A stretch of 64,000 nucleotides of DNA from assembly GCF_020164555.1 (NCBI RefSeq), contig NZ_JAIQZB010000004.1, forward strand, positions 62,001-126,000, given 5' to 3'. The DNA is from Salegentibacter lacus (GTDB lineage Bacteria; Bacteroidota; Bacteroidia; Flavobacteriales; Flavobacteriaceae). A program made the translations under genes and the position numbers. Of the stretch, positions 1-64,000 are shown piece by piece. The notes below the pieces were generated by a model, which was not told the origin of the DNA, made no database searches, and was given only the letters and a program-made list of their open reading frames with translations. The first letter of the stretch is position 1, and the number at the start of each line of letters is the position of its first letter.

Positions 1-3
1 TAT

Positions 4-2835
4 TTAGAATTTATAACTATAACTCAGTGAGATAGGAGTGCCAGGCTTTCTTAACGAAAATATTTGGTCCTCTGCTTCAAAAGACTGAAATCTGCTTTCA
101 ATATCATCTCCTAGCATATTGGAAAGCTTTAAAGAAATAGTAGAATTTTGCTCTTCTCCAAAAGATTTATTCAAATTAAAATTAAGGCTGTGAAATGGCA
201 TTGTGTAAACATCAGGAACGGTTCCTAAACCAACAAGTTCAAGGGTTTTTCCTTGGGTATTATAAAAAATACCGGCTTGCCAACCAGTTTGCGGATCGGT
301 ATAATCAAAACCTGCATTTAGCAGAAATGGAGATTGACCCTGTAATTGTCTTGTACCGTCAAATTCTTCTCCGGGTCTAAGGTTACGTTGGCGCGATTCA
401 TATTCCCCGCTTGGGCTTCTGTCCATTTCTACTCTCGAATCTATTATAGATACATTAAGGTTAGCACTTAATTTTCTTAGACCATCAGTAATAAATCCAA
501 AATTCTTTCTCATTTCAATTTCTGCTCCCATTACTGTAGCATCGTTAACGTTTCTTGGCTGAAAGTTATCTGCTGAAAAATCGCTAAAAACAGAAAGCTC
601 AATAGGATCTGTAAATCTTTTATAAAAAGCACTTACAGCAAAAAGCTGGGCATCGTCGCCATAAAGTTCGTAACGGGCGTCAATATTATCTACATAAGTA
701 GGTTGCAAATCTATATTACCAATAAAAGTCCTGTTGGTTAAGGGGTCATAAATTTGGGCAATTGAAGCTTCTTTAAAAGAAGGCCTTGCCGTAGAACGAC
801 CATAAGAAAGTCTTAGGTTAGTATCCTCATTAAGACTGTAAATAAGGTTTGCTGAAGGAAAAAGATCCGTTCTATCTATTAGGTGTTCGTTTTCCAAAAC
901 TAAATCCCCAAGGTTATTTTGCCCTGTATAGAACTGATCAAATTTTTCCAGTCTTACACCCAGAATGGCCTTTAGGTTTTCGGTCACATTAAATTCTTCT
1001 GAAACATATGCCGAAGTATTGGTGTTATAGGCATCGTAAGTGTTTGCAGGCTCGTAGAATCCGTTTATATAAGATCCTGCCTGGTTTTCTGGGGTCCAAA
1101 TATTCCCCGGAGCAAGCACCTGGTTAGGATCTCCTCCAAAATTTTGACTAATAGATCCCTGAATAAGAATTTGGTATTGATCTATAGAGAAATCCCTTTG
1201 TTTGTAGGTGTAGCCTCCTCCAAATTTAAGATTTGCATCTCTTCCAAGAAGCTGATGCTTTTTTGTAAGGTCTACTATTCCTGAAAGGTTGATCTCTTCG
1301 AGATCTCGCCATATTCTAGTAGGGCTTTCAGATGAGCTGGGACGTATACTATAAGTATCATTGCTTGGATTATATTCAAAAGCTGTAATTCGCACATCTT
1401 TATCATTAACGCGGGCAAGGCTTGGAGAAAGTTTCCACTCTGTAGTCCAGCTCGCATCTTCGTTGGTGTGTTTTCCGCTTAATAGTGCGTTAGTAATGGA
1501 ACGCTGGGTATATTCCAGGTTGTCTCTAAAAACCGTTATGGCATCAGAAACAAGAATTTCTTCTCTAAAATTACCGGCTGTTGATTCACCATTTTGGATG
1601 TGAAGCAAATTAAGCTGGTATTTAGATTGTTCAGTTTTAAAAGCAAGCCCAGTTAATGCGCTAACCAAAACGTTTTCTTTTCCAACATCACCGCTTAATA
1701 ACCTAGAAGGCCGCATTTCAAACTCTGAAGTTTCTCTAGGTTTTAACCAGGAGTTATTTTCAAAATCTTCAAAATACTCTGAAGTATTTTTGTAAGAAAG
1801 CGATGCGAAATATCCTAATTTATTGTTTTTCTTTCCGACATCATATTGGTTACCGGCGGTAAAACCAACACTATAATCCATATTATTTTGTTGTCTTGTG
1901 CCACCTAAAGTTGGGTTGAAGCGTTGGGTAAGTCTTGTAAGTGCAGCGTCATTATCAAAAGGTCTTGGGAAAGCCTGGCTTCTATTAACGGGCAGGTCTC
2001 TGGTACCATCGTCAAGTCCAAGAAAATCTGTGCCGCCTCCATCATATTGAAGGAAATCTGAATTAAAGTGCATAGATGGATTATAAGTACCACCAATTGA
2101 AACACTATATTCTTCACGGCTAGGAAAATCTTTTGTAATGATATTCACCATTCCCCCGGTGAAATCGGCAGGATTATCTGCGGTAAGTGATTTTATCACC
2201 ATTACATTGTCCAGAATGTTAGTGGGAAAAATATCCATCTGCAAGGTATTACGATCTGGATCCAGGCCGGGAACCGACATGCCGTTTAAGATAGATTTCG
2301 TGTAACGGTCACCTAAACCTCTTACATAAACATATTTTCCACCTTGTACAGAAACACCTGGAATTGTCTTAACTGCTGAAGAAACCTCTCCAGCTCCAAT
2401 TTTATCAAAGCTTTGAGAAGAAAGACCATCAGTAAGGTTTGCGGCATTTCTTTGCATATTTAGTACAGTCGCTTCTGTATTACGGGCAGTTGTTGTAGTA
2501 ATTACAACTTCATCTAAAGCTCCGGCAGAAGATTTCATCTCTACATTAAGGGTTGCAACTTCTCCTTCTTCTACAACAACATCGGTTACTTCTACAGTTT
2601 CGTAGCCCACAAAGGAAAAAACAACCGTATAAGTGCCGGGTTCGGCATTCAGACTGAAATCCCCTTCAAAGTCTGAAGTGGTCCCGGTATTTGTTCCCTT
2701 AATGGAAACATTGGCAAAAGGCATTACATCGTTAACTTCAACATCGTAAATGGTGCCGGCAATCTTTCCGGTTTGTGCCTGTGCCAGACTTATGAAAAAA
2801 CTAAAAAATAAAACTAGTGAAAATTGGGTTTTCAT
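4..2835 (-). CDS. TonB-dependent outer-membrane receptor
   Basis: A 943-residue energised outer-membrane importer whose substrate cannot be read from sequence. A signal peptide (residues 1-20, ending AQA-Q) is followed by a carboxypeptidase-regulatory-like beta-sandwich (about 24-110), a plug domain (about 125-240, with GVSVQGGKYVYVRGLGDRYT) and a long beta-barrel ending in aromatic SYKF, as expected for barrel insertion. Length and order are normal for Bacteroidota receptors. It lies downstream of the surface lipoprotein gene on the same strand, 97 bp away and separated by a hairpin, so the two probably work as a receptor/lipoprotein pair. The adjacent PhoB/PhoR-like pair and TTAA repeats suggest a phosphate or organophosphate role, which is inference only. 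There is no SusD partner. Confidence 0.9.
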   Translation of the reverse strand: MKTQFSLVLFFSFFISLAQAQTGKIAGTIYDVEVNDVMPFANVSIKGTNTGTTSDFEGDFSLNAEPGTYTVVFSFVGYETVEVTDVVVEEGEVATLNVEMKSSAGALDEVVITTTTARNTEATVLNMQRNAANLTDGLSSQSFDKIGAGEVSSAVKTIPGVSVQGGKYVYVRGLGDRYTKSILNGMSVPGLDPDRNTLQMDIFPTNILDNVMVIKSLTADNPADFTGGMVNIITKDFPSREEYSVSIGGTYNPSMHFNSDFLQYDGGGTDFLGLDDGTRDLPVNRSQAFPRPFDNDAALTRLTQRFNPTLGGTRQQNNMDYSVGFTAGNQYDVGKKNNKLGYFASLSYKNTSEYFEDFENNSWLKPRETSEFEMRPSRLLSGDVGKENVLVSALTGLAFKTEQSKYQLNLLHIQNGESTAGNFREEILVSDAITVFRDNLEYTQRSITNALLSGKHTNEDASWTTEWKLSPSLARVNDKDVRITAFEYNPSNDTYSIRPSSSESPTRIWRDLEEINLSGIVDLTKKHQLLGRDANLKFGGGYTYKQRDFSIDQYQILIQGSISQNFGGDPNQVLAPGNIWTPENQAGSYINGFYEPANTYDAYNTNTSAYVSEEFNVTENLKAILGVRLEKFDQFYTGQNNLGDLVLENEHLIDRTDLFPSANLIYSLNEDTNLRLSYGRSTARPSFKEASIAQIYDPLTNRTFIGNIDLQPTYVDNIDARYELYGDDAQLFAVSAFYKRFTDPIELSVFSDFSADNFQPRNVNDATVMGAEIEMRKNFGFITDGLRKLSANLNVSIIDSRVEMDRSPSGEYESRQRNLRPGEEFDGTRQLQGQSPFLLNAGFDYTDPQTGWQAGIFYNTQGKTLELVGLGTVPDVYTMPFHSLNFNLNKSFGEEQNSTISLKLSNMLGDDIESRFQSFEAEDQIFSLRKPGTPISLSYSYKF

Positions 2836-2863
2836 ATAATTATAATTAAAAATCTGAATACTA

Positions 2864-2895
2864 AATTGCTCGCCTCATTTAAGAGACGAGCAATT
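2864..2895 (-). terminator. Intercistronic hairpin between lipoprotein and receptor genes
   Basis: A perfect 9-bp stem (AATTGCTCG and its complement) with a 14-nt loop lies just after the lipoprotein stop codon and before the receptor start. On the transcribed minus strand it is followed only by a weak T-rich stretch. It may be a partial terminator or an mRNA-processing hairpin that lowers receptor expression relative to the lipoprotein. Confidence 0.6.
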
Positions 2896-2932
2896 TTGTT
2901 AAGCGCTATTTAAACTTGTCTTAGAATTGTCA

Positions 2933-4255
2933 TTAAAATGCACCACGGAAGCTAGCATAAGTCCATCCAAAAACCGATAGGTCTGCACCTACAGTTTCCT
3001 GGTCTTGTTCTATAGCAGTTGCAAAATCGGTAGCATCGCTAGAGAAATCTGTACTTTCTGTAGTATCTACAAAGATTGCAGAAACACTCTCTACACCTTC
3101 TGGCAATACAAGTTCCCAGGCAGAGAAGCTTAAGCTTCCAGCTGTATAGTTTGCTGCAGATCCCTCATCATCGATTTCAACATCCTGTACGTCATTAAAA
3201 CCTCTTACATATACATTATTGATGGCTCCCATAGCACCGTCTCTAAAATCTGCTATCTCACCAGATGGTGCGTTAGGATCTCCAATAATTGTTAGGTCCT
3301 GGATAGTAAAAGCATCTTCAAAAGTACCTTCTGGCCCGTCAATTTCTAGAGCGTGATCAGATTCTGCACCTTGAATTACCAAAGCGTTTGTAATAGTTCC
3401 AGAATAAGCCTGGTCAATGTCTAAAGCATCGTCTCCACCTGCGAATGCAACAAGATTGCTGGAGTTTACAGTACCACCAAACCATTCAAAACCATCGTCT
3501 ACGTTACCCACAACTTCTACGTGATCGATAACCGTACCGTTACCAACACCACCCATAGTAAGTCCGTTAATTTCGTTACCAGAACCGATAAGTGCTCCAC
3601 CGTGACGAATTGAAACATATTTGAATACTCCTGAATTGTCCTCAGGGTCATTACCTCCATATCTTCCAAACTCATCATCTGCAGGAATCCCTTCAATTTG
3701 AGATTCTTCAGAGTCACCTTCAAAAGAGCTTGGTGCACGTCCTAAAATTAATACTCCACCCCAAAGACCACGGTCATTTTCGTCTAGGTTAGACCCTTGT
3801 TTTTGTCCAAGTTCAATATCATCATTAATAGAAGTAAATACGATTGGCTCTTCCGCAGTACCTTCAGCCATAATTTGACCACCACGTGCTACAATAAGTG
3901 CAGAAGCTAACGATCCTGTTCCTTCTGCTCCTTTGATAATGGTTCCTGGTTCTATAGTAAGAACAGCTCCATCACCAACTACAAATTTTCCGTTTATTTC
4001 CCAGATAACATCATTCGTTAAAGTGAAGTCTTCTGTTAGTAGTCCAGAAAGATCTTCATCTACCGGAACTTCTCCGCCTACTTCACCTCCATCACAAGGC
4101 GCACAAGGTCCGCCGCAATCAACACCGGTTTCGTTCCCATTTTGAATTCCATCAGTACAATTTGCAAGTTGTTCTATTGGCGCATCGTCGTCTTCGCTAC
4201 AGCTGGTTAAACCTAGAGTGGCAATTGCGAAACCTGCAATAATCAGTTTTTTCAT
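2933..4255 (-). CDS. Putative surface lipoprotein with beta-helix-like body
   Basis: A 440-residue lipoprotein. The signal peptide ends in a lipobox with Cys19, followed by SEDDD, which matches the acidic lipoprotein export signal that sends Bacteroidota lipoproteins to the cell surface. Residues about 33-54 form a Cys-rich motif (DGIQNGNETGVDCGG-C-xxC) common in exported proteins of this phylum. The rest is rich in short Gly/Asp/Asn/Ile repeats (GAEGTGSLASALIVARGGQI, and similar), suggesting a right-handed parallel beta-helix. It precedes the TonB-dependent receptor and is divergent from a two-component system, so it may capture the receptor's substrate. The beta-helix is inferred from composition and no catalytic residues were recognised. 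Confidence 0.8.
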   Translation of the reverse strand: MKKLIIAGFAIATLGLTSCSEDDDAPIEQLANCTDGIQNGNETGVDCGGPCAPCDGGEVGGEVPVDEDLSGLLTEDFTLTNDVIWEINGKFVVGDGAVLTIEPGTIIKGAEGTGSLASALIVARGGQIMAEGTAEEPIVFTSINDDIELGQKQGSNLDENDRGLWGGVLILGRAPSSFEGDSEESQIEGIPADDEFGRYGGNDPEDNSGVFKYVSIRHGGALIGSGNEINGLTMGGVGNGTVIDHVEVVGNVDDGFEWFGGTVNSSNLVAFAGGDDALDIDQAYSGTITNALVIQGAESDHALEIDGPEGTFEDAFTIQDLTIIGDPNAPSGEIADFRDGAMGAINNVYVRGFNDVQDVEIDDEGSAANYTAGSLSFSAWELVLPEGVESVSAIFVDTTESTDFSSDATDFATAIEQDQETVGADLSVFGWTYASFRGAF

Positions 4256-4308
4256 AAGTCAAAAAATTTAGTTTTTGTTTCTGTATTTAATTTGAAGCAA
4301 ATAAACGA

Positions 4309-4353
4309 GCTTAGTTTAAGTATCATTTTAGCTAAAGTTTAAGCTTAGGTTAA
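4309..4353 (-). promoter_or_regulatory. Pho-box-like direct-repeat array (lipoprotein/receptor promoter)
   Basis: Read on the minus strand, units begin at 4353 (TTAACCTAAGC), 4342 (TTAAACTTTAGC), 4330 (TAAAATGATAC) and 4319 (TTAAACTAAGC), in steps of 11, 12 and 11 bp. A -7-like TTTATTTG follows at 4305-4298. OmpR/PhoB-family regulators bind tandem sites with 11-bp period just upstream of the core promoter, so this is a credible operator for the adjacent response regulator. Binding is inferred. Confidence 0.5.
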
Positions 4354-4489
4354 TTGAGATAGTTCGAATGTTACTATACTGTTTATAATTAAGAGTGTGT
4401 CCAGATCACTTTCGTAAATGGAAATTTGGGAAGTTTATGAAATTGTCTAATTTGCTGAAGTTTATAATATTTTTCTCATTTATTTTACA

Positions 4490-4505
4490 TTAACTCTATG
4501 TTAAC
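4490..4505 (+). promoter_or_regulatory. TTAAC direct repeat upstream of response regulator
   Basis: TTAAC occurs at 4490-4494 and 4501-4505, exactly 11 bp apart, about 80 bp before the response-regulator start. It shares the core and period of the opposite-strand array, suggesting autoregulation. With only two units it is weaker evidence than the array. Confidence 0.4.
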
Positions 4506-4583
4506 CACTCTAAAATCCATGTCTTAGAAGATTCAAATTTATGGTTACTTTTACCTCATATTTACTAATTCAACTAAACCAAA

Positions 4584-5267
4584 ATGAAAAAAAAGGACAT
4601 TAAAATCTTACTGGTAGACGATGAACCCGATATCCTGGAAATTGTAGGATATAACCTTTCTGCAGAAGGATACCAGGTGATTACTGCAGATAATGGTGCC
4701 GATGCTGTGAAAATTGCTAAGAAGAAAAAACCACAACTAATTATTCTGGATGTAATGATGCCTGAAATGGATGGGATTGAAGCTTGTGCTCAAATAAGAA
4801 AACTGCCAGAGCTGGAAGAAACCATTATTACATTTCTAACCGCGCGAGGCGAAGATTATTCTCAAATGGCCGGTTTTGATGCAGGTGCCGATGATTATAT
4901 TACCAAGCCTATTAAACCAAAAGTGCTTGTTAGTAAAGTAAAAGCTCTCTTAAGAAGATTTAAAGACGACACTGCTTCCTCTAATATTGTAAAAATAAAA
5001 GACCTTATTATTAATCGCGATGAGTATAAAGTGATTAAAGACGGAGAAGAAATTATTTTACCCAGAAAGGAATTTGAACTACTTTCCTTATTAGCCTCAA
5101 AACCCGGAAAAGTGTTTAAAAGAGAAGATATTCTGGATAATGTTTGGGGTGCTGAAGTTATTGTTGGCGGTCGTACCATAGATGTTCATATAAGAAAGCT
5201 TCGAGAAAAAATTGGAGACGAATCTTTCAAAACAGTTAAAGGAGTAGGCTACAAGTTTGTTGTTTAA
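4584..5267 (+). CDS. PhoB/OmpR-family response regulator
   Basis: A 227-residue cytoplasmic transcription factor. The receiver domain (about 5-125) has the acidic pair Asp12-Asp13, phospho-acceptor Asp56 (ILDVMMPE), Thr86 and Lys108 (TKP). The C-terminal winged helix (about 135-227) has the usual RTIDVHIRKLREKIG recognition region and ends GVGYKF. Its stop codon overlaps the start of the kinase gene (TAATG), so the pair is translationally coupled. The 11-bp repeats in front of it and of the divergent lipoprotein gene are likely targets. It resembles PhoB, but OmpR-family regulators with other inputs cannot be excluded. Confidence 0.93.
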   Translation: MKKKDIKILLVDDEPDILEIVGYNLSAEGYQVITADNGADAVKIAKKKKPQLIILDVMMPEMDGIEACAQIRKLPELEETIITFLTARGEDYSQMAGFDAGADDYITKPIKPKVLVSKVKALLRRFKDDTASSNIVKIKDLIINRDEYKVIKDGEEIILPRKEFELLSLLASKPGKVFKREDILDNVWGAEVIVGGRTIDVHIRKLREKIGDESFKTVKGVGYKFVV

Positions 5268-6352
5268 TGGCAAAAAAGTTTAAACGTTCATATAAATTTG
5301 CAATAAAGACTTCCCTTTATATTACACTTTTTTTAAGTGTGGTTCTGGCAGGTTTTGCCCATTTTACCAGCGGATTTATTGCCGAGCCTTTTTTTGCTTT
5401 TATTTTTATAACCTATCTGGTTTGTTTTTTTATCATTCAGTATAGGGTAGAGCATTTTATCTATAAACGAATTAAAAAGATCTACGATAATGTTTCGCTT
5501 TTAGATTCTACCACATTAAAACCCAGCCAGGTTACTACAGATATGGCTACCCTTACCCGCGAAGTTGAAAAATTCACCAAAGACAAAAAACTTGAGATAG
5601 AAACCCTAAAGGTGAGGGAAGCCTATAGAAAGGAATTTATGGGAAATGTTTCCCACGAGCTTAAAACACCGCTTTTCACTGTTCAGGGTTACATTTTAAC
5701 GCTTCTTGATGGCGCTATGAAAGATAAGGCGGTACGCAAAAAATATTTGCAACGTGCCAGTAAAGGGGTAGAACGACTTATTTATATTGTGCGGGATTTA
5801 GATATGATCACCAAACTCGAGGCCGGTGATCTTCATCTTGAAGAAGAAGATTTTAATATTGTGGAGCTTGTGCAAAGTTCGTTTGATCTTTTAGAGATGA
5901 AAGCTTCCAAAAAAAATATCACCCTTACTTTCGATATCGATTATGAAGAACCTATTTGGGTCTATGGCGATAGGGATAGGATTCAGCAGGTTTTAACCAA
6001 TTTGATTGTAAATTCCATTAAATACGGAAAAGAAGACGGTACTACTGAAATTAGTATAGAAAATCTTATTAAAAATAAGGTGATCGTCCGGGTAACCGAT
6101 AACGGTGAAGGTATAGAAAAAGAAAATTTACCCCGTGTTTTTGAACGTTTCTACCGCGTAGATAAAAGTGGTTCCAGGAGGGAAGGAGGCTCTGGTTTAG
6201 GACTTTCTATCGTAAAACATATTATTGAAGCCCACGACGAAAAAATATATGTAGAAAGTGTTTTTGGGGTAGGAAGTGAATTTTCATTTACCCTGGAAAA
6301 GAGTAAAGATATCCCTGAAATCGACCCGGAAGTCGAGCCGACTGAAACCTGA
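5267..6352 (+). CDS. PhoR-like sensor histidine kinase
   Basis: A 361-residue inner-membrane kinase. Two hydrophobic segments (about 15-35 and 40-60) are separated by a very short loop, so there is no periplasmic sensor domain; this is typical of PhoR-like kinases that sense through partner proteins. A linker leads to the HisKA domain with His130 (NVSHELKTPL) and the HATPase domain with N box (NLIVNSIKYG), G1 (DNGEGI) and G2 (GSGLGLSI). Its first base overlaps the regulator stop codon. The last 69 bases overlap the end of the convergent glycosyltransferase gene, giving both proteins low-complexity C-terminal tails. Confidence 0.92.
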   Translation: MAKKFKRSYKFAIKTSLYITLFLSVVLAGFAHFTSGFIAEPFFAFIFITYLVCFFIIQYRVEHFIYKRIKKIYDNVSLLDSTTLKPSQVTTDMATLTREVEKFTKDKKLEIETLKVREAYRKEFMGNVSHELKTPLFTVQGYILTLLDGAMKDKAVRKKYLQRASKGVERLIYIVRDLDMITKLEAGDLHLEEEDFNIVELVQSSFDLLEMKASKKNITLTFDIDYEEPIWVYGDRDRIQQVLTNLIVNSIKYGKEDGTTEISIENLIKNKVIVRVTDNGEGIEKENLPRVFERFYRVDKSGSRREGGSGLGLSIVKHIIEAHDEKIYVESVFGVGSEFSFTLEKSKDIPEIDPEVEPTET

Positions 6353-7342
6353 AAAACCTTCTAACTGCTCCAATTGTGAAAGTTCAAAACTTTCCTGTGC
6401 GCAAAAAGGAGCAATTCCTGATTTCATAAAACGTTCGGCTAAATATTCCTGTTCAAATTGCCCGGGAGTTGGGATAAAAAATGCTTTTTTTTCCAGTTTG
6501 GCCAAATCCATAATACTGGAATATCCGGAACGGGAAATGATAACTGTACTACCCATGATCACGTCTTCCAGAGCTTTAGTTGTTAAATAATTTTTGATGA
6601 TAAGATTTTTATTTGCTGAAGAAATGTTTTCTTTATCCATAACCCCTCTTATAAAAATGATCTTTTTATCTGTATTCAGAAAAGCGGCTAGTAATTTTTC
6701 TTCCAGCATAGTTCTTTGGGGTTCCGGGCCCGATAATATCACCGCATAATCATATTTTTTCTGTTGAGGTAATTTATTAAACCGGCTAAGTGGTCCAATG
6801 TATTTCACGTTTTCTGGCATTTCTTTTAAATGCCCCATAATTCCACTTAGATTCTGATTTCCGGATGCATCGGGAATCCAGCATTCATCAAATTTCGAAA
6901 TGTATTTTTGATGTAATTTACTGCTTAAATAGGTGGTGTTTCCGCTTAAGACGCTGAATTGATGCGTTATAAAAGCGCATTTTATATGTTTATACCTGCA
7001 CCCGGGGCGGTTGTCAGAAATTATTCCGTTTAGTTTATATTTTTCAACAAGGCCTCTCGTAACCTTCCTTTCTCGCTGCATTATTTTAAGCAAGCGCGGA
7101 CTTTCAGCAAATATTTTCCATTTAAGCAAACCGGGAGACTTAGTGTAGGTAATATCATAGGAAGGTAGCTTCAAGCTTTTAATGTCCGGAAATTCCTTTT
7201 TCAGCAATTCTAGCGCAGCACCATCTGAAGCGATAAAAACTTCAAATTCATTCTTTTGTAATTCATTGATAATAGGGATACATCGTGTAGCGTGGCCAAG
7301 CCCCCAGTTTAAAGCCGCCACTAAAATTCGTTTCTTCCGCAT
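6284..7342 (-). CDS. MurG-like GT-B glycosyltransferase family protein
   Basis: A 352-residue soluble protein with the GT-B pattern of UDP-sugar transferases. The N-terminus, RILVAALNWGLGHATRCIPI, matches the glycine-rich acceptor loop of MurG/MGDG-synthase-type enzymes. The C-terminal half contains a nucleotide-sugar region (about 210-320: VILSGPEPQRTMLEE, then STVIISRSGYSSIMDLAKL). Donor and acceptor are unknown; it is not MurG itself, since the usual cell-division neighbours are absent. It converges on the histidine kinase with a 69-bp 3' overlap. Start ATG 7342 is supported by immediate entry into the conserved domain. Confidence 0.8.
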   Translation of the reverse strand: MRKKRILVAALNWGLGHATRCIPIINELQKNEFEVFIASDGAALELLKKEFPDIKSLKLPSYDITYTKSPGLLKWKIFAESPRLLKIMQRERKVTRGLVEKYKLNGIISDNRPGCRYKHIKCAFITHQFSVLSGNTTYLSSKLHQKYISKFDECWIPDASGNQNLSGIMGHLKEMPENVKYIGPLSRFNKLPQQKKYDYAVILSGPEPQRTMLEEKLLAAFLNTDKKIIFIRGVMDKENISSANKNLIIKNYLTTKALEDVIMGSTVIISRSGYSSIMDLAKLEKKAFFIPTPGQFEQEYLAERFMKSGIAPFCAQESFELSQLEQLEGFSGFSRLDFRVDFRDIFTLFQGK

Positions 7343-7356
7343 ATAGAAGTGAACAA

Positions 7357-7557
7357 TTAATTTAGAATATTATTAGTGGGTAAGAAATATAACCCACTTA
7401 TTATTATAATCGAATTATTCTCTATTTTAAATCGTCCAGAAATCTTTTCATCATCAACTGTTTTAATAGTTATTCTCTTGTTCTCTTTAATAACCACTTC
7501 TTTTTGAGTAATTTGGTTAGTTGTTTTAATGGTCTTCTGCTCCTGAGCGGATAACAT
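7357..7557 (-). CDS. Small exported protein, possibly with a lost start codon
   Basis: The only in-frame ATG gives 66 residues beginning MLSAQEQKTIKTTNQITQ. The twelve codons upstream, back to a TAA, translate VNNLFINLFFVNM, which together with LSAQ looks like a signal peptide whose Met-Lys start has mutated away. Either a non-standard start is used, the product is now cytoplasmic, or the gene is a recent pseudogene. The mature part is polar and beta-rich and no family was recognised. It lies 14 bp upstream of the glycosyltransferase gene on the same strand. Confidence 0.4.
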   Translation of the reverse strand: MLSAQEQKTIKTTNQITQKEVVIKENKRITIKTVDDEKISGRFKIENNSIIIISGLYFLPTNNILN

Positions 7558-7604
7558 ATTTACAAAGAATAAGTTGATAAATAAATTATTAACTTATTCG
7601 TAGT

Positions 7605-8057
7605 TTAGTTTCTTATGTTAGATGATGAAGTACTTGAAGGGTTTTCTTCTTTTCTCCAATCTTCACTAATGTTTTGATTGTTTTCCGAATAGGTGAAAGT
7701 GATAACGTCATCTAGAATTTGAAATCCATATGATTTTTGAGTAGTGTCATAATCAAATTGAATAGTATTGTTTGACGTGTTTAATTCAAATATACCGTTG
7801 GTTTCATATCCAGCTCCAAAAGCCCTGAATTCTCCTATAAGATCATTAGGCTCACTATTTGATTGGAATTCAATGTAATCACAACATTCAGCTGCTAAGC
7901 TTGAAATTCCATTTACTACTCGAATTTCAAGTTTCCACTGTCCAAGTACGCCAACTTGCTCCAAGTTGTCAATTTGCTCCGATTCCTCTTTATTACAGCT
8001 CGAAAATGCAATTAATGTGAAAACAAAGAGGACTTTTAAATTTCTAGAATATTCCAT
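7605..8057 (-). CDS. Lipocalin-like lipoprotein
   Basis: A protein of 150 residues from ATG 8057. An in-frame GTG at 8072 would add MNLKK but is less convincing. The signal peptide ends in a lipobox, FSSC, with Cys21 followed by NKEESEQ. The mature part starts with VLGQWKLEIRVVNG, the W-containing opening of the small lipocalin-like proteins common in Bacteroidota, and continues as beta-strands with an adjacent Cys pair (AECCDYIEF). No ligand can be inferred. It stands alone beside a decayed region and could belong to the strain-variable gene pool. Confidence 0.7.
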   Translation of the reverse strand: MEYSRNLKVLFVFTLIAFSSCNKEESEQIDNLEQVGVLGQWKLEIRVVNGISSLAAECCDYIEFQSNSEPNDLIGEFRAFGAGYETNGIFELNTSNNTIQFDYDTTQKSYGFQILDDVITFTYSENNQNISEDWRKEENPSSTSSSNIRN

Positions 8058-8182
8058 TTTTTTTAAATTCACAACTAATTTATTCAGAACATTTGTAAAA
8101 AATCATCCCTGATACATTATTTTTAGGTTAATATCGGCTGTCACTTGTTTAAAAAGTCATAAAACGGTACCGGATAGTACCG

Positions 8183-8272
8183 ATGAAATATATTGAAGCG
8201 TTATCTAGAATACCTCTTGAATTAAGAAGGTTAATGGAAAGAATGCTTGAAATGTTCCTAACAACCCTTTAA
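8183..8272 (+). CDS. Possible 29-codon micro-ORF
   Basis: An ATG-initiated ORF whose peptide is amphipathic and Leu/Arg/Glu-rich (LSRIPLELRRLMERMLEMF). The helix-like pattern looks protein-like, but it may be a piece of a larger lost gene. No ribosome-binding site or conservation can be shown here. Confidence 0.2.
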   Translation: MKYIEALSRIPLELRRLMERMLEMFLTTL

Positions 8273-8288
8273 CGCAAGAGCAGAAAAT

Positions 8289-8405
8289 AATTGGAAAAAT
8301 TAATTAAATAGTTTTTAATCCCTCATTGAGGGTTTAATTCCTCGAGGCTTGCCTCGAAATTATAAAATAGTTTTCCAATTAATACCTCGTGGGCTCGCCC
8401 CGAGG
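8289..8405. repeat. Nested inverted repeats with GC-rich hairpins
   Basis: ATTGGAAAA near 8290 and TTTTCCAAT near 8379 form an outer inverted repeat. It encloses CCTCATTGAGG and TCGAGGC-TT-GCCTCGA; just outside lies CCTCGTGGGC-TCG-CCCCGAGG. The GC-rich stems stand out in AT-rich surroundings. This may be a small non-autonomous element or a terminator cluster; no transposase was found. Confidence 0.4.
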
Positions 8406-8745
8406 TTCTTGATTTAAAACATTTTAACATCTTATTTCGTTCCATAAAAAATTTTCTACTCCCCAATAGTTAGATAAAATCTCTTGTAAGTTTTCTCACT
8501 TGCAAGAAATTTATTCTTTTAATACGAGCAAATATGGTATGGATGATGACGGTTTAATAATAATTGGAAGATTTGGAAATGGGTTCTTCTCATTGGAAGT
8601 GTTGTAATTGCAGCATATATTTTATCCAAATATGTATCCTAAGACAGTTTACGATTATATAAGTCAAAAGGTGGATTTTTTCAAAATATAATCAGACAAT
8701 ATCCCGCAAAGTGTGTAAAATTAAAATAACAGGGGTTGGACCTTT

Positions 8746-8874
8746 TTAAGGTCTAACGCTTTTATCATCTATCAACATTCTTGCAATCATATCTTTATTG
8801 GTAATTACTTGTACATTGTCTAGATAACAATTTACATAATTAAATTCATCTGTCTTTGGTAATACCCCTGGGGC
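8746..8874 (-). pseudogene. 3' remnant of an unidentified gene
   Basis: About 42 codons ending in TAA, translating to a protein-like sequence (VLPKTDEFNYVNCYLDNVQ then ITNKDMIARMLIDDKSVRP). The frame is closed upstream by TAG and has no start codon. The balanced composition suggests the tail of a once-functional protein. The family was not recognised. Confidence 0.3.
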
Positions 8875-9118
8875 CTATTTACAATATACTGATGTAAAAT
8901 AAAGTCTATTCAAAAACTGTATATTTACACCCATTTTTCAACCTATCATTGGATAAGATTCAAGCATAGGATAAAATCTATTTAGAATAAAAATACTCTT
9001 AAAAAGTCATGTTTGTTAGACAAATGTTGGATAAAGAATAGAGTTGTTGTTTTTAAAATACTGTTTGTTAATCGTTTGTGTCTAAACTATTAATAATACC
9101 AAAATATTAAATTAAGGC

Positions 9119-9793
9119 GTGGGAAGTAAGAATAAATTAAGACGATTCAGGGAGAATGAGGCATTTGAAAATGTGATACAACCCTCCCGGGAGGAGCTGG
9201 AGAAAGATCAATTCAGTTTAAAAGGAAAATGGAAGAAAGAGTTTTTTAAAAATGATAATCCTATCGTGCTGGAGTTAGGCTGCGGAAAAGGAGAATATAC
9301 CATCGGCCTTTCCAAACAGGATTCAGAAAAGAACTTTATCGGGATAGATATTAAAGGTGCCAGATTTTGGCGGGGAGCAAAGACCGCAGTAGAAGATGAT
9401 CTCGAAAATGTTGCGTTTTTAAGAACGCAAATTGAATTAATAGACCGTGTTTTTGCTGAAAATGAAGTAGATGAAATCTGGATCACTTTTCCAGATCCGC
9501 AGATTAAGTACAAGCGCACCAAGCACCGGTTGACCAATGCTGAATTTCTTCAGAAATATAAACATATTTTAAAACCAGAGGGGCTGGTAAATCTTAAAAC
9601 CGATAGCGAATTTATGCACGGTTACACCCTTGGCCTTCTTCATGGCGCAGGTCACGAAATTCTGTATGCACATCATGATATTTACAAGAATGAATATTCT
9701 CCAAAAGCAGTTAGGGAAATTCAAACTTTCTATGAAAAACAGTATCTTGACCAGGGAAAACCTATAACTTATATTCAGTTTAGGATAAAATAA
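9119..9793 (+). CDS. trmB: tRNA (guanine-N7-)-methyltransferase
   Basis: A 224-residue S-adenosylmethionine-dependent enzyme that makes m7G46 in the variable loop of tRNAs. The SAM-binding motif ELGCGKGEYTI (about 52-62) is followed by NFIGIDIKGARFWRGAK and the family signature DEIWITFPDPQIKYKRTKHRLTN (about 119-141), which contains the catalytic and tRNA-contacting residues. The start is GTG at 9119; the N-terminus MGSKNKLRRFREN is characteristic of the Flavobacteriia form, so the start is well supported. It is followed 6 bp later by a LysE-type exporter on the same strand. Confidence 0.95.
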   Translation: MGSKNKLRRFRENEAFENVIQPSREELEKDQFSLKGKWKKEFFKNDNPIVLELGCGKGEYTIGLSKQDSEKNFIGIDIKGARFWRGAKTAVEDDLENVAFLRTQIELIDRVFAENEVDEIWITFPDPQIKYKRTKHRLTNAEFLQKYKHILKPEGLVNLKTDSEFMHGYTLGLLHGAGHEILYAHHDIYKNEYSPKAVREIQTFYEKQYLDQGKPITYIQFRIK

Positions 9794-9799
9794 GTCTCT

Positions 9800-10423
9800 T
9801 TGGAGGAAACAAAACTTTTTTTTATCACTTATTTCGCAGCCTTACTTGGGGTAATCCCTCCCGGTTTGGTGAATATGACAGTGGCTAAAACCTGTGTTGA
9901 AAAAGGAAAGAAAAACGGACTTTACGTGGCCCTGGGCGCTACTATTGTTGTGGTTATTCAGGCAACGGTTGCGGTGTTACTCTCTAAATATATTTTTAGA
10001 AATGAGTTCGTTCAAAATATTTTACTTCGTGCAGGGCTTGTAATTTTTATCCTGCTCGCGGTTTACTTTTTTATTCAGGCTAAAAAGCGAGGTGGGATAG
10101 AGCATAAATCCCCAAAAGCAAATTCCAACAGTATTTTTAAAGGAATGCTTGTCGCGGCCCTAAACATTTTTCCTGTTCCTTATTTTGTAGCTATTGCGGG
10201 AGCTCTAAATATTGGTACTGGTGAGGCTTACGATTGGTCCCAGATTATAGCTTTTATTTTGGCCGCATCGTCGGGTAGTTTTACCTCGCTGTACCTTTAT
10301 GTGGTTTCCTTTATAAGAATTGAAAAACAAGCCGAAGCCTTTTCCAGATATTCCAATTATTTTATGGCAGCTTTAATGCTAGTACTGGTGATTGTAACGC
10401 TTCTGCGAATCTACTATTCCTAA
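9800..10423 (+). CDS. LysE family transporter
   Basis: A 207-residue inner-membrane protein with about six hydrophobic segments. The N-terminal LGVIPPGLVNMTVAKTCVEKGKKNG fits the LysE/RhtB exporter signature (GxxPPG near the first helix and a basic K-rich loop). Members export amino acids or related small molecules; the substrate here is unknown. The start appears to be TTG at 9800, because no ATG occurs before the first conserved helix and the next one would delete it. It probably shares a transcript with trmB upstream and the alkyltransferase-like gene 4 bp downstream. Confidence 0.85.
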   Translation: MEETKLFFITYFAALLGVIPPGLVNMTVAKTCVEKGKKNGLYVALGATIVVVIQATVAVLLSKYIFRNEFVQNILLRAGLVIFILLAVYFFIQAKKRGGIEHKSPKANSNSIFKGMLVAALNIFPVPYFVAIAGALNIGTGEAYDWSQIIAFILAASSGSFTSLYLYVVSFIRIEKQAEAFSRYSNYFMAALMLVLVIVTLLRIYYS

Positions 10424-10427
10424 AATA

Positions 10428-10760
10428 ATGGCGCTGGAAACTAATTTCTTTGAACGTGTATATGAAGTGGTGAGACAAATCCCAAAAGGTAAAGTCAGTT
10501 CTTACGGTGCGATTGCTAAAAGCGTTGGTGCAGCAAAAAGTGCAAGGATGGTGGGTTATGCAATGAATTCGGCTAAAGATCTTGAAGATGTGCCAGCGCA
10601 TAGGGTTGTAAATAGAAATGGGTTGCTCACAGGGAAAAGCCATTTTGGAGATCATGGCGCGATGCAACAAATGCTAGAGGAAGAAGGCGTGCCCGTAAAA
10701 GATTTAAAAGTTCAGGATTTTCAAAAGCATTTTTGGGATCCAATAAAGCATTTGAAATAG
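10428..10760 (+). CDS. Alkyltransferase-like protein (ATL), MGMT family without the acceptor Cys
   Basis: A 110-residue DNA-binding protein of the O6-methylguanine methyltransferase fold. It shows the helix-turn-helix and arginine-finger region (VSSYGAIAKSVGAAKSARMVGYAMN, about 23-47) and the active-site box PAHRVVNRNG (56-65). In true repair enzymes this box is PCHRV; here Cys is Ala57, so methyl transfer is impossible. Such ATL proteins bind O6-alkylguanine and flag it to nucleotide excision repair. The short length and absent N-terminal domain fit ATL. It is likely co-transcribed with the LysE gene. Confidence 0.88.
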   Translation: MALETNFFERVYEVVRQIPKGKVSSYGAIAKSVGAAKSARMVGYAMNSAKDLEDVPAHRVVNRNGLLTGKSHFGDHGAMQQMLEEEGVPVKDLKVQDFQKHFWDPIKHLK

Positions 10761-10849
10761 ACATTTTTCTGAAATTTATACGATAAGCGTACTTTATTTA
10801 TGTATAGATCAATTATGGGTAAATACTTCGTTTTCTTAGCTTTTCCCCC

Positions 10850-10857
10850 TATATTTG
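10850..10857 (+). promoter_or_regulatory. Candidate -7 element for the Fe-S operon
   Basis: TATATTTG matches the Bacteroidota -7 consensus TAnnTTTG, about 100 bp before the mrp start. A poor -33 (TTC at 10827-10829) lies 20 bp upstream. Position and match are reasonable but no strong -33 is seen. Confidence 0.35.
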
Positions 10858-10959
10858 CGTTTAGAATGAATCTATATAAGCTGATGAGATTTTACGCAAA
10901 AGCTCGGTAATTTAGCTTAAAATTGTCCTGCTATTTTCGGGAATATAAATATATTTTAA

Positions 10960-12093
10960 ATGAAGTTAGACAGAAAAGAAATATTGAAATCGCTGGAAAC
11001 TATTTCTGTAGCCGGAGAAGGCAAGAATATGGTAGAAAGCGGCGCTGTTCAAAACGTAATGACTTTCGGTGATGAGGTGGTAGTAGACCTTGTATTGCAA
11101 ACACCTGCTTTACATATTAAAAAGCGGGCAGAAGTAGATGTTATGAAAGCTATTCACGAACATGTGGAGCAGAAAGCCAAAGTTAAGGTGAATATTAAAG
11201 TAGAATCAACCGATAAAAAACCGGAAATAAAAGGGAAAGCTATTCCCGGAATTTCCAATATTATAGCCGTTGCTTCCGGAAAAGGAGGTGTAGGTAAATC
11301 TACAGTAACTGCTAATTTGGCGGTAACTTTATCTAAAATGGGCTTTAAAGTCGGAATTTTAGATGCAGATATTTATGGGCCTTCAATCCCTATGATGTTT
11401 GATGTAGAAACCTCGAAACCCCTTTCAGTTAACGTTGATGGGAAGTCTAAAATGAAACCTGTAGAAAACTACGGAGTAAAAATTCTATCCATCGGGTTTT
11501 TTACCCAACCAAACCAGGCGGTAATTTGGCGTGGGCCAATGGCTTCTAAAGCCCTAAATCAAATGATATTTGATGCGGCCTGGGGAGAGTTAGATTTTCT
11601 TTTAGTCGATCTTCCACCGGGGACAGGAGATATTCATCTTTCTATTATGCAGTCGCTTCCAATTACCGGAGCGGTTGTGGTAAGTACCCCGCAAAATGTG
11701 GCTTTAGCTGATGCTAAAAAGGGAGTGGCGATGTTCCGTCAGGAAAGTATTAATGTTCCGGTATTGGGAATAGTAGAGAATATGGCGTATTTTACTCCAG
11801 AAGAACTTCCTGAAAATAAATATTATATCTTCGGAAAAGAGGGTGCTAAAAATCTTGCAAAAGATATTGAAGCACCATTTTTAGGTGAAATTCCGCTGGT
11901 ACAAAGCTTAAGAGAATCTGGAGATATTGGTCGTCCCGCAGCCATGCAGGAGTCCACACCTCTGGAAACAGCTTTTGAACAGATTACCCGAGGTATGGTT
12001 CAGGAAACAGTGAATAGAAACAAAAGTCTGCCTCCAACTGAAGCGATAAAAATCACTACCATGGCAGGATGCAGTGCAGTTAATAAAAAATAG
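10960..12093 (+). CDS. apbC: Mrp/ApbC-type Fe-S cluster carrier P-loop ATPase
   Basis: A 377-residue cytosolic protein that binds and hands on Fe-S clusters. An N-terminal MIP18/DUF59 domain (about 5-85) is followed by the ParA-like ATPase with deviant Walker A GKGGVGKS (107-114), ADIYGPS switch region and LLVDLPPGTGD (Walker B). The C-terminus carries a MAGCSAVNKK tail. The usual C-terminal CxxC cluster-bridging pair is not obvious, so cluster ligation may differ from bacterial ApbC. The stop codon is directly followed by the NifU-like gene, implying one operon for Fe-S assembly that continues into the ferredoxin reductase and ferredoxin. Confidence 0.93.
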   Translation: MKLDRKEILKSLETISVAGEGKNMVESGAVQNVMTFGDEVVVDLVLQTPALHIKKRAEVDVMKAIHEHVEQKAKVKVNIKVESTDKKPEIKGKAIPGISNIIAVASGKGGVGKSTVTANLAVTLSKMGFKVGILDADIYGPSIPMMFDVETSKPLSVNVDGKSKMKPVENYGVKILSIGFFTQPNQAVIWRGPMASKALNQMIFDAAWGELDFLLVDLPPGTGDIHLSIMQSLPITGAVVVSTPQNVALADAKKGVAMFRQESINVPVLGIVENMAYFTPEELPENKYYIFGKEGAKNLAKDIEAPFLGEIPLVQSLRESGDIGRPAAMQESTPLETAFEQITRGMVQETVNRNKSLPPTEAIKITTMAGCSAVNKK

Positions 12094-12336
12094 ATGACGA
12101 GCGAAGAAGTAAAATTAAATGTAGAAAAGGCCCTTGCCGAAATTCGTCCTTTTTTGGAGAGTGACGGGGGTAACATTTCACTAATCTCTATTGAGAACGA
12201 TCGCCTGGTAAAGGTTCGTCTGGAAGGTGCCTGTGTAGATTGCACAGTAAACCAGATGACGCTAAAATCTGGAGTAGAAATGACTATTAAAAAGTATGCT
12301 CCACAAATTGAGAGTGTGGTAAATATTCAAAAGTAA
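12094..12336 (+). CDS. NifU C-terminal domain Fe-S scaffold protein
   Basis: An 80-residue single-domain protein of the NifU C-terminal/NfuA scaffold family, which carries [4Fe-4S] clusters to target enzymes. The cluster motif GACVDC (45-50; Cys47, Cys50) sits in GACVDCTVNQMTLKSGVE, with the expected preceding DGGNISLISI strand. The Pro usually found after the second Cys is Thr here, a mild variation. Its ATG directly follows the stop of the Mrp gene, so the two are coupled and probably exchange clusters. Confidence 0.92.
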   Translation: MTSEEVKLNVEKALAEIRPFLESDGGNISLISIENDRLVKVRLEGACVDCTVNQMTLKSGVEMTIKKYAPQIESVVNIQK

Positions 12337-12365
12337 GCAGCTTGGCTTACGAAATTTGCAAGTAG

Positions 12366-13427
12366 ATGATTAAAACCGATATACTTATAATTGGCGCAGG
12401 GCCAACAGGCCTATTTGCGGTTTTTGAAGCAGGATTATTAAAACTTAAATGCCATCTAATAGACGCGCTTCCACAACCTGGAGGACAGTGTTCCGAAATT
12501 TATCCTAAAAAGCCTATTTACGATATTCCGGGGTTTCCCGAGGTATTGGCCGGAGATCTCGTGACCAATCTAATGGAGCAAATAAAACCTTTTGAACCGG
12601 GATTTACACTTGGTGAAAGAGCACAAACTATAGACAAACAGGAAGACGGTAGCTTTATTGTGACTACCAATAAAGGAACAAAACATCACGCCCCGGTGGT
12701 AGTAATTGCCGGTGGGCTGGGAAGTTTTGAACCAAGAAAACCCCCAATTGCTAACATAGCCGATTTTGAAGATAAAGGTGTGGCTTATATTATTCGAGAG
12801 CCAGAAGATTATCGCGATAAAAAAGTGGTTATTGCCGGAGGTGGTGATTCAGCTTTAGATTGGGCTATTTATTTAGCCGATGTCGCTTCAGAAGTTTCCT
12901 TGGTGCACCGAAGAAAAGATTTCCGTGGCGCTTTAGATTCTGTAGAAAAGGTGGAAGAACTGTCAAAGATTGGAAAAATCAACCTTATCACCGATGCTGA
13001 GGTCACCGATCTCAAAGGAGAAGACGATCTAGAAAGTGTGGTAATTACGCATAAAGCATCTGCTTCAGAAAAAGAGATTAAAGAAACCGATTATTTTATC
13101 CCTTTATTCGGACTTTCACCTAAATTAGGGCCTATTGCTGATTGGGGGCTTGAAATCGAGAAAAACGCCATTAAAGTTGATAATGCTTACGATTATCAAA
13201 CAAATATTCCCGGTGTTTACGCCATTGGCGATGTGAATACATATCCGGGCAAATTAAAGCTCATTCTTTGTGGGTTCCACGAAGCAGCGATTATGTGCCA
13301 GAGCGCTTACCAGCGTATTTTCCCTGATAAGAAATATGTGATGAAATATACCACCGTAAGTGGTATAAGCGGATTTGACGGTAGTAAGAAAGAGGCGAAA
13401 AAAGAAGTAGTAAAAAGTATAAATTAA
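12366..13427 (+). CDS. Ferredoxin--NADP reductase (thioredoxin-reductase type)
   Basis: A 353-residue flavoprotein that moves electrons between NADPH and ferredoxin. The FAD-binding Rossmann motif GAGPTGL (10-16) is followed by PQPGGQCSEIYPKKPIYDIPGFP, a signature of TrxR-like ferredoxin reductases. It lacks the redox CxxC of thioredoxin reductase. The NADPH-binding motif is AGGGDSALDWA and the FAD-contacting YAIGDVNTYPGKLKLILCGFHEAA is near the C-terminus. It lies 29 bp after the NifU-like gene and upstream of a [2Fe-2S] ferredoxin, its probable partner. Confidence 0.93.
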   Translation: MIKTDILIIGAGPTGLFAVFEAGLLKLKCHLIDALPQPGGQCSEIYPKKPIYDIPGFPEVLAGDLVTNLMEQIKPFEPGFTLGERAQTIDKQEDGSFIVTTNKGTKHHAPVVVIAGGLGSFEPRKPPIANIADFEDKGVAYIIREPEDYRDKKVVIAGGGDSALDWAIYLADVASEVSLVHRRKDFRGALDSVEKVEELSKIGKINLITDAEVTDLKGEDDLESVVITHKASASEKEIKETDYFIPLFGLSPKLGPIADWGLEIEKNAIKVDNAYDYQTNIPGVYAIGDVNTYPGKLKLILCGFHEAAIMCQSAYQRIFPDKKYVMKYTTVSGISGFDGSKKEAKKEVVKSIN

Positions 13428-13454
13428 AATAGAAAAATTCAGTTTTAGGGTCAT

Positions 13455-13510
13455 CATTCTGAACTTGTTTCAGGTTCTAAGAGCTTAGATTTGGAAACAA
13501 GTTCAGAATG
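13455..13510. repeat. Perfect 17-bp inverted repeat (dispersed repeat family)
   Basis: CATTCTGAACTTGTTTC (13455-13471) is exactly complementary to 13494-13510, with a 22-bp spacer. The sequence belongs to a family also found near 13.9, 15.2, 21.2, 37.2 and 55.9 kb. It sits between the reductase and ferredoxin genes, so it may end or stabilise the upstream mRNA, and it overlaps a false upstream TTG start (13491) of the ferredoxin frame. Confidence 0.75.
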
Positions 13511-13544
13511 GCGTGTGATCCTGAATATTCTTTTATTGAAAGCT

Positions 13545-13880
13545 ATGTCTGATATAAAAATAACGATTATAGACCGGGAAGGGGAAGCCCACGTGGTAGA
13601 CGCTCCAACAGATATGAATATGAATCTTATGGAAGTGGTTCGATCCTATGAACTTGCTGCCGAAGGAACCATTGGTATTTGCGGTGGAATGGCGATGTGC
13701 GCCTCCTGCCAATGCTATATTCTCAATTTTGAGCATATGCTACCCGAGCAAAGTATTGAAGAGGAAGATATGTTGGATCAGGCATTTTTTGTGCAGGATA
13801 ATAGTCGCCTAAGCTGCCAAATTCCAATTACTGAAGAATTAGATGGTTTGGAAGTAAAACTTGCGCCTGAAGCCCCTTAA
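13545..13880 (+). CDS. [2Fe-2S] ferredoxin
   Basis: A 111-residue electron carrier of the adrenodoxin/ISC ferredoxin type. Cluster ligands are Cys46, Cys52 and Cys55 (C-x5-C-x2-C in GICGGMAMCASC) and Cys91 in SRLSCQIPI; an extra Cys57 follows. The start ATG 13545 is preferred because the upstream in-frame TTG at 13491 would encode part of the inverted repeat rather than ferredoxin sequence. It follows the ferredoxin--NADP reductase and the Mrp/NifU-like genes, making a compact electron-transfer and Fe-S unit. Confidence 0.92.
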   Translation: MSDIKITIIDREGEAHVVDAPTDMNMNLMEVVRSYELAAEGTIGICGGMAMCASCQCYILNFEHMLPEQSIEEEDMLDQAFFVQDNSRLSCQIPITEELDGLEVKLAPEAP

Positions 13881-13892
13881 ACTTACTTTTAT

Positions 13893-13995
13893 TCGTCAAG
13901 CCGAACTGGTTTCAGCTTCTAATATGAGTTTAATTAATATTTGATTAGATCTCCGAACAACTTTCGGAGGAAGCTCTGAAATAAATTCAGGATAA
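13893..13995. repeat. Dispersed CTGAA/TTCAG inverted-repeat element
   Basis: Begins CGTCAAGCCGAACTGG then TTTCAGCTTCTAA and ends GAAATAAATTCAGGAT, like the copies near 15.2 and 37.2 kb. This copy has an internal hairpin TCCGAACAACTTTCGGA that the others lack. It lies just after the ferredoxin gene. Confidence 0.6.
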
Positions 13996-14011
13996 GTAGA
14001 TGTTGTCATAA

Positions 14012-14052
14012 AAAAACCTCATAGATTTTATGATCTGTGAGGTTTGTTTTTT
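14012..14052. terminator. Bidirectional terminator
   Basis: AAACCTCA and TGAGGTTT form a stem flanked by an A run on the left and a T run on the right, between the convergent ferredoxin and DUF3050 genes. It can stop transcription from both sides. Confidence 0.75.
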
Positions 14053-14066
14053 GTAGAAAAATTTCT

Positions 14067-14876
14067 TTAAATCGTTTGCAGGTTTTTAGAATTTATATTC
14101 TCTGAAATCTCTTCTTCAATGCCTTTCCAAAGTTCTAACCGGGCATCAAGCGCTTCTTCTGCCGTAGTTTTTACTTCTTCCCATTTCTTCTCATCATTTC
14201 CACAGAGTTCTTCTACCATTCTAAAGGCCATAGGCCCGTGCTCGTCACCATCCAGTTCTATATGACGATCAAAATAATATTTAAATAGACTTAAATCTTC
14301 TTTTGGAAAATTCTGCTGCACATTTTCTATGATAGACGTGAACATTCCGGGAATAAGTCCTTCGCGCCCAAAGGTAAAGGCAGAAGCAATTTTATGAGGT
14401 TTTTCTTCTGAAATTACTTCAAAGGTATTTTTTAGAAATATCTTAATATTCAGCGGGAGTTTGGTAGCTGCAATCAATAAAAAAATATCGGTGCCGTGAG
14501 TAACCTGAAGCAGAAAATCTTTAATCCTGACGGTATCTGCGCCACTTTTTTCCATGGCGTCCAGGTACATTTCAAAATGGCTTTGATGATCGCCGAAGTA
14601 ATTTACATCGGTTTCTTCCGCAAGTACTATTTCATTGATTAAATAACGAGTTTCGGGATTTCCAATAGGCACCCAGGGATTGGTGGTTTTCGTAAGTTTT
14701 TCCTGTAACGCGGTAAGTAAAGACATAAAATCCCACACAGCAAAAACGTGATGCTCCATAAAGATTTGAAGGTGCTCTGGAGTCGTTATTTTTTGATATA
14801 AAGAATGATCTAAAAGTTGGTTTATTTTAGGCTGTAGCGCCTTATTTACCTCGTTTATCCTATTTTTCTCTCCCAT
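14067..14876 (-). CDS. DUF3050 protein, haem-oxygenase-like fold
   Basis: A 269-residue, mostly alpha-helical cytosolic protein matching DUF3050. Conserved-looking acidic and His positions include MEHHVFAVWDFM (about 40-51), EIVLAEETD, and RHIELDGDEHGPMAFRM (about 209-225). These resemble the Glu/His/Asp metal-ligand pattern of haem-oxygenase-like diiron oxidases. The family's reaction is not established, so oxidase activity is inference. It is monocistronic, between the ferredoxin (which could donate electrons, speculative) and a small Cys-rich ORF on the opposite strand. Confidence 0.82.
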   Translation of the reverse strand: MGEKNRINEVNKALQPKINQLLDHSLYQKITTPEHLQIFMEHHVFAVWDFMSLLTALQEKLTKTTNPWVPIGNPETRYLINEIVLAEETDVNYFGDHQSHFEMYLDAMEKSGADTVRIKDFLLQVTHGTDIFLLIAATKLPLNIKIFLKNTFEVISEEKPHKIASAFTFGREGLIPGMFTSIIENVQQNFPKEDLSLFKYYFDRHIELDGDEHGPMAFRMVEELCGNDEKKWEEVKTTAEEALDARLELWKGIEEEISENINSKNLQTI

Positions 14877-14975
14877 TTTGCAAAAATAAGATTCTCTTTA
14901 GGATTTATAAAATTTAAACATTCATTTAAAACTGAATTAACGCTCAATTTCAGCTTTTTGAAGTATATTCAAAAT

Positions 14976-15155
14976 ATGGCGAAACAGTTTTTAAATTCAT
15001 ATAATGTCATTGTTTTTTATTCAAATAAATCAAAAGATTATTTGCAAATAGACGGTGTTGTGGCTAAAAATCCCAAACCGCTTAAAAAAGAATGCTGTGA
15101 AAAATATAAAAAGGGCAAACGCTGTAAACGCTGCCCTTGTTTTGACCTCTTGTAG
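14976..15155 (+). CDS. Small basic Cys-rich protein
   Basis: A protein of 59 residues from ATG 14976 (a TTG at 14958 would add six). The N-terminal half is neutral and the C-terminal half is strongly basic with five Cys in KKECCEKYKKGKRCKRCPCF. The spacing (CC-x8-C-x2-C-x-C) suggests a small metal-binding or redox motif. Similar short proteins with CCEKYKKGKRCKxCP tails appear to recur in Flavobacteriaceae (from memory, not verified). The function is unknown. It is divergent from the DUF3050 gene. Confidence 0.6.
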   Translation: MAKQFLNSYNVIVFYSNKSKDYLQIDGVVAKNPKPLKKECCEKYKKGKRCKRCPCFDLL

Positions 15156-15166
15156 TGAAACCTCGA

Positions 15167-15245
15167 CGTCAAGCTGAACTTGTTTTCAGCTTCTAAGTTG
15201 TTCAAATTCTAAGATATTAGATCCTGAAATAAATTCAGGATGACG
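15167..15245. repeat. Dispersed CTGAA/TTCAG inverted-repeat element
   Basis: A complete-looking copy bounded by CGTCA (15167) and TGACG (15245), with inner AGCTGAACTTGTTTTCAGCT and ATCCTGAAATAAATTCAGGAT half-elements. About 79 bp, between the small Cys-rich gene and gcdH. Confidence 0.7.
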
Positions 15246-15259
15246 ACTTGAATCAATTT

Positions 15260-16438
15260 TTATTGAAAAGCAGGAATCCCGGTAATATCCATTCCTGTAA
15301 TTAATAAATGGATATCATGAGTGCCTTCATAAGTAATTACACTTTCCAGGTTCATCATATGGCGCATAATACTGTATTCTCCGGTGATTCCCATTCCGCC
15401 AAGAACCTGGCGGGCTTCCCGGGCAATGTTAATCGCCATTTCCACATTATTTCTTTTAGCCATAGAAATTTGCGCTGAAGTTGCTTTTCCTTCGTTTCTA
15501 AGCACGCCAAGTCTCCAGGCCATTAACTGCGCTTTAGTGATCTCGGTGATCATTTCAGCAAGTTTTTTCTGCTGAAGTTGTGTTCCTGCAATAGGTTTAT
15601 CGAACTGAACCCGTTCTTTTGCATATCGTAAAGCAGTATCGTAACAGTCCATTGCTGCGCCTATAGCGCCCCAGGCAATTCCGTAGCGGGCAGAATCCAG
15701 GCAACCTAGAGGAGCACCAAGTCCACTTTTATTCGGCATTAAATTCTCTTTTGGGACTTTTACATTATCAAAAATAAGTTCCCCGGTAGCGCTGGCGCGA
15801 AGTGACCATTTGTTATGTGTTTCAGGAGTAGAAAAACCTTCCATTCCACGCTCCACAATAAGTCCGTGGATTCGTCCATTTTCATCTTTGGCCCAAACGA
15901 TAGCGATATCTGCAAAGGGTGCATTGGAGATCCACATTTTGGCTCCATTTAGTAAATAGTGATCGCCTTTATCTTTAAAATTGGTGGTCATCCCGCTGGG
16001 ATTGGAACCGTGATCGGGTTCGGTAAGTCCAAAGCAGCCCATAAATTCTCCGGAAGCCAGTTTTGGCAAGTATTTTTTACGCTGTTCTTCGGTGCCGTAT
16101 TTATAAATTGGATACATTACTAATGAACTTTGTACAGACGCGGTAGAACGTATGCCACTATCACCACGCTCAATCTCCTGCATAATGAGTCCGTAAGAAA
16201 TCTGGTCCAGGCCAGCACCGCCGTATTCTTCAGGAATATATGGTCCAAAAGCACCAATTTCAGCTAAACCGCCAATTATAGATTTTGGGAATTCTGCCTT
16301 TTGCGCGGCATCTTCAATTATTGGGGAAACTTTGCGTTTCACCCATTCCCGGGCGGCATCGCGAACTATCTTATGTTCATCGGTAAGCAGCTCATCAATA
16401 TTATAGTAATCAGGAGCCTGGAAGTTATCTGTTCTCAT
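15260..16438 (-). CDS. gcdH: Glutaryl-CoA dehydrogenase (acyl-CoA dehydrogenase family)
   Basis: A 392-residue FAD enzyme. The acyl-CoA dehydrogenase signatures are present (GCFGLTEPDHGSNPSGM about 135-151; KMWISNAPFADIAIVWAK). The C-terminal VITYEGTHDIHLLITGMDITGI is the pattern of glutaryl-CoA dehydrogenase, with catalytic base Glu371. It oxidises and decarboxylates glutaryl-CoA to crotonyl-CoA in lysine/tryptophan breakdown, passing electrons to ETF. It appears monocistronic. Another acyl-CoA substrate is possible but less likely given the C-terminal motif. Confidence 0.9.
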   Translation of the reverse strand: MRTDNFQAPDYYNIDELLTDEHKIVRDAAREWVKRKVSPIIEDAAQKAEFPKSIIGGLAEIGAFGPYIPEEYGGAGLDQISYGLIMQEIERGDSGIRSTASVQSSLVMYPIYKYGTEEQRKKYLPKLASGEFMGCFGLTEPDHGSNPSGMTTNFKDKGDHYLLNGAKMWISNAPFADIAIVWAKDENGRIHGLIVERGMEGFSTPETHNKWSLRASATGELIFDNVKVPKENLMPNKSGLGAPLGCLDSARYGIAWGAIGAAMDCYDTALRYAKERVQFDKPIAGTQLQQKKLAEMITEITKAQLMAWRLGVLRNEGKATSAQISMAKRNNVEMAINIAREARQVLGGMGITGEYSIMRHMMNLESVITYEGTHDIHLLITGMDITGIPAFQ

Positions 16439-16494
16439 TTGTGTGGTGTTTTACACAAATGTAACCAAGCTTTTTAAAGCAAACAATTTTAAGA

Positions 16495-17217
16495 TTATAA
16501 TTTAAGATAGAAGTCCTTTACCAGGTTTTTGTAGCCTTCTGTATAATTATGTCGTGATATTTCAATAATAAGTTCATTTTCTTCTGGCGTAGTTTCCTTA
16601 AAACTGAAGCTTAATAAACTTCTTTTAATTTCTGAAGTTTCATTACCTCGAACTCTCGTAATTTTTTTTGGAAAAAGATTAAATTCCCTTGCCAATGCTA
16701 TAAAATTTGCTTCTTCTTTATGCGGAATAATAATATTGAATTCGCCATCTGGATGAAGTAATTTGGAAACGCCTTCAGCTAATTCTGAAAAGGGTAAAGC
16801 TTCGGAAAAGCGGGCTTTATTTCTGCTTGCGCTTTCTGAAGTGTAATTTTCAGCATAAAACGGCGGATTAGAAATGATGAGTTCATATTTGTCTTCATCC
16901 TGCATTTCCTCAACAAATTCATCAAAGGCGGCGTGATAGCAAAACATCCTGTCGCCCCAATTATTTTGTTCAAAATTATCTACGGCCTGCTCGTAAGCAT
17001 TTTCGTCGATTTCCAGAGCATCAATAAGAAGAGCAGGGGAGCGTTGTGCGAGCATTAAAGCAATTACACCGGTTCCTGTGCCAATATCTAGAATACTGTC
17101 TGGTTGATGATCCAGGGAAGCCCAGGCACCTAGTAGAACTCCGTCGGTCCCAATCTTCATTGCACAGCGATCCTGTTCTATTTTGAATTCTTTAAACTGA
17201 AATGCTTTTTCTGACAT
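16495..17217 (-). CDS. trmN6: tRNA1(Val) (adenine(37)-N6)-methyltransferase
   Basis: A 240-residue class I SAM methyltransferase. The N-terminal FKIEQDRCAMKIGTDGVLLGAW is typical of the YfiC/TrmN6 group. SAM motif I is DIGTGTGVIAL (44-54) and the N6-adenine catalytic motif is NPPFY (117-121). It methylates A37 next to the anticodon of tRNA-Val in the characterised E. coli enzyme. It follows tsf on the same strand, but a strong terminator lies between them, so it is probably transcribed separately. Confidence 0.88.
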   Translation of the reverse strand: MSEKAFQFKEFKIEQDRCAMKIGTDGVLLGAWASLDHQPDSILDIGTGTGVIALMLAQRSPALLIDALEIDENAYEQAVDNFEQNNWGDRMFCYHAAFDEFVEEMQDEDKYELIISNPPFYAENYTSESASRNKARFSEALPFSELAEGVSKLLHPDGEFNIIIPHKEEANFIALAREFNLFPKKITRVRGNETSEIKRSLLSFSFKETTPEENELIIEISRHNYTEGYKNLVKDFYLKL

Positions 17218-17231
17218 GTTGTAAAAATAAA

Positions 17232-17262
17232 AAAACCGCTTCTGATTAGAGAAGCGGTTTTA
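17232..17262 (-). terminator. Terminator after rpsB-tsf
   Basis: A perfect 12-bp stem (AAAACCGCTTCT and complement) with a 6-nt loop, with a T run on the minus strand. A second smaller hairpin, TTTCCGC-TTGG-GCGGAAA (about 17277-17294), lies between it and the tsf stop codon. Confidence 0.8.
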
Positions 17263-17301
17263 AGTTTATTAGAGATTTCCGCTTGGGCGGAAAAAATAAT
17301 T

Positions 17302-18129
17302 TTATTCTCCTAAAGCAACTCTTTCAAAAGCTACTACTTCAAGATCTGAGTCTACAGATTTCACGTAATCGGCAACGCTTTGTTTTCCGTCTTTAATAAA
17401 AGCCTGGTTAACTAAAGTGTTGTCTTTAAAATAACGCTGGATCTTTCCTTTTGCTATTTTATCTAGCATATCTTCAGGTTTTCCTTCCTGGCGAAGCGTA
17501 TCTTTAGCGATCTCAATTTCTTTGTTTATAGTTTCCTGGTCTACACCTTCTTCGTTAAGTGCGATAGGGTTCATAGCAGCAGCCTGCATAGAAACGTTTT
17601 TTGCAGCTTCTTCAGCACCTTCAGTTTGTTTTGAAAGACCTGTGATTACAGCAATTTTGTTTCCTGCGTGAATGTAAGAACCTACAAAAGGAGCTTCTAA
17701 AGTTTTAAAAGCACCAATTTCTATCTTCTCACCAATTACACCGGTTTGCTCAGTTAATTTATCCTGAACTGAAACACCGTTGTAGTCTGCGTTAAGCAAT
17801 TCCTCTTTTGAAGAAACAGTTAAGGCGATATCTGCGAAATTGTTTGCCATTTTCACGAAATCATCGTTTTTAGCAACAAAGTCGGTTTCACAGTTAAGAG
17901 AGATAATAACACCTTTAGTGTTATCGTCATTTACTTTTGCGATTGCGGCCCCTTCAGCTGATTCTCTATCGGCTCTCTTTGCAGCAACTTTTTGACCTTT
18001 CTTACGAAGTACTTCAATAGCTTTATCAAAATCACCATCTGCTTCTACAAGTGCCTTTTTGCAATCCATCATACCGGCACCGGTAGCTTTTCTTAATTTG
18101 TTTACTTCTGCGGCGGTTATCTTAGCCAT
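17302..18129 (-). CDS. tsf: Elongation factor Ts
   Basis: A 275-residue guanine-nucleotide exchange factor for EF-Tu. The N-terminal UBA-like domain contains KLRKATGAGMMDCKKAL (about 11-27), and the dimerisation core contains NCETDFVAKNDDF (about 78-90), including the TDFVA motif that inserts into EF-Tu. It lies 88 bp after rpsB on the same strand, the usual pairing, and is followed by a strong terminator. Confidence 0.97.
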   Translation of the reverse strand: MAKITAAEVNKLRKATGAGMMDCKKALVEADGDFDKAIEVLRKKGQKVAAKRADRESAEGAAIAKVNDDNTKGVIISLNCETDFVAKNDDFVKMANNFADIALTVSSKEELLNADYNGVSVQDKLTEQTGVIGEKIEIGAFKTLEAPFVGSYIHAGNKIAVITGLSKQTEGAEEAAKNVSMQAAAMNPIALNEEGVDQETINKEIEIAKDTLRQEGKPEDMLDKIAKGKIQRYFKDNTLVNQAFIKDGKQSVADYVKSVDSDLEVVAFERVALGE

Positions 18130-18217
18130 AGTATAGATTTTTATTTAAAAAAGTCGCTTAGAGACCAACTGTTAGGAAAGAAACTAAACGACTTTTTGAA
18201 TGTTATAAAATGTTGTT

Positions 18218-19111
18218 TTATTCTTCTTCGTTAGATGAAGCTTTATCTAAGGTTTCTTTCTTAGATTCAAGTTTTACATCTTTCTTAGCTTCTTGCATTG
18301 CCTTTTTATCTTCGGCATCTTTAGAAGGAACTTCAGCTTCTGGTTGCTTTACGGCAGCCTTTGGTGCTTTTGGCTCTTTTTCTTCTACTTCTGCTTTTTC
18401 TTTTTTAGATTCTTTAGAAGCTTTTCTTTCAGAAAGGCCGTCTACAATAGAATCTGCAACATAAGAAACCACTTTGTTGATAGACTTTGAAGCATCGTCA
18501 TTAGATGGAATTACGTACTCAACCTCACGAGGATCTGAGTTTGTATCTACCATAGCGAAAATTGGAATGTTTAATTTTTGAGCTTCTTTAATAGCAATGT
18601 GTTCACGAGTGATATCAACTACAAAAAGCGCTCCTGGAAGTCTGCTCATATCAGAAATAGAACCAAGGTTCTTTTCTAATTTAGCTCTTAAACGATCTAC
18701 CTGAAGGCGTTCTTTTTTAGAAAGTGTATTAAAGGTACCATCTTTTTTCATTCTATCTATAGAAGCCATTTTCTTAACGGCTCTACGAATAGTTACGAAG
18801 TTGGTAAGCATACCACCGGGCCAGCGCTCGGTAATGTATGGCATGTTAGCTTTTTCAGCTTGTTCGGCTACAATTTCTTTAGCTTGTTTCTTGGTAGCTA
18901 CGAAAAGTATTTTTCTACCGCTGGCTGCAATTTTTGCAAGGGCATCACCTGCTTCCTGCATTTTAGCAGCACTCTTATATAAGTTGATGATGTGAATCCC
19001 GTTACGCTCCATATAGATATATGGGGCCATATTTGGGTTCCATCTTCTTGTAAGGTGTCCAAAATGTACACCTGCATCAAGTAATTCTTTTACTTCTACT
19101 TTGTTTGCCAT
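18218..19111 (-). CDS. rpsB: 30S ribosomal protein S2 with charged C-terminal tail
   Basis: A 297-residue S2 protein of the small subunit. The core (about 1-230) has LDAGVHFGHLTRRWNPNMAPYI at the start and the IPIFAMVDTNSDP signature. A further 65 residues or so are mostly Lys, Glu and Ala (SKESKKEKAEVEEKEPKAPK). Such tails occur in Flavobacteriia and are absent from E. coli S2 (241 residues). It heads the rpsB-tsf unit, and the 168-bp gap upstream carries a small CCCAA/TTGGG hairpin (19204-19219) but no clear promoter. Confidence 0.97.
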   Translation of the reverse strand: MANKVEVKELLDAGVHFGHLTRRWNPNMAPYIYMERNGIHIINLYKSAAKMQEAGDALAKIAASGRKILFVATKKQAKEIVAEQAEKANMPYITERWPGGMLTNFVTIRRAVKKMASIDRMKKDGTFNTLSKKERLQVDRLRAKLEKNLGSISDMSRLPGALFVVDITREHIAIKEAQKLNIPIFAMVDTNSDPREVEYVIPSNDDASKSINKVVSYVADSIVDGLSERKASKESKKEKAEVEEKEPKAPKAAVKQPEAEVPSKDAEDKKAMQEAKKDVKLESKKETLDKASSNEEE

Positions 19112-19279
19112 TTTTGTAATAGTTTACTTTCTGTTGAAGATAGCAACAAGTAAGTGGCTGTTTTTTATAAACACGGCCTTACCTGTTTAGATGCTAAACT
19201 AACTCCCAATAGCATTTGGGATAACAACAAAATTCTTTTTAATATTAAATGAACTTTGGAATATAGATTCCAATAAAAA

Positions 19280-19666
19280 TTAACGCTTAGAGAACTGAAA
19301 TTTCTTACGGGCTTTCTTCTGTCCGAATTTCTTACGCTCTACCATTCTTGGGTCTCTGGTCATTAAACCTTCTGGCTTTAACACCGCTCTGTTCTCTGCA
19401 TCCAGTTCTACCATTGCTCTTGCAAGTGCAAGACGAATAGCTTCTGCCTGTCCTGTAATTCCACCACCGTAAACATTAGCAATAATGTCGAAGTTATCGT
19501 CATTACCAGTAAGGTTAAGGGCCTGGTTTACTTTGTAAAGTAAAGGACCTGTGGTAAAGTAGTCTTTAAGGTCTTTTTTGTTAACGCTGAATTTCCCGCT
19601 TCCTTCCGAAACGTAAACACGCGCAACCGCCGTTTTTCTACGGCCAATTTTGTGAATAACCTCCAT
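19280..19666 (-). CDS. rpsI: 30S ribosomal protein S9
   Basis: A 128-residue ribosomal protein. The N-terminus HKIGRRKTAVARVYVSEGSG and the basic C-terminal tail KKFGQKKARKKFQFSKR, which reaches the P-site tRNA, are diagnostic. It overlaps the rplM stop codon by one base, the standard rplM-rpsI coupling. Confidence 0.97.
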   Translation of the reverse strand: MEVIHKIGRRKTAVARVYVSEGSGKFSVNKKDLKDYFTTGPLLYKVNQALNLTGNDDNFDIIANVYGGGITGQAEAIRLALARAMVELDAENRAVLKPEGLMTRDPRMVERKKFGQKKARKKFQFSKR

Positions 19667-20121
19667 TACTTAAGATCGTTTAAGTTAATAGTTTTAGGTT
19701 TTTGGGCAGTATGATCGTGATCAGTTCCTGCGTAAACCTTTAAATTTCTAAATAGGTCTGCTCCAAGTTTGTTCTTTGGTAGCATTCCTTTGACTGATTT
19801 TTCGATTAATCTCTCTGGATTCTTTTCGAATAATTCAGCTGCTGTTAGACTTTTTTGTCCACCCGGGTAGCCAGTATGACGAATGTATTCTTTCGAATCC
19901 CATTTCTTACCGGTTAAGTTGATCTTTTCTGCGTTGGTAACGATTACGTTATCACCACAATCAACGTGCGGGGTGAAGTTAGGTTTGTGCTTACCTCTTA
20001 GTAGCTTGGCTACTTTAGATGATAGGCGGCCCAACGTCTGTCCTTCAGCATCTACGTGTACCCAATCTTTGGTCACGGTAGCCTTGTTGGCTGATACTGT
20101 TTTGTAGCTTAATGTGTCCAC
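19666..20121 (-). CDS. rplM: 50S ribosomal protein L13
   Basis: A 151-residue large-subunit protein. Family motifs include [28 protein letters not shown] (about 21-48) and the [21 protein letters not shown] region. It is the first gene of the rplM-rpsI operon and has one of the clearest promoters in the window about 75 bp upstream. Confidence 0.97.
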
Positions 20122-20440
20122 ACTAATTAAATTTACTTATTATTAAACATTCCATTCCCCGTTCCCTCCATGAATCATGTCGGGAAATCGGGGTGCAAAT
20201 GTACAATTATAAATTCATATAGCAAATCCGAAATTAATTAATTTGTTTTGAGGAACATAGCTGTACAACAGATTTTTAGGATTAAGCTTTTTCATATAAA
20301 TTTCTAATGGTTTAGAAGGGTATTGAAGCTTGATTCTTACTAATTAATTCTAACTATAATCGATAAAACACACTAAACGAACGTTAAACGATAATTTAAA
20401 TGTTAATAAAGTCACAAAAATTATTTAAGGCTTCCTATCT
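20122..20440. other. Divergent promoter region of rplM and a lipoprotein gene
   Basis: A non-coding stretch that holds the rplM promoter (20196-20225, minus) and a -7-like TATCTTTG for the rightward lipoprotein gene (20436-20443). The middle, about 20230-20400, is AT-rich with no gene or clear structure seen. Confidence 0.6.
20196..20225 (-). promoter_or_regulatory. rplM-rpsI promoter
   Basis: On the minus strand a TTG (20225-20223) is followed after 19 bp by TACATTTG (20203-20196). This is a full match to the Bacteroidota sigma-ABfr consensus TTG-N19-TAnnTTTG. Confidence 0.75.
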
Positions 20441-20443
20441 TTG
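20436..20443 (+). promoter_or_regulatory. -7 element for lipoprotein gene
   Basis: TATCTTTG matches TAnnTTTG; no TTG lies at the right distance upstream. It overlaps an in-frame TTG (20441), which argues that translation starts at the later ATG 20465. Confidence 0.45.
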
Positions 20444-20464
20444 TACTCTCAAATTGATTTAGCT

Positions 20465-21055
20465 ATGAAAACCTTACTTAATTTAAAAAACCTTTACGCT
20501 GCATTTGGAATGATGTTAATTTTAGTTTCCTGTGAACCTAACGAAGATCACGTAGCTGAAACTGATATTACTGCGACCAATGCGATGGCAACTATAACTC
20601 CGGCAGACCTTGAAGGAGAATGGCGGCTTTCAGCAATGAACACCGATACCGTTGTAGATCTTAATAGCGATGGAGTATTTAATTCTAATATTTTACTGGA
20701 AACCGATTGTTTTGCTGATATGGGCGTCGTTTTTTCTCCAGGTGGTAATATGACCACTACCAACGCTAAACTGGATTTTAAGTCGGGAGTGAGCAATAAT
20801 GATTTTGAATGTCTTTCTGGTAGAACAGATACCGGTCTTTGGGATGTTGAAAACCAGAATGAGGAGGAAAGACTTATAATAACTATGACTATTGATGGAG
20901 ATACTCATACTCACAAACGTGTGTTGGAAAGAACTACAAATACCTTTGCTTTTGAAATTCATAAACTCGAATCTCAGCAATATTATGGGAATCCAGACGG
21001 GACCGATGCTCAAGACGTCACCGTTTTATCCTTAGAATACACTAGGGTGAATTAG
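20465..21055 (+). CDS. Lipocalin-like lipoprotein
   Basis: A 196-residue lipoprotein with lipobox LVSC (Cys23) followed by EPNEDH. The mature part contains LEGEWRLSAMNTDTVVDLNSDG, the W-containing opening strand of Bacteroidota lipocalin-like domains, and two Cys residues likely to form a disulfide (LETDCFADMG and DFECLSGRT). The DLNSDGV segment resembles an EF-hand-like loop. The ligand is unknown. ATG 20465 is chosen because the upstream TTG overlaps the promoter. It is monocistronic and closed by a bidirectional terminator. Confidence 0.75.
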   Translation: MKTLLNLKNLYAAFGMMLILVSCEPNEDHVAETDITATNAMATITPADLEGEWRLSAMNTDTVVDLNSDGVFNSNILLETDCFADMGVVFSPGGNMTTTNAKLDFKSGVSNNDFECLSGRTDTGLWDVENQNEEERLIITMTIDGDTHTHKRVLERTTNTFAFEIHKLESQQYYGNPDGTDAQDVTVLSLEYTRVN

Positions 21056-21087
21056 AAACCTAAACAATCTTTTAATGCTAAGTGTTA

Positions 21088-21127
21088 GATAAAAAAACCT
21101 CGCAGCTTGGGCCACGAGGTTTTTTGT
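21088..21127. terminator. Bidirectional terminator
   Basis: AAAAAACCTCG and CGAGGTTTTTT form an 11-bp stem with a loop of about 12 nt, between the rightward lipoprotein gene and the leftward polA gene. Confidence 0.8.
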
Positions 21128-21158
21128 TTCAATTCTTTAGGTGAGATTTAAATCTTAG

Positions 21159-21201
21159 ATCCTGAAACAAGCCCGCCTGGCCGGACGGGCAGGTTCAGGA
21201 T
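21159..21201. repeat. Dispersed inverted-repeat element, GC-rich variant
   Basis: ATCCTGAA (21159-21166) and TTCAGGAT (21194-21201) flank the palindrome-like GCCCGCCTGGCCGGACGGGC. The ends match the family seen near 13.5-15.2, 37.2 and 55.9 kb; the GC-rich core is specific to this copy. Confidence 0.6.
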
Positions 21202-21230
21202 GATATATTAAAAATTTTACATTTTCATCT

Positions 21231-24062
21231 CTAATGCGCTTCCAGCCAGTTGTTGCCTTCTCCCAATTCTACATCTAACGGAACTTCCAACTTATAGGCG
21301 TTTTCCATTTCGTGCTTGATCATTTTCTTAACTTGTTCAACTTCATCTTTGTGGGCGTCAAAAACCAATTCATCGTGCACTTGAAGCAACATTTTAGTTT
21401 TAAACTTCTCTTCAGAAAGTTTTCTGTAGATATTAATCATTGCCAGTTTAATAATATCGGCCGCGCTTCCCTGAATTGGAGCATTTACCGCATTTCTTTC
21501 AGCAGCGCCTCTTATCACGGCATTTTGTGAATTGATATCTTTTAAATAACGTCTTCGGCCTAAAATAGTTTGTACATAACCATTTTCCCTGGCAAAAGCT
21601 ACCTGTTCGGCAATGTAGCCGGTTAGTTTAGGATAGGTTTTATAATAGGTATCAATAAGTTCTTTGGCTTCAGAGCGGGATAAATTGGTCTGATTGCTCA
21701 AGCCAAAAGCCGAAACGCCGTAGATAATCCCAAAATTAACGGTTTTAGCGTTGCTTCTTTGTTCGCGGGTTACTTCATCTATTTCTACATTAAAAACCTG
21801 TGCTGCAGTAGAAGCGTGAATATCCTTACCGTCTTTAAAGGCTTTTATCATATTATCTTCCTGGCTAAGAGCAGCGATAATTCGTAATTCAATTTGAGAA
21901 TAATCGGCAGCGAGCAGGATATGGTTTTCGTCCCGTGGAACAAAAGCTTTTCTAACCTGCCTTCCACGCTCAGTTCTAATTGGAATATTTTGAAGGTTTG
22001 GATTGTTGGAACTCAATCTCCCGGTAGCTGCGACTGTTTGAACATAATCGGTATGAATTCTCCCGGTTGGCTTCTGTACCTGGTTCGGCAATGAATCTAC
22101 GTAAGTATTTTGCAATTTTACCAAAGCACGATACATCAATACGTTCTCTACGATCTTATGTTCTTTTACCAGATAAGAAAGTACATCCTCACTGGTAGAA
22201 TACTGGCCGGTTTTGGTTTTTTTTGGTTTTTTTACCAATTCCATTTTTTCGAAAAGGATTAAGCCTAATTGTTTTGGGGAACTAATTTTAAATTCTTCCC
22301 CGGCTTCTTTGTAGATACTTTGTTCCAATTCTTTAATATCGCTATCTAGAGCATCAGAAAGAGATTTTAAGAAATTTTCGTCTAGTTTTATGCCTTCCAG
22401 TTCCATTGCGGCAAGTACTCTAACCAGCGGAATTTCAATTTCATCAAAAAGCTTTCTGGTTTCTGCTTCTTTCAATTCCTTTTCAAAGAATTTTTTAAGC
22501 TGAAGGGTTACATCGGCATCTTCAACTCCATATTCGGTTTGCTCTTCCAGGGGAACATCCCGCATCGATTTTTGATTCTTTCCTTTCTTCCCAATTAATT
22601 CTGAAATAGGCTGTGGACTATAATTCAAATAGGTTTCGGCGAGAATATCCATATTATGACGCATATCCGGGTTAATCAGATAATGCGCGATCATCGTGTC
22701 AAAAAGCTTTCCTTTTATTTCAATATTATATTTTGCTAAAACCTTAATATCATATTTAAGGTTCTGACCAATTTTTTCAATCTTTTCATCTTCAAAAAAC
22801 GGTCTTAATTCTTCAATAAGTTCCTGTGCTTCATCACGCTGTTCAGGAAAAGCCAGGTAAAAACCTTTTCCGGTTTCCCAGGAAAAAGCGATTCCAACCA
22901 GTTCTGCTTCCAGGGCGTTTAAGCTTGTTGTCTCGGTATCAACACAAACGCTTTTTTGTTTCATTAAATTCTTAAGAAACAATTCCCTGGCCATTTTAGT
23001 ATTCAGGCTCTGGTATACGTGCGGAGTATCTTTTAAGGATTTCCTTCCGCCTGTGCTAGCTTCAATTTTTTCTGAATTATCACCGCCAAACAAAGAAAAC
23101 TGTCCTTCCCCGGCTGTATTGGAAACTTTTTTGGCTGATGGAGAATTAGTGACCTGAGTTTGTTGTTGGTCTTCTTCGCCGCTAAATAATTTTATAAATT
23201 GGTCTTTAAGTCTTCTAAACTCAAGTTCATCAAAAATCTCCTGAACCTTCTCGGCATCTGGTTGAGAAAGTTCATAATCTTCTGCATGAAATTTTACATT
23301 GCAATCGGTAAGAATAGCCGCGAGCTTTTTAGAAAGAATTCCCTGCTCGGCGTGGCTTTCTACCTTTTCCTTCATTTTTCCCTTTAACTGGTCGGTATTG
23401 GCCAGTAATTCTTCCATACTTCCAAATTGCTTCAGGAATTTTTTAGCGGTTTTTTCACCCACACCGGGAAGTCCGGGGATATTATCTACGGCGTCGCCCA
23501 TCATTCCGAGGAAATCTATCACCTGCTCGGGACGTTCCACTCCAAATTTCTTCTGAACTTCAGGAATACCCCAAATTTCAATTCCGTTACCCATTCTGGC
23601 CGGGCGGTACATAAAAATATTTTCGGTTACCAATTGGGCAAAATCCTTATCCGGGGTTACCATAAAAACCTGGTAGTTTTCTTTCTCGGCTTGTTGGGCA
23701 AGGGTGCCAATAATATCATCGGCTTCACATCCGGGTAGTACAACTACGGGAATATGCATAGCATTTAAGATATCCTGAATAATAGGAATTGCATCTTTTA
23801 TAGGTTCCGGGGTAGCATCGCGATTAGCTTTGTATTCAGCGAACATTTCTGTTCTTACCTGGCTGCCTTCTTTATCGAAACAAACGGCAAGATGATCTGG
23901 TTTTTCACGTCTAATTACATCGAAAAGGGAATTCATAAAACCCATTATCGCTGAAGTGTCAAAACCTTTAGAATTAATCCTGGGGTTTTTAATAAAAGCG
24001 TAATAACCTCTAAAAATCAGGGCGTAGGCATCAACAAGAAACAGGCGTTTTTGAGCAGACAT
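21231..24062 (-). CDS. polA: DNA polymerase I
   Basis: A 943-residue repair and Okazaki-fragment polymerase. It has an N-terminal 5'-3' exonuclease (about 1-290, FLVDAYALIFRGYYAF then VPGLPGVGEKTAKK), a 3'-5' exonuclease domain (about 350-545) that keeps DTET, GQNLKYD and the YGVED-AD residues, so proofreading looks intact, and the polymerase domain with DYSQIELRIIAALS (motif A) and HDELVFD (motif C). Length is normal. It is monocistronic, with a -7-like element about 40 bp upstream. Confidence 0.97.
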   Translation of the reverse strand: MSAQKRLFLVDAYALIFRGYYAFIKNPRINSKGFDTSAIMGFMNSLFDVIRREKPDHLAVCFDKEGSQVRTEMFAEYKANRDATPEPIKDAIPIIQDILNAMHIPVVVLPGCEADDIIGTLAQQAEKENYQVFMVTPDKDFAQLVTENIFMYRPARMGNGIEIWGIPEVQKKFGVERPEQVIDFLGMMGDAVDNIPGLPGVGEKTAKKFLKQFGSMEELLANTDQLKGKMKEKVESHAEQGILSKKLAAILTDCNVKFHAEDYELSQPDAEKVQEIFDELEFRRLKDQFIKLFSGEEDQQQTQVTNSPSAKKVSNTAGEGQFSLFGGDNSEKIEASTGGRKSLKDTPHVYQSLNTKMARELFLKNLMKQKSVCVDTETTSLNALEAELVGIAFSWETGKGFYLAFPEQRDEAQELIEELRPFFEDEKIEKIGQNLKYDIKVLAKYNIEIKGKLFDTMIAHYLINPDMRHNMDILAETYLNYSPQPISELIGKKGKNQKSMRDVPLEEQTEYGVEDADVTLQLKKFFEKELKEAETRKLFDEIEIPLVRVLAAMELEGIKLDENFLKSLSDALDSDIKELEQSIYKEAGEEFKISSPKQLGLILFEKMELVKKPKKTKTGQYSTSEDVLSYLVKEHKIVENVLMYRALVKLQNTYVDSLPNQVQKPTGRIHTDYVQTVAATGRLSSNNPNLQNIPIRTERGRQVRKAFVPRDENHILLAADYSQIELRIIAALSQEDNMIKAFKDGKDIHASTAAQVFNVEIDEVTREQRSNAKTVNFGIIYGVSAFGLSNQTNLSRSEAKELIDTYYKTYPKLTGYIAEQVAFARENGYVQTILGRRRYLKDINSQNAVIRGAAERNAVNAPIQGSAADIIKLAMINIYRKLSEEKFKTKMLLQVHDELVFDAHKDEVEQVKKMIKHEMENAYKLEVPLDVELGEGNNWLEAH

Positions 24063-24102
24063 ATATTTTGGAATATTATTTTTTCTGAATATCCCAAAAC
24101 TA

Positions 24103-24110
24103 CAAAGATA
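24103..24110 (-). promoter_or_regulatory. -7 element of polA
   Basis: TATCTTTG on the minus strand, about 40 bp before the polA start, matches TAnnTTTG. No TTG was found at -33. Confidence 0.4.
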
Positions 24111-24174
24111 TTATCATACAGGCTTTAGGCGTTCTTAAAAACTTGTCTATTAAAAATCTAAGCAATTAAGAGAA

Positions 24175-25488
24175 TTAGGCTGCTGCTACTTTTCTTCTTT
24201 TATTGCTGTATGCATAATAAAATATGTAAGCGTAGCAAGCCATTACCAAAATCAACGCTACATTAAAATTGAATGAATCGGTTAAGTATCCATATGCCGG
24301 CGGAATTATTGCACCACCTACAATCATAGTACATAATACTCCAGATCCTTGCGCTTTATCATCGCCTAATCCGTCTAAAGCAAGGCTAAAAATTGTGGGG
24401 AACATAATGGAGTTAAACAATCCTACCGCGATAATGGTCCACATAGCGGCCAGGCCAGCCGAGAAATTTGAGATTAAGATCATACCAATCGCACCGATGG
24501 CAAAAATGCTTAAGATTTTTGCAGGATTAAAAATTGAGGTGAGGTAAGAACCAATAAATCTCCCAATCATTGCTCCTGTCCAGTAGAAGGTCACGAAAAC
24601 TCCCACTACGGCCATATCGCTGGAAGCTGAAACACCTGTGGTCAAGATCCATTCGGCAATGGTTCGCATAAAGGAAGTTTCCCTTACCGTAGCGGCAAGA
24701 TCAAGGCTCAAGAAATAATTCACCATATAACTTCCCAGTGCAACTTCAGCTCCCACATAGCAAAATAAACCAATGGCGCCTAGAATAAGATTTCTATTTT
24801 TTAAGACTTTTCGATAGTCATTGGAGGCCTCTTTGTCACCAACTTTCGGAAGTTTTACAAAAAAGAAAACCAGAGCGATTATAACTATAAAAGCTGCAAT
24901 CCCTAGAAATGGGGTTTGCACTGCTGCAGCCTCAGCTACTAAATAACTTTCCTGAGCAGGAGTATCCAGAGCTTCAATTTCAGCGCTTGTTTTTACTTTA
25001 TCCTGAAGAATAAAAAGTGCGCCCAAAGCCGGTGCGATAGCGGTTCCCAGGGAATTAAAAGCCTGTGAAAGGTTCAATCTACTGGAAGCGGTTTTTTCAG
25101 GACCAAGAATGGTTACATATGGGTTGGCAGCTACCTGAAGAATAGTGATCCCGGCAGCAAGCGTAAAATAACCTAACATGAAAATTCCGAAGACGCGATA
25201 GGAAGCAGCGGGATAGAAAAGGAGACAACCCAGTGCCATTGTACCTAAACCAAGAATAATTCCTCGTTTATATCCAATTTTTGATAAAATATAGCCTGCC
25301 GGAATGGAGAGTAAGAAATAGGCCCCAAAAAAGGCGAATTGCACCATCCCTGCCTGGAAATATGAAAGCGTGAAAACCTCTCGAAGTCTTGGAATAAGTG
25401 AATCTACAAGAACGGTGATAAATCCCCAAAGGAAGAAAAGTATGGTTACAAAGATAAATGCGGTGCGATAAGATTTTTTCTGTTCCAT
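24175..25488 (-). CDS. Sugar:proton symporter, FucP-type MFS
   Basis: A 437-residue inner-membrane transporter with about 12 hydrophobic segments. The N-terminal FLWGFITVLVDSLIPRLREVF and LSIPAGYILSKIGYKRGI match the FucP/GluP/NagP subgroup of sugar MFS permeases. Its ATG directly follows the stop codon of a glycoasparaginase gene. The coupling suggests uptake of a sugar freed from N-glycans, such as N-acetylglucosamine or fucose; the exact substrate is inference. Confidence 0.88.
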   Translation of the reverse strand: MEQKKSYRTAFIFVTILFFLWGFITVLVDSLIPRLREVFTLSYFQAGMVQFAFFGAYFLLSIPAGYILSKIGYKRGIILGLGTMALGCLLFYPAASYRVFGIFMLGYFTLAAGITILQVAANPYVTILGPEKTASSRLNLSQAFNSLGTAIAPALGALFILQDKVKTSAEIEALDTPAQESYLVAEAAAVQTPFLGIAAFIVIIALVFFFVKLPKVGDKEASNDYRKVLKNRNLILGAIGLFCYVGAEVALGSYMVNYFLSLDLAATVRETSFMRTIAEWILTTGVSASSDMAVVGVFVTFYWTGAMIGRFIGSYLTSIFNPAKILSIFAIGAIGMILISNFSAGLAAMWTIIAVGLFNSIMFPTIFSLALDGLGDDKAQGSGVLCTMIVGGAIIPPAYGYLTDSFNFNVALILVMACYAYIFYYAYSNKRRKVAAA

Positions 25489-26460
25489 TTACAAATAAGA
25501 TTGACTGGGGTTGTTGGTGTTTTTGTTGTCTTGGTATTTAGCATACGAAAAGCCTTCGTGAATGCAATATGAACCTATTTCCCCATTTTTATTTAAAGCT
25601 ATAAATGCAGCTTGAAAATCTTTGTAATTCGGGTTTTGTTTAATAATTCGCTGCACGGCGATTTCACAGGCTTCTTGTGGACTTTTACCCTGACGCATTA
25701 ATTCAACAATTAGAAAGCTCCCAACACTTTTCAAAATTACTTCACCCATTCCAGTGGCAACCGCACCGCCAACTTCGTTATCGAGATACAGGCCTGCACC
25801 AATAATCGGAGAATCACCCACACGGCCATTCATTTTGTAAGCTAAGCCAGAAGTAGTGCAAGCACCGGCGATATCGCCTTTATTGTCCAGGCAAAGCATT
25901 CCTATGGTATCGTGATTTTCAATGTTGATTATAGGTTTATATTCTTTATTTTTCAACCATTCTTTCCACGCTTTTTCCGATTCTTTTGTAAGCAAATTTT
26001 TTCGTTGAAATCCTTGCTGAATAGCAAATTGTAAAGCGCCTTCCCCAGCCAGCATAACGTGGGGAGTTTCTTCCATAACTTTTCGTGCTACTGAAACCGG
26101 GTGTTCAATTTCCTTTAAATAAACTACGCTTCCACAATCTCCGGAAGGTGCCATTATGCAGGCATCTAAAGTAACATTGCCATCACGGTCTGGCGCACCT
26201 CCATTTCCTACAGTAGTATTTTTAAGATTAGATTCTTCTATCCTTACGCCTTGTTCTGCAGCATCTAAAGCTGAAGTTCCTTTATAGAGAAGTTCTCCAG
26301 CGGTTTTACTGGCTTCGTGAAAGTTCCACGTAGCTATGCAAATAGGGGAGGGTTTGCCCTGTTTTTTAAAAGTGGCAGCATTTAGATTTAAGCTTCCCGG
26401 GAGCAGCCCTGCACCCGCTCCAGCGATTCCAGCAGCTTTTATAAAATTTCTTCGTTTCAT
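25489..26460 (-). CDS. N4-(beta-N-acetylglucosaminyl)-L-asparaginase
   Basis: A 323-residue Ntn-hydrolase that cleaves the GlcNAc-Asn bond of glycoproteins. From ATG 26460 the protein begins with a twin-arginine-like signal (MKRRNFIKAAGIAGAGAG), so it is probably folded before export. An in-frame ATG at 26520 would bury this signal and is rejected. The autocleavage site is HD-T at Thr185 (ENHDTIGMLC), the new N-terminal nucleophile. The GGAPDRDGNVTLDACIM and GDSPIIGAGLYLDNEVGGAVATG regions are family-typical. It is coupled with zero spacing to the sugar transporter. Confidence 0.9.
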   Translation of the reverse strand: MKRRNFIKAAGIAGAGAGLLPGSLNLNAATFKKQGKPSPICIATWNFHEASKTAGELLYKGTSALDAAEQGVRIEESNLKNTTVGNGGAPDRDGNVTLDACIMAPSGDCGSVVYLKEIEHPVSVARKVMEETPHVMLAGEGALQFAIQQGFQRKNLLTKESEKAWKEWLKNKEYKPIINIENHDTIGMLCLDNKGDIAGACTTSGLAYKMNGRVGDSPIIGAGLYLDNEVGGAVATGMGEVILKSVGSFLIVELMRQGKSPQEACEIAVQRIIKQNPNYKDFQAAFIALNKNGEIGSYCIHEGFSYAKYQDNKNTNNPSQSYL

Positions 26461-26663
26461 TTTAAAATTAATTACAGTTGAAAAGCCGTGAAAAATACTT
26501 CTTATTAGTGGTATAGTCAAATATTATAGCTGAACAACATTTCTGGCGCTATTTAGGAGACGAATAATTGATGATTTATGCCTGCCACAGGCGTTAAATT
26601 AAACCTAAACGAAATATATAAAGTAATGATTAAAAGTATATTCGCAAAAAATTAAGATTGCTC

Positions 26664-27890
26664 ATGCGCTGGATTATATTCATAGTTTTTTTCTTATTTA
26701 TAGAGATTTATGCCTACCAGGCTTTAAAAACATTAACCCGAAATTATTGGGTGGTAATTTTGTATTTTGTTATCACGGCGGCAGTATTGGGTAATTTCCT
26801 GTATCAGTGGTTAACCCCGGCTGAAGGGAGTGTGCTTACCGGGGCACGAGGCTATGCCTTTGGTTTTTTACTTTCGGTAATGCTTTTTAAACTTATCCTC
26901 ACTCTAATTATGTTTGGAGAAGATATCTTTAGATTGGGCGCAGGTGGTTTTGAAAAATTATTTTCCTCAAATGGAAGTTTTTCCTTACCCTCAAGGAGAA
27001 AGTTTTTAAGTCAGTTAGCGATGGGAATTGCTGCCATTCCGTTGGCTTCGGTTTTATACGGAATGTACCAGGGAAAATATAATTTTAGAGTCTTGCGTTA
27101 TACTCTTTATTTTGAAGATTTACCCGACGCTTTTGACGGGTATCGTTTAAGCCAGATAAGCGATGTTCACAGCGGAAGTTTTGATAATAAGAAGAAGATA
27201 AAATATGGAATAGACCTGCTTAACGAGCAGGAAAGCGATATGATTGTTTTTACGGGAGACCTTGTAAATAATGAAGCTTCAGAAATGGAGCCGTGGAAGG
27301 AAATGTTTGGCGAAATAAAAGCGAAAGACGGAGTTTATTCTATATTAGGAAATCACGACTACGGCGATTATAAAGATTGGAATACTCCTGAAGAGAAAAA
27401 ACAAAACCTGGATACCTTGAAAGAAACCCACGCAAAAATGGGTTGGCAGCTATTGCTTAATGAGCATAAATTTATTGAACGAAACGGTGAGAAAATTGCT
27501 TTGTTAGGCGTTGAAAACTGGGGTGCCGGCGGATTTAAAAAAGAAGGAGATCTCGATAAAGCAGGAGCTGGATTAAGCGAGAAAGATTTTAAAGTTTTAT
27601 TGAGTCACGATCCTTCTTACTGGCAGGAAAAGATAAAAAAAGACCCCAAAAACTATCATTTAACACTTAGTGGGCATACCCACGGAATGCAGTTTGGGAT
27701 TGAAATACCGGGCTGGTTTAAATGGAGCCCTGTTCAATACCGCTACCAAAACTGGGCAGGAATGTACGAGGAATTTGGGCGTTATATTAACGTGAACCGC
27801 GGATTTGGCTATCTGGCCTTTCCCGGTAGAGTGGGAATCTGGCCCGAGGTAAGTGTAATTGAACTCAAAAAAGGCCCGAAACCAGCATAA
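26664..27890 (+). CDS. Membrane-anchored metallophosphoesterase
   Basis: A 408-residue protein with about four N-terminal hydrophobic segments (residues 1-135) and a C-terminal calcineurin-like phosphoesterase domain. All metal-binding blocks are present: ISDVHSGS, FTGDLVNN, LGNHDYGD, LLSHDPS and SGHTHGMQ. It resembles YkuE/YaeI-type enzymes, which act on lipid-linked or nucleotide phosphoesters; the substrate is unknown. ATG 26664 is chosen over a TTG two codons upstream. It is divergent from the asparaginase gene and followed by a Cys-less thioredoxin gene 120 bp downstream. Confidence 0.88.
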   Translation: MRWIIFIVFFLFIEIYAYQALKTLTRNYWVVILYFVITAAVLGNFLYQWLTPAEGSVLTGARGYAFGFLLSVMLFKLILTLIMFGEDIFRLGAGGFEKLFSSNGSFSLPSRRKFLSQLAMGIAAIPLASVLYGMYQGKYNFRVLRYTLYFEDLPDAFDGYRLSQISDVHSGSFDNKKKIKYGIDLLNEQESDMIVFTGDLVNNEASEMEPWKEMFGEIKAKDGVYSILGNHDYGDYKDWNTPEEKKQNLDTLKETHAKMGWQLLLNEHKFIERNGEKIALLGVENWGAGGFKKEGDLDKAGAGLSEKDFKVLLSHDPSYWQEKIKKDPKNYHLTLSGHTHGMQFGIEIPGWFKWSPVQYRYQNWAGMYEEFGRYINVNRGFGYLAFPGRVGIWPEVSVIELKKGPKPA

Positions 27891-28010
27891 TCTGGAGAAT
27901 TTGCTATATTTGAGTAAGTGTTTGTTCCGGAAATACTATGAATTGGGTAGAGATTTTAACGCTCATTTTGTGAATTAAGTTGAAGTAATTCTAATTAAAA
28001 GAAAAACTAC

Positions 28011-28307
28011 ATGTCAAAATTTGGTGAATTAATAGATCTCAATATTCCGGTGTTGTTGGATTTTTATACTGAATGGAACGAAGATTCTAAAGCTATGAAC
28101 CCGGTGTTACGGGAAGTTGCCGCTTCTTTGGGTAATAAGGTAAAAGTGATAAAAATTGATGTAGATAAAAATTCCCAACTCGCCGAGGCTCTTAGAGTAA
28201 AGGCTTTGCCAACTTTAATGATCTATAAATCTGGTGAAATGAAATGGCGACAAAGCGGTGAGCAGGATGTGGCAACGCTGGTAGGTATTCTTAAAGAATA
28301 CGTTTAA
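28011..28307 (+). CDS. Thioredoxin-like protein lacking the CxxC motif
   Basis: A 98-residue thioredoxin-fold protein. It keeps the framework (VLLDFYTEWNEDSKAMNPVL, VIKIDVDKNSQLAEALRVKALPTLMIY with the cis-Pro) but the active site WCxxC is W22-N23-E-D-S26, so both redox Cys are gone. It cannot act as a disulfide reductase; a binding or chaperone role is more likely. Similar Cys-less paralogues occur in Flavobacteriia beside normal TrxA, which is present here at 63.4 kb. Its stop overlaps the end of the convergent deacetylase gene by 4 bp. Confidence 0.82.
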   Translation: MSKFGELIDLNIPVLLDFYTEWNEDSKAMNPVLREVAASLGNKVKVIKIDVDKNSQLAEALRVKALPTLMIYKSGEMKWRQSGEQDVATLVGILKEYV

Positions 28308-29041
28308 AGCGCCTTAAAATTGAATCCCTTTTCGGCATAGTATTCCAAAACTTTTGGGAGCGTATATTTCAGATTTTTAAAGGCTTTTTGGCTATCGTGG
28401 AAAACGACCGTACTTCCTGCTGAAGCATTCTGAATCACATTTTTAAAGCATTTTTCCTCAGAAATTCGTTCGTCAAAATCCCCGCTTAAAACATCCCACA
28501 TCACTATTCTATAATTCAGTTTTACGAGTTCTGTAGCCTGCGAATTTTTGATTTTTCCGTAGGGTGGGCGGAAGAATTTCTGGTTTATAGTTTCGGGTTT
28601 CGCGTTCTCCAGGGCTCTTCTTCTTGATTCTTTGATCTTGGTTCCCGATTCTCGGTTCTGGTCTCTATTATCTCTGTTCTCTGTTCGATTTTCTAAAAGT
28701 ATTTCTTCAGCCTTAAGCACATTTTCAACATAAGCATTGGTCTTGTTTTTCCAACCGTTGAGATGATTAAAAGTATGGTTTCCTAAGCTATGGCCTTCCG
28801 TAATTAATAGCTGAAATATCTTTGGGTTTTTTCTAACGTTATCACCTATACAAAAGAAAGTTGCTTTTGCATCATACTTCTCTAGTTCGGCTAAAACCCA
28901 GGGTGTGATTTTGGGAACCGGTCCGTCATCAAAAGTGAGGTAAATGCTTTTTTCTTCCTTAATCTGTGTAATTCGGTTAGGATAGAGTATCCTTAAAATC
29001 GACGGATATTTTATGAAAAACGGGTTCATATAAAAAAGCAT
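28304..29041 (-). CDS. Polysaccharide deacetylase (NodB/CE4) with low-complexity insert
   Basis: A 245-residue carbohydrate esterase family 4 protein. It contains LTFDDGP (35-41, catalytic Asp and metal Asp), GHSLGNHTFNH (metal His pair, about 83-93), FRPPYGK (157-163), WDVLSGDFDE and VVFHDS. Between the second and third motifs, residues about 117-153 are Asn/Arg/Glu-rich (ENRTENRDNRDQNRESGTK) and are encoded by an imperfect tandem repeat. A second in-frame ATG at 29029 is an equally good start. It deacetylates N-acetylated glycans such as peptidoglycan or chitin-like oligomers; the target is unknown. Confidence 0.87.
   Translation of the reverse strand: MLFYMNPFFIKYPSILRILYPNRITQIKEEKSIYLTFDDGPVPKITPWVLAELEKYDAKATFFCIGDNVRKNPKIFQLLITEGHSLGNHTFNHLNGWKNKTNAYVENVLKAEEILLENRTENRDNRDQNRESGTKIKESRRRALENAKPETINQKFFRPPYGKIKNSQATELVKLNYRIVMWDVLSGDFDERISEEKCFKNVIQNASAGSTVVFHDSQKAFKNLKYTLPKVLEYYAEKGFNFKAL
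28603..28712 (-). repeat. Low-complexity tandem-like repeat inside the deacetylase gene
   Basis: On the minus strand, units of the type AGAACCGAGAATC / GAACAGAGAACAGAG / GAACCAAGATCAAAG recur imperfectly every 7-15 bases. The stretch keeps the reading frame and falls between two catalytic motifs. Composition (almost no T on this strand) differs sharply from the rest of the gene. Confidence 0.65.
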
Positions 29042-29121
29042 TTTCGGAAGAAAAATGATTCCAGTTGACTTGTTAAGGTAGCAATTACACTATTTCTGCC
29101 ACTTAGTGCTTTGATATAAAG

Positions 29122-29155
29122 TATCCCTGCAAGGCTTCTAAAGCTTACAGGGATA
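29122..29155 (-). terminator. Terminator of the DUF2723 gene
   Basis: TATCCCTG (29122-29129) pairs with CAGGGATA (29148-29155), 18 bp past the DUF2723 stop codon. Confidence 0.6.
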
Positions 29156-29173
29156 TTTTATAATTAAACTCAA

Positions 29174-32100
29174 TTATTCTTCTACTGCAGAATCTATTCG
29201 GAGTGTATTATTGCCCTGATTCAATTCCGGATTTATTTCTTCCTGGATTAGATTTTCCTGTGAATCTGTGGGATTTACTTTCTCCTCTTCTCCATAAAAA
29301 TGACGGAACATTTCAAGGTGCTCATTAAATTCGTCTGCTTTTTCTTCGAGGATTTCTTCATCCTGGTGAACCACTAACAAATCTAACAGGGCACGATAGC
29401 GCTCAATATCTGATACAATCTCATTGAAATTTCGATACTGCCTGTCTATATCCCAACTGCTATAATATTCCAGGTTTTCCTGGTAATTTTTAGCAATTTT
29501 CTCCCAGATTTCCCTGGCTTTCTCGGGTTCACCAACTTCATAATAGCCGCTAACATAAGGTTCTAACAGGGCGTAATATTTATAATGCTCAACCGGCATA
29601 TTTTCCATAGCAAGATCAAGAATATTTTCAGCTCTGGTGGTGTCCTGTTCATTCAATAGGTTTTCTACCAATCTGGCAAGATTGCTCCTGTAGGTTATGG
29701 AATTTCTACGCGTTTCAGTATCATGGTAAATATCATCTGATCCCATATTACCCCAATCCCAGTTCATTACGATGTCATACATCTTATCGGTATTAATTCG
29801 TCCCATATCGTAAGGATTTCTAGGATCTATAGGAGTTTTTATAGGAACCAGTTTGTAGGCCACTCCTTCAAGCTGAAGGTATTCTTTCATCCACAGGAAA
29901 TCTTCATCGTTAAAGCTTCCCCCGGAAAAGTAAATTGGTCTTTCCCAGTTGTTATTACCTATAAGGTCCAGCATTAGTAGTGTATTCTTGTAAATAACCT
30001 GAGAATCTATGTTGATCACAATTTCATCTACAATTTGATCGGCAAACCGTTCATCTACGATCCCATTTGCTAAAACCGTTTCTTTATCTACCGGAATCCT
30101 AATGTTTTTGGAGGGAAAAGTACTTATCATCTGGCCGCTTTGCAACTCAGCTTTCGTCCTTGGGTCGTCGTTTTGAATATAATTCAACCAGGTTTTAATT
30201 GGTAGGGTGTCTTTGGTGACTTCTCGTGCAAAAACTGCATCGTTAACGCCGTTGTAATCTTCGTTCTCAAACTGAGAAGGAATAGGGTCACTGTCAAAAG
30301 CTTTACGTTTCATTTGGTCTATGTACCAGTCGGTAGCAAAAAGGCTGGTGTTAACAACCCGAACATCGGTACGGTAGCGTTCAATTTGCTGTACATACCA
30401 GAGTGCAAAGGTGTCGTTATCTCCAATGGTGAAAATTATTCCATTTTCATCTACAGAATCCAGGTACATTTTAGCCATGGTAAGGGTAGAATCTCTCCCA
30501 CTACGGTCGTGGTCGTCCCAGTTTTCTGAAGCTAAAAGTACGGGAACCGCTAAAATTGAAGCGGCGATTACTATTGGTGCAGCGAGTTTTGGTTTCAGGA
30601 ATTTTTTGGCCCAATCAAAGAGGGCATAGGCCCCAAAACCAATCCAGATCGCGAAAACGTAAAACGAACCTACTAAGGCGTAATCACGTTCCCGGGGTTC
30701 AAATGGCCTTTCATTTAAATAGATCTTTAAGGCAATTCCTGTAAAGAGGAAAAATACCAGCAAGACCCAGAAATTATTTTTATCGCGCTTAAATTGAAAA
30801 ACAAGGCCTATTAATCCTAAAATTAATGGAAGAAAATAATAGGTATTCCGGGCTTTGTTGTTTTTTACATCGCTGGGAAGATTGTCTTGTGGGCCAACGT
30901 GCATCTCGTCTATAAAATCGATACCGCTAATCCAGTTTCCGTGGATATCGGTATATTTTCCCTGGATATCGTCCTGGCGCCCAACAAAATTCCACATAAA
31001 ATAACGCCAGTACATATAACCTATTTGGTACTCTAATAAATACCCAATATTTGAAGCGAACGAAGGTTTTTCAATATTCAAATATTCCCCAAACTGCCTT
31101 AGGAAGTTATGATAATCATTATTATCCAGTTCTCCCTGGGCAAAGCGGTTTTGAAATTCGTTTACTGCGCTTACAAGTCTTTCTTCACCCTGATATTCCG
31201 GTTTTATGGTAAAATCTAACGGGCCGGTAAAATCCATATAATTTGCAGCATGCTGGGAACTCCACATTCTGGGCAGAACTGCTTTATGGGAATCATCCAG
31301 GTTTTGCTTTGCGTTTTTATAATCGTTTACAATAATATATTCCCCGGCTTCTTCGTCTTTTTCATACTTGGGTTTAGCGTCAGTATAAGGATTGTCTTCA
31401 TCTAAACCGGCATACATTTCCGAAAACTGCGGGCCGTAAAATAAATGGGTTTCCCCGTATTGTTCCCTATTATAATAAGCTAATAATTCTCGTGCATTAT
31501 CAGGGCTGTTTTCATTAATAACCGTGGGCGCGTTAGATCTTATAGGAAGCATTACCCAACTTGAAAAGCCAATTAGGATAAAAAGAATACAAAGGAATAA
31601 GGTGTTTAGTTGAAAGTAATTTTTCTTACGGGTATAGTTAATTCCGAAGTAAAAAGCAGCCACGATCACTAAAAGCGCGATCACTGTACCGGTATTAAAA
31701 GGAAGCCCCAGCGAATTGGTAAAGAACAATTCTGAAGCAGCAAAGAAAGTAAGTGTGTAGGGCAGAAGCAACTTGAAAATAAACATTAGTACAGCTACTA
31801 CTACAATATTGGCGACAACAAAATTCTTTACCGTAACCTTTTTGTAATTTTTAAAGAAGTATAAAAAGCCGATGGCAGGAATGGTAAGCAGTCCCAAAAA
31901 GTGAACTCCAAAAGATAGACCTACAACCAGTGAAATTAATATTAACCAGCGATTACCCCGAGGTTTAAACATATCCCGCTCCCAAAGTAAACCTAAGTAG
32001 AACATAAGTGCCATAAGGCAGGCGGCCATAGCGTAAACTTCGGCTTCTACTGCACTAAACCAGAAACTATCGGTAAAGGTAAACGCTAAAGATCCTACTA

Positions 32101-32476
32101 AAGCACTGCCCAAAACGGCCATTTTATTAGCGGGTTTTAATTTCTCAACCGGGCCTGCAATCTTTAAAACCAATAAACTTATAGACCAGAACATAAACAG
32201 CACAGCAAAGGCACTGGCGGCTCCAGACATAAAGTTCACCATGAGTGCAACCTGAGAATTATCTGTTGCAAATGTGGCAAAGAACGCTCCCAGCATTTGG
32301 TAGAAAGGCGCTCCCGGTGGGTGACCTACTTCAAGATTTGCTGAGGTTGCAATGTATTCACCTGCATCCCAAAAGCTTGCGGTGGGTTCTAAGGTGAGGG
32401 TATAAGTGGTGAGTGCTATTACAAATACCAGCCATCCTAGTATTTTATTCCACTTCCTGAAGCTAAAATCTGTCAT
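29174..32476 (-). CDS. DUF2723 (GT117-type) giant membrane protein
   Basis: An 1100-residue integral membrane protein. The N-terminal DUF2723 domain starts LEPTASFWDAGEYIATSANLEVGHPPGAPFYQ, whose acidic D-x-GEY and HPPG motifs resemble the first extracellular loop of PMT-type lipid-linked glycosyltransferases. About 12 hydrophobic segments fill residues 15-700. The C-terminal 400 residues are soluble, with a helical, TPR-like end. It is annotated across Bacteroidota as glycosyltransferase family 117, but substrate and acceptor are unproven; protein O-glycosylation is plausible. ATG 32476 is chosen because 48 upstream in-frame residues lack membrane-protein character. Confidence 0.85.
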   Translation of the reverse strand: MTDFSFRKWNKILGWLVFVIALTTYTLTLEPTASFWDAGEYIATSANLEVGHPPGAPFYQMLGAFFATFATDNSQVALMVNFMSGAASAFAVLFMFWSISLLVLKIAGPVEKLKPANKMAVLGSALVGSLAFTFTDSFWFSAVEAEVYAMAACLMALMFYLGLLWERDMFKPRGNRWLILISLVVGLSFGVHFLGLLTIPAIGFLYFFKNYKKVTVKNFVVANIVVVAVLMFIFKLLLPYTLTFFAASELFFTNSLGLPFNTGTVIALLVIVAAFYFGINYTRKKNYFQLNTLFLCILFILIGFSSWVMLPIRSNAPTVINENSPDNARELLAYYNREQYGETHLFYGPQFSEMYAGLDEDNPYTDAKPKYEKDEEAGEYIIVNDYKNAKQNLDDSHKAVLPRMWSSQHAANYMDFTGPLDFTIKPEYQGEERLVSAVNEFQNRFAQGELDNNDYHNFLRQFGEYLNIEKPSFASNIGYLLEYQIGYMYWRYFMWNFVGRQDDIQGKYTDIHGNWISGIDFIDEMHVGPQDNLPSDVKNNKARNTYYFLPLILGLIGLVFQFKRDKNNFWVLLVFFLFTGIALKIYLNERPFEPRERDYALVGSFYVFAIWIGFGAYALFDWAKKFLKPKLAAPIVIAASILAVPVLLASENWDDHDRSGRDSTLTMAKMYLDSVDENGIIFTIGDNDTFALWYVQQIERYRTDVRVVNTSLFATDWYIDQMKRKAFDSDPIPSQFENEDYNGVNDAVFAREVTKDTLPIKTWLNYIQNDDPRTKAELQSGQMISTFPSKNIRIPVDKETVLANGIVDERFADQIVDEIVINIDSQVIYKNTLLMLDLIGNNNWERPIYFSGGSFNDEDFLWMKEYLQLEGVAYKLVPIKTPIDPRNPYDMGRINTDKMYDIVMNWDWGNMGSDDIYHDTETRRNSITYRSNLARLVENLLNEQDTTRAENILDLAMENMPVEHYKYYALLEPYVSGYYEVGEPEKAREIWEKIAKNYQENLEYYSSWDIDRQYRNFNEIVSDIERYRALLDLLVVHQDEEILEEKADEFNEHLEMFRHFYGEEEKVNPTDSQENLIQEEINPELNQGNNTLRIDSAVEE

Positions 32477-32802
32477 TATTGAGTAAAGTTGAGTCTTATG
32501 TGGCGAATTTAATAATAAAATTATGAATGCTCGATAATCGAGATTTAAATGCTCTGCGGCCTGGCTCGATGTCAGGATATATTTTCCAATATGCCTATTT
32601 TGGGCTTTGCCCCAAGGCAACTTACTAACGGACTTTAAAACGAAATATTTTCTGGAAAGGCTGAAAATAAAGCTGTTTTAAGAATTTAATTTTAACAGAT
32701 ATTATATTGAAAATCAGCACCGATGAAATTAGCTTTTATTTTTTACAAAAAAAGTTTGCGCAATAGAAAGTTTGTTTTAAATTTGCATCCGCATTACAGC
32801 AA
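32477..32802. other. Intergenic region before tRNA-Gln
   Basis: A non-coding stretch between the leftward DUF2723 gene and tRNA-Gln. It holds the tRNA promoter at its right end (32756-32785). An open frame continues upstream of the DUF2723 start to 32620 but does not look like protein. Nothing else was recognised. Confidence 0.5.
32756..32785 (+). promoter_or_regulatory. tRNA-Gln promoter
   Basis: TTG (32756-32758) and TAAATTTG (32778-32785) are separated by 19 bp, a full match to the Bacteroidota -33/-7 consensus, ending 17 bp before the tRNA. Confidence 0.75.
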
Positions 32803-32875
32803 TGGCCTATGGTGTAACTGGCAACACGTCTGGTTTTGGTCCAGAAGAGTCTAGGTTCGAGCCCTAGTAGGCCAA
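32803..32875 (+). tRNA. tRNA-Gln (anticodon TTG)
   Basis: A 73-nt cloverleaf. The acceptor stem is TGGCCTA/TAGGCCA, the anticodon stem-loop TCTGG-TTTTGGT-CCAGA gives anticodon TTG, and the T-arm is CTAGG-TTCGAGC-CCTAG. The discriminator base is A. The 3' CCA is not encoded (ACAG follows), so it must be added after transcription. Confidence 0.95.
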
Positions 32876-32882
32876 CAGAATT

Positions 32883-32915
32883 AACCGAATTGTGAAAACA
32901 GTTCGGTTTTTTTGT
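32883..32915 (+). terminator. Terminator of tRNA-Gln
   Basis: AACCGAA and TTCGGTT form a stem followed by a long T run, 8 bp after the tRNA. Confidence 0.8.
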
Positions 32916-32973
32916 TTTTAGGATAGTTTTTCAGGCAGGAAGTTATATAAATACTTGTCACTTGTGGTAATCT

Positions 32974-33732
32974 TTAAAAACTAAATCCAATTCCAATTTG
33001 CAACTGTGAGGTGTATTCCCTCGTATTTAAAGGTGTTTTGCTGTCAAAATAATAATCGTAAATCGTAAAAACTTTAAACCAGTCGGCCAGGGGAATATCC
33101 AACCTAAACTGTTCTAGTATTCTGTAATCTTCAAGGTTTTTGTATAGCGGCTGGTAATAAACCGTATTAGTAACAGAGAAATTTTTTGATTTCGAAAGAT
33201 AGGAAACGGATAAATAAGTACTGTTTCGATGATTATAATTAGTAGTGCCGGCTCTATCACTATACTCCACTTCATACATATAGCTATTCCCAAGATAACC
33301 TGAAAAATTTTCGCGGTTCATCCATTTCATTCTTAAACCTGCACCTACAAGATTTCTTTGCTCAACCACCAAAAGTTGGTTGTATTGTCCCTGTAAAAAA
33401 GCTTCTAATCTTAATAGTTGATTGAATTTATAATTAAAACGTGTATGCAGAAACCAGGAGTTCTGCAAATTTCCTTCATCAGAATCTATTAACCGGTAAT
33501 TTCCTAAAAACAAATATGTTTTTTTTAAATCTTTAGATTTTAATTGTGTGGTTAGTGTTCCGTTTACCTGATTTACAGATACGCCATCGTTATTAGAATG
33601 GTTAAAAGCAAAATCGGCGCTAAGTACAAACCTGGTAGAATCGGTTTGAAGACGTTTCGTTTCAATATTTACCAGTTGAGCCTGCCCCAGGAGAGGAATA
33701 AATAGAAACAGCAAAAAGAATCTCTTAAACAT
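32974..33732 (-). CDS. DUF481-like outer-membrane beta-barrel protein
   Basis: A 252-residue exported protein. A signal peptide (about 1-18, LLGQAQ) is followed by alternating amphipathic beta-strands rich in Tyr, Asn and Arg, ending QIGIGFSF with a terminal Phe as in outer-membrane barrels. The pattern fits the DUF481 family (YdiY-like); that assignment is by resemblance only. It stands alone, convergent with tRNA-Gln and divergent from the PAS kinase gene. Confidence 0.7.
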   Translation of the reverse strand: MFKRFFLLFLFIPLLGQAQLVNIETKRLQTDSTRFVLSADFAFNHSNNDGVSVNQVNGTLTTQLKSKDLKKTYLFLGNYRLIDSDEGNLQNSWFLHTRFNYKFNQLLRLEAFLQGQYNQLLVVEQRNLVGAGLRMKWMNRENFSGYLGNSYMYEVEYSDRAGTTNYNHRNSTYLSVSYLSKSKNFSVTNTVYYQPLYKNLEDYRILEQFRLDIPLADWFKVFTIYDYYFDSKTPLNTREYTSQLQIGIGFSF

Positions 33733-33942
33733 TTAATTTTTTTAGCAAAACAAAGATAAAACTAGAGACTCGCTTCTCCAACAATCAATTTTTTTAAAGT
33801 GATGTTCTTGTGATGCTTAACCTTGGTTATAAATAAGAGCATTATTTTCTTCTTTTTTAATTCCGAAATTAAAACTCTGTTTTCTTAATAATTCGTTCAA
33901 CACTTTGTAATTTAGTTTCGATAAATACCTAACTAATAAACT

Positions 33943-35175
33943 GTGGCTTTAAAATTTTTTAAAGAAAACGAGCAAATTTTCAATACTTTATTCGAAGCGG
34001 CTTCAGAAGGAGTTATCGTAGTAGATAGCCAGCAAATAATAGTTACAGCCAATAGGGCTGCATTAATCATGTTTGGTTACGAAAAGGAAGAACTTTTAGA
34101 CGAGCATCTAAATATTCTAATTCCTATACGATACAAAGCCAATCACCATGAGCATTTCGATAGGTTTATGGAGTACAGTGAGAAACGACAAATGGGCCAC
34201 GGCAGAGATTTGTTTGGTGTTAAAAAAGACGGAACACAATTTCCGGTAGAAGCAGGTTTAAATCCTTTTAAAGTAGATGGGGAGCGTTTTGTAATGTCTT
34301 TAATTGTTGACATTACAGTTAGAAAAGAAAATCAGCAGCGCATTAGAGAGCTCAATGCCGAGCTGGAAGATAAAATTAAAATACGAACCCGCGAACTTAG
34401 ACATACGGTAGATAACCTTGAAAAGGAAATTACAAAGCGAAAAGAAGCCGAAAAACGTATTAAACTCGCACTAAAACAGGAAAAAGAACTTAACGAGTTA
34501 AAAACAAAATTTCTCTCCCTGGTTTCCCACGAATTCAAAACTCCGTTAAGTGGGATTCTTACCTCGGCAACTTTAGCCGAAAAATATACCCAAGCCGAAC
34601 AGCAAGAAAAAAGAACAAAACACCTTACCACTATAAAAAATAAGGTGCATTATTTAAATAATATTTTAAATGATTTTCTATCCTTAGAACGTTTGGAATC
34701 GGGGAATGTAAATTACAAATACACAGCTTTTAGTCTTAATAAGATGGTAAACGAAGTGATTTACAATGCTAATGTTACTTTAAAATATGGGCAGGAGATA
34801 GAATATGATAGTGAGCTGGAAGATATCACCCTGTATCAGGATGAAAAAATTCTGGAACTTATTCTTTCCAATTTAATAGGAAATTCTATTAAATATTCAC
34901 CAGAAGATTCAACGATCTATTTCCGAATATTTCCTACTGAAGAAAAAATTATCTTTGAAGTTGAAGATGAAGGAATGGGAATTCCTCAGAAAGATCAAAA
35001 GCATATTTTTGAGCGCTATTTTAGGGCTGAAAATGCTTTACTGAACCAGGGAACTGGCATAGGTCTAAATATAGTTAAAGTTCATCTTGAAAATATGGGA
35101 GGTAAAATCAAATTTGAAAGTGTAGAAAATAAAGGCACTAAATTTACCGTAACATTACCTAACCAAAATAGATAA
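33943..35175 (+). CDS. PAS-domain sensor histidine kinase
   Basis: A 410-residue soluble kinase without membrane segments. The PAS domain (about 8-128) carries HGRDLFGVKKDGTQFPVEAGLNPF; a coiled coil (about 130-188) leads to HisKA with His196 (SLVSHEFKTPLSG) and a HATPase domain (NLIGNSIKYS, DEGMGI, GTGIGLNIVK). The PAS fold could bind haem, flavin or a small molecule; no Cys/His pattern decides which. The start is GTG 33943. The receiver-CRP hybrid gene follows 40 bp later and is almost certainly its phosphorylation partner. Confidence 0.9.
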   Translation: MALKFFKENEQIFNTLFEAASEGVIVVDSQQIIVTANRAALIMFGYEKEELLDEHLNILIPIRYKANHHEHFDRFMEYSEKRQMGHGRDLFGVKKDGTQFPVEAGLNPFKVDGERFVMSLIVDITVRKENQQRIRELNAELEDKIKIRTRELRHTVDNLEKEITKRKEAEKRIKLALKQEKELNELKTKFLSLVSHEFKTPLSGILTSATLAEKYTQAEQQEKRTKHLTTIKNKVHYLNNILNDFLSLERLESGNVNYKYTAFSLNKMVNEVIYNANVTLKYGQEIEYDSELEDITLYQDEKILELILSNLIGNSIKYSPEDSTIYFRIFPTEEKIIFEVEDEGMGIPQKDQKHIFERYFRAENALLNQGTGIGLNIVKVHLENMGGKIKFESVENKGTKFTVTLPNQNR

Positions 35176-35215
35176 CCGCATGTTTTACGTGAGTGGTCAT
35201 AGAAAATAGTTTAAA

Positions 35216-36244
35216 ATGAAGAAAATACTTTTAATTGAAGACGATGTAACCGTTAGGGAGAATACCGCAGAATTACTGGAACTCTCAAATTATGAAGTAG
35301 TAACCGCACCCAATGGAAAAAAAGGTGTAGATAAAGCAAAAGAAGAATCGCCCGATATAATTGTGTGCGATATCATGATGCCAGAGCTTGATGGCTACGA
35401 TGTGCTCACCCGCCTTTCGGAAGATCCTAAAACCAAAGGAATTCCTTTTATTTTCCTTTCGGCAAAAACCGAGCATAAAGATGTAAGAAGGGGGATGGAT
35501 CTTGGTGCAGACGATTATTTAACCAAACCTTTTGAAGAAGAAGACCTCTTGAGTGCTATTGAGAGCAGGCTAGCGAAAGTAGAGATTTTACAAGCGCAAA
35601 AAGATGAGGGTGGGGAAACCGTTCAAAATCTGTCTGCTTTTCGCGAGATGATGAGAAACCGGGAAAAATTTGGTTATAAAGCCGGTGAAAATATTTATGA
35701 GGAAGGAAAATCTTCCCTGCATTTTTATATGGTAGAGCGCGGGGTGGTGAAAGCTCATAAATATGATAGTCGTGGCAAAGAAATGATTACCGAACTTTAT
35801 AAAGAAGGCGATTTCTTTGGAAATCTTAGCTTTAATAAAAATTCAGCTTACGGTGAATATACCACGGCTTTAGAAGAAAGTGTACTTTACATAGTTTCTA
35901 AAGACGATTTAAGGGAAATACTGAAAAATAACAGTAATATTAGCATGGAGTTGCTTCAGGAAATGGGTGATCATTTAATGGGTGTTAAAGAACAACTTAT
36001 GGAAATTGCTTACGCTTCGGTGAGAAGAAAAACCGCGCGTACCATTCTACTTTTTGCACATAAAATAAAGAAAAACCCATTACACAGTATTAGAATTTCC
36101 CGGGCAGATCTTGCTGGTGTAGCTGGTATAGCTTCAGAAACATTAATAAGAACCCTTTCAGATTTTAAAAAAGAAGGACTTATAGAAATTGAAGGTAGAA
36201 ATGTAAAGCTCTTGGACGCTGAAAAGTTAGAGGCAATTAGTTAA
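35216..36244 (+). CDS. Hybrid response regulator: receiver plus CRP/FNR-type DNA-binding module
   Basis: A 342-residue transcription factor. The receiver (about 1-122) has Asp9-Asp10, phospho-acceptor Asp52 (VCDIMMPELDG) and Lys104. A linker leads to a cyclic-nucleotide-binding-like beta-roll (about 150-235), a dimer helix (about 240-275) and a winged helix (about 292-335). The recognition helix ASETLIRTLSDF keeps Glu308 and Arg312, equivalent to Glu181/Arg185 of E. coli CRP, which read TGA half-sites. The phosphate-binding Arg-Ser of the cAMP pocket is missing (GNLSFNKNSAYGEYTTA), so phosphorylation rather than cAMP is the likely input. Probable targets are the three TGA-N6-TCA sites at 36-43 kb. 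Confidence 0.9.
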   Translation: MKKILLIEDDVTVRENTAELLELSNYEVVTAPNGKKGVDKAKEESPDIIVCDIMMPELDGYDVLTRLSEDPKTKGIPFIFLSAKTEHKDVRRGMDLGADDYLTKPFEEEDLLSAIESRLAKVEILQAQKDEGGETVQNLSAFREMMRNREKFGYKAGENIYEEGKSSLHFYMVERGVVKAHKYDSRGKEMITELYKEGDFFGNLSFNKNSAYGEYTTALEESVLYIVSKDDLREILKNNSNISMELLQEMGDHLMGVKEQLMEIAYASVRRKTARTILLFAHKIKKNPLHSIRISRADLAGVAGIASETLIRTLSDFKKEGLIEIEGRNVKLLDAEKLEAIS

Positions 36245-36256
36245 TTTTTACAGAAC

Positions 36257-36299
36257 TGACCGGAGTCATATTTAGGATTGATCTTTCACATTATTTTTG
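36257..36299 (+). promoter_or_regulatory. CRP/FNR-like site plus -7 element (universal stress gene)
   Basis: TGAC-CGGA-GTCA (36257-36268, centre 36262.5) precedes TATTTTTG (36292-36299), a full TAnnTTTG match, and the universal stress gene starts at 36329. Centre-to-element distance is 29.5 bp, the same as in the two sites at 38.7 and 42.7 kb. Confidence 0.6.
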
Positions 36300-36328
36300 G
36301 CCAAAATTAGTGCTGAAAGGTCAAGCCT

Positions 36329-37075
36329 ATGAATATTTTAATACTAACAGATTTTTCTCCTCAGGCTTATAATGCTGCTCGTTACGCCTTGAATTCAGCT
36401 TCAGGCTTATCCCAATTTTATGTACTTAACGCTTCTTCTACCGGGGAAGCCACGCAGATAGATGAGGCGCTTTTAGAGTTTGTAGCTAAGCTTAAAAAAG
36501 AGCCGGCAGCAAACGAGCATTCATTTTCTACCCTTCCATTTGCCGATAATCTAATAAACGCGACCCGCAAGGTGGTGACCGAAAAAAAGATAAACTTAAT
36601 TGTTATGGGGGCATCGGGAAAAAACACTTCTAATTTTCAGGGTCTGGGTGGCAATACCTGTAATGTGGTGAAAAAAGTAAAATGCCCGGTACTGGTAGTG
36701 CCTAATTGTGATTTCAAGCAATGGGAAAGACTATATCTTCCATTAGATCTTCGTTTTCCAGTACATACTGAGGCTTTACAATTATTGCAAAAATTACCCG
36801 TTTCAAAGGATGTAACTTTAGATGTGTGGGAATTTAATTTGAATAATGCTGAGTCACAAATAGAAGATTTTAGATTGCCCAATTATAAAATTTTCCGTAA
36901 AACCCTAAAAAGAGAGTCAGATTTTCTGGAAAAATTCTGGCCAGAAGCAAATACAAAAGCCAATATTATTGTGTTTTTTGCAAGACAACTTCATATTACG
37001 GAGAAGCTTTTAAACAGGCTTTCGGCTACCGAAACCAGGAACCAAAACCTCCCGGTTCTTATACTACACGGTTAA
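36329..37075 (+). CDS. Universal stress protein family protein
   Basis: A 248-residue cytosolic protein. The first domain (about 1-128) has the UspA opening MNILILTDFSPQAYNAARYAL and the nucleotide-binding-like LIVMGASGKN-x-GGNTCNVVKKVKCPVLVVP; the usual G-2x-G-9x-G(S/T) motif is only partly kept. The second half is divergent with no recognisable binding motif. It directly follows the hybrid regulator and has its own CRP-like promoter, so it is probably induced by that regulator under stress or low oxygen. Confidence 0.82.
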   Translation: MNILILTDFSPQAYNAARYALNSASGLSQFYVLNASSTGEATQIDEALLEFVAKLKKEPAANEHSFSTLPFADNLINATRKVVTEKKINLIVMGASGKNTSNFQGLGGNTCNVVKKVKCPVLVVPNCDFKQWERLYLPLDLRFPVHTEALQLLQKLPVSKDVTLDVWEFNLNNAESQIEDFRLPNYKIFRKTLKRESDFLEKFWPEANTKANIIVFFARQLHITEKLLNRLSATETRNQNLPVLILHG

Positions 37076-37211
37076 ACTTCTAAAATTAGGTTAAAGTTTG
37101 CGGCTAAGCTATTAAAATTAGTCCCTTAGCCTCCTGCTATGTTGCTAAATATAGCAGAAATCCTTATGTTTATGCTTCTTTCAAAAGAAGATATCTGAAA
37201 GATTTTATTGG

Positions 37212-37290
37212 CGTCAAGCTGAATTTGTTTCAGCTTCTAACATGTTTTGAATAATAACAACTTAGATTCTGAAATAAATTTAGAATGACG
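37212..37290. repeat. Dispersed CTGAA/TTCAG inverted-repeat element
   Basis: Bounded by CGTCA and TGACG, with AGCTGAATTTGTTTCAGCT and ATTCTGAAATAAATTTAGAAT inside. It has nearly the same length and layout as the copy at 15167-15245. Confidence 0.7.
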
Positions 37291-37358
37291 ATTTCAATTT
37301 GTTTTCAAACAGTCTTCTTTTTTTATAAAGGGTATAATAAATTTTTAAAAAATAAATT

Positions 37359-37925
37359 ATGAATAAAGACGAAGTATTAAATAGACTTAAAGAAGGTAAC
37401 GGGCGTTTTACCGCCGATAAAAAAGAAGGAAATTTACAGGATAAATCTCGCAGAGAAGAGTTAACTAAAGGGCAGGCGCCTTACGCAATCGTTCTTAGCT
37501 GTGCCGATAGCCGTGTAGTACCGGAGCTTGCTTTTGATACTGGTCTGGGTGAATTATTTACCGTGCGTGTAGCCGGAAATATTGCTAATAGTTCTTCTAT
37601 TGCCAGTATGGAATATGCTGTTGCCAATCTTGGAACCGAAATTATTGTAGTAATGGGTCACGAAAGTTGTGGTGCTGTTACTGCCGCAATGAGTGGGGGA
37701 GACAATGGTTACAACTTAAACCATCTGGTTTCTCATATTGCTCCTGCAATAGCAGCTTCAGGTAAAGATGCACCGGTTAATGATGTAGTGAAGAAAAACG
37801 CACAATTAACCGCTGAAGAGCTTAAAACACGTTCTACGATTATAAAAGAGGCGGCCGATAGCGGGAAAGTGAAAATCGTATCAGCTTATTATAATTTAGA
37901 TTCAGGCAAAGTAGATTTTCTATAG
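37359..37925 (+). CDS. Beta-class carbonic anhydrase
   Basis: A 188-residue zinc enzyme interconverting CO2 and bicarbonate. Zinc ligands are Cys48, His101 and Cys104, with the Asp50-Arg52 dyad in SCADSRVVPE and HESCGAV. No signal peptide, so it is cytosolic. It sits between the universal stress gene and the truncated haemoglobin operon but has no CRP-like site of its own, and is preceded by a dispersed repeat. Confidence 0.93.
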   Translation: MNKDEVLNRLKEGNGRFTADKKEGNLQDKSRREELTKGQAPYAIVLSCADSRVVPELAFDTGLGELFTVRVAGNIANSSSIASMEYAVANLGTEIIVVMGHESCGAVTAAMSGGDNGYNLNHLVSHIAPAIAASGKDAPVNDVVKKNAQLTAEELKTRSTIIKEAADSGKVKIVSAYYNLDSGKVDFL

Positions 37926-37939
37926 ATAGATAATAATTT

Positions 37940-37977
37940 AAAAAGCCCCATGAGCAAATGCTTTTGGGGCTTTTTTT
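37940..37977. terminator. Bidirectional terminator
   Basis: AAAAGCCCCA pairs with TGGGGCTTTT and is flanked by A and T runs, between carbonic anhydrase (rightward) and truncated haemoglobin (leftward). The right arm's T run extends to the haemoglobin stop codon. Confidence 0.8.
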
Positions 37978-38368
37978 ATACGTGGTTTTCACGAGACTGA
38001 AACATCTTTAAATATAAATGTGAAGACATCTTTCGGGCATTATTTTTCGCGCGGTTAGCAAGTTCACCTTCATATAATTCGTCTATAGTTTCAAACCATA
38101 AGTTTAGCCAGATTCCAAAATGATAATTGGAAATCTCCTGGTTGTTTTCCTGGTCTACCTTCACGTGAACCTTTTGCGGATTCCCTTTGTAGATCGCTTT
38201 AAAAAAGAGGTTACTTTCCCAGAAATCGGTTAATTTCTCGAGATGGGCATCCCAGTCTTTTATCACCTCATTGAAAAAATGACCAATTTCAGGATTCTGC
38301 CTTACTTTTTTATAAAATCCGGAAACCAGTAGAAAAATATCTTCCCGGGTTTTAATATCATTTTTCAT
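37976..38368 (-). CDS. Group III truncated haemoglobin
   Basis: A 130-residue 2-on-2 globin. The proximal haem ligand is His83 in SNYHFGIWLNLWFETID, and the helix-B/E region LVSGFYKKVRQNPEIGHFFNEVI is typical of group III (trHbP). Such proteins bind O2 or NO and are often induced by low oxygen or nitrosative stress. It lies 9 bp after the small membrane-protein gene, so it is expressed from that gene's promoter, which carries a perfect CRP-like palindrome. Confidence 0.88.
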   Translation of the reverse strand: MKNDIKTREDIFLLVSGFYKKVRQNPEIGHFFNEVIKDWDAHLEKLTDFWESNLFFKAIYKGNPQKVHVKVDQENNQEISNYHFGIWLNLWFETIDELYEGELANRAKNNARKMSSHLYLKMFQSRENHV

Positions 38369-38377
38369 AAAAATAAT

Positions 38378-38659
38378 TTAGAAAATATTTATAAGAATAA
38401 AGATAGACGATATTGCAAGGCTTAGCAAAAGCGTATTAAATACTATTTTTGATTTAAACTGCGCCAAAATTACGGTATTGAATCCCATACAAACAACCAC
38501 AACAATAAAAAGTTGAAGCATATCTATAAAAGTATGCCCGTTCATTAAAATTAGCATTGCTGCCACAGATCCTAAACAACTGGATGCAATAATACCAATT
38601 GCAGAATATCCTAAACTCATTTCTTCAAAATCGGCTAGCAAAGTCTTGTAAAGTTTCAT
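38378..38659 (-). CDS. Small three-helix membrane protein upstream of haemoglobin
   Basis: A 93-residue protein with three hydrophobic segments (about 18-40, 46-66 and 74-93) and a short charged N-terminus (MKLYKTLLADFEEMS). The family was not recognised. The 9-bp spacing to the truncated haemoglobin gene and the shared CRP-like promoter suggest a joint function, perhaps placing the globin or its electron donor at the membrane; this is inference. Confidence 0.72.
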   Translation of the reverse strand: MKLYKTLLADFEEMSLGYSAIGIIASSCLGSVAAMLILMNGHTFIDMLQLFIVVVVCMGFNTVILAQFKSKIVFNTLLLSLAISSIFILINIF

Positions 38660-38682
38660 AATTTTTAATTTTAAATGTGGGG

Positions 38683-38729
38683 TAAAATTAAGGTTGGAGC
38701 AATGGAAATCTTATGAGCATAATCATAAG
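38683..38729 (-). promoter_or_regulatory. CRP/FNR-like palindrome plus -7-like element (haemoglobin operon)
   Basis: The perfect palindrome CTTATGA-N6-TCATAAG (38710-38729, centre 38719.5) is followed on the minus strand by TAATTTTA (38690-38683), seven of eight bases matching TAnnTTTG conventions. Centre-to-element distance is 29.5 bp. The gene starts at 38659. Confidence 0.6.
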
Positions 38730-38737
38730 TATAAAAA

Positions 38738-38772
38738 AAGCCTGGAGAAAATTAAGTTTCTCCAGGCTTTGA
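38738..38772 (-). terminator. Terminator of the CoA-transferase operon
   Basis: AAAGCCTGGAGAAA and TTTCTCCAGGCTTT form a perfect 14-bp stem with a 6-nt loop and a T run on the minus strand, just past the CoA-transferase stop codon. Confidence 0.85.
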
Positions 38773-38790
38773 AAATCATTATAAGTAATT

Positions 38791-40065
38791 CTACCTAAAT
38801 TGATTATGAGATTCTCTCTCCAATTGCTCCCTATGATCTGGATGCGCTATAGAGATAAGTTCTTTTGCTCTTTGTTTCAGGTTTTTTCCGTAGAGATTTA
38901 CTACGCCATATTCTGTAGCAATGTAATGTACGTGCGCCCTGGTTGTGGTTACTCCGGCACCTTCTTTTAGAAAAGGCACAATTTTGGAAATCCCGTTTTT
39001 AGTGATTGAGGGCATAGCAATAATGGGTTTTCCACCTTCAGATAGCGCTGCGCCTCTTATAAAATCCATTTGCCCGCCAACTCCAGAAAATTGATATTTC
39101 CCAATAGTATCGGCACAAACCTGGCCGGTAAGATCTATTTCTATAGCCGAGTTTATAGCGGTTACCTTTGGGTTTTGCCTAATTATGGCCGTATCGTTTG
39201 TATAGGCTGCTTCTTTAAAATGCACAATGGGATTATCGTCTATAAAATCATATAGATCGGGCGAACCTATGGCAAAACAAGTCACCAGTTTTCCGGTTTT
39301 TATTTCCTTATTTGCTCCGGTAATCACTCCCGATTTTACCAGGGGAAGAATTCCGTCAGAAAACATTTCAGTATGAATTCCAAGGTTTTTATGATTTTGC
39401 AGATTATTTAAAACCACGTTGGGGATACCGCCGATTCCCATTTGTAGGGTAGCGCCATCTTCAATTAATTCGGCTACGTGTTTGCCAATTTGCTTTTCAA
39501 TTTCGGTAGGAGCAGTAAAGCTGGTAGCAAAAATAGGTTGATTCACTTCTATGGCGGCATCAATCTGGCTGCTGTGAATAATCCCGTCGCCGTGGGTTCT
39601 GGGTACATTCGGATTTATTTGTGCGATTACTTTTTTAGCCTTTTGAATAGCGGGTAATGTAATATCTACCGAAACGCCCAGCGAACAATAGCCGTGTTTA
39701 TCTGGTGGGGAAACCTGTATAAAAGCAACATCTAAAGGCAAAATATCCCTTCGGAAAAGATTATGAATTTCACTTAGAAAAATTGGAATATAAGTTCCTT
39801 TGTTGGAGTTGACCGCATTTCTAACATTTCCGGCGACAAAACACGTGTTTATGCTGAAAGAATCGGCATAAGGTTCTTCGGTATATTTTGCTTTTCCTTC
39901 GGTGTGAATTTGTATTATTTCAACATCAGATAATTCATTATAGCGATCGCATAATGCATCAATTAAGGTAACCGGGGTCATTGCGGCACCCTGAATAAAA
40001 ATGCGATTACCAGAATTTACTATAGCAACTGCTTCTTGTGCGGATAATATCTTTGGATTTTTCAC
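38791..40065 (-). CDS. Acetyl-CoA hydrolase/CoA-transferase (4-hydroxybutyrate CoA-transferase type)
   Basis: A 424-residue class I CoA-transferase. It contains VSPPDKHGYCSLGVSVD (about 118-134), MGIGGIPNVVL (209-219), LGIHTEMFSDG (228-238; its Glu is the likely thioester-forming residue) and GVGGQMDFIRGAALSEGGKPIIA near the C-terminus. It moves CoA between acetate and another short acid, or hydrolyses acetyl-CoA, which suits fermentative or low-oxygen metabolism. It follows a YceI-like gene by 3 bp, in one operon, and ends at a strong terminator. Confidence 0.88.
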   Translation of the reverse strand: MKNPKILSAQEAVAIVNSGNRIFIQGAAMTPVTLIDALCDRYNELSDVEIIQIHTEGKAKYTEEPYADSFSINTCFVAGNVRNAVNSNKGTYIPIFLSEIHNLFRRDILPLDVAFIQVSPPDKHGYCSLGVSVDITLPAIQKAKKVIAQINPNVPRTHGDGIIHSSQIDAAIEVNQPIFATSFTAPTEIEKQIGKHVAELIEDGATLQMGIGGIPNVVLNNLQNHKNLGIHTEMFSDGILPLVKSGVITGANKEIKTGKLVTCFAIGSPDLYDFIDDNPIVHFKEAAYTNDTAIIRQNPKVTAINSAIEIDLTGQVCADTIGKYQFSGVGGQMDFIRGAALSEGGKPIIAMPSITKNGISKIVPFLKEGAGVTTTRAHVHYIATEYGVVNLYGKNLKQRAKELISIAHPDHREQLERESHNQFR

Positions 40066-40068
40066 AAT

Positions 40069-40647
40069 TTAAGTTTTAATATTCAGATCAAAATTGATCT
40101 CAATTTCTTCATCTATGACAATTAAGCCAAAAATTTTGCTAGGTGCTTGTAGATTAAAATCCTTGATGTTTAGTTCTAATTTTCCTACAAAACGAATTTC
40201 GTTTTTCCAGGTGATTTCAATTGGAAAGCGGTAATCGTTTTCAATTCCTGCAATGGTAAAACTTAAAGTTACTGTGGCATCTTCTTCCTGGTGGAGATCT
40301 ATTTTTTTTATTTTCAAAAAAATCTCCGGGTATTTTTCAGTTTTAAGTAGGTCGTGAAAATCTTTATTGATTTTTCTGTGTCCGCAGTCAAAATTTTTAT
40401 TTTCTAGGGTAAGTATACTGTTTTTGAATATTAGGGCGCGTTCTTTATCAATGTAGTGAACCTTAAAGCTTTCGTTTTTGAAGTAAAGCGGATTAAAATT
40501 ACATTCAAATTCATTTATGTTTGTAGTACCAGTAATACTTAGGCTACTGTTGGGCAGGATGACAATTTCGCGGGTCTCTAAACTAGTTTGTGTCAGGCCC
40601 GAAAAACTAAGAAATATCGTGAAGAAAAAAAGAAAATAAGTTCTCAT
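40069..40647 (-). CDS. YceI-like lipocalin-fold exported protein
   Basis: A 192-residue periplasmic protein. A signal peptide (about 1-19, FSGLTQ) is followed by SSLSITGTTNINEFECNF, KTEKYPEIFLKIKKIDL and VTLSFTIAGI, the strands of the YceI fold that binds polyisoprenoid-type ligands in characterised members. It is more divergent than the second YceI gene at 42.1 kb. Stop and start of the CoA-transferase gene are 3 bp apart, so they are co-transcribed. Confidence 0.75.
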   Translation of the reverse strand: MRTYFLFFFTIFLSFSGLTQTSLETREIVILPNSSLSITGTTNINEFECNFNPLYFKNESFKVHYIDKERALIFKNSILTLENKNFDCGHRKINKDFHDLLKTEKYPEIFLKIKKIDLHQEEDATVTLSFTIAGIENDYRFPIEITWKNEIRFVGKLELNIKDFNLQAPSKIFGLIVIDEEIEINFDLNIKT

Positions 40648-40710
40648 CCTGATTAAATTTAGGGCTTTCTAATAAATATATGCAATCATTTTTTATTGAA
40701 AACAGGAAAT

Positions 40711-40752
40711 AAAAAAGCCCCGGTGAATCTCTTAGAGATAGCATCCGGGGCT
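40711..40752 (-). terminator. Terminator of the YceI-porin operon
   Basis: AGCCCCGG (40716-40723) pairs with CCGGGGCT (40745-40752), with a T run on the minus strand, just past the porin gene. Confidence 0.8.
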
Positions 40753-40763
40753 CAACATTCAAC

Positions 40764-42032
40764 TTAAAAACTAATTACTGCTTCAATGTTGAATCCGTTA
40801 AACTGAGCATCGTCATAAACAGTTCCGGCAGGATAGTCGTTATACTGCTGGTTTACATACTCAACTTTTGCGAGAACGTTTTTGGTCAAGAACCATCCAC
40901 CACCTACGTTGAAACGGTTAACTGAAACATCATCATTGCTTGCAGTGTTGTATCGAGTACCTACGTAAAAGTCTTCGCCCTGACCAAAACGGTAGATAAG
41001 CTCACCTGCATACTGATTCCAATCATCATTTTCAGTTGATGCATTTTCATAGATTCCAAAGAACTCAAGTCCACCAAATTTTATGAATGGGTTGATCATG
41101 AAAGAAGTAAGTTCTGCTCCAGTGGCAGGGTTAATTCTACCAGCTCTGAAATCACCTTCTATTACATTGTAGTATCTTGTTCCTGCACGGTCACCACTGT
41201 AAAGGTATTGTGTAGATCCTCTTGAACCAATAGGTCTGAATCCAGAGTGAAATACAGATCCTGTTAATCTAAATCTGAAATCTTCGTTTATTTGCTTATC
41301 GTAACCAATCTTTGCAAGGTATGAAGGATCTCTATCAGTTTCCAGAGAACTTTGATTAATAGTACTGTTGGTAAAACCTGCCATTGCTAACCATGGACCG
41401 TTCATGTAGTAAACCTCTGCACCAACTTCAGTAGTAAAGGCATCCATTAAATAATTACCTACAAATGGGTTATAAAGAGCCATCGCGTTGTCAGATCTTC
41501 TAAAGTGAGCATCACCATAGTTGTTTTCCATGTGACCAATTTTCACTCTCCAATTATCCATATAACCTGCTAGATCTTCACTGATCCACTCAAGACCATC
41601 TATTTGAATATACCCACCTTTTACATATGCTTCATTGTGGTGTAAAGAAGAAAGATATGTTCTCAAGTGCATTCTCAATCCCGGAGCTAAAAGAACATCG
41701 AGATCAAGGTTTGCGGTAGCAAGGTTAAAGTTAGTTCCCAGTTCAGCAAGATCGTCGTTCTCCCCTGAAGAATTTTCCTGGCGTAGACCTTGTAATTGAA
41801 TGGTAGAAGCACCACCTATTCTTACCTGAACTCCGTCAAAATCATAATCTGTGTCTTTTGTTGGTTCGAACTCGGTAAGACCACGCTGGTCTGGAGCTCT
41901 AAAGTTAGGAAGATCTCTGTCCCATATAGTTTTGTTCTCTACATCCACATCTACGTCTACGTCTTGTGCCTGTGCCTGAAAGCCTGCGGCCATCATTAAA
42001 GCAATTCCGAAATATTTGATTGAATTTTTCAT
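40764..42032 (-). CDS. Porin-like outer-membrane beta-barrel
   Basis: A 422-residue exported protein. A signal peptide (about 1-22, FQAQAQ) is followed by a striking alternating Asp-Val run (DVDVDVDVE) and then a beta-barrel with repeated aromatic-ended strands, ending VISF with a terminal Phe. The pattern resembles trimeric OprP/OprO-like or alginate-type porins, but the solute is not identifiable. It lies 24 bp after a YceI gene, in one operon driven by a CRP-like promoter. Confidence 0.78.
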   Translation of the reverse strand: MKNSIKYFGIALMMAAGFQAQAQDVDVDVDVENKTIWDRDLPNFRAPDQRGLTEFEPTKDTDYDFDGVQVRIGGASTIQLQGLRQENSSGENDDLAELGTNFNLATANLDLDVLLAPGLRMHLRTYLSSLHHNEAYVKGGYIQIDGLEWISEDLAGYMDNWRVKIGHMENNYGDAHFRRSDNAMALYNPFVGNYLMDAFTTEVGAEVYYMNGPWLAMAGFTNSTINQSSLETDRDPSYLAKIGYDKQINEDFRFRLTGSVFHSGFRPIGSRGSTQYLYSGDRAGTRYYNVIEGDFRAGRINPATGAELTSFMINPFIKFGGLEFFGIYENASTENDDWNQYAGELIYRFGQGEDFYVGTRYNTASNDDVSVNRFNVGGGWFLTKNVLAKVEYVNQQYNDYPAGTVYDDAQFNGFNIEAVISF

Positions 42033-42056
42033 TGTAATAATTTTTAAATTGAATAG

Positions 42057-42644
42057 TTATTTAGAAAATGTTGATTTGAATTTAATAGTTAGGTCTTCTC
42101 CTGTGGTAATTGTTCCAAACATAGCAGTTGGAGGGTCTACTTTGTAATGAGTCATATTGATTTTTTGTTCACCATTAATTTGTAATTTATTTCCATTAAG
42201 TTTTACTGTAAATGCTACGGGGACTTGTTTAGAAACTCCTGAAATTTTTAAAGTTGCAAGACCGTTCACTTTATAGGAGTCGCTTCCCTGAGCTTCAATC
42301 TTTTTAACTTCGTCCAGTTTAAATTCTATATTTTTATATTCGCTAGTGTTAAGCGCTTTATAAGCATTTTTGTCCATTCCACCTTTTCCGCTATCTAAGC
42401 TTTCAGCAGGAACGGTAACCTGTAAGCTGGAAATTCCTGTGAGCTTCCCCTCTTCGGTAGTGATTGTGGCGCCTCCTTTTTTAGAGTTTGCCTTCATTTC
42501 CCAATCGTGGATATTAGAAGTTCCTTCAACAATAATTTCTGAAGAATTATCCATTCTAAAGTTTTGACCGATCATGCTGCCTGCGGTTAGCAACATAAAG
42601 AATACGCCTGTAAGAATTACTTGATATGATTTTAAAACTTTCAT
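42057..42644 (-). CDS. YceI family protein
   Basis: A 195-residue periplasmic lipocalin-fold protein. A signal peptide (about 1-26) is followed by NSSEIIVEGTSNIHDWEMKAN, the family's opening motif, ITGISSLQVTVPAESLDSG-like strands, NTSEYKNIEFKLDEVKKIE and ISGVSKQVPVAFTVKLNG. Family members bind polyisoprenoids such as quinone-like lipids and are often stress-induced. It is the first gene of the YceI-porin unit and has a TGA-N6-TCA operator about 60 bp upstream. Confidence 0.9.
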   Translation of the reverse strand: MKVLKSYQVILTGVFFMLLTAGSMIGQNFRMDNSSEIIVEGTSNIHDWEMKANSKKGGATITTEEGKLTGISSLQVTVPAESLDSGKGGMDKNAYKALNTSEYKNIEFKLDEVKKIEAQGSDSYKVNGLATLKISGVSKQVPVAFTVKLNGNKLQINGEQKINMTHYKVDPPTAMFGTITTGEDLTIKFKSTFSK

Positions 42645-42668
42645 GATATTAGGTTTTTAAGTTTGGTA

Positions 42669-42711
42669 CAAAGTTGGGGTAGAAATAGAGCAGAATCTAT
42701 GACGAGTATCA
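42669..42711 (-). promoter_or_regulatory. CRP/FNR-like site plus -7-like element (YceI-porin operon)
   Basis: TGAC-GAGT-ATCA (42700-42711, centre 42705.5) is followed on the minus strand by CAACTTTG (42676-42669), one mismatch to TAnnTTTG. Centre-to-element distance is 29.5 bp, identical to the sites at 36.3 and 38.7 kb. The gene starts at 42644. Confidence 0.55.
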
Positions 42712-42910
42712 GGTTTGAGAATATTTTTTAAGAGAAATTTGGGAGACACGATAAAGGAGTTTATAGTGTTTACGCGGCTTTTCGTTCACTAAAACGTTTG
42801 CGATTTTCGAATATAAAAAAATTTACTGCGATAAAAAACAGCAGAATGCAGGAAGAATTTTTAGGAAATAATACTATTTCTAAAGAAAAAATGAAATCTG
42901 AACGCGCTTC

Positions 42911-43789
42911 TTAGTAATAAAGCTCGTCGGTTTTTAGATTTAAGAACCTCGAGGTTGCGAAAAATGTACTTAGCCAGGTAATAAGGATACCCATAACAAA
43001 AACGCCTATAAATAAAGCGGCAAGTAATTTTACGTCTGAAGTTAATGAAAGCTGCGGAAAGCTATTGTTGAGGTAATACAGTGCTCCGGCCATTCCTATA
43101 AGCGCGATGATTGCACCTATTATTCCCAGTTTTACACTTTGCCAGATAAAAGGTCTTCGAATAAAACCTTTGGTAGCGCCTACCATTTGCATGGTTTTAA
43201 TAATAAATCTTTTCGAATACACCGAAAGCCTTATAGAACTATTGATAAGCAATACCGCGATAAACGTGAAAACTCCACTCGCAATAAGCACCCAGAAACT
43301 GATTTTCTTTACATTTTCGTTTAAAAGTGCGATAAGGGGTTTGTCATAAACCACTTCATCTACAAAGTTTTTGGAAGTAAGGTCGGCTGCGATTTCATCT
43401 ACCTGTTCACCTGAAACAAAATCGGCATTCATATAAACATCTATGGAATTCTGTAAAGGATTATAGCCTAAAAACTCCATAAAATCTTCGCCTATTTCTT
43501 TGCTGTGCGCTTCGGCTGCTTCTTCTTTAGAAACATAGGTGGAAGATTTGGTGTAATCTGCCATCGCCAGGCTTTTCTTTAGCTGTTCTATTTCAACCTC
43601 TTTGGCGGTATCTTTTAAATATACGGTAAGCGCGATTTGTTCTTTAAAATGATCGGCTACTTTTTTGGTGTTCAAGACCAGCAACCCCAACATTCCTAAT
43701 AAAAAAAGTACTAAAGCAATACTAATTACTACAGAAAAATAAGACGAGATTAAACGGCGTCTCTGGTACTTTTCAAAAGATGTGCTCAT
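42911..43789 (-). CDS. ftsX: Cell-division permease-like protein FtsX
   Basis: A 292-residue inner-membrane protein with the FtsX layout: one N-terminal helix (about 14-36), a periplasmic domain (about 40-160, containing YKDTAKEVEIEQLKKSLA-like sequence) and three C-terminal helices (about 165-190, 215-240, 255-280). With the ATPase FtsE it controls peptidoglycan hydrolases at the septum. No ftsE lies next to it in this window, as is usual in Bacteroidota. Confidence 0.9.
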   Translation of the reverse strand: MSTSFEKYQRRRLISSYFSVVISIALVLFLLGMLGLLVLNTKKVADHFKEQIALTVYLKDTAKEVEIEQLKKSLAMADYTKSSTYVSKEEAAEAHSKEIGEDFMEFLGYNPLQNSIDVYMNADFVSGEQVDEIAADLTSKNFVDEVVYDKPLIALLNENVKKISFWVLIASGVFTFIAVLLINSSIRLSVYSKRFIIKTMQMVGATKGFIRRPFIWQSVKLGIIGAIIALIGMAGALYYLNNSFPQLSLTSDVKLLAALFIGVFVMGILITWLSTFFATSRFLNLKTDELYY

Positions 43790-43960
43790 AGGGCGATCTC
43801 AGATTTTTTGTAAAAATAAAAAAGATAAGCTTGCAATATCTTTAAAACGTTTAAAGTTTAAAAAAATTAGCAAAGACCTGAAATATTTTTCAACGATTGC
43901 TGGAATTCTTAGGTATGCTGGAGTAGTAATTTTACTTTTATATTGAAAAGCACGAATAAT

Positions 43961-44887
43961 ATGAACATTTTAATCTTCGGAATTGGTGGAGTAGGCGGTT
44001 ATTTTGGAGGAAAACTGGCTCAGGCAGGATTTGACGTCACTATGATTGCCCGCGGAAAGCACCTGGAAGCAATAAAGAAAAACGGACTCGAAGTTGAAAG
44101 TATCAACGGAAATTTTAAAGTAAAACCTAATTTGGTAACCGATAATTTAGCTGAAGTTCCTACTCCAGAGCTGGTGATTTTAGGCGTAAAATCCTGGCAA
44201 ATTCAGGAAGTTGCAAAGCAATTAAAACCTATTATTTCAGCTGAAACAATGGTGGTGCCTTTACAAAATGGCGCCAATAACGTTGAAAAGCTACAAGAAA
44301 TCCTTCCGAAGAAAAATATACTGGCGGGGCTTTGCCATATTGTGAGTTTTGTCGAAAAACCGGGAAAAGTAAAACACGTTTCCTTTGAACCCCGTATCAC
44401 TTTTGGGGAGATTGATAATTCAAAATCAGAAAGAATTCAGCAATTAAAATCGGTTTTTGACAAAGCAGAAATCACCAATTTTAATCCTGAAAATATTCAG
44501 CTGGACATCTGGAAGAAATTTTTATTTATCGCAACTATAAGTGGCCTCGGCGGATTAACACGGGTTTCCATAGATAAAATAAGGGAAAGCGAATATTTGT
44601 ATGATCTTTTACAAAAAACAGCCCGAGAAATTATGTTGGTTGCCAGGGCAAAAGGAATTCCGTTAGCAGAAGAACACCTGGAAAAAGTTTTTGAACTTAT
44701 TCAAAATCAGCCGCAGGGAACAACAGCTTCCACGCAACGTGATATTATGGCAGGGCGCCCTTCAGAACTGGAGAATTTCAACGGATTTATCGTAAAAGAA
44801 GCCGAAAAATTAAAGATTTCAACACCCGTAAATAAAATGATCTACGAGTGTTTACTGCCTATGGAAATGGAAGCGAGAAAAAATTAA
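43961..44887 (+). CDS. panE: 2-dehydropantoate 2-reductase
   Basis: A 308-residue NADPH enzyme that reduces ketopantoate to pantoate in coenzyme A biosynthesis. The Rossmann motif GIGGVGGYFGGKLAQAG is at residues 7-23, with VLGVKSWQ and the C-terminal KFLFIATISGLGGLTRVSI and STQRDIMAGRPSELENFNGFIV regions typical of PanE. ATG 43961 is chosen over an in-frame TTG at 43943. Family paralogues with other 2-ketoacid substrates exist. It converges on the GH31 gene with no gap. Confidence 0.88.
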   Translation: MNILIFGIGGVGGYFGGKLAQAGFDVTMIARGKHLEAIKKNGLEVESINGNFKVKPNLVTDNLAEVPTPELVILGVKSWQIQEVAKQLKPIISAETMVVPLQNGANNVEKLQEILPKKNILAGLCHIVSFVEKPGKVKHVSFEPRITFGEIDNSKSERIQQLKSVFDKAEITNFNPENIQLDIWKKFLFIATISGLGGLTRVSIDKIRESEYLYDLLQKTAREIMLVARAKGIPLAEEHLEKVFELIQNQPQGTTASTQRDIMAGRPSELENFNGFIVKEAEKLKISTPVNKMIYECLLPMEMEARKN

Positions 44888-47299
44888 CTATTCTTCGTTT
44901 TCTCCATTGAAATCTAATTCTGTAAAGTTTTCATCTATAATCATCGTGAGGCATCCGTTAACCTGTAAATGCTCCAGAGATTTCGTTTCATTATCCAGCT
45001 GAATGGTTTTTATTTCAAACGGCAATCCGTGGATTTTCAATTTGAAATTTTTACAGTCGCCGTCAAAGGAACCTTCTTTATGTTGCTGAATAATCAATTG
45101 GTTTTTCCTTCCTGTAAGTTTAAAACTTCTTAAACAAAAACGTCCTTTGGTATAATCGTAGCCATCGTGGGCATCTTCAAAGAATTGAGAATCTTCTTTC
45201 CCTCTCTTATAATAAACTTCCAGTGTTATTTCTTCTATCTTTTTTTCGCCTACGTGTTGTTGTACGGGATATTTTGGGATTATAGCACCTTCTTTAATAA
45301 AGACCGGCATACTGTCAATATCAGCATCTACCCACATTTCTTTACCGCCTGTTACCAATTCATCGGTCCAGTAGTTATACCATTTACCTCGAGGAACATA
45401 CATGCGCCTTCCTTTGGCATTAGGCTCTATGATTGGACAGGCGAGAATGCTATCGCCAAAAATAAACTCATCTATTCTATAATGCGTGTTCACATCTTCC
45501 TGGTCAAACATTACCAGGGATTTTACTAAAGGCACTCCTTTTTCGGTATAATCCCAAAAAGCAGTATATAGATATGGAAGTAGCTGATAGCGTAATTCAA
45601 TAAATTTACGCACTATATCGGTAATATCTTCATCAAAAGTCCAGGGTTCCTGGTCGCCGTGATCGCCGGAAGAATGCACCCTAAAAAACGGGTGAAAAGT
45701 AGCTAACTGAATCCATCTGGTAAATAGTTCGCCGTGTGGTTGTTCGGCGAAACCGCCGATATCACTTCCTGCGAAAGAAAAACCAGACATTGCCAGGCGT
45801 TGAACCTGCACGTTGGCAATCCATAAATGTTCCCAGGTGGCAATATTATCTCCGGTCCAGGTTGAAGTGTAGCGTTGAGTTCCTGAATAAGCGGCTCTTG
45901 TAATTACAAAAGGCCTTTTTGGATGCGAGAATTTCTTTACACCCTGATAGGTTGCCCTTGCCATTTGCATTCCGTAAATATTGTGGGCTTTTCTATGGCT
46001 ACAGGCATTTCCGTCGTAATCATGCCTTACATCGTGAGGAAAAGTTTTATTCGGAACTTCCATCACCGCAGGCTCGTTCATATCGTTCCAGATACCTTTA
46101 ACACCTATATCTTCAATTAATTCTTTAAAGAGTCCAGACCACCACTCCCTAATTTTAGGGTTTGTGAAATCGGGGAAATAACATTCCCCTGGCCAAACTT
46201 TACCTTTTATATAAGGGCCATCGGCGCGTTTACAGAAATAATCGTTTTCAAGTCCTTCTTTATAAACCCAGTAATTTTTATCAATTTTAATTCCCGGATC
46301 TATGATCGCAACAGTTTTAAAACCATCTGCTTCAAGTTCCTTTACCATTCGTTTTGGATCGGGGAAATATTCCTTGTTCCAGGTAAAACACCTAAAACCT
46401 TCCATATAATCAATATCAAGATAGATAGCATCACAAGGAATTTGCAATTCCCTGAATTTAGAAGTGATTTCTTTTACCTTACTTTCGGGATAATAGCTCC
46501 ATTTACATTGATGAAATCCTAAAGCCCAAAGCGGAGGTAAATCTGGTTTCCCGGTTAGGTCGGTATAGTATTCAACGACATCGGTCATTTTAGGGCCGTA
46601 GATGAAGTAATAATTCATCTCGCCACCTTGCGCCCAGAAACTGGTTACAAAACGCCTTTCCTGCGCAAAATCGAAATAAGACCTAAAGGTATTATCAAAG
46701 AAAATTCCGTAGGCTTTCTTGTTGTGAAGCCCGGTGTAAAAAGGAATTGTTTTATAAATAGGATCGGTATCTTTTCCGTAGGCATAAGAATCGGTTACCC
46801 AATTTTCAAAGCGTTTGCCCTTTAGATTTAGATTTCCCGGTTTATCGCCCAGACCAAAATAGCTTTCCCCATCGTGAGAAACTTTACTCATTTTTACGAT
46901 ATCGCCACCAAATTCGTAGCTATCTTCCCAATGAAAACCAAGTTCATCTTCGTTGATTAAAGTTCCGTCTGCTCTATCGTAAATCTTTACTTTTAATCCC
47001 TTTTTGGAGACCTCACAGATTATTTTGGTAGTAGTGATACTGTAGCAATCTTCCTGCTCTTCAATATCTAATTGATTGTACCCAATACTTGCGTGCTTAG
47101 TGATCGCATATGAAAAATCCTTGGCAAACATACCGGTAGTAGAATATCTAAAGCGAAGCAAACCATCCCTGAGGATAGTAATTTGCAAAGCCACATCATT
47201 TTCTGTGGTAAAGTACAGGGTATCAACATCCTTACGGAAGGAAATTACACTAGATGGAAAAGCATTTCCTTTTTGTTCTAACTCGGTATTTGTGATCAT
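44888..47299 (-). CDS. GH31 alpha-glucosidase
   Basis: An 803-residue glycoside hydrolase family 31 enzyme. The nucleophile is Asp406 (GIWNDMNEPAVM) and the acid/base Asp484 (WTGDNIATWEHL). N-terminal beta-sandwich and C-terminal beta domains flank the barrel. There is no signal peptide, so it is cytosolic. It follows glgB by 112 bp on the same strand and likely releases glucose from glycogen or maltodextrin ends; the cluster has no glycogen phosphorylase, so this enzyme may supply the degradative step. Confidence 0.92.
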   Translation of the reverse strand: MITNTELEQKGNAFPSSVISFRKDVDTLYFTTENDVALQITILRDGLLRFRYSTTGMFAKDFSYAITKHASIGYNQLDIEEQEDCYSITTTKIICEVSKKGLKVKIYDRADGTLINEDELGFHWEDSYEFGGDIVKMSKVSHDGESYFGLGDKPGNLNLKGKRFENWVTDSYAYGKDTDPIYKTIPFYTGLHNKKAYGIFFDNTFRSYFDFAQERRFVTSFWAQGGEMNYYFIYGPKMTDVVEYYTDLTGKPDLPPLWALGFHQCKWSYYPESKVKEITSKFRELQIPCDAIYLDIDYMEGFRCFTWNKEYFPDPKRMVKELEADGFKTVAIIDPGIKIDKNYWVYKEGLENDYFCKRADGPYIKGKVWPGECYFPDFTNPKIREWWSGLFKELIEDIGVKGIWNDMNEPAVMEVPNKTFPHDVRHDYDGNACSHRKAHNIYGMQMARATYQGVKKFSHPKRPFVITRAAYSGTQRYTSTWTGDNIATWEHLWIANVQVQRLAMSGFSFAGSDIGGFAEQPHGELFTRWIQLATFHPFFRVHSSGDHGDQEPWTFDEDITDIVRKFIELRYQLLPYLYTAFWDYTEKGVPLVKSLVMFDQEDVNTHYRIDEFIFGDSILACPIIEPNAKGRRMYVPRGKWYNYWTDELVTGGKEMWVDADIDSMPVFIKEGAIIPKYPVQQHVGEKKIEEITLEVYYKRGKEDSQFFEDAHDGYDYTKGRFCLRSFKLTGRKNQLIIQQHKEGSFDGDCKNFKLKIHGLPFEIKTIQLDNETKSLEHLQVNGCLTMIIDENFTELDFNGENEE

Positions 47300-47411
47300 A
47301 TTTTATAATGGATTACTAGGCGATAAAAGAACTGAATAGTTTTCATATATAAGTTAGTATTGGCAAATTATTTATAAGCGTTTATTAACTATATCGTTGT
47401 TGTTCATTTAA

Positions 47412-49322
47412 CTAACTTGAATACTTGAAAGCAAGCATCGCCAAAGGTGGGATATCTATAACTGTTGAATATTTTCTGGAATGCCAGGCTTTGTTGGTAG
47501 ATGTCTTTTTTGAATTCTTGTAATCTCCTGTTCCGTAGAATTTCTTTTCATTGCTATTGAAAATTTCTTCGAGTTTACCGGCTTCAGGCAGGCCAATTTG
47601 GTAGTTTTCTCTCGGAATCGGGGTTAGATTACAAACAATAATCAAATTGTCTTTAGGCTGATCTCCTTTTCTGATAAAGCTTATAACCGAATTCTCGGCA
47701 TCGCTGTAATCAATCCATTCAAAACCTTCGGGTACAAATTGTTTTTCATATAAAGCCGGCTGTGATTTGTAGAATTCATTTAAAGCTTTTACTAACTCCT
47801 GCATTCCTTTGTGGGAATCATATTCTAATAAATGCCAGTCTAAACTTTTTTGAAAATCCCATTCCTCGCTTTGTCCAAATTCACAACCCTGGAACAATAA
47901 TTTGGTTCCGGGGTGCGTAAACATATAGGCATACAGCAAACGCAAATTGGCAAAGCGTTGCCATTCGTCGCCCGGCATTCTTCCTAAAATTGAATGTTTG
48001 CCGTAAACCACTTCATCGTGGGATAAAGGCAGCATAAAATTTTCAGTAAAAGCGTAAGTAAGGGAAAAAGTGATATTATTTTGGTGGTGTTTTCGGTAAA
48101 TAGGTTCTTTCGCAAAATACTGAAGTGTATCGTGCATCCAGCCCATCATCCATTTCATCCCAAAACCGAGTCCGCCGAGAAATACGGGTTTGGAAACTCC
48201 ACTGTATGCGGTAGATTCTTCCGCAATGGTTTGTACATCAGGAAAAGAAGCATACACTTCTTTATTGAGTTCCTCCAAAAATGATATCGCCTGGAGGTTC
48301 TTATTTCCTCCAAATTCATTGGGTTCCCATTCGCCCTCATCCCTGGAATAATCCAGGTAAAGAATGGAAGCCACAGCATCTACCCGTATGCCGTCGATAT
48401 GAAACTGTTCTAACCAATATAAAGCATTACTGATTAAAAATGCTCTTACCTCGTTTCGGTTATAATTAAAAATTAAACTTTTCCAGTCGGGATGATAGCC
48501 CCTTTTTGGATCGGGATGTTCATAAAGATGAGTTCCGTCAAAATATCCGAGTCCGTGGCTATCTTCCGGGAAATGTGAAGGAACCCAGTCTAAGATTACT
48601 CCAATATCATTTTCGTGAAGTTTGTCTACCAGAAATTTAAAGTCATCTGGATAACCAAATCGCGAGGTTGGTGCGAAATATCCGGTAATTTGATATCCCC
48701 AACTCGGGTCGTAAGGATATTCCATAATAGGCATAAACTCTACGTGGGTAAAGCCCATCTCTTTTACATAGGAAACCAGATCTGTGGCGAGTTCCTGGTA
48801 AGAAAGTGACCGGTTTTCTTCGGTTTTCTTCTTCCAGGAAGATAAATGCACTTCATAAACCGAAAAAGGAGCATTTAAAGAATTATGCTTTTTCCGCTTC
48901 TTCAGCCAGGATTTATCTTTCCATTTATAATCGTCTTCCCAAACTACAGAAGCTGTATTTGGCGGATGCTCGCAGCGCCTGGCATAAGGATCGGCTTTTT
49001 CGGTAACAATGGAGTTATGATTACTATGGATTTTATACTTGTATAAATTTCCTTTTTCTACATTGGGGATAAAGCCTTCCCAGATTCCGCTGCCGTCCCA
49101 ACGCACGTTTAGTTGGTATTCACCATCCTGCCAATGATTAAAATCACCAATCACTGAAACCTGTTTGGCACCGGGAGCCCAAACTGCAAAATAGGTTCCT
49201 TTAACCTTATTGAGCGTGATTGGGTGCGAACCAAATTTCTCGTACAAACGAAAATGTTTGCCCGACTTAAATAAGTTAATATCAAATTCTGAAAATAAAC
49301 TGTGCGTTATAACTTTTGTCAT
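47412..49322 (-). CDS. glgB: 1,4-alpha-glucan branching enzyme
   Basis: A 636-residue GH13 enzyme that makes the alpha-1,6 branches of glycogen. A CBM48-like N-terminal domain (about 30-115) precedes the barrel with nucleophile Asp315 (GIRVDAVASILYLDY), acid/base Glu368 (TIAEEST, 53 residues later as in E. coli GlgB) and LSHDEVVYGK. It lies 1 bp downstream of glgC. Confidence 0.96.
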   Translation of the reverse strand: MTKVITHSLFSEFDINLFKSGKHFRLYEKFGSHPITLNKVKGTYFAVWAPGAKQVSVIGDFNHWQDGEYQLNVRWDGSGIWEGFIPNVEKGNLYKYKIHSNHNSIVTEKADPYARRCEHPPNTASVVWEDDYKWKDKSWLKKRKKHNSLNAPFSVYEVHLSSWKKKTEENRSLSYQELATDLVSYVKEMGFTHVEFMPIMEYPYDPSWGYQITGYFAPTSRFGYPDDFKFLVDKLHENDIGVILDWVPSHFPEDSHGLGYFDGTHLYEHPDPKRGYHPDWKSLIFNYNRNEVRAFLISNALYWLEQFHIDGIRVDAVASILYLDYSRDEGEWEPNEFGGNKNLQAISFLEELNKEVYASFPDVQTIAEESTAYSGVSKPVFLGGLGFGMKWMMGWMHDTLQYFAKEPIYRKHHQNNITFSLTYAFTENFMLPLSHDEVVYGKHSILGRMPGDEWQRFANLRLLYAYMFTHPGTKLLFQGCEFGQSEEWDFQKSLDWHLLEYDSHKGMQELVKALNEFYKSQPALYEKQFVPEGFEWIDYSDAENSVISFIRKGDQPKDNLIIVCNLTPIPRENYQIGLPEAGKLEEIFNSNEKKFYGTGDYKNSKKTSTNKAWHSRKYSTVIDIPPLAMLAFKYSS

Positions 49323-49323
49323 A

Positions 49324-50592
49324 TTATCCTATAGTTGTTCCGGGTGGAAGTACTGCATCTTTTTTAAGCACTACAATTCCCTCTTTTATTACGTAAGCAT
49401 CTGTTTCATCATCTTCTAAATGGGGACCGCCATTGATTGTGGTATTGTCTCCAATTCTACAATTTTTATCGATTATGGCGTTATTTATATTGCAATTTTC
49501 ACCTATTCCGGCAAGATTTCGAATTTTATTTCCTTCAATTTCCTCTAAAGATTCATAAAAATCGCATCCCATCATATAACAATTTTTCACGACAGAACCT
49601 TTTCCAATTCTAGACCTGACGCCGATTACCGAAGACTCAATTTCCTTAGCGTGGATAATACAACCTTCAGCAATAACAGCTTTTTTTAGATTGGTTCCTG
49701 AAATTTTTGAAGTCGGGAGAATCCTCGCCCGAGTATAAACCCGGTTTTCCATATCATAAAGGTTGAATTTTGGGATGTCTTCGGTTAAACCGATATTCGC
49801 TTCAAAAAAGGATTCTATATTTCCTATATCTGTCCAGTAGCCTTCAAATTGGTAACCACAAACTTTTTTCTTTCCTATAGCCTGCGGAATTATCTCTTTT
49901 CCGAAATCTACCGTACTCTCGTCGTCCATCAATTCAACCAGCAACTTGCGGTTAAATACGTAAATTCCCATAGAACCTAAATAAGAGCGACCTTCAGCTT
50001 CCATCTCCGGTCCCACGGGTGAAGTCCAGTCCGGTAGAAGTTCAGATTTCGGTTTTTCTATAAATGAAGTAATATTATTGTCTTTATCGGTTTTCATAAT
50101 CCCGAAACTCGGGGCTTCTTTTGCAGTAACTGGAACGGTACCAATAGTAATATCGGCGCAGGAATCTATATGTTGCTGGACCATTTTATTGTAATCCATA
50201 TGGTACAATTGATCTCCGGAAAGGATTAGGAAATAATCAAATTTATGTTTTTTGAAATGATGCATTCCCTGTCTAACAGCATCGGCAGTACCCTGGTACC
50301 AGGTTTTGTTATTTGGGGTTTGCTCTGCTGCCAAAACATCTACAAAAGCCGGACTAAAAAAACTGAAATGATAAGTATTCTTGATATGCTTGTTTAAGGA
50401 AGCCGAATTAAACTGCGTTAACACATACATTCTCTTAAGGTTTGCATTAATACAGTTTGAGATTGGAATATCTACCAAGCGATATTTACCTGCGATTGGA
50501 ACTGCAGGTTTAGACCTGCTTTCTGTTAATGGGTGGAGCCTGGTGCCCTGACCGCCTCCAAGAATAACCGATAATACTTTGTCGTTTAACAT
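49324..50592 (-). CDS. glgC: Glucose-1-phosphate adenylyltransferase (ADP-glucose synthase)
   Basis: A 422-residue enzyme making ADP-glucose, the committed step of bacterial glycogen synthesis. Family motifs are ILGGGQGTRLHPLTESRSKPAVPIAGKYRLVDIPISN (about 10-46), YQGTADAVRQ, and FIEKPKSE with a C-terminal left-handed beta-helix. It is packed 2 bp after glgA and 1 bp before glgB. Confidence 0.96.
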   Translation of the reverse strand: MLNDKVLSVILGGGQGTRLHPLTESRSKPAVPIAGKYRLVDIPISNCINANLKRMYVLTQFNSASLNKHIKNTYHFSFFSPAFVDVLAAEQTPNNKTWYQGTADAVRQGMHHFKKHKFDYFLILSGDQLYHMDYNKMVQQHIDSCADITIGTVPVTAKEAPSFGIMKTDKDNNITSFIEKPKSELLPDWTSPVGPEMEAEGRSYLGSMGIYVFNRKLLVELMDDESTVDFGKEIIPQAIGKKKVCGYQFEGYWTDIGNIESFFEANIGLTEDIPKFNLYDMENRVYTRARILPTSKISGTNLKKAVIAEGCIIHAKEIESSVIGVRSRIGKGSVVKNCYMMGCDFYESLEEIEGNKIRNLAGIGENCNINNAIIDKNCRIGDNTTINGGPHLEDDETDAYVIKEGIVVLKKDAVLPPGTTIG

Positions 50593-50594
50593 GA

Positions 50595-52004
50595 TTAGCC
50601 GCTTTTTAGTGAGTTATACAAATCGATATACTGCTGAGCTGAAACATTCCAGGAATGATCTATGCCCATAATATGTTTTCTGGTTCTTTTAAATTTGGGA
50701 GCGTCCTTATAAAATGTAATTGCCCTTGTTATGGTTTGAAGCATATCATCTTCTGAAGCTTCTTCATGACTAAACCCAAAACCACCATCTTCAATATCTA
50801 TTACGGTGTCTTTTAGTCCGCCAATACTTCGCACTAAGGGAATTGTGCCATAGCGAAGGGAATACAATTGATTAAGTCCGCAGGGTTCTACCCGGGAAGG
50901 CATTAAAAGGAAATCGGCGCCGGCATAGATGAGGTGTGAAAGTTTTTCATCGTAACCAATAAAAACATTGTAAACGCCTTTATGTTTTTTCTTCAGGCTT
51001 TCTAATTCGTTTTCCACTTCAGGATTACCCGAGCCTAAAATAAGGATGCTGCAATCTTTTTTGGCCAGGACTTTATCTAAAACTTCCGGTAAAAGATCTG
51101 CGCCTTTTTCATAAACCAACCTTCCAATAAAAGCGAATAGAGGTTTTGAAGCTGAAAAACCAAATTCTTTACAAAGCCATTTCTTATTGGCCGTTTTTCC
51201 GCTTTGAATATTTTTAGACGAATAATTTTTTTCTATAAACTCATCGGTTTCAGGATTCCAGACTTTAGAGTCTATTCCGTTTAGAATTCCAACACATTTT
51301 TCATTTTCGTGACTCAGTAAACTTTCCAAACCATTTGCAGCTTCTTGTAATTCCCCCATATAACTCGGCGAAACCGTGGTTACCCGCCAGGCACATTTTA
51401 TTCCTGCTGCTAAGGGATTTATCATTCCATCCCAATCGAGCAAGCCAATATGGTTTATGTCAAACGCTGGGAGATAATGTACTTTGTCGTGTGAAAACCA
51501 TCCCTGGTATTGCGCGTTATGAATAGTAAGAATAACGGGAATTTGATTCAGCGATTCGTATTTAAAACACTCCTGCGCCATAAAAGGAATTAATCCTGTG
51601 TGATGGTCGTGGCAATGAATTATGGAAGGTTTTTCTTTTGAGGTGAGAAACCAATCCATTACCGCGATTTGAAAAGCTACAAAACGTGCAGTATCATCTT
51701 CGGAATAAACGAAATCCTTAAATAAAAGTTCCGGTATATCAACAAAAAGGACTTCAATATCTAAAACATTTTCTTTTAATTTCAGGATTTTATAAGGATA
51801 GGTATTTTCTCCCAAAACCAATTCTGCTTTGTAAACACTTTCAAATTTGTGGGCAGCGGTGAATTTATTATCATATAAAGGCATCACCACTTTAGCGCTA
51901 ACACCGGCTTCCTGCTGGTATTTTGGTAAGGAGCCAACAACATCTCCCAGGCCTCCAACTTTTGCGATTGGGTAACATTCAGCGCTTACGTGTATCACGT
52001 TCAT
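50595..52004 (-). CDS. glgA: Glycogen synthase (ADP-glucose)
   Basis: A 469-residue GT5 glycosyltransferase that extends alpha-1,4-glucan chains. The N-terminal ADP-glucose loop KVGGLGDVVGSLPK is at about 15-28; the C-terminal GT-B half has FIGRLVYEKGADLL and PSRVEPCGLNQLYSLRYGTIPLVRSIGGLKDTV. It is the first gene of glgA-glgC-glgB, followed by GH31; no obvious promoter was recognised in the AT-rich upstream region. Confidence 0.96.
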   Translation of the reverse strand: MNVIHVSAECYPIAKVGGLGDVVGSLPKYQQEAGVSAKVVMPLYDNKFTAAHKFESVYKAELVLGENTYPYKILKLKENVLDIEVLFVDIPELLFKDFVYSEDDTARFVAFQIAVMDWFLTSKEKPSIIHCHDHHTGLIPFMAQECFKYESLNQIPVILTIHNAQYQGWFSHDKVHYLPAFDINHIGLLDWDGMINPLAAGIKCAWRVTTVSPSYMGELQEAANGLESLLSHENEKCVGILNGIDSKVWNPETDEFIEKNYSSKNIQSGKTANKKWLCKEFGFSASKPLFAFIGRLVYEKGADLLPEVLDKVLAKKDCSILILGSGNPEVENELESLKKKHKGVYNVFIGYDEKLSHLIYAGADFLLMPSRVEPCGLNQLYSLRYGTIPLVRSIGGLKDTVIDIEDGGFGFSHEEASEDDMLQTITRAITFYKDAPKFKRTRKHIMGIDHSWNVSAQQYIDLYNSLKSG

Positions 52005-52220
52005 ATAGAAATTTTTGAAAAAAATATGAGTTAATCAGGTTGTCTATTAGCGATTTTAAAGATCTGAATTTTGTAAAGCTTCTAAATTCACACCCCGTTT
52101 ATCGCCAATTCTCTATAAATTTAGTAAAATAAAGGGATTCCTCATATTAATGAAGGTGTAAAATTGTTCTATTTCTGATTAGTTGAAAATATTAGGATCG
52201 AAATGAAATAAAATTTCTGG

Positions 52221-52524
52221 CTATAAATTTTTATTCAGCTTATCAGGATTTTGCCTGGTATCGAACACCGTGATTATCTTAATTTCGGAAGGATTAAACC
52301 GGGAGAAAATTGTAGTTTGTTTTGTGATAACAGCTTGATGTAACCCGGGTTTTGCAAGAGATTTAGGAAAGATTTCGGGATAGGTTTTAATTATTTCAAG
52401 ATTGTGGTCTAAATTTTTTAATAAACTCCTTCTTTACTTTTTCAGACCAGTTTTTACTCAAATATTCAAATAACTTATTAAGTTTTTTCTCAGCAGTTTT
52501 GGTGATAATGACCGTTCGAATCAC
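52221..52524 (-). pseudogene. Decayed ParE/RelE-type toxin (frameshifted)
   Basis: It starts at GTG 52524, overlapping the antitoxin stop codon (TAGTG). It reads VIRTVIITKTAEKKLNKLFEY, then the frame breaks at an A6 run (52414-52419). Removing one A restores LDHNLEIIKTYPEIFPKS, then FSRFNPSEIKIITVFDTRQN, ending in TAG at 52221. The length, 304 bp, confirms a +1 shift. The restored sequence has the ParE toxin fold pattern (strand core ending in IKIITVFDTRQNP). As written, no functional toxin can be made. Confidence 0.75.
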
Positions 52525-52745
52525 TATCTGTGTTTTTTAATGAATTTTTCATAAGAAGTTGTTTCTTCCCTTGCAATTTCTTTATCAGCCTCTTCAATTT
52601 CAGCTTTTTAGTCGGTAGAAAGTTCATCCCAAAAATACTTAGGTTTATTCTTTTTTAAAATTTCTCGGATAGGCCTAATTAATTCAGGATCATTAGTCTT
52701 CATTAATAATTGGGCAAGCGATATTTTTTCTTCCTGAATATTCAT
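52524..52745 (-). pseudogene. Decayed antitoxin with premature stop
   Basis: A 73-codon frame from ATG 52745 with TAA at codon 46 (52608-52610). The pieces are MNIQEEKISLAQLLMKTNDP and, after the stop, KAEIEEADKEIAREETTSYE. A single C-to-T change (CAA to TAA) would explain the lesion. The gene order, a small acidic protein overlapping a ParE-type toxin by one base, is that of a type II toxin-antitoxin module. Confidence 0.75.
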
Positions 52746-52874
52746 TTATAGTAATTTTAGAAGGATACTAAGATAAGAAATTAGCTTTAAACCAGTATTT
52801 TAAAAGAATTTTTTCAGATTTCAAATAAGCTTCTAATCCCTTAAGGCTAAATTCCCATAAGTGGTTTAAAATTG

Positions 52875-52882
52875 TAAATTTG
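52875..52882 (+). promoter_or_regulatory. -7 element of leuS
   Basis: TAAATTTG is a full TAnnTTTG match 57 bp before the leuS start. Only a weak TTC (52852-52854) lies 20 bp upstream. A short GCAGG/CCTGC hairpin possibility lies between element and start. Confidence 0.45.
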
Positions 52883-52938
52883 CAGGCATTAATATAAAGT
52901 CGCTTTGCGCTCAACCTGCAGGTAAGAAAAACAAAACA

Positions 52939-55797
52939 ATGAGTTACAACTTTAACGAAATTGAAGCCAAATGGCAAAAATACTGGTCCGAAAATCAAAC
53001 TTTTCGCGCCAGCAATTCATCAGATAAACCTAAATATTACGTTTTGGATATGTTCCCATATCCTTCGGGCGCCGGACTTCACGTAGGGCACCCGCTGGGT
53101 TATATTGCCAGCGATATTTATGCGCGTTACAAACGCCACACTGGTTTCAATGTTTTGCATCCGCAAGGTTACGATAGTTTTGGATTGCCTGCAGAGCAAT
53201 ATGCGATTCAAACGGGTCAACACCCGGCGCTTACCACCGCGAAGAATATTAAAAGATACCGGGAGCAACTTGATAAGATTGGTTTTTCTTTCGATTGGAG
53301 CAGGGAAGTGCGCACAAGTGATCCCGAATATTATAAATGGACGCAGTGGATCTTTATCCAGCTTTTTGAATCCTGGTATGATCTTGAAGCTGAAAAATCC
53401 AGGGCAATTTCTGAATTAGAGGAAGTTTTTGCCTCGGAAGGGAATTCCCGGGTTAATGCTGCTTGCGATGATGATGTAGAAGAATTTTCAGCAGATAGCT
53501 GGAATAATTTCTCTTCAGAAGAAAAACAAAGAATATTACTGAAATACAGACTTACCTATTTAGCTGAAACTGAAGTAAACTGGTGCCCGCAGCTGGGAAC
53601 CGTTTTGGCGAACGACGAGATTGTAAACGGCGTTTCTGAACGTGGCGGTTATCCCGTGGTACGTAAAAAAATGACGCAGTGGAGTATGCGAATTTCTGCA
53701 TTTTCAGAGCGTTTGTTGCAAGGTTTAGATCAACTGGATTGGACCGAAAGTCTAAAGGAAAGTCAGCGTAACTGGATCGGGAAATCTGTGGGTGCGATGG
53801 TGCATTTCAATTTATATGGCGAGACCCTAAAAAAGGTGAAGGATGACGGAAGTCTTTCTGAACACCAAAAAAGAATATCAGTTTTTACAACGCGACCTGA
53901 TACCATTTTCGGTGTAAGTTTTATGACTTTGGCGCCGGAACACGATTTGGTTAAAAAAATCACCACGCCGCAACAAAAAGAAGAAGTGCAGGCTTATGTT
54001 GCTGCCAGCGCAAAACGCAGTGAGCGCGAACGTATGGCCGATGTAAAGAGTATTACCGGTGTATTTACCGGTGCCTATGCCGAACATCCATTCACCAAAG
54101 AGCCGGTACCGATATGGATTGGTGATTACGTGCTTGCCGGTTACGGAACCGGGGCGGTAATGGCCGTTCCTTGTGGCGATCAGCGAGATTACGATTTTGC
54201 AAAGCATTTTGAAATTCCTATTCCTAATATTTTTGAAAACGCCGATATTTCTGAAGCCGCTTTTCCAGGAAAAGAAGGTACGGTGATCGCGAACTCCGAT
54301 TTCCTTAGCGGATTGGAATATAAAGAAGCGCTTCAAAAAGTGATCCTGGAACTGGAAAAAACCGGTCACGGTTACGGAAAAACCAATTATCGTTTACGCG
54401 ATGCTGTTTTCAGCCGCCAGCGTTATTGGGGAGAGCCATTTCCTGTTTATTACGTAAACGGAATGCCACAAATGATAGATGCGCAGCATTTGCCTTTGCG
54501 GCTTCCCGAAGTTGAAAAATATTTACCTACCGAAACCGGCGAGCCGCCATTGGGCAACGCGACAAACTGGGCCTGGGATACAAAAGCCAACGAGGTGGTA
54601 AGTAATAAGGAGATAGATGATAAAACGGTATTTCCACTGGAATTAAATACTATGCCGGGCTGGGCCGGGAGTTCCTGGTACCTTTTTAGATATATGGATG
54701 CCGGAAACGAGCAGGAATTTGTTTCTAAAGAAGCTCAAAAATACTGGGAAAACGTCGATTTATATATAGGCGGAAGCGAGCACGCTACCGGTCATTTATT
54801 GTATTCCCGTTTCTGGACAAAATTTTTACACGATCGCGGACAGCTTTCAGTTGAAGAACCTTTTAAAAAGCTGATTAACCAGGGAATGATCCTGGGGCAG
54901 AGTGCTTTTGTTTATAGATTGGAAGGAGAGAACGTGCTGGTTTCTAAAAATCTGTTAGGTAAGAATGAGGTTCAACCTATTCACGTAGATGTTTCTTTGG
55001 TGAATCATTCTGATGAATTGGATATTGAAGGCTTTAAGAAATGGCGTCCTGAATTTAAAGACGCTAAATTTTTAACCGAAAAAGATGGTTCTTATATAGT
55101 TGGTCGCGAAGTCGAAAAAATGTCGAAATCCAAATACAACGTGGTCAATCCCGATGACATTTGTGAAGACTACGGCGCCGATACTTTAAGAATGTACGAG
55201 ATGTTTCTTGGTCCGCTGGAACAGGCAAAACCCTGGAATACCGCAGGAATCACCGGAGTGCATAATTTCCTTAAAAAGCTTTGGAAATTGTACCATAACG
55301 GGGAAGAATTTGAAGTTTCCGAAGAAAAAGCTTCAGCCGATTCTTTAAAAAGTCTGCACAAAACCATTAAAAAGGTAACTGAGGATATCGAGGAATTCAG
55401 TTTTAATACTTCGGTTTCAACTTTTATGATTTGCGTAAATGAGCTTTCGGCACAAAAATGCAACAGCAGGGAAGTTTTGGAACCTCTGGCTGTACTTATC
55501 GCGCCTTATGCTCCTCATATTGCTGAGGAACTGTGGAGTAAGTTAGGGAATTCAGAATCTGTAGTCAATGCTGAATACCCGGTTTATGAAGAAAAATACC
55601 TGGTAGAAAGCATCAAAAATTACCCGATTTCCTTTAACGGGAAAATGCGATTTACCATGGAACTTCCTTTGGATATGCAAAAAGATGAGATCGAAAAAAC
55701 CGTAATGGCAGATGAACGTACCCAAAAACAATTAGACGGTAGAACTCCTAAAAAGGTAATAGTTGTTCCGGGTAAGATTGTAAATATTGTAGGGTAA
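52939..55797 (+). CDS. leuS: Leucyl-tRNA synthetase
   Basis: A 952-residue class I synthetase. The HIGH-type motif is HVGH (48-51, in PYPSGAGLHVGHPLGY) and KMSKS is at 727-731. The CP1 editing domain lies between, with TTRPDTIFGVSFMTLAPEH and GDQRDYDFAKHF. The anticodon-binding helices and C-terminal domain end IVNIVG. There is an insert of about 40 residues near 150-190, rich in acidic residues, typical of the phylum. Closed by its own terminator. Confidence 0.97.
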   Translation: MSYNFNEIEAKWQKYWSENQTFRASNSSDKPKYYVLDMFPYPSGAGLHVGHPLGYIASDIYARYKRHTGFNVLHPQGYDSFGLPAEQYAIQTGQHPALTTAKNIKRYREQLDKIGFSFDWSREVRTSDPEYYKWTQWIFIQLFESWYDLEAEKSRAISELEEVFASEGNSRVNAACDDDVEEFSADSWNNFSSEEKQRILLKYRLTYLAETEVNWCPQLGTVLANDEIVNGVSERGGYPVVRKKMTQWSMRISAFSERLLQGLDQLDWTESLKESQRNWIGKSVGAMVHFNLYGETLKKVKDDGSLSEHQKRISVFTTRPDTIFGVSFMTLAPEHDLVKKITTPQQKEEVQAYVAASAKRSERERMADVKSITGVFTGAYAEHPFTKEPVPIWIGDYVLAGYGTGAVMAVPCGDQRDYDFAKHFEIPIPNIFENADISEAAFPGKEGTVIANSDFLSGLEYKEALQKVILELEKTGHGYGKTNYRLRDAVFSRQRYWGEPFPVYYVNGMPQMIDAQHLPLRLPEVEKYLPTETGEPPLGNATNWAWDTKANEVVSNKEIDDKTVFPLELNTMPGWAGSSWYLFRYMDAGNEQEFVSKEAQKYWENVDLYIGGSEHATGHLLYSRFWTKFLHDRGQLSVEEPFKKLINQGMILGQSAFVYRLEGENVLVSKNLLGKNEVQPIHVDVSLVNHSDELDIEGFKKWRPEFKDAKFLTEKDGSYIVGREVEKMSKSKYNVVNPDDICEDYGADTLRMYEMFLGPLEQAKPWNTAGITGVHNFLKKLWKLYHNGEEFEVSEEKASADSLKSLHKTIKKVTEDIEEFSFNTSVSTFMICVNELSAQKCNSREVLEPLAVLIAPYAPHIAEELWSKLGNSESVVNAEYPVYEEKYLVESIKNYPISFNGKMRFTMELPLDMQKDEIEKTVMADERTQKQLDGRTPKKVIVVPGKIVNIVG

Positions 55798-55835
55798 AAA
55801 AGATCTGAAGATTATATAATTTGAAGATTTGAATA

Positions 55836-55868
55836 AATCCGTTTCCTTGGTTTGGGAACGGATTTTTT
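55836..55868 (+). terminator. leuS terminator
   Basis: AATCCGTTTCC and GGGAACGGATT form a stem (with one G-T type pair) around a 7-nt loop, followed by a T run. Confidence 0.8.
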
Positions 55869-55880
55869 TATCTGTACTTA

Positions 55881-55910
55881 TCGTCACCCTGAATTTATTT
55901 CAGGGTCTAA
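55881..55910. repeat. Half copy of the dispersed inverted-repeat family
   Basis: TCGTCACCCTGAATTTATTTCAGGGTCTAA matches the left half of the elements near 13.9, 15.2 and 37.2 kb. The right half is absent. Confidence 0.5.
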
Positions 55911-55965
55911 CTTGTATAATTTAATTACCTTAAAAATCATTATATTTATTTGAAATTGTCTCATT

Positions 55966-56190
55966 ATGAAAAAGCAAGCGATTTTAAAAAAGACAATGCA
56001 GGATATTTCCAGACTTCCTGAATGGAGGATTCGGGAAGTATCAGATTTTGTTGAATTCTTGCTACAAAAAAGTGAAGAGAAGGAATTGGTTAATGACCTT
56101 CAAAGCAACGCTGCAAAATCTAAATCTTTTCATTTTTTGGAGGAAGAGGAAGAGTTGTATAGTGATGAAGATTTAACTGAAAAATTTTGA
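55966..56190 (+). CDS. DUF2281-like antitoxin
   Basis: A 74-residue acidic protein. Residues about 8-40 (KKTMQDISRLPEWRIREVSDFVEFLLQK) match DUF2281-type antitoxin N-termini; the C-terminal part (SKSFHFLEEEEELYSDEDLTEKF) is acidic and disordered, as in segments that wrap the toxin. Its stop codon overlaps the toxin start by 4 bases. Such proteins neutralise the toxin and usually repress their own operon. Confidence 0.8.
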   Translation: MKKQAILKKTMQDISRLPEWRIREVSDFVEFLLQKSEEKELVNDLQSNAAKSKSFHFLEEEEELYSDEDLTEKF

Positions 56191-56507
56191 TCAATAAAGG
56201 AGATATTGTGTTGGTTTCTTTTCCTTTTACCAATCTAAAGGGTAGCAAACGAAGACCGGCGGTAATTCTTTATATTGGAGAAATGGATGTTGTTGCAGCT
56301 TTTATAACTTCCCGAATCGCTAAAATCTCTTCTTTCGAGTTATTAATAAATCCTTCTGAAACTAATAGATTAAAAAAGCCTTCTCTTATTAAAACTACAA
56401 AAATCTGTACGCTAGATAAGAATTTGATTGTTGGTAAATTAGGTGAATTGACTGAAAGGGAAAAAGAGCAATTAAATACAAAATTAAAAGAAGCCTTTGC
56501 TTTGTAA
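56187..56507 (+). CDS. PemK/MazF-type endoribonuclease toxin
   Basis: A 106-residue toxin of the PemK/MazF family, ribonucleases that cut mRNA at short sequences. KGDIVLVSFPFTNLKGSKRRPAVIL (4-28) holds the conserved SH3-like strands and the K-x-RPA-type catalytic region; VVAAFITSRI supplies the conserved Thr/Ser. The start is TTG 56187, within the TTGA overlap with the antitoxin stop; no nearby ATG preserves the KGDIV motif. The frame is intact, so this module is probably functional. Confidence 0.85.
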   Translation: MINKGDIVLVSFPFTNLKGSKRRPAVILYIGEMDVVAAFITSRIAKISSFELLINPSETNRLKKPSLIKTTKICTLDKNLIVGKLGELTEREKEQLNTKLKEAFAL

Positions 56508-56555
56508 AGTGTTGAATTACTGTCCTCTGCCAACTAAAAAACTACCAACTGGATG

Positions 56556-57083
56556 CTACCCAAGATATAATTCAACCAAGCCTTCCGGAGTAGTTAAATA
56601 GATGGTGTTATTTTCCTTATCTATTTTCTCGATAAATTCATCATTCATAGGGATAAGGATTTGCTTTTCGCCTTTCTGAATTTCAAAAAGAGCCTGGGCG
56701 GTACTGTCATTTATGGAGGTGATTTTGCCAATATTGCCGTGGGTGGCATCTATAACGTCAAAACCTATAATTTCGTGAAAGTAGAACTGGTCGTCGTCCA
56801 GATCGGGGAGCATGGTGAGGGGAAGATAAGTATGTGCCCCTATAAGATCTTCAGCATCCTGCTCGGTTTCAATATCTTCAAATTTAACGCGAAGTAAAGT
56901 GCTTTTTTGTAGATTACTTCTTTCAATAAAAAATGGAACCAGGTTCTCATTATATTCAATGAGCACTGATTCCATTTCTGTGTAAGCTTCAGGTTCATCG
57001 GTGTCCAGTTTGATGAGCACCTCCCCTTTAAAACTAAATTTAGCAACGATTTTTCCTAAATAGAAACATTCATCTTTAGTCAT
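56556..57083 (-). CDS. rimM: Ribosome maturation factor RimM
   Basis: A 175-residue factor for 30S head maturation that binds ribosomal protein S19. The N-terminal domain has YLGKIVAKFSFKGEVLIKLDTDEPEAY, and the C-terminal PRC-barrel has FHEIIGFDVIDATHGNIGKI and ILIPMNDEFI. It lies 13 bp after rpsP on the same strand, the standard rpsP-rimM pairing. Confidence 0.94.
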   Translation of the reverse strand: MTKDECFYLGKIVAKFSFKGEVLIKLDTDEPEAYTEMESVLIEYNENLVPFFIERSNLQKSTLLRVKFEDIETEQDAEDLIGAHTYLPLTMLPDLDDDQFYFHEIIGFDVIDATHGNIGKITSINDSTAQALFEIQKGEKQILIPMNDEFIEKIDKENNTIYLTTPEGLVELYLG

Positions 57084-57096
57084 CGCCGCCTAAGAA

Positions 57097-57675
57097 TTAG
57101 TCTTTTTTCTCTTCTGTTTTTGCTTCTTCGGCAGTCTCTTGATCAACTTCCTTTTCCACATTTGCTTCTGGTTCACCTTCTTCGGTTACTGCAGCACCTT
57201 CAGCTTCAGCAGCAGCTGCCGCGTCGGCTTCTTTTGCTTCAGCTTCACGCTTAGCGTTCACCTCTTTTTCAGCATCAAGAGCTTTCTTTCTTGCTTCTTG
57301 TTCTTCTTTAGAAAGGTTGTCTTTTTTAGCAGCGATTTTAGCTTCTTTTTCTTCCAACCAGGCTTCGAATTTCTTCTCAGCTTCTTCTTCAGTTAAAGCG
57401 CCTTTTTTAACGCCACCGGCAAGGTGTTTTTTAAGTAAAGCACCTTTGTAAGAAAGAATAGCACGAGCCGTATCTGTTGGCTGTGCACCGTTTTCTAACC
57501 ATTTTACCGCTCCGTCTACATCTAATTCGATAGTAGCTGGGTTGGTATTTGGATTGTAGATTCCTAATTTGTCTAAGAATTTACCATCTCTTTTTGAGCG
57601 CGCATCTGCGGCTACGATCCAGAAAAAAGGTTTTCCTTTTTTACCGTGTCTTTGTAATCTTAATTTTACTGGCAT
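57097..57675 (-). CDS. rpsP: 30S ribosomal protein S16 with long charged tail
   Basis: A 192-residue S16; the core (about 1-80) has MPVKLRLQRHGKKGKPFFWIVAADAR and GAQPTDTARAILSYKGA. E. coli S16 has 82 residues; the extra 110 or so here are Lys/Glu/Ala-rich (EEKEAKIAAKKDNLSKEEQE) and likely helical or disordered. The tail is shared by Flavobacteriia. It is the first gene of rpsP-rimM. Confidence 0.95.
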   Translation of the reverse strand: MPVKLRLQRHGKKGKPFFWIVAADARSKRDGKFLDKLGIYNPNTNPATIELDVDGAVKWLENGAQPTDTARAILSYKGALLKKHLAGGVKKGALTEEEAEKKFEAWLEEKEAKIAAKKDNLSKEEQEARKKALDAEKEVNAKREAEAKEADAAAAAEAEGAAVTEEGEPEANVEKEVDQETAEEAKTEEKKD

Positions 57676-57937
57676 AAAAATTAAATTGTGGGGTTCCCGA
57701 CCCCGATTATTAATAAGGCTGCAAAGATACTATATTTTTCTATTTCACAAGGAGTTGGCTAGAAATATATTTGTTGCTTTGAATTGCGCAAAATTAAAGA
57801 AAATTAGGAAGTTTTTTGGTTAAAATCGCGGTCGGCTGTTAAAAGCAGTTAATTAGTGCTAAACCCTGTTAAACAGGTTGTTGCTGTGGTTTGTGCAGAT
57901 TATCTTTATACTACGAATTTTAATAAAATGAGAGAGG

Positions 57938-58384
57938 ATGAGTTATTCTGAGAAAGTATCTAAGAAACTAAATATGTTGCTTGAAAAGAACTACGATGCC
58001 GAGAAAGGCTATAAATATGCTGCTGAAAATGCTCAGGATCCACAGTTAAAAGCGTTTTTTTCTGAGCGGGCTCAGGAACGTTACGATTTTGGCCACGAGC
58101 TTAAAACTGAAATCCGCAATTTCGGGGAAAATCCCGATAAAGGTTCCAGTTTAGCCGGAGATGCTCATCGAACGTGGATGAACCTAAAAACCAGTCTTTC
58201 TTCGAATAAAGATGATGCGGCTTTAGAAGAAGCAGTTAGAGGAGAGAAGGTAGCAGCAGATGAATACGAAGATGTTTTAAAAGATCCGGAAATTCCACCA
58301 TCTACAGCCAACCTATTGTTGAAACAGAAAAATGGAATTGTAGCTGCCCTAAATAAATTAAAAAGTATGGAGCTGCAAAGTTGA
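57938..58384 (+). CDS. DUF2383 (PA2169 family) four-helix-bundle protein
   Basis: A 148-residue, helix-only soluble protein. SKKLNMLLEKNYDAEKGYKYAAENA (about 8-32) and FSERAQERYDFGHELKTEIRNFG (41-63) match the DUF2383 ferritin-like bundle. Glu/His positions (E20, E27, E43, E47, H53) could bind metal, but the family function is unknown and stress association is the usual observation. It is monocistronic, with a terminator-like hairpin about 75 bp downstream. Confidence 0.85.
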   Translation: MSYSEKVSKKLNMLLEKNYDAEKGYKYAAENAQDPQLKAFFSERAQERYDFGHELKTEIRNFGENPDKGSSLAGDAHRTWMNLKTSLSSNKDDAALEEAVRGEKVAADEYEDVLKDPEIPPSTANLLLKQKNGIVAALNKLKSMELQS

Positions 58385-58453
58385 TTATAGGCTTCGAAAA
58401 TTAAAGTGTACGAACAGATGTTTGATTGAAGTAGTAGTTTTTATTGTTCGTAT

Positions 58454-58497
58454 AGGCCTCACAGGTTCCCGAAAACGGTATTTGTGAGGCTTTCTTT
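58454..58497 (+). terminator. Terminator-like hairpin after the DUF2383 gene
   Basis: GCCTCACA (58456-58463) pairs with TGTGAGGC (58483-58490), followed by a short T-rich stretch. Confidence 0.55.
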
Positions 58498-58566
58498 ATT
58501 ATTGAATATCGCAAACGGTCTTTGAAATGCGGAATATGGACCGTTAATAAATCCTGAAAAATTAAC

Positions 58567-58597
58567 TTGAGGCTGCGCTAAATTATATGTAATTTTA
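58567..58597 (+). promoter_or_regulatory. Candidate dnaE promoter
   Basis: TTG (58567-58569), a 20-bp spacer and TAATTTTA (58590-58597; one mismatch to TAnnTTTG), 72 bp before the dnaE start. The stretch can also pair as GAGGCT/AGCCTC. Confidence 0.35.
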
Positions 58598-58669
58598 GCC
58601 TCGAAGCAGGTGGTTTTTCTTCAGAAATAACCGCCTCATATTCAGCTTAATTCCTAATTTTCGCCGCAC

Positions 58670-61600
58670 ATGTACCTAATTTTTGATACCGAAACTACCG
58701 GTCTTCCCAAACGCTGGGACGCTCCCTTAACCGATTCTGATAACTGGCCAAGATGTATCCAAATTGCCTGGCAGTTACATGATGGAATGGGGAATTTAAT
58801 CGAAAGTCAGGATTACCTGGTAAAGCCGGAAGGTTTTAATATTCCCTATGATGCTGAAAAGGTTCACGGAATTTCTACTGAGCTCGCTGCAGAAGAAGGA
58901 ATTCCCCTTTCTGAAATGCTGGAGAAATTTCAGGAAGCCTTAACTAAAACCAAGTTTGTAGTAGGGCAAAATGTAGGTTTTGACCTGAATATTATGGGCG
59001 CTGAATTCCATAGAAAAGGAATGGAAAATATGCTTCAGCAGTTACCGGTTTTAGATACCTGTACCGAAGTTACTGCCAGGATGTGTGAAATTCCCGGTGG
59101 GCGTGGTGGGAAATTTAAATTACCGACCTTAACCGAACTGCACGAATTTTTATTCGATGAACCTTTTGGAGAAGCCCATAACGCAACTGCAGATGTTGAG
59201 GCAACTACACGTTGTTTTCTGGAACTGGTTAGACAGCGTGTTTTTACCAAAGAACAGCTTGATGTACCTGTAGATTATTTTGAAAATTTTTCAGAAGTAA
59301 ATCCGCAGCCTATAGAGCTTATCGGGTTAAAACACATTAACCTTAAAAAAGCTTCCGAAGAAATAAGAAAAAGACTTCAGAAGCAACAACCCACTTCAGA
59401 AATTACCACCGAAGAGATAGAGGAAAACCTTGAAAAACTGGATGAGGTTCCTTTTGCTCATTTACACAACCATTCGCAGTTTTCGGTGTTGCAATCAACT
59501 ATTAGCATTAAAGACCTGGTAAATGTTGCTGCAGAAAATAATATGCCTGCGGTAGCACTTACCGACCATGCGAATATGATGGGTGCGTTTCATTTTGTAA
59601 AAGAAATTGGTGATTATAATAAGTCAGTAAGAGCGAAAAATGAAGAGGCACTTGCCAATAACGAGCCTGCCGAGGCCAGAGAATTAAAAGGAATTGTAGG
59701 CTGTGAATTTTTTGTTTGTGAAAATCACGCCGATAAATCCCGAAAGGATAATGGCTACCAGGTGGTGATGTTGGCTAAGAATAAGAAAGGTTATCATAAC
59801 CTGGCAAAAATGTCTTCAAAAGCCTATACCGATGGGTTTTATTATGTGCCGCGGATTGATAAAGAAATTGTAAAGCAATACAAGGAAGATATTATTGTGC
59901 TTACCGGTAACCTTTATGGTGAAGTGCCGAGTAAGGTTTTAAATGTTGGGGAACACCAGGCTGAAGAAGCTTTGCTTTGGTGGAAAGAAGAGTTTGGCGA
60001 CGATCTTTACATAGAGATCATGCGTCACGATCAGGAAGATGAAAATCGTGTAAATACGGTGCTGGTAGATTTTGCTAAAAAGCATAAAGTAAACCTGGTT
60101 GCAACTAATAACACCTATTATTGCGCTAAAGAAGATGCCAACGCCCACGATATTTTATTATGTATAAAAGACGGGGAAAAACAGGCCACACCAATTGGTC
60201 GCGGCCGTGGTTATCGTTACGGTTTACCTAACCAGGAATATTATTTTAAGAGTGGGGAAGAGATGAAAAATCTCTTTAAAGATCTGCCGGAAGCCATTAG
60301 TAATGTGCAGGAAGTAGTTGATAAAATTGAACCATTTGAGTTAGCACGAGATGTACTTTTACCTGCTTTCACCATTCCTGACGAATTTTTAGTTGAAGAA
60401 GATAAGCAAGACGGCGGAAAACGCGGGGAAAATGCTTACCTGAAACACATCACTTTTGTTGGTGCTAAAAAACGTTACGGCGAACTTACTCCGGAAATTG
60501 AGGATCGACTTAATTTCGAACTTTCGGTTATTGAAAATACGGGGTATCCGGGGTATTTTCTTATTGTAGAGGATTTTATTCGCGAGGCCCGGAATCTCGA
60601 TGTTTCGGTAGGGCCGGGTAGGGGTTCTGCAGCGGGAAGTGCCGTAGCCTACTGTTTGGCGATTACTAATATAGATCCTATTAAGTACGATCTGCTTTTT
60701 GAGCGTTTCTTAAATCCCGATCGTGTGAGCATGCCCGATATTGATATCGATTTTGATGATGAAGGTCGAAGCCGGGTTATGGATTACGTAATTAAAAAAT
60801 ACGGAGCCAACCAGGTGGCTCAAATTATTACCTACGGAACTATGGCCGCGAAATCTTCCATCCGTGATACGGCCAGGGTACTGGATCTTCCGTTAGGTGA
60901 TGCCGATAGGATTTCGAAACTGATCCCTACCATGTCCAAGCTCGGAAAGATCTTTGGAATGGATGAAAAGGAACTGAAAAAGAAATTCAGGAGTGAAGAT
61001 TTAGAGAAAGTAAATGAACTTTTAAATATTGCTGAAGGGGACGACCTGGAAGCGCAAACCGTAAATCAGGCGCGTGTTTTGGAAGGCTCGGTAAGGAATA
61101 CCGGGATTCACGCTTGTGGGGTAATTATCACACCGGGAGATATTACGAATTATGTGCCGGTTTCGGTAGCTAAGGATTCCGATCTTTATGTTACCCAGTT
61201 TGATAACTCGGTTGTAGAAAGCGCCGGACTGCTGAAAATGGACTTTTTGGGGTTAAAAACGCTAACCCTGATTAAAGATACGGTTCAAATTGTAAAAGGC
61301 AGGCACAATATAGATTTGGTACCCGATGAATTTCCGCTGGATGATGAAGAAACCTATAAACTTTTTCAACGTGGGGAAACGGTAGGCATCTTTCAGTATG
61401 AATCGCCGGGAATGCAGAAGCATATGAAGGACCTGAAACCAACGGTTTTTGACGACCTTATCGCGATGAACGCCCTATACCGTCCTGGCCCGATGGAATA
61501 TATCCCGAGTTTTATTGCGCGTAAACACGGAAGCGAGGAAATAGCCTACGATCTACCCGAAATGGAAGAATACCTCCAGGAAACTTACGGGATTACAGTT

Positions 61601-63061
61601 TACCAGGAGCAGGTGATGTTGCTCTCGCAAAAACTAGCAGGGTTTAGTAAAGGTGAAGCCGATGTTTTGCGTAAAGCGATGGGTAAGAAAATCTTCGCTT
61701 TGCTGGAACAACTAAAACCAAAATTTTTGGATGGAGGGGAAGCAAAAGGCCATCCGCGTGATGTTTTGGAGAAAATTTGGAAAGACTGGGAAGCTTTTGC
61801 AGCTTACGCTTTTAACAAATCTCACTCCACTTGTTATGCCTGGATCGCCTATCAGACCGCTTATTTAAAAGCGCATTATCCTGCGGAATATATGGCGGCG
61901 GTGCTTTCTAATAATATGAACGATATTAAGCAGGTTACTTTCTTTATGGAAGAATGTAAGCGAATGAAGCTTGATGTACTTGGCCCCGATGTTAATGAAT
62001 CTTTTTACAAATTTTCGGTAAATAAAGATTATGCGGTGCGCTTTGGAATGGGTGCTATAAAAGGAGTAGGATCTGGCGCGGTAGCAACTATTGTGGAAAA
62101 CAGAAAAACCGAAGCGGGACATTATAAATCAATTTTTGATATGGCGAAACGTATTGATTTGCGTTCAGCCAACAAAAAAGCCTTTGAAAACCTTGCCCTA
62201 GCCGGTGGCTTCGACGGATTTGGAGATACTCACCGCGCACAATATTTTCACGATGATGGCGACGGAATCACCTTTTTGGAAAAAGTGATAAAATATGCCG
62301 CGAAGTTTCAGGAGAATGAAAACTCTTCCCAGGTGAGTTTGTTCGGGGAAGCCAGTGAAGTGCAAATTCCGGAACCGGTGGTGCCTCCTTGTGAAGAATG
62401 GGGAACCATGGAAAAACTTAGGCGGGAACGCGAAGTAGTAGGGATTTATATTTCGGGGCACCCGCTGGACGATTTCAGGTATGAAATGGATTATTTTTGC
62501 AATTCGAAATTAGGCGAGTTTAATGATCTGGAAAAATGCGTAAACCGGGACCTTACTTTTGGCGGTGTGATAAGCGATGTGCAGCACCGGGTTTCAAAAA
62601 TGGGGAAAGGCTGGGCGATGTTTAGCGTAGAAGATTATACCGATACTTATGAGTTTAGGATGTTTGGCGAGGAATATTTAAAATTCCGGCATTTCCTGGT
62701 ACCAAATTCTTTTGTACATATCAAGATCTTTGTTAAAGAAGGCTGGACGAATAAAGAAACCGGGAAGAAAGGAGAGCCGAGAATTCAGTTTAATAATATT
62801 TATTTATTGCACGATGTGATGGACCAGTTTGCGAAAAAACTCACCATACAACTGGATATTGCCGATCTTCAGGAAGAGAAAATTAACTGGTTTAAAGATA
62901 CTTTTAGAACCCACCGCGGAGAGCATAAGTTGAATTTTGTGGTTTATGAAATGAAAGAGCAGGTAAAACTGCATATGCCGAGTAAAAAGCAAAAAGTAAA
63001 GATCTCACAGGAATTATTACAAACCCTGGAAGATGAACAGGTGATGTATAAGTTGAATTGA
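58670..63061 (+). CDS. dnaE: DNA polymerase III alpha fused to an N-terminal 3'-5' exonuclease
   Basis: A 1463-residue replicative polymerase. Residues 1-190 form a DnaQ-like exonuclease with all catalytic residues: Asp6, Glu8 (FDTETTG), Asp105 (GFD), His170 and Asp175 (EAHNATAD). A PHP domain starts near 262 (FAHLHNHSQFSVLQS), and the C-family polymerase palm follows with catalytic Asp690/Asp692 (PDIDIDFDDEGR). The C-terminal helix-hairpin-helix and OB domains end near 1463. E. coli DnaE has 1160 residues and uses a separate epsilon; the fusion makes proofreading part of the same chain. Confidence 0.96.
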   Translation: MYLIFDTETTGLPKRWDAPLTDSDNWPRCIQIAWQLHDGMGNLIESQDYLVKPEGFNIPYDAEKVHGISTELAAEEGIPLSEMLEKFQEALTKTKFVVGQNVGFDLNIMGAEFHRKGMENMLQQLPVLDTCTEVTARMCEIPGGRGGKFKLPTLTELHEFLFDEPFGEAHNATADVEATTRCFLELVRQRVFTKEQLDVPVDYFENFSEVNPQPIELIGLKHINLKKASEEIRKRLQKQQPTSEITTEEIEENLEKLDEVPFAHLHNHSQFSVLQSTISIKDLVNVAAENNMPAVALTDHANMMGAFHFVKEIGDYNKSVRAKNEEALANNEPAEARELKGIVGCEFFVCENHADKSRKDNGYQVVMLAKNKKGYHNLAKMSSKAYTDGFYYVPRIDKEIVKQYKEDIIVLTGNLYGEVPSKVLNVGEHQAEEALLWWKEEFGDDLYIEIMRHDQEDENRVNTVLVDFAKKHKVNLVATNNTYYCAKEDANAHDILLCIKDGEKQATPIGRGRGYRYGLPNQEYYFKSGEEMKNLFKDLPEAISNVQEVVDKIEPFELARDVLLPAFTIPDEFLVEEDKQDGGKRGENAYLKHITFVGAKKRYGELTPEIEDRLNFELSVIENTGYPGYFLIVEDFIREARNLDVSVGPGRGSAAGSAVAYCLAITNIDPIKYDLLFERFLNPDRVSMPDIDIDFDDEGRSRVMDYVIKKYGANQVAQIITYGTMAAKSSIRDTARVLDLPLGDADRISKLIPTMSKLGKIFGMDEKELKKKFRSEDLEKVNELLNIAEGDDLEAQTVNQARVLEGSVRNTGIHACGVIITPGDITNYVPVSVAKDSDLYVTQFDNSVVESAGLLKMDFLGLKTLTLIKDTVQIVKGRHNIDLVPDEFPLDDEETYKLFQRGETVGIFQYESPGMQKHMKDLKPTVFDDLIAMNALYRPGPMEYIPSFIARKHGSEEIAYDLPEMEEYLQETYGITVYQEQVMLLSQKLAGFSKGEADVLRKAMGKKIFALLEQLKPKFLDGGEAKGHPRDVLEKIWKDWEAFAAYAFNKSHSTCYAWIAYQTAYLKAHYPAEYMAAVLSNNMNDIKQVTFFMEECKRMKLDVLGPDVNESFYKFSVNKDYAVRFGMGAIKGVGSGAVATIVENRKTEAGHYKSIFDMAKRIDLRSANKKAFENLALAGGFDGFGDTHRAQYFHDDGDGITFLEKVIKYAAKFQENENSSQVSLFGEASEVQIPEPVVPPCEEWGTMEKLRREREVVGIYISGHPLDDFRYEMDYFCNSKLGEFNDLEKCVNRDLTFGGVISDVQHRVSKMGKGWAMFSVEDYTDTYEFRMFGEEYLKFRHFLVPNSFVHIKIFVKEGWTNKETGKKGEPRIQFNNIYLLHDVMDQFAKKLTIQLDIADLQEEKINWFKDTFRTHRGEHKLNFVVYEMKEQVKLHMPSKKQKVKISQELLQTLEDEQVMYKLN

Positions 63062-63365
63062 TTTCAGTTTGCAGTTTTGCAGTTGCAGTAGGCAGTAATA
63101 AATTTTTAAAGCCACGAATGCACGAATATTTTTCACCCTGCCCACTGCCTACTAAAGCCTGCTAACTGATATTTCCGGTTAGGGATTGAAGCAAGACCAT
63201 GTAGCGCTGAAAGCCCGACCCCGTGCTACGAGCGCAAGGAAACCGCCAAATAAACGAGTTGAATAAGCGTATAACCAAATACAATATCGCTTCTGTAAGG
63301 AAAGCAAAAATATTTGACTAATTTTACACTTTAATGATAATAACAGAAATTAAAAATACATTATT
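63062..63365. other. Intergenic region with candidate structured element
   Basis: A non-coding region between dnaE and trxA. Its first third is simple-sequence-like (GCAGTTTTGCAGTTGCAGTAGGCAG); the middle holds a GC-rich candidate structure (63165-63250); the end is AT-rich, leading to trxA. Confidence 0.55.
63165..63250 (+). ncRNA. Candidate structured RNA or Bacteroidota intergenic repeat
   Basis: A GC-rich block in AT-rich DNA: TTTCCGGTTAGGGATTGAAG, then GTAGC (63201-63205) and GCTAC (63225-63229) able to pair around GCTGAAAGCCCGACCCCGT, then GAGCGCAAGGAAACCGCC, which could pair with the earlier GCGCT and GGTT. A similar GGGATTGAAGC...AAGCCCGACCC layout is, from memory, common downstream of genes in this phylum. 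It could be a named RNA family such as Flavo-1 or a repeat. Confidence 0.35.
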
Positions 63366-63683
63366 ATGGCTATTGAAATAACTGATGCGAATTTTGAAGA
63401 ACAGGTGCTAAAAAGCGACAAGCCTGTAATGGTAGATTTTTGGGCTGCATGGTGCGGACCTTGTAGAATGGTAGGACCAATTATTGATGAAATTGGTACT
63501 GAATATGAAGGGAAAGCTGTTGTAGGAAAACTAGATGTTGATGCAAACCAGGAATTTGCTGCTAAGTACGGTGTGAGAAATATCCCGACGGTACTTATTT
63601 TTCAAAATGGAGAAGTAGTAGGCCGCCAGGTAGGCGTTGCGCCAAAAAATACTTATGCTGAAGCTTTAGACGAATTGCTATAA
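63366..63683 (+). CDS. trxA: Thioredoxin
   Basis: A 105-residue thiol-disulfide reductase. The active site is WCGPC (Cys30, Cys33) within MVDFWAAWCGPCRMVGP, with the cis-Pro motif NIPTVLIF. Length and motifs are canonical, in contrast to the Cys-less paralogue at 28.0 kb. Followed by a clear terminator. Confidence 0.97.
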   Translation: MAIEITDANFEEQVLKSDKPVMVDFWAAWCGPCRMVGPIIDEIGTEYEGKAVVGKLDVDANQEFAAKYGVRNIPTVLIFQNGEVVGRQVGVAPKNTYAEALDELL

Positions 63684-63706
63684 GTTTTAGCATTTTATAT
63701 AATTTG

Positions 63707-63734
63707 AAAACCCGGTCTTGTGCCGGGTTTTTTT
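63707..63734 (+). terminator. trxA terminator
   Basis: AAAACCCGG and CCGGGTTTT form a 9-bp stem with a 7-nt loop, followed by a T run. Confidence 0.85.
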
Positions 63735-63787
63735 ATTGGATGTTTTTTAGGTTTAAAACACAGGGCTTTTATTTATCTTAGTGGAGT

Positions 63788-64000
63788 ATGAATATAAAGG
63801 AAGAAATATATAGTTCGGCTGCGGGTTTTACTCAGCTGGAATTGTTGGCAAAGCAGGTGGTAGAGGGCTATATTTCGGGAATTCACAAGAGTCCGTTTCA
63901 CGGTTTTTCTGCGGAATTTGCCGAGCATAAGATTTACAACAATGGCGAAAGCACCAAACATATAGACTGGAAGCTTTTTGCTAAAACCGAGAAGCTCTAC
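63788..64000 (+). CDS. DUF58 domain protein (partial, runs off the window)
   Basis: The first 71 codons of a gene cut by the window edge. AKQVVEGYISGIHKSPFHGF and GESTKHIDWKLFAKTEKLY are characteristic of DUF58 proteins (the xxIDWxxxA/RT motif), which sit in MoxR/Bat-type clusters and are thought to link to von Willebrand-factor-domain proteins. The start ATG 63788 leads directly into conserved sequence. The neighbours beyond the edge are unknown. Confidence 0.82.
   Translation, partial: MNIKEEIYSSAAGFTQLELLAKQVVEGYISGIHKSPFHGFSAEFAEHKIYNNGESTKHIDWKLFAKTEKLY

Follow-up and report, generated by a model that had tools for sequence, protein, structure and literature searches.

Three palindromes at one locus of the flavobacterium Salegentibacter lacus raise the question of whether they are operators of a single regulon and, if so, which protein reads them and in answer to what signal. 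They lie in a window of 64,000 nucleotides (contig NZ_JAIQZB010000004.1, positions 62,001 to 126,000). The original prediction for this window held that all three are CRP/FNR-like sites with a TGA-N6-TCA core at one fixed distance from a -7-like element, that they serve a coherent stress regulon, and that a receiver-CRP hybrid encoded beside them is the candidate regulator.

Operator geometry and its conservation

The predicted positions of all three sites and of the -7 elements hold to the nucleotide (Table 1), with exactly 29.5 bp between the centre of the palindrome and the first base of the element in each case, and they are the only occurrences of TGA-N6-TCA in the 37 upstream regions of the window (5926 bp). 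A site with [TC]A..TTT[GA] at 29.5 was seen three times in these regions, against a mean of 0.0045 and a maximum of 1 in 2000 first-order Markov resamples; because the full pattern was defined from the same three sites, independent data weigh more than this count. Over the whole window, coding DNA included, TGA-N6-TCA occurs 25 times against 16.7 expected, and as this enrichment is mild, the signal is one of position and spacing. Relative to TAnnTTTG, two of these -7 elements carry a single-base deviation each, and the deviations are kept in orthologues, with C as first base in 13/13 YceI promoters and A as last base in 25/29 promoters of the small membrane protein (MP) gene. Passages of a report on mapped flavobacterial promoters (F. 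psychrophilum; PMC9723704) place the sigma-A element TAnnTTTG at -12 to -5, and this, taken with the 29.5 bp spacing, would put the site centres at -41.5, where they had been predicted to lie.

Table 1. Genes, operators and -7 elements of the locus, in window coordinates.
Feature	Position	Strand	Remarks
PAS histidine kinase, FixL/DosP-like PAS, putative haem-proximal His68	33943..35175	+	Pfam PAS, HisKA, HATPase_c
Receiver-CRP hybrid	35216..36244	+	Pfam Response_reg 8.3e-31, cNMP_binding 4e-17, HTH_Crp_2 3.6e-13
Operator 1 (TGACCGGAGTCA)	36257..36268	+	5' of USP gene
-7 element TATTTTTG of USP promoter	36292..36299	+	first base 29.5 from operator 1 centre
Universal stress protein (USP)	36329..37075	+	Pfam Usp 6e-13
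Group III truncated haemoglobin, second gene of MP operon	37976..38368	-	phmmer to 2ig3 at 5.3e-12; without Pfam family
Small membrane protein (MP), first gene of MP-haemoglobin operon	38378..38659	-	ORF; without Pfam or NCBIfam family
-7 element TAATTTTA of MP promoter	38683..38690	-	
Operator 2, CTTATGA-N6-TCATAAG, core 38714-38725	38710..38729	-	MP orthologue footprint 29/29
Porin-like outer-membrane protein	40764..42032	-	ORF; without Pfam or NCBIfam family; 'porin' is the name used in the original prediction
YceI protein	42057..42644	-	Pfam YceI 2.2e-14
-7 element CAACTTTG of YceI promoter	42669..42676	-	first base C in 13/13 orthologue promoters
Operator 3 (TGATACTCGTCA on - strand)	42700..42711	-	YceI orthologue footprint 13/13

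For each of the three target genes the spacing is kept 5' of the orthologues, and it is missing from eight neighbouring genes. The footprint with exact 29.5 spacing precedes 29/29 MP orthologues (an MP relative is present in 29 of 80 related loci), 13/13 YceI orthologues and 59/70 USP orthologues, and the USP upstream regions contain TGA-N6-TCA in 70 of 70 cases. It was found in 0 of 224 upstream regions of orthologues of the neighbours: the histidine kinase (0/77), the hybrid (0/79), CA (0/5), the haemoglobin (0/15), AcCoA hydrolase (0/16), a second YceI (0/13), FtsX (0/6) and the porin-like gene (0/13), which probably belongs to the YceI operon, where it follows YceI after a 24-bp gap. Upstream regions of the 80 related loci contain 450 occurrences of TGA-N6-TCA, against 32 to 68 for each of nine other spacings (N2-N5, N7-N11), and 251 of these N6 sites have a loose -7 element exactly at 29.5, with at most 12 at any other distance. 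Markov resamples, spacing controls and orthologue footprints thus all bear out the view that equal spacing would hardly arise by chance.

The kinase and the receiver-CRP hybrid

The hybrid belongs to the CRP/FNR superfamily, with Pfam scores above cut-off for cNMP_binding (62.4 bits) and HTH_Crp_2 (49.7 bits), and its receiver is intact (Response_reg, 106.9 bits), with D9, D10 and D52 in 80/80 aligned rows and one row gapped. The E..xxR residues of the CRP/FNR recognition helix contact TGA, and the hybrid carries them as E308 and R312 in 81/81 rows. It has no Fe-S cysteine set, its one cysteine lying in the receiver; after residue 120, cysteines are absent from 65 of 80 orthologues, and none of the 80 has more than two there. 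Its output is of the CRP type, not LuxR (NCBIfam FixJ 69 bits, cut-off 255), and its CRP part is fused to a receiver, not stand-alone (FixK 63.5 bits, cut-off 300). In a fold search with the AlphaFold model of the hybrid (pLDDT 79), the receiver matches RpaA and the CRP part matches CRP, FNR and FixK2, separately, with an rmsd of 15-18 in the CRP rows that amounts to poor superposition.

The kinase gene is present in 78/80 loci, in all 78 directly 5' of the hybrid and on the same strand, and its product probably drives the hybrid. The best matches of its PAS domain in the PDB are the oxygen sensors FixL (6.5e-17) and DosP, and the putative haem histidine, H68, is found in 78/78 aligned rows; the position that matches FixL's distal arginine varies, with R88 in 73/79. 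Such a His-containing PAS stretch could be common to non-haem PAS domains, and the kinase scores 103 bits against NCBIfam FixL, whose cut-off is 850. The kinase model (pLDDT 75.5) is of low quality at the loop with the PAS His and is therefore given no weight in the haem reading. That the kinase operon regulates itself was considered and rejected: TGA-N6-TCA lies 5' of 36/77 kinase genes, but in none of them is the 29.5 geometry directed towards the kinase, and of 44 palindromes 5' of kinase genes, 21 have that geometry towards the opposite strand.

Site number and regulators across Flavobacteriaceae

Across 199 Flavobacteriaceae genomes the pattern at 29.5 occurs at 1657 sites, against 173 for the reversed pattern and 311 for a 27.5 spacing. 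A family search in which 10 candidates per genome were scored found the hybrid or a close relative in at least 86 of the 199. A recheck with the CRP part, scoring all candidates in 40 of the genomes called hybrid-free (the other 73 lay outside it), found no missed hybrids, since its matches all lie in open frames of at most 263 aa, which are too short. Where the hybrid is missing, the same sites are accompanied by an FNR-like protein with four conserved cysteines at 4, 7, 53 and 106, a spacing that differs from that of E. coli FNR. Both regulators are present in 48 genomes, the hybrid only in 38, the FNR-like protein only in 68, and neither in 45.

When the set is limited to genomes of 2.5 Mb or more with a completeness of 90% or more, which are related by descent and whose means are uncorrected for the tree, the mean number of sites is 1.91 with neither regulator (n=11; 27.5 control 2.36), a background level, 7.98 with the FNR-like protein only (n=52; control 1.60), 9.72 with the hybrid only (n=36; control 1.36) and 14.04 with both (n=47; control 1.70). 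Site counts therefore track the presence of the hybrid, as expected of the predicted regulator, but it is not the sole regulator that goes with the operators: the count in hybrid-free genomes can be as high as 17 sites, and each of the 24 such genomes with at least 8 sites, under the same limits of completeness and size, has an FNR-like N-terminus. The exceptions are two hybrid-only genomes (G098 with 2 sites and G190 with 3), 9 of the 68 FNR-only genomes, with at most 3 sites, and, among the 45 with neither, G048 (10 sites; 82% complete), G147 (9 sites; 73%) and G138 (7 sites, reversed control 4; 99%).

Over the 199 genomes, mutual exclusion of the two regulators was unsupported (Fisher p 0.56); the subset of 146 genomes that are larger and more complete shows a negative association (47 with both, 36 hybrid only, 52 FNR only, 11 neither; p 0.001). 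By hand count, 11 of the 48 genomes with both have them no more than 7 kb apart. Extension of the link between operator and regulator beyond Flavobacteriaceae is weak, 20 genomes with the hybrid from other families of the class averaging 5.0 exact sites and 11 without it 3.1.

The genome of the window encodes two more CRP-type proteins that share the E..xxR helix with the hybrid: a second hybrid, whose receiver has decayed (G000:C34:2730-3743) and which lies amid five operator-like sites, and a stand-alone CRP (G000:C107:149523-150119), encoded some 1.6 kb from the gene for ScdA, a gene that has an operator-like site of its own. To judge from their sequences both could bind the sites as well. 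A reading in which the sites are genuine class II CRP/FNR operators but are worked here mainly by C34 or C107, with a minor part for the hybrid of the window, nevertheless seems unlikely to us. As a query in the 199 genomes, the C34 protein finds itself at 100% and all else at 28-45% identity, with no close copy seen elsewhere, whereas the canonical hybrid is widespread; this query finds hybrids in general, so that no separate C34 distribution can be drawn from it. Furthermore, the three conserved targets of the window adjoin the canonical hybrid, and hybrid-only genomes are rich in sites.

Targets, signal and likeness to known systems

In the genome of the window, genes with sites include those for CcoNO, a CcoI-type ATPase, ScdA, USPs, Hsp20 and HPF; the same sites are found at genes for a HemN-like radical SAM protein, cytochrome c, YceI and OsmC. 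The coherent regulon that was predicted holds, in that the target set shares operator and geometry, but it is better named low-oxygen/dormancy than general stress, because cbb3 oxidase and cytochrome c belong to it. Passages of PMC9723704 report that cbb3 oxidase and haem synthesis go up under oxygen limitation in the mapped flavobacterium; the main text of that paper, taken by itself, holds no word beginning 'FNR', 'Crp' or 'palindrom'. From the titles, abstract starts and some passages of the papers that turned up in an open-licence library, we recognised none as describing a Flavobacteriaceae regulator that acts on cbb3 oxidase or USPs. A Flavobacteriales CRP/FNR homologue is, in passages of PMC8510549, predicted to be MalR-like and carbon-sensing.

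The hybrid might also bind the sites in answer to a signal other than oxygen, with redox, NO or some other ligand sensed by the PAS domain, or a small molecule bound by the CRP-fold domain, and so govern a general stress or growth-arrest regulon. USPs, Hsp20, HPF and OsmC are indeed dormancy or stress genes, the cNMP-type domain of the hybrid is intact by Pfam, and haem binding by the kinase is putative. We consider this improbable, since the same sites stand on the genes for CcoNO, the HemN-like protein, the CcoI-type ATPase and cytochrome c, the PAS domain is best matched by oxygen sensors, and the regulator that can take the place of the hybrid resembles FNR and has four cysteines. Chance, base composition or terminator hairpins as the source of the equal spacing we discount almost entirely: TGA-N6-TCA is frequent across the genome, with 1278 occurrences to 712 of the reversed pattern, and operator 2 adjoins a terminator-like hairpin (by eye), but the half-site and -7 spacing controls, the resamples and the footprints refute chance and composition.

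We conclude, with good confidence, that a condensed FixL-FixJ-FixK pathway activates low-oxygen genes from -41.5 and is interchangeable, within the family, with an FNR-like protein. At low oxygen the soluble PAS kinase, as a putative haem-based oxygen sensor, would phosphorylate the receiver of the hybrid, whose CRP part, as a dimer, would then bind CTGAY-N4-RTCAT centred at -41.5 and activate, rather than repress, sigma-A transcription from the -7 element, like class II CRP/FNR activators; FixJ and FixK would thus be condensed into one polypeptide. In many relatives a stand-alone four-cysteine FNR-like protein would serve the same operators, instead or in addition.

We incline, with distinctly less assurance, to a broader reading whose four parts are taken together. 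Flavobacteriaceae would have one low-oxygen operator class and two interchangeable sensors, the condensed FixL/receiver-CRP (haem, phosphorelay) and an Fe-S four-cysteine FNR of new spacing; lineages would hold one sensor, the other, both or none, with the regulon present, save for a few exceptions, where there is at least one; the receiver-CRP fusion would render the effector phosphorylation-gated; and the C34 copy, having lost its receiver sites, would be on the way to becoming a constitutive or ligand-only regulator. The low-oxygen response of a major marine and freshwater family would thereby gain an operator and a promoter geometry in concrete form, a list of targets and candidate sensors, and genomes with either, both or neither regulator offer a natural experiment in which the sensor is swapped and the operators kept.

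The Fe-S-based FNR and ANR regulons of Proteobacteria share with this system the TGA-N6-TCA core, the predicted -41.5 position and targets of cbb3, hemN and USP type, ANR being a regulator of USP targets; they differ from it in that the hybrid of the window is without the Fe-S cysteine set. The FixL-FixJ-FixK system of Alphaproteobacteria, described in passages of PMC4999443 as a haem-PAS kinase, a receiver and a CRP/FNR effector without Fe-S cluster acting on cco oxidase and hemN, has its likeness here in a PAS kinase (haem-PAS-like), a receiver, a CRP/FNR-type effector without Fe-S cluster and cco/hemN-type targets. Unlike that system, receiver and CRP effector are here in one protein, the LuxR-type FixJ output is absent, the targets include USP, HPF, YceI and a truncated globin, and the promoters follow the Bacteroidetes -7 pattern, with the same element as is given for flavobacterial sigma-A promoters in passages of PMC9723704. 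In Caulobacterales, according to a proposal in the same passages of PMC4999443, FnrN was replaced by FixLJ-FixK on pre-existing sites. There as here, two oxygen regulators of differing sensing chemistry would share one operator class and the regulon would outlive the swap; the present case differs in its family, Flavobacteriaceae, in its fused effector, and in the coexistence of both regulators in 48 of 199 genomes.

Operator geometry in the window and around the hybrid

The original prediction described three TGA-N6-TCA operators, each centred 29.5 bp upstream of a -7 element, and re-reading of the window confirmed their positions and spacing. They are the only TGA-N6-TCA sites upstream of genes in the window, where the full pattern (TGA-N6-TCA with the -7 element TAnnTTTG, or a looser form, at 29.5 bp) was observed three times in upstream regions against 0.0045 expected. 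The truncated haemoglobin was assigned by a phmmer match to 2ig3 (5.3e-12). The source is Salegentibacter-like, the receiver-CRP hybrid being 74-95% identical in six Salegentibacter records.

Operators and associated features in the window and elsewhere in its genome (G000)
Feature	Position	Strand	Target or remark
PAS histidine kinase gene	33943..35175	+	
Receiver-CRP hybrid gene	35216..36244	+	
Operator 1	36257-36268		Universal stress protein (USP) gene, directly behind hybrid
Operator 2	38710-38729		Small membrane protein gene (38378..38659, -) and group III truncated haemoglobin
-7 element of membrane protein promoter	38683-38690		
Operator 3	42700-42711		YceI gene (42057..42644, -), then porin-like protein behind YceI
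-7 element of YceI promoter	42669-42676		
Nitrous oxide reductase gene	L160:9005-12261 (G000:C107)		Pfam nos_propeller
Second receiver-CRP gene	L156:2730-3743 (G000:C34)		Receiver decayed

Conservation was assessed at the best 80 of at least 571 confirmed hybrid orthologues, with orthologue footprints taken from the best tblastn match per locus and rows with less than 150 bp upstream excluded. The upstream regions of these 80 loci contain 450 TGA-N6-TCA sites, compared with 32-68 for each of nine other half-site spacings; the loose -7 element lies at 29.5 bp in 251 cases and at any other distance in at most 12, and 78 loci have at least one site with this geometry. Upstream of target-gene orthologues the predicted spacing is kept: the full pattern precedes 29/29 relatives of the membrane protein gene, 13/13 of YceI and 59/70 of USP (all 70 of which have TGA-N6-TCA), and at the same loci it is absent upstream of eight other neighbouring genes (0/224; 77+79+5+15+16+13+13+6). 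Identity falls to 45% among the membrane protein relatives and 41% among those of YceI, and the promoter sequence around the site differs. The consensus is roughly an A-rich stretch, CTGAY-N4-RTCAT, a T-rich stretch and then the -7 element, with C preceding TGA in 163 of 247 sites.

The first base of the -7 element is a non-consensus C in 13/13 YceI and 0/59 USP promoters, and its last base is A, not G, in 25/29 membrane protein and 6/59 USP promoters; these kept bases perhaps reflect a built-in need for an activator. A TGA-N6-TCA palindrome also stands at a fixed place 48 bp before the kinase gene (L039, L042, L044, L047 and other loci); its 29.5 bp geometry is directed away from the kinase in 11 of 12, and it presumably serves a divergent gene.

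The putative kinase-hybrid switch and its likely targets

The kinase is found in 78 of the best 80 loci, on the same strand as the hybrid and directly before it in all 78. Its PAS domain matches FixL (6.5e-17) and DosP in a PDB search, and its His68, present in 78/78 aligned rows from these loci amid variable neighbouring residues, aligns with what we take to be the haem-proximal His of FixL. R82 is kept in 78/78 rows and R88, aligned with the presumed distal Arg of FixL, in 73/79. In the hybrid both the receiver and the CRP-type HTH are intact, and there is no cysteine set. In Flavobacterium psychrophilum, one study (PMC9723704) places TAnnTTTG between -12 and -5; by analogy the operator centres would lie at -41.5, the class II position. 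The same study describes cbb3 oxidase as strongly up-regulated under oxygen limitation, along with haem synthesis enzymes.

The exact pattern with TAnnTTTG occurs eight times in the window's own genome, once within a gene (L168), and the reversed control not at all. Allowing at most one mismatch gives 74 sites against 34 for the reversed control, so that about half of this list is chance. Pfam-checked genes behind sites encode a fused CcoN-CcoO cbb3 oxidase, a CcoI-type P-ATPase, ScdA, Hsp20, USPs, a Na+/H+ antiporter, cytochrome c, HPF, OsmC, pyridoxamine oxidase and MlaE; for the HemN-like gene Pfam gives radical SAM alone, and "HemN" is our label. Operator-like sites precede cytochrome c-type genes in front of the nitrous oxide reductase gene, and the regulon may thus reach into denitrification. 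In the second receiver-CRP protein Pfam did not find Response_reg, and the phospho-Asp region does not align; its gene stands among five operator-like sites, each no more than 3 kb away.

Two candidate regulators and one operator in Flavobacteriaceae

Among 199 Flavobacteriaceae genomes from 198 genera, the hybrid is present in 86 (E <= 1e-60) and the N-terminus of the FNR-like protein, a stand-alone four-cysteine CRP/FNR-type protein, in 116 (60-residue query, E <= 1e-5). Mean site number is 1.76 with neither regulator (n=45; pattern 2 bp shorter, 1.53), 7.91 with the FNR-like protein alone (n=68; 1.59), 9.63 with the hybrid alone (n=38; 1.34) and 14.04 with both (n=48; 1.73), the means being taken without tree-based correction over genomes related by descent. 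Judged against the shorter control, the exact-spacing operator therefore stays at background level in genomes that lack the two regulators and is enriched in those with either one. Site enrichment follows the presence of either regulator, with some exceptions.

The search for stand-alone relatives covered 24 genomes with many sites, 16 with few and two hybrid genomes, and 28 such proteins, from 28 genomes, were read whole (L191-L218). Cysteines occupy the C4, C7, C53 and C106 positions in 27; L213, from a genome with one site (G010), has none of them. Four cysteines would match in number the ligands of a 4Fe-4S cluster, and such a cluster is predicted from these residues. Their spacing (4, 7, 53, 106) differs from what we take to be that of E. 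coli FNR. Additional cysteines occur at 29 and 59 in 20/28 and 21/28. Among the 48 genomes with both, 11 have the FNR-like gene no more than 7 kb from the hybrid (hand count).

Targets were compared at 21 FNR-only sites (13/15 of G017, 7/10 of G044, 1/12 of G107) and 21 hybrid-only sites (8/11 of G101, 6/11 of G130, 7/10 of G143), a hand-picked, non-random sample with some weak-looking sites omitted. Named by eye, by resemblance to proteins already Pfam-checked, HemN-like (2 FNR-only/2 hybrid-only), CcoN (2/2) and cytochrome c lipoprotein (1/2) genes are common to both sets, whereas USP (0 vs 3), HPF (0 vs 1), YceI (0 vs 2) and MlaE (0 vs 2) appear in the hybrid set only. This suggests a respiratory core common to both regulators and a dormancy part specific to the hybrid.

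Range and precedent

The hybrid occurs in 37 of 247 Bacteroidota genomes, all of the window's own class. In other families of that class sites are weakly linked to the hybrid (mean exact sites 5.0 with, n=20, vs 3.1 without, n=11), and outside the class the exact pattern mostly numbers 0-3 per genome (maximum 7); we therefore restrict the claim to Flavobacteriaceae.

The individual parts are of known kinds. We recognised no comparable regulator replacement for Bacteroidetes in our searches of open-licence literature; for Alphaproteobacteria, PMC4999443 proposes that FixLJ-FixK replaced FnrN on pre-existing sites. As far as we have searched, what is new in Flavobacteriaceae is a fused effector that is probably interchangeable with an FNR-like protein while the operator geometry stays fixed.
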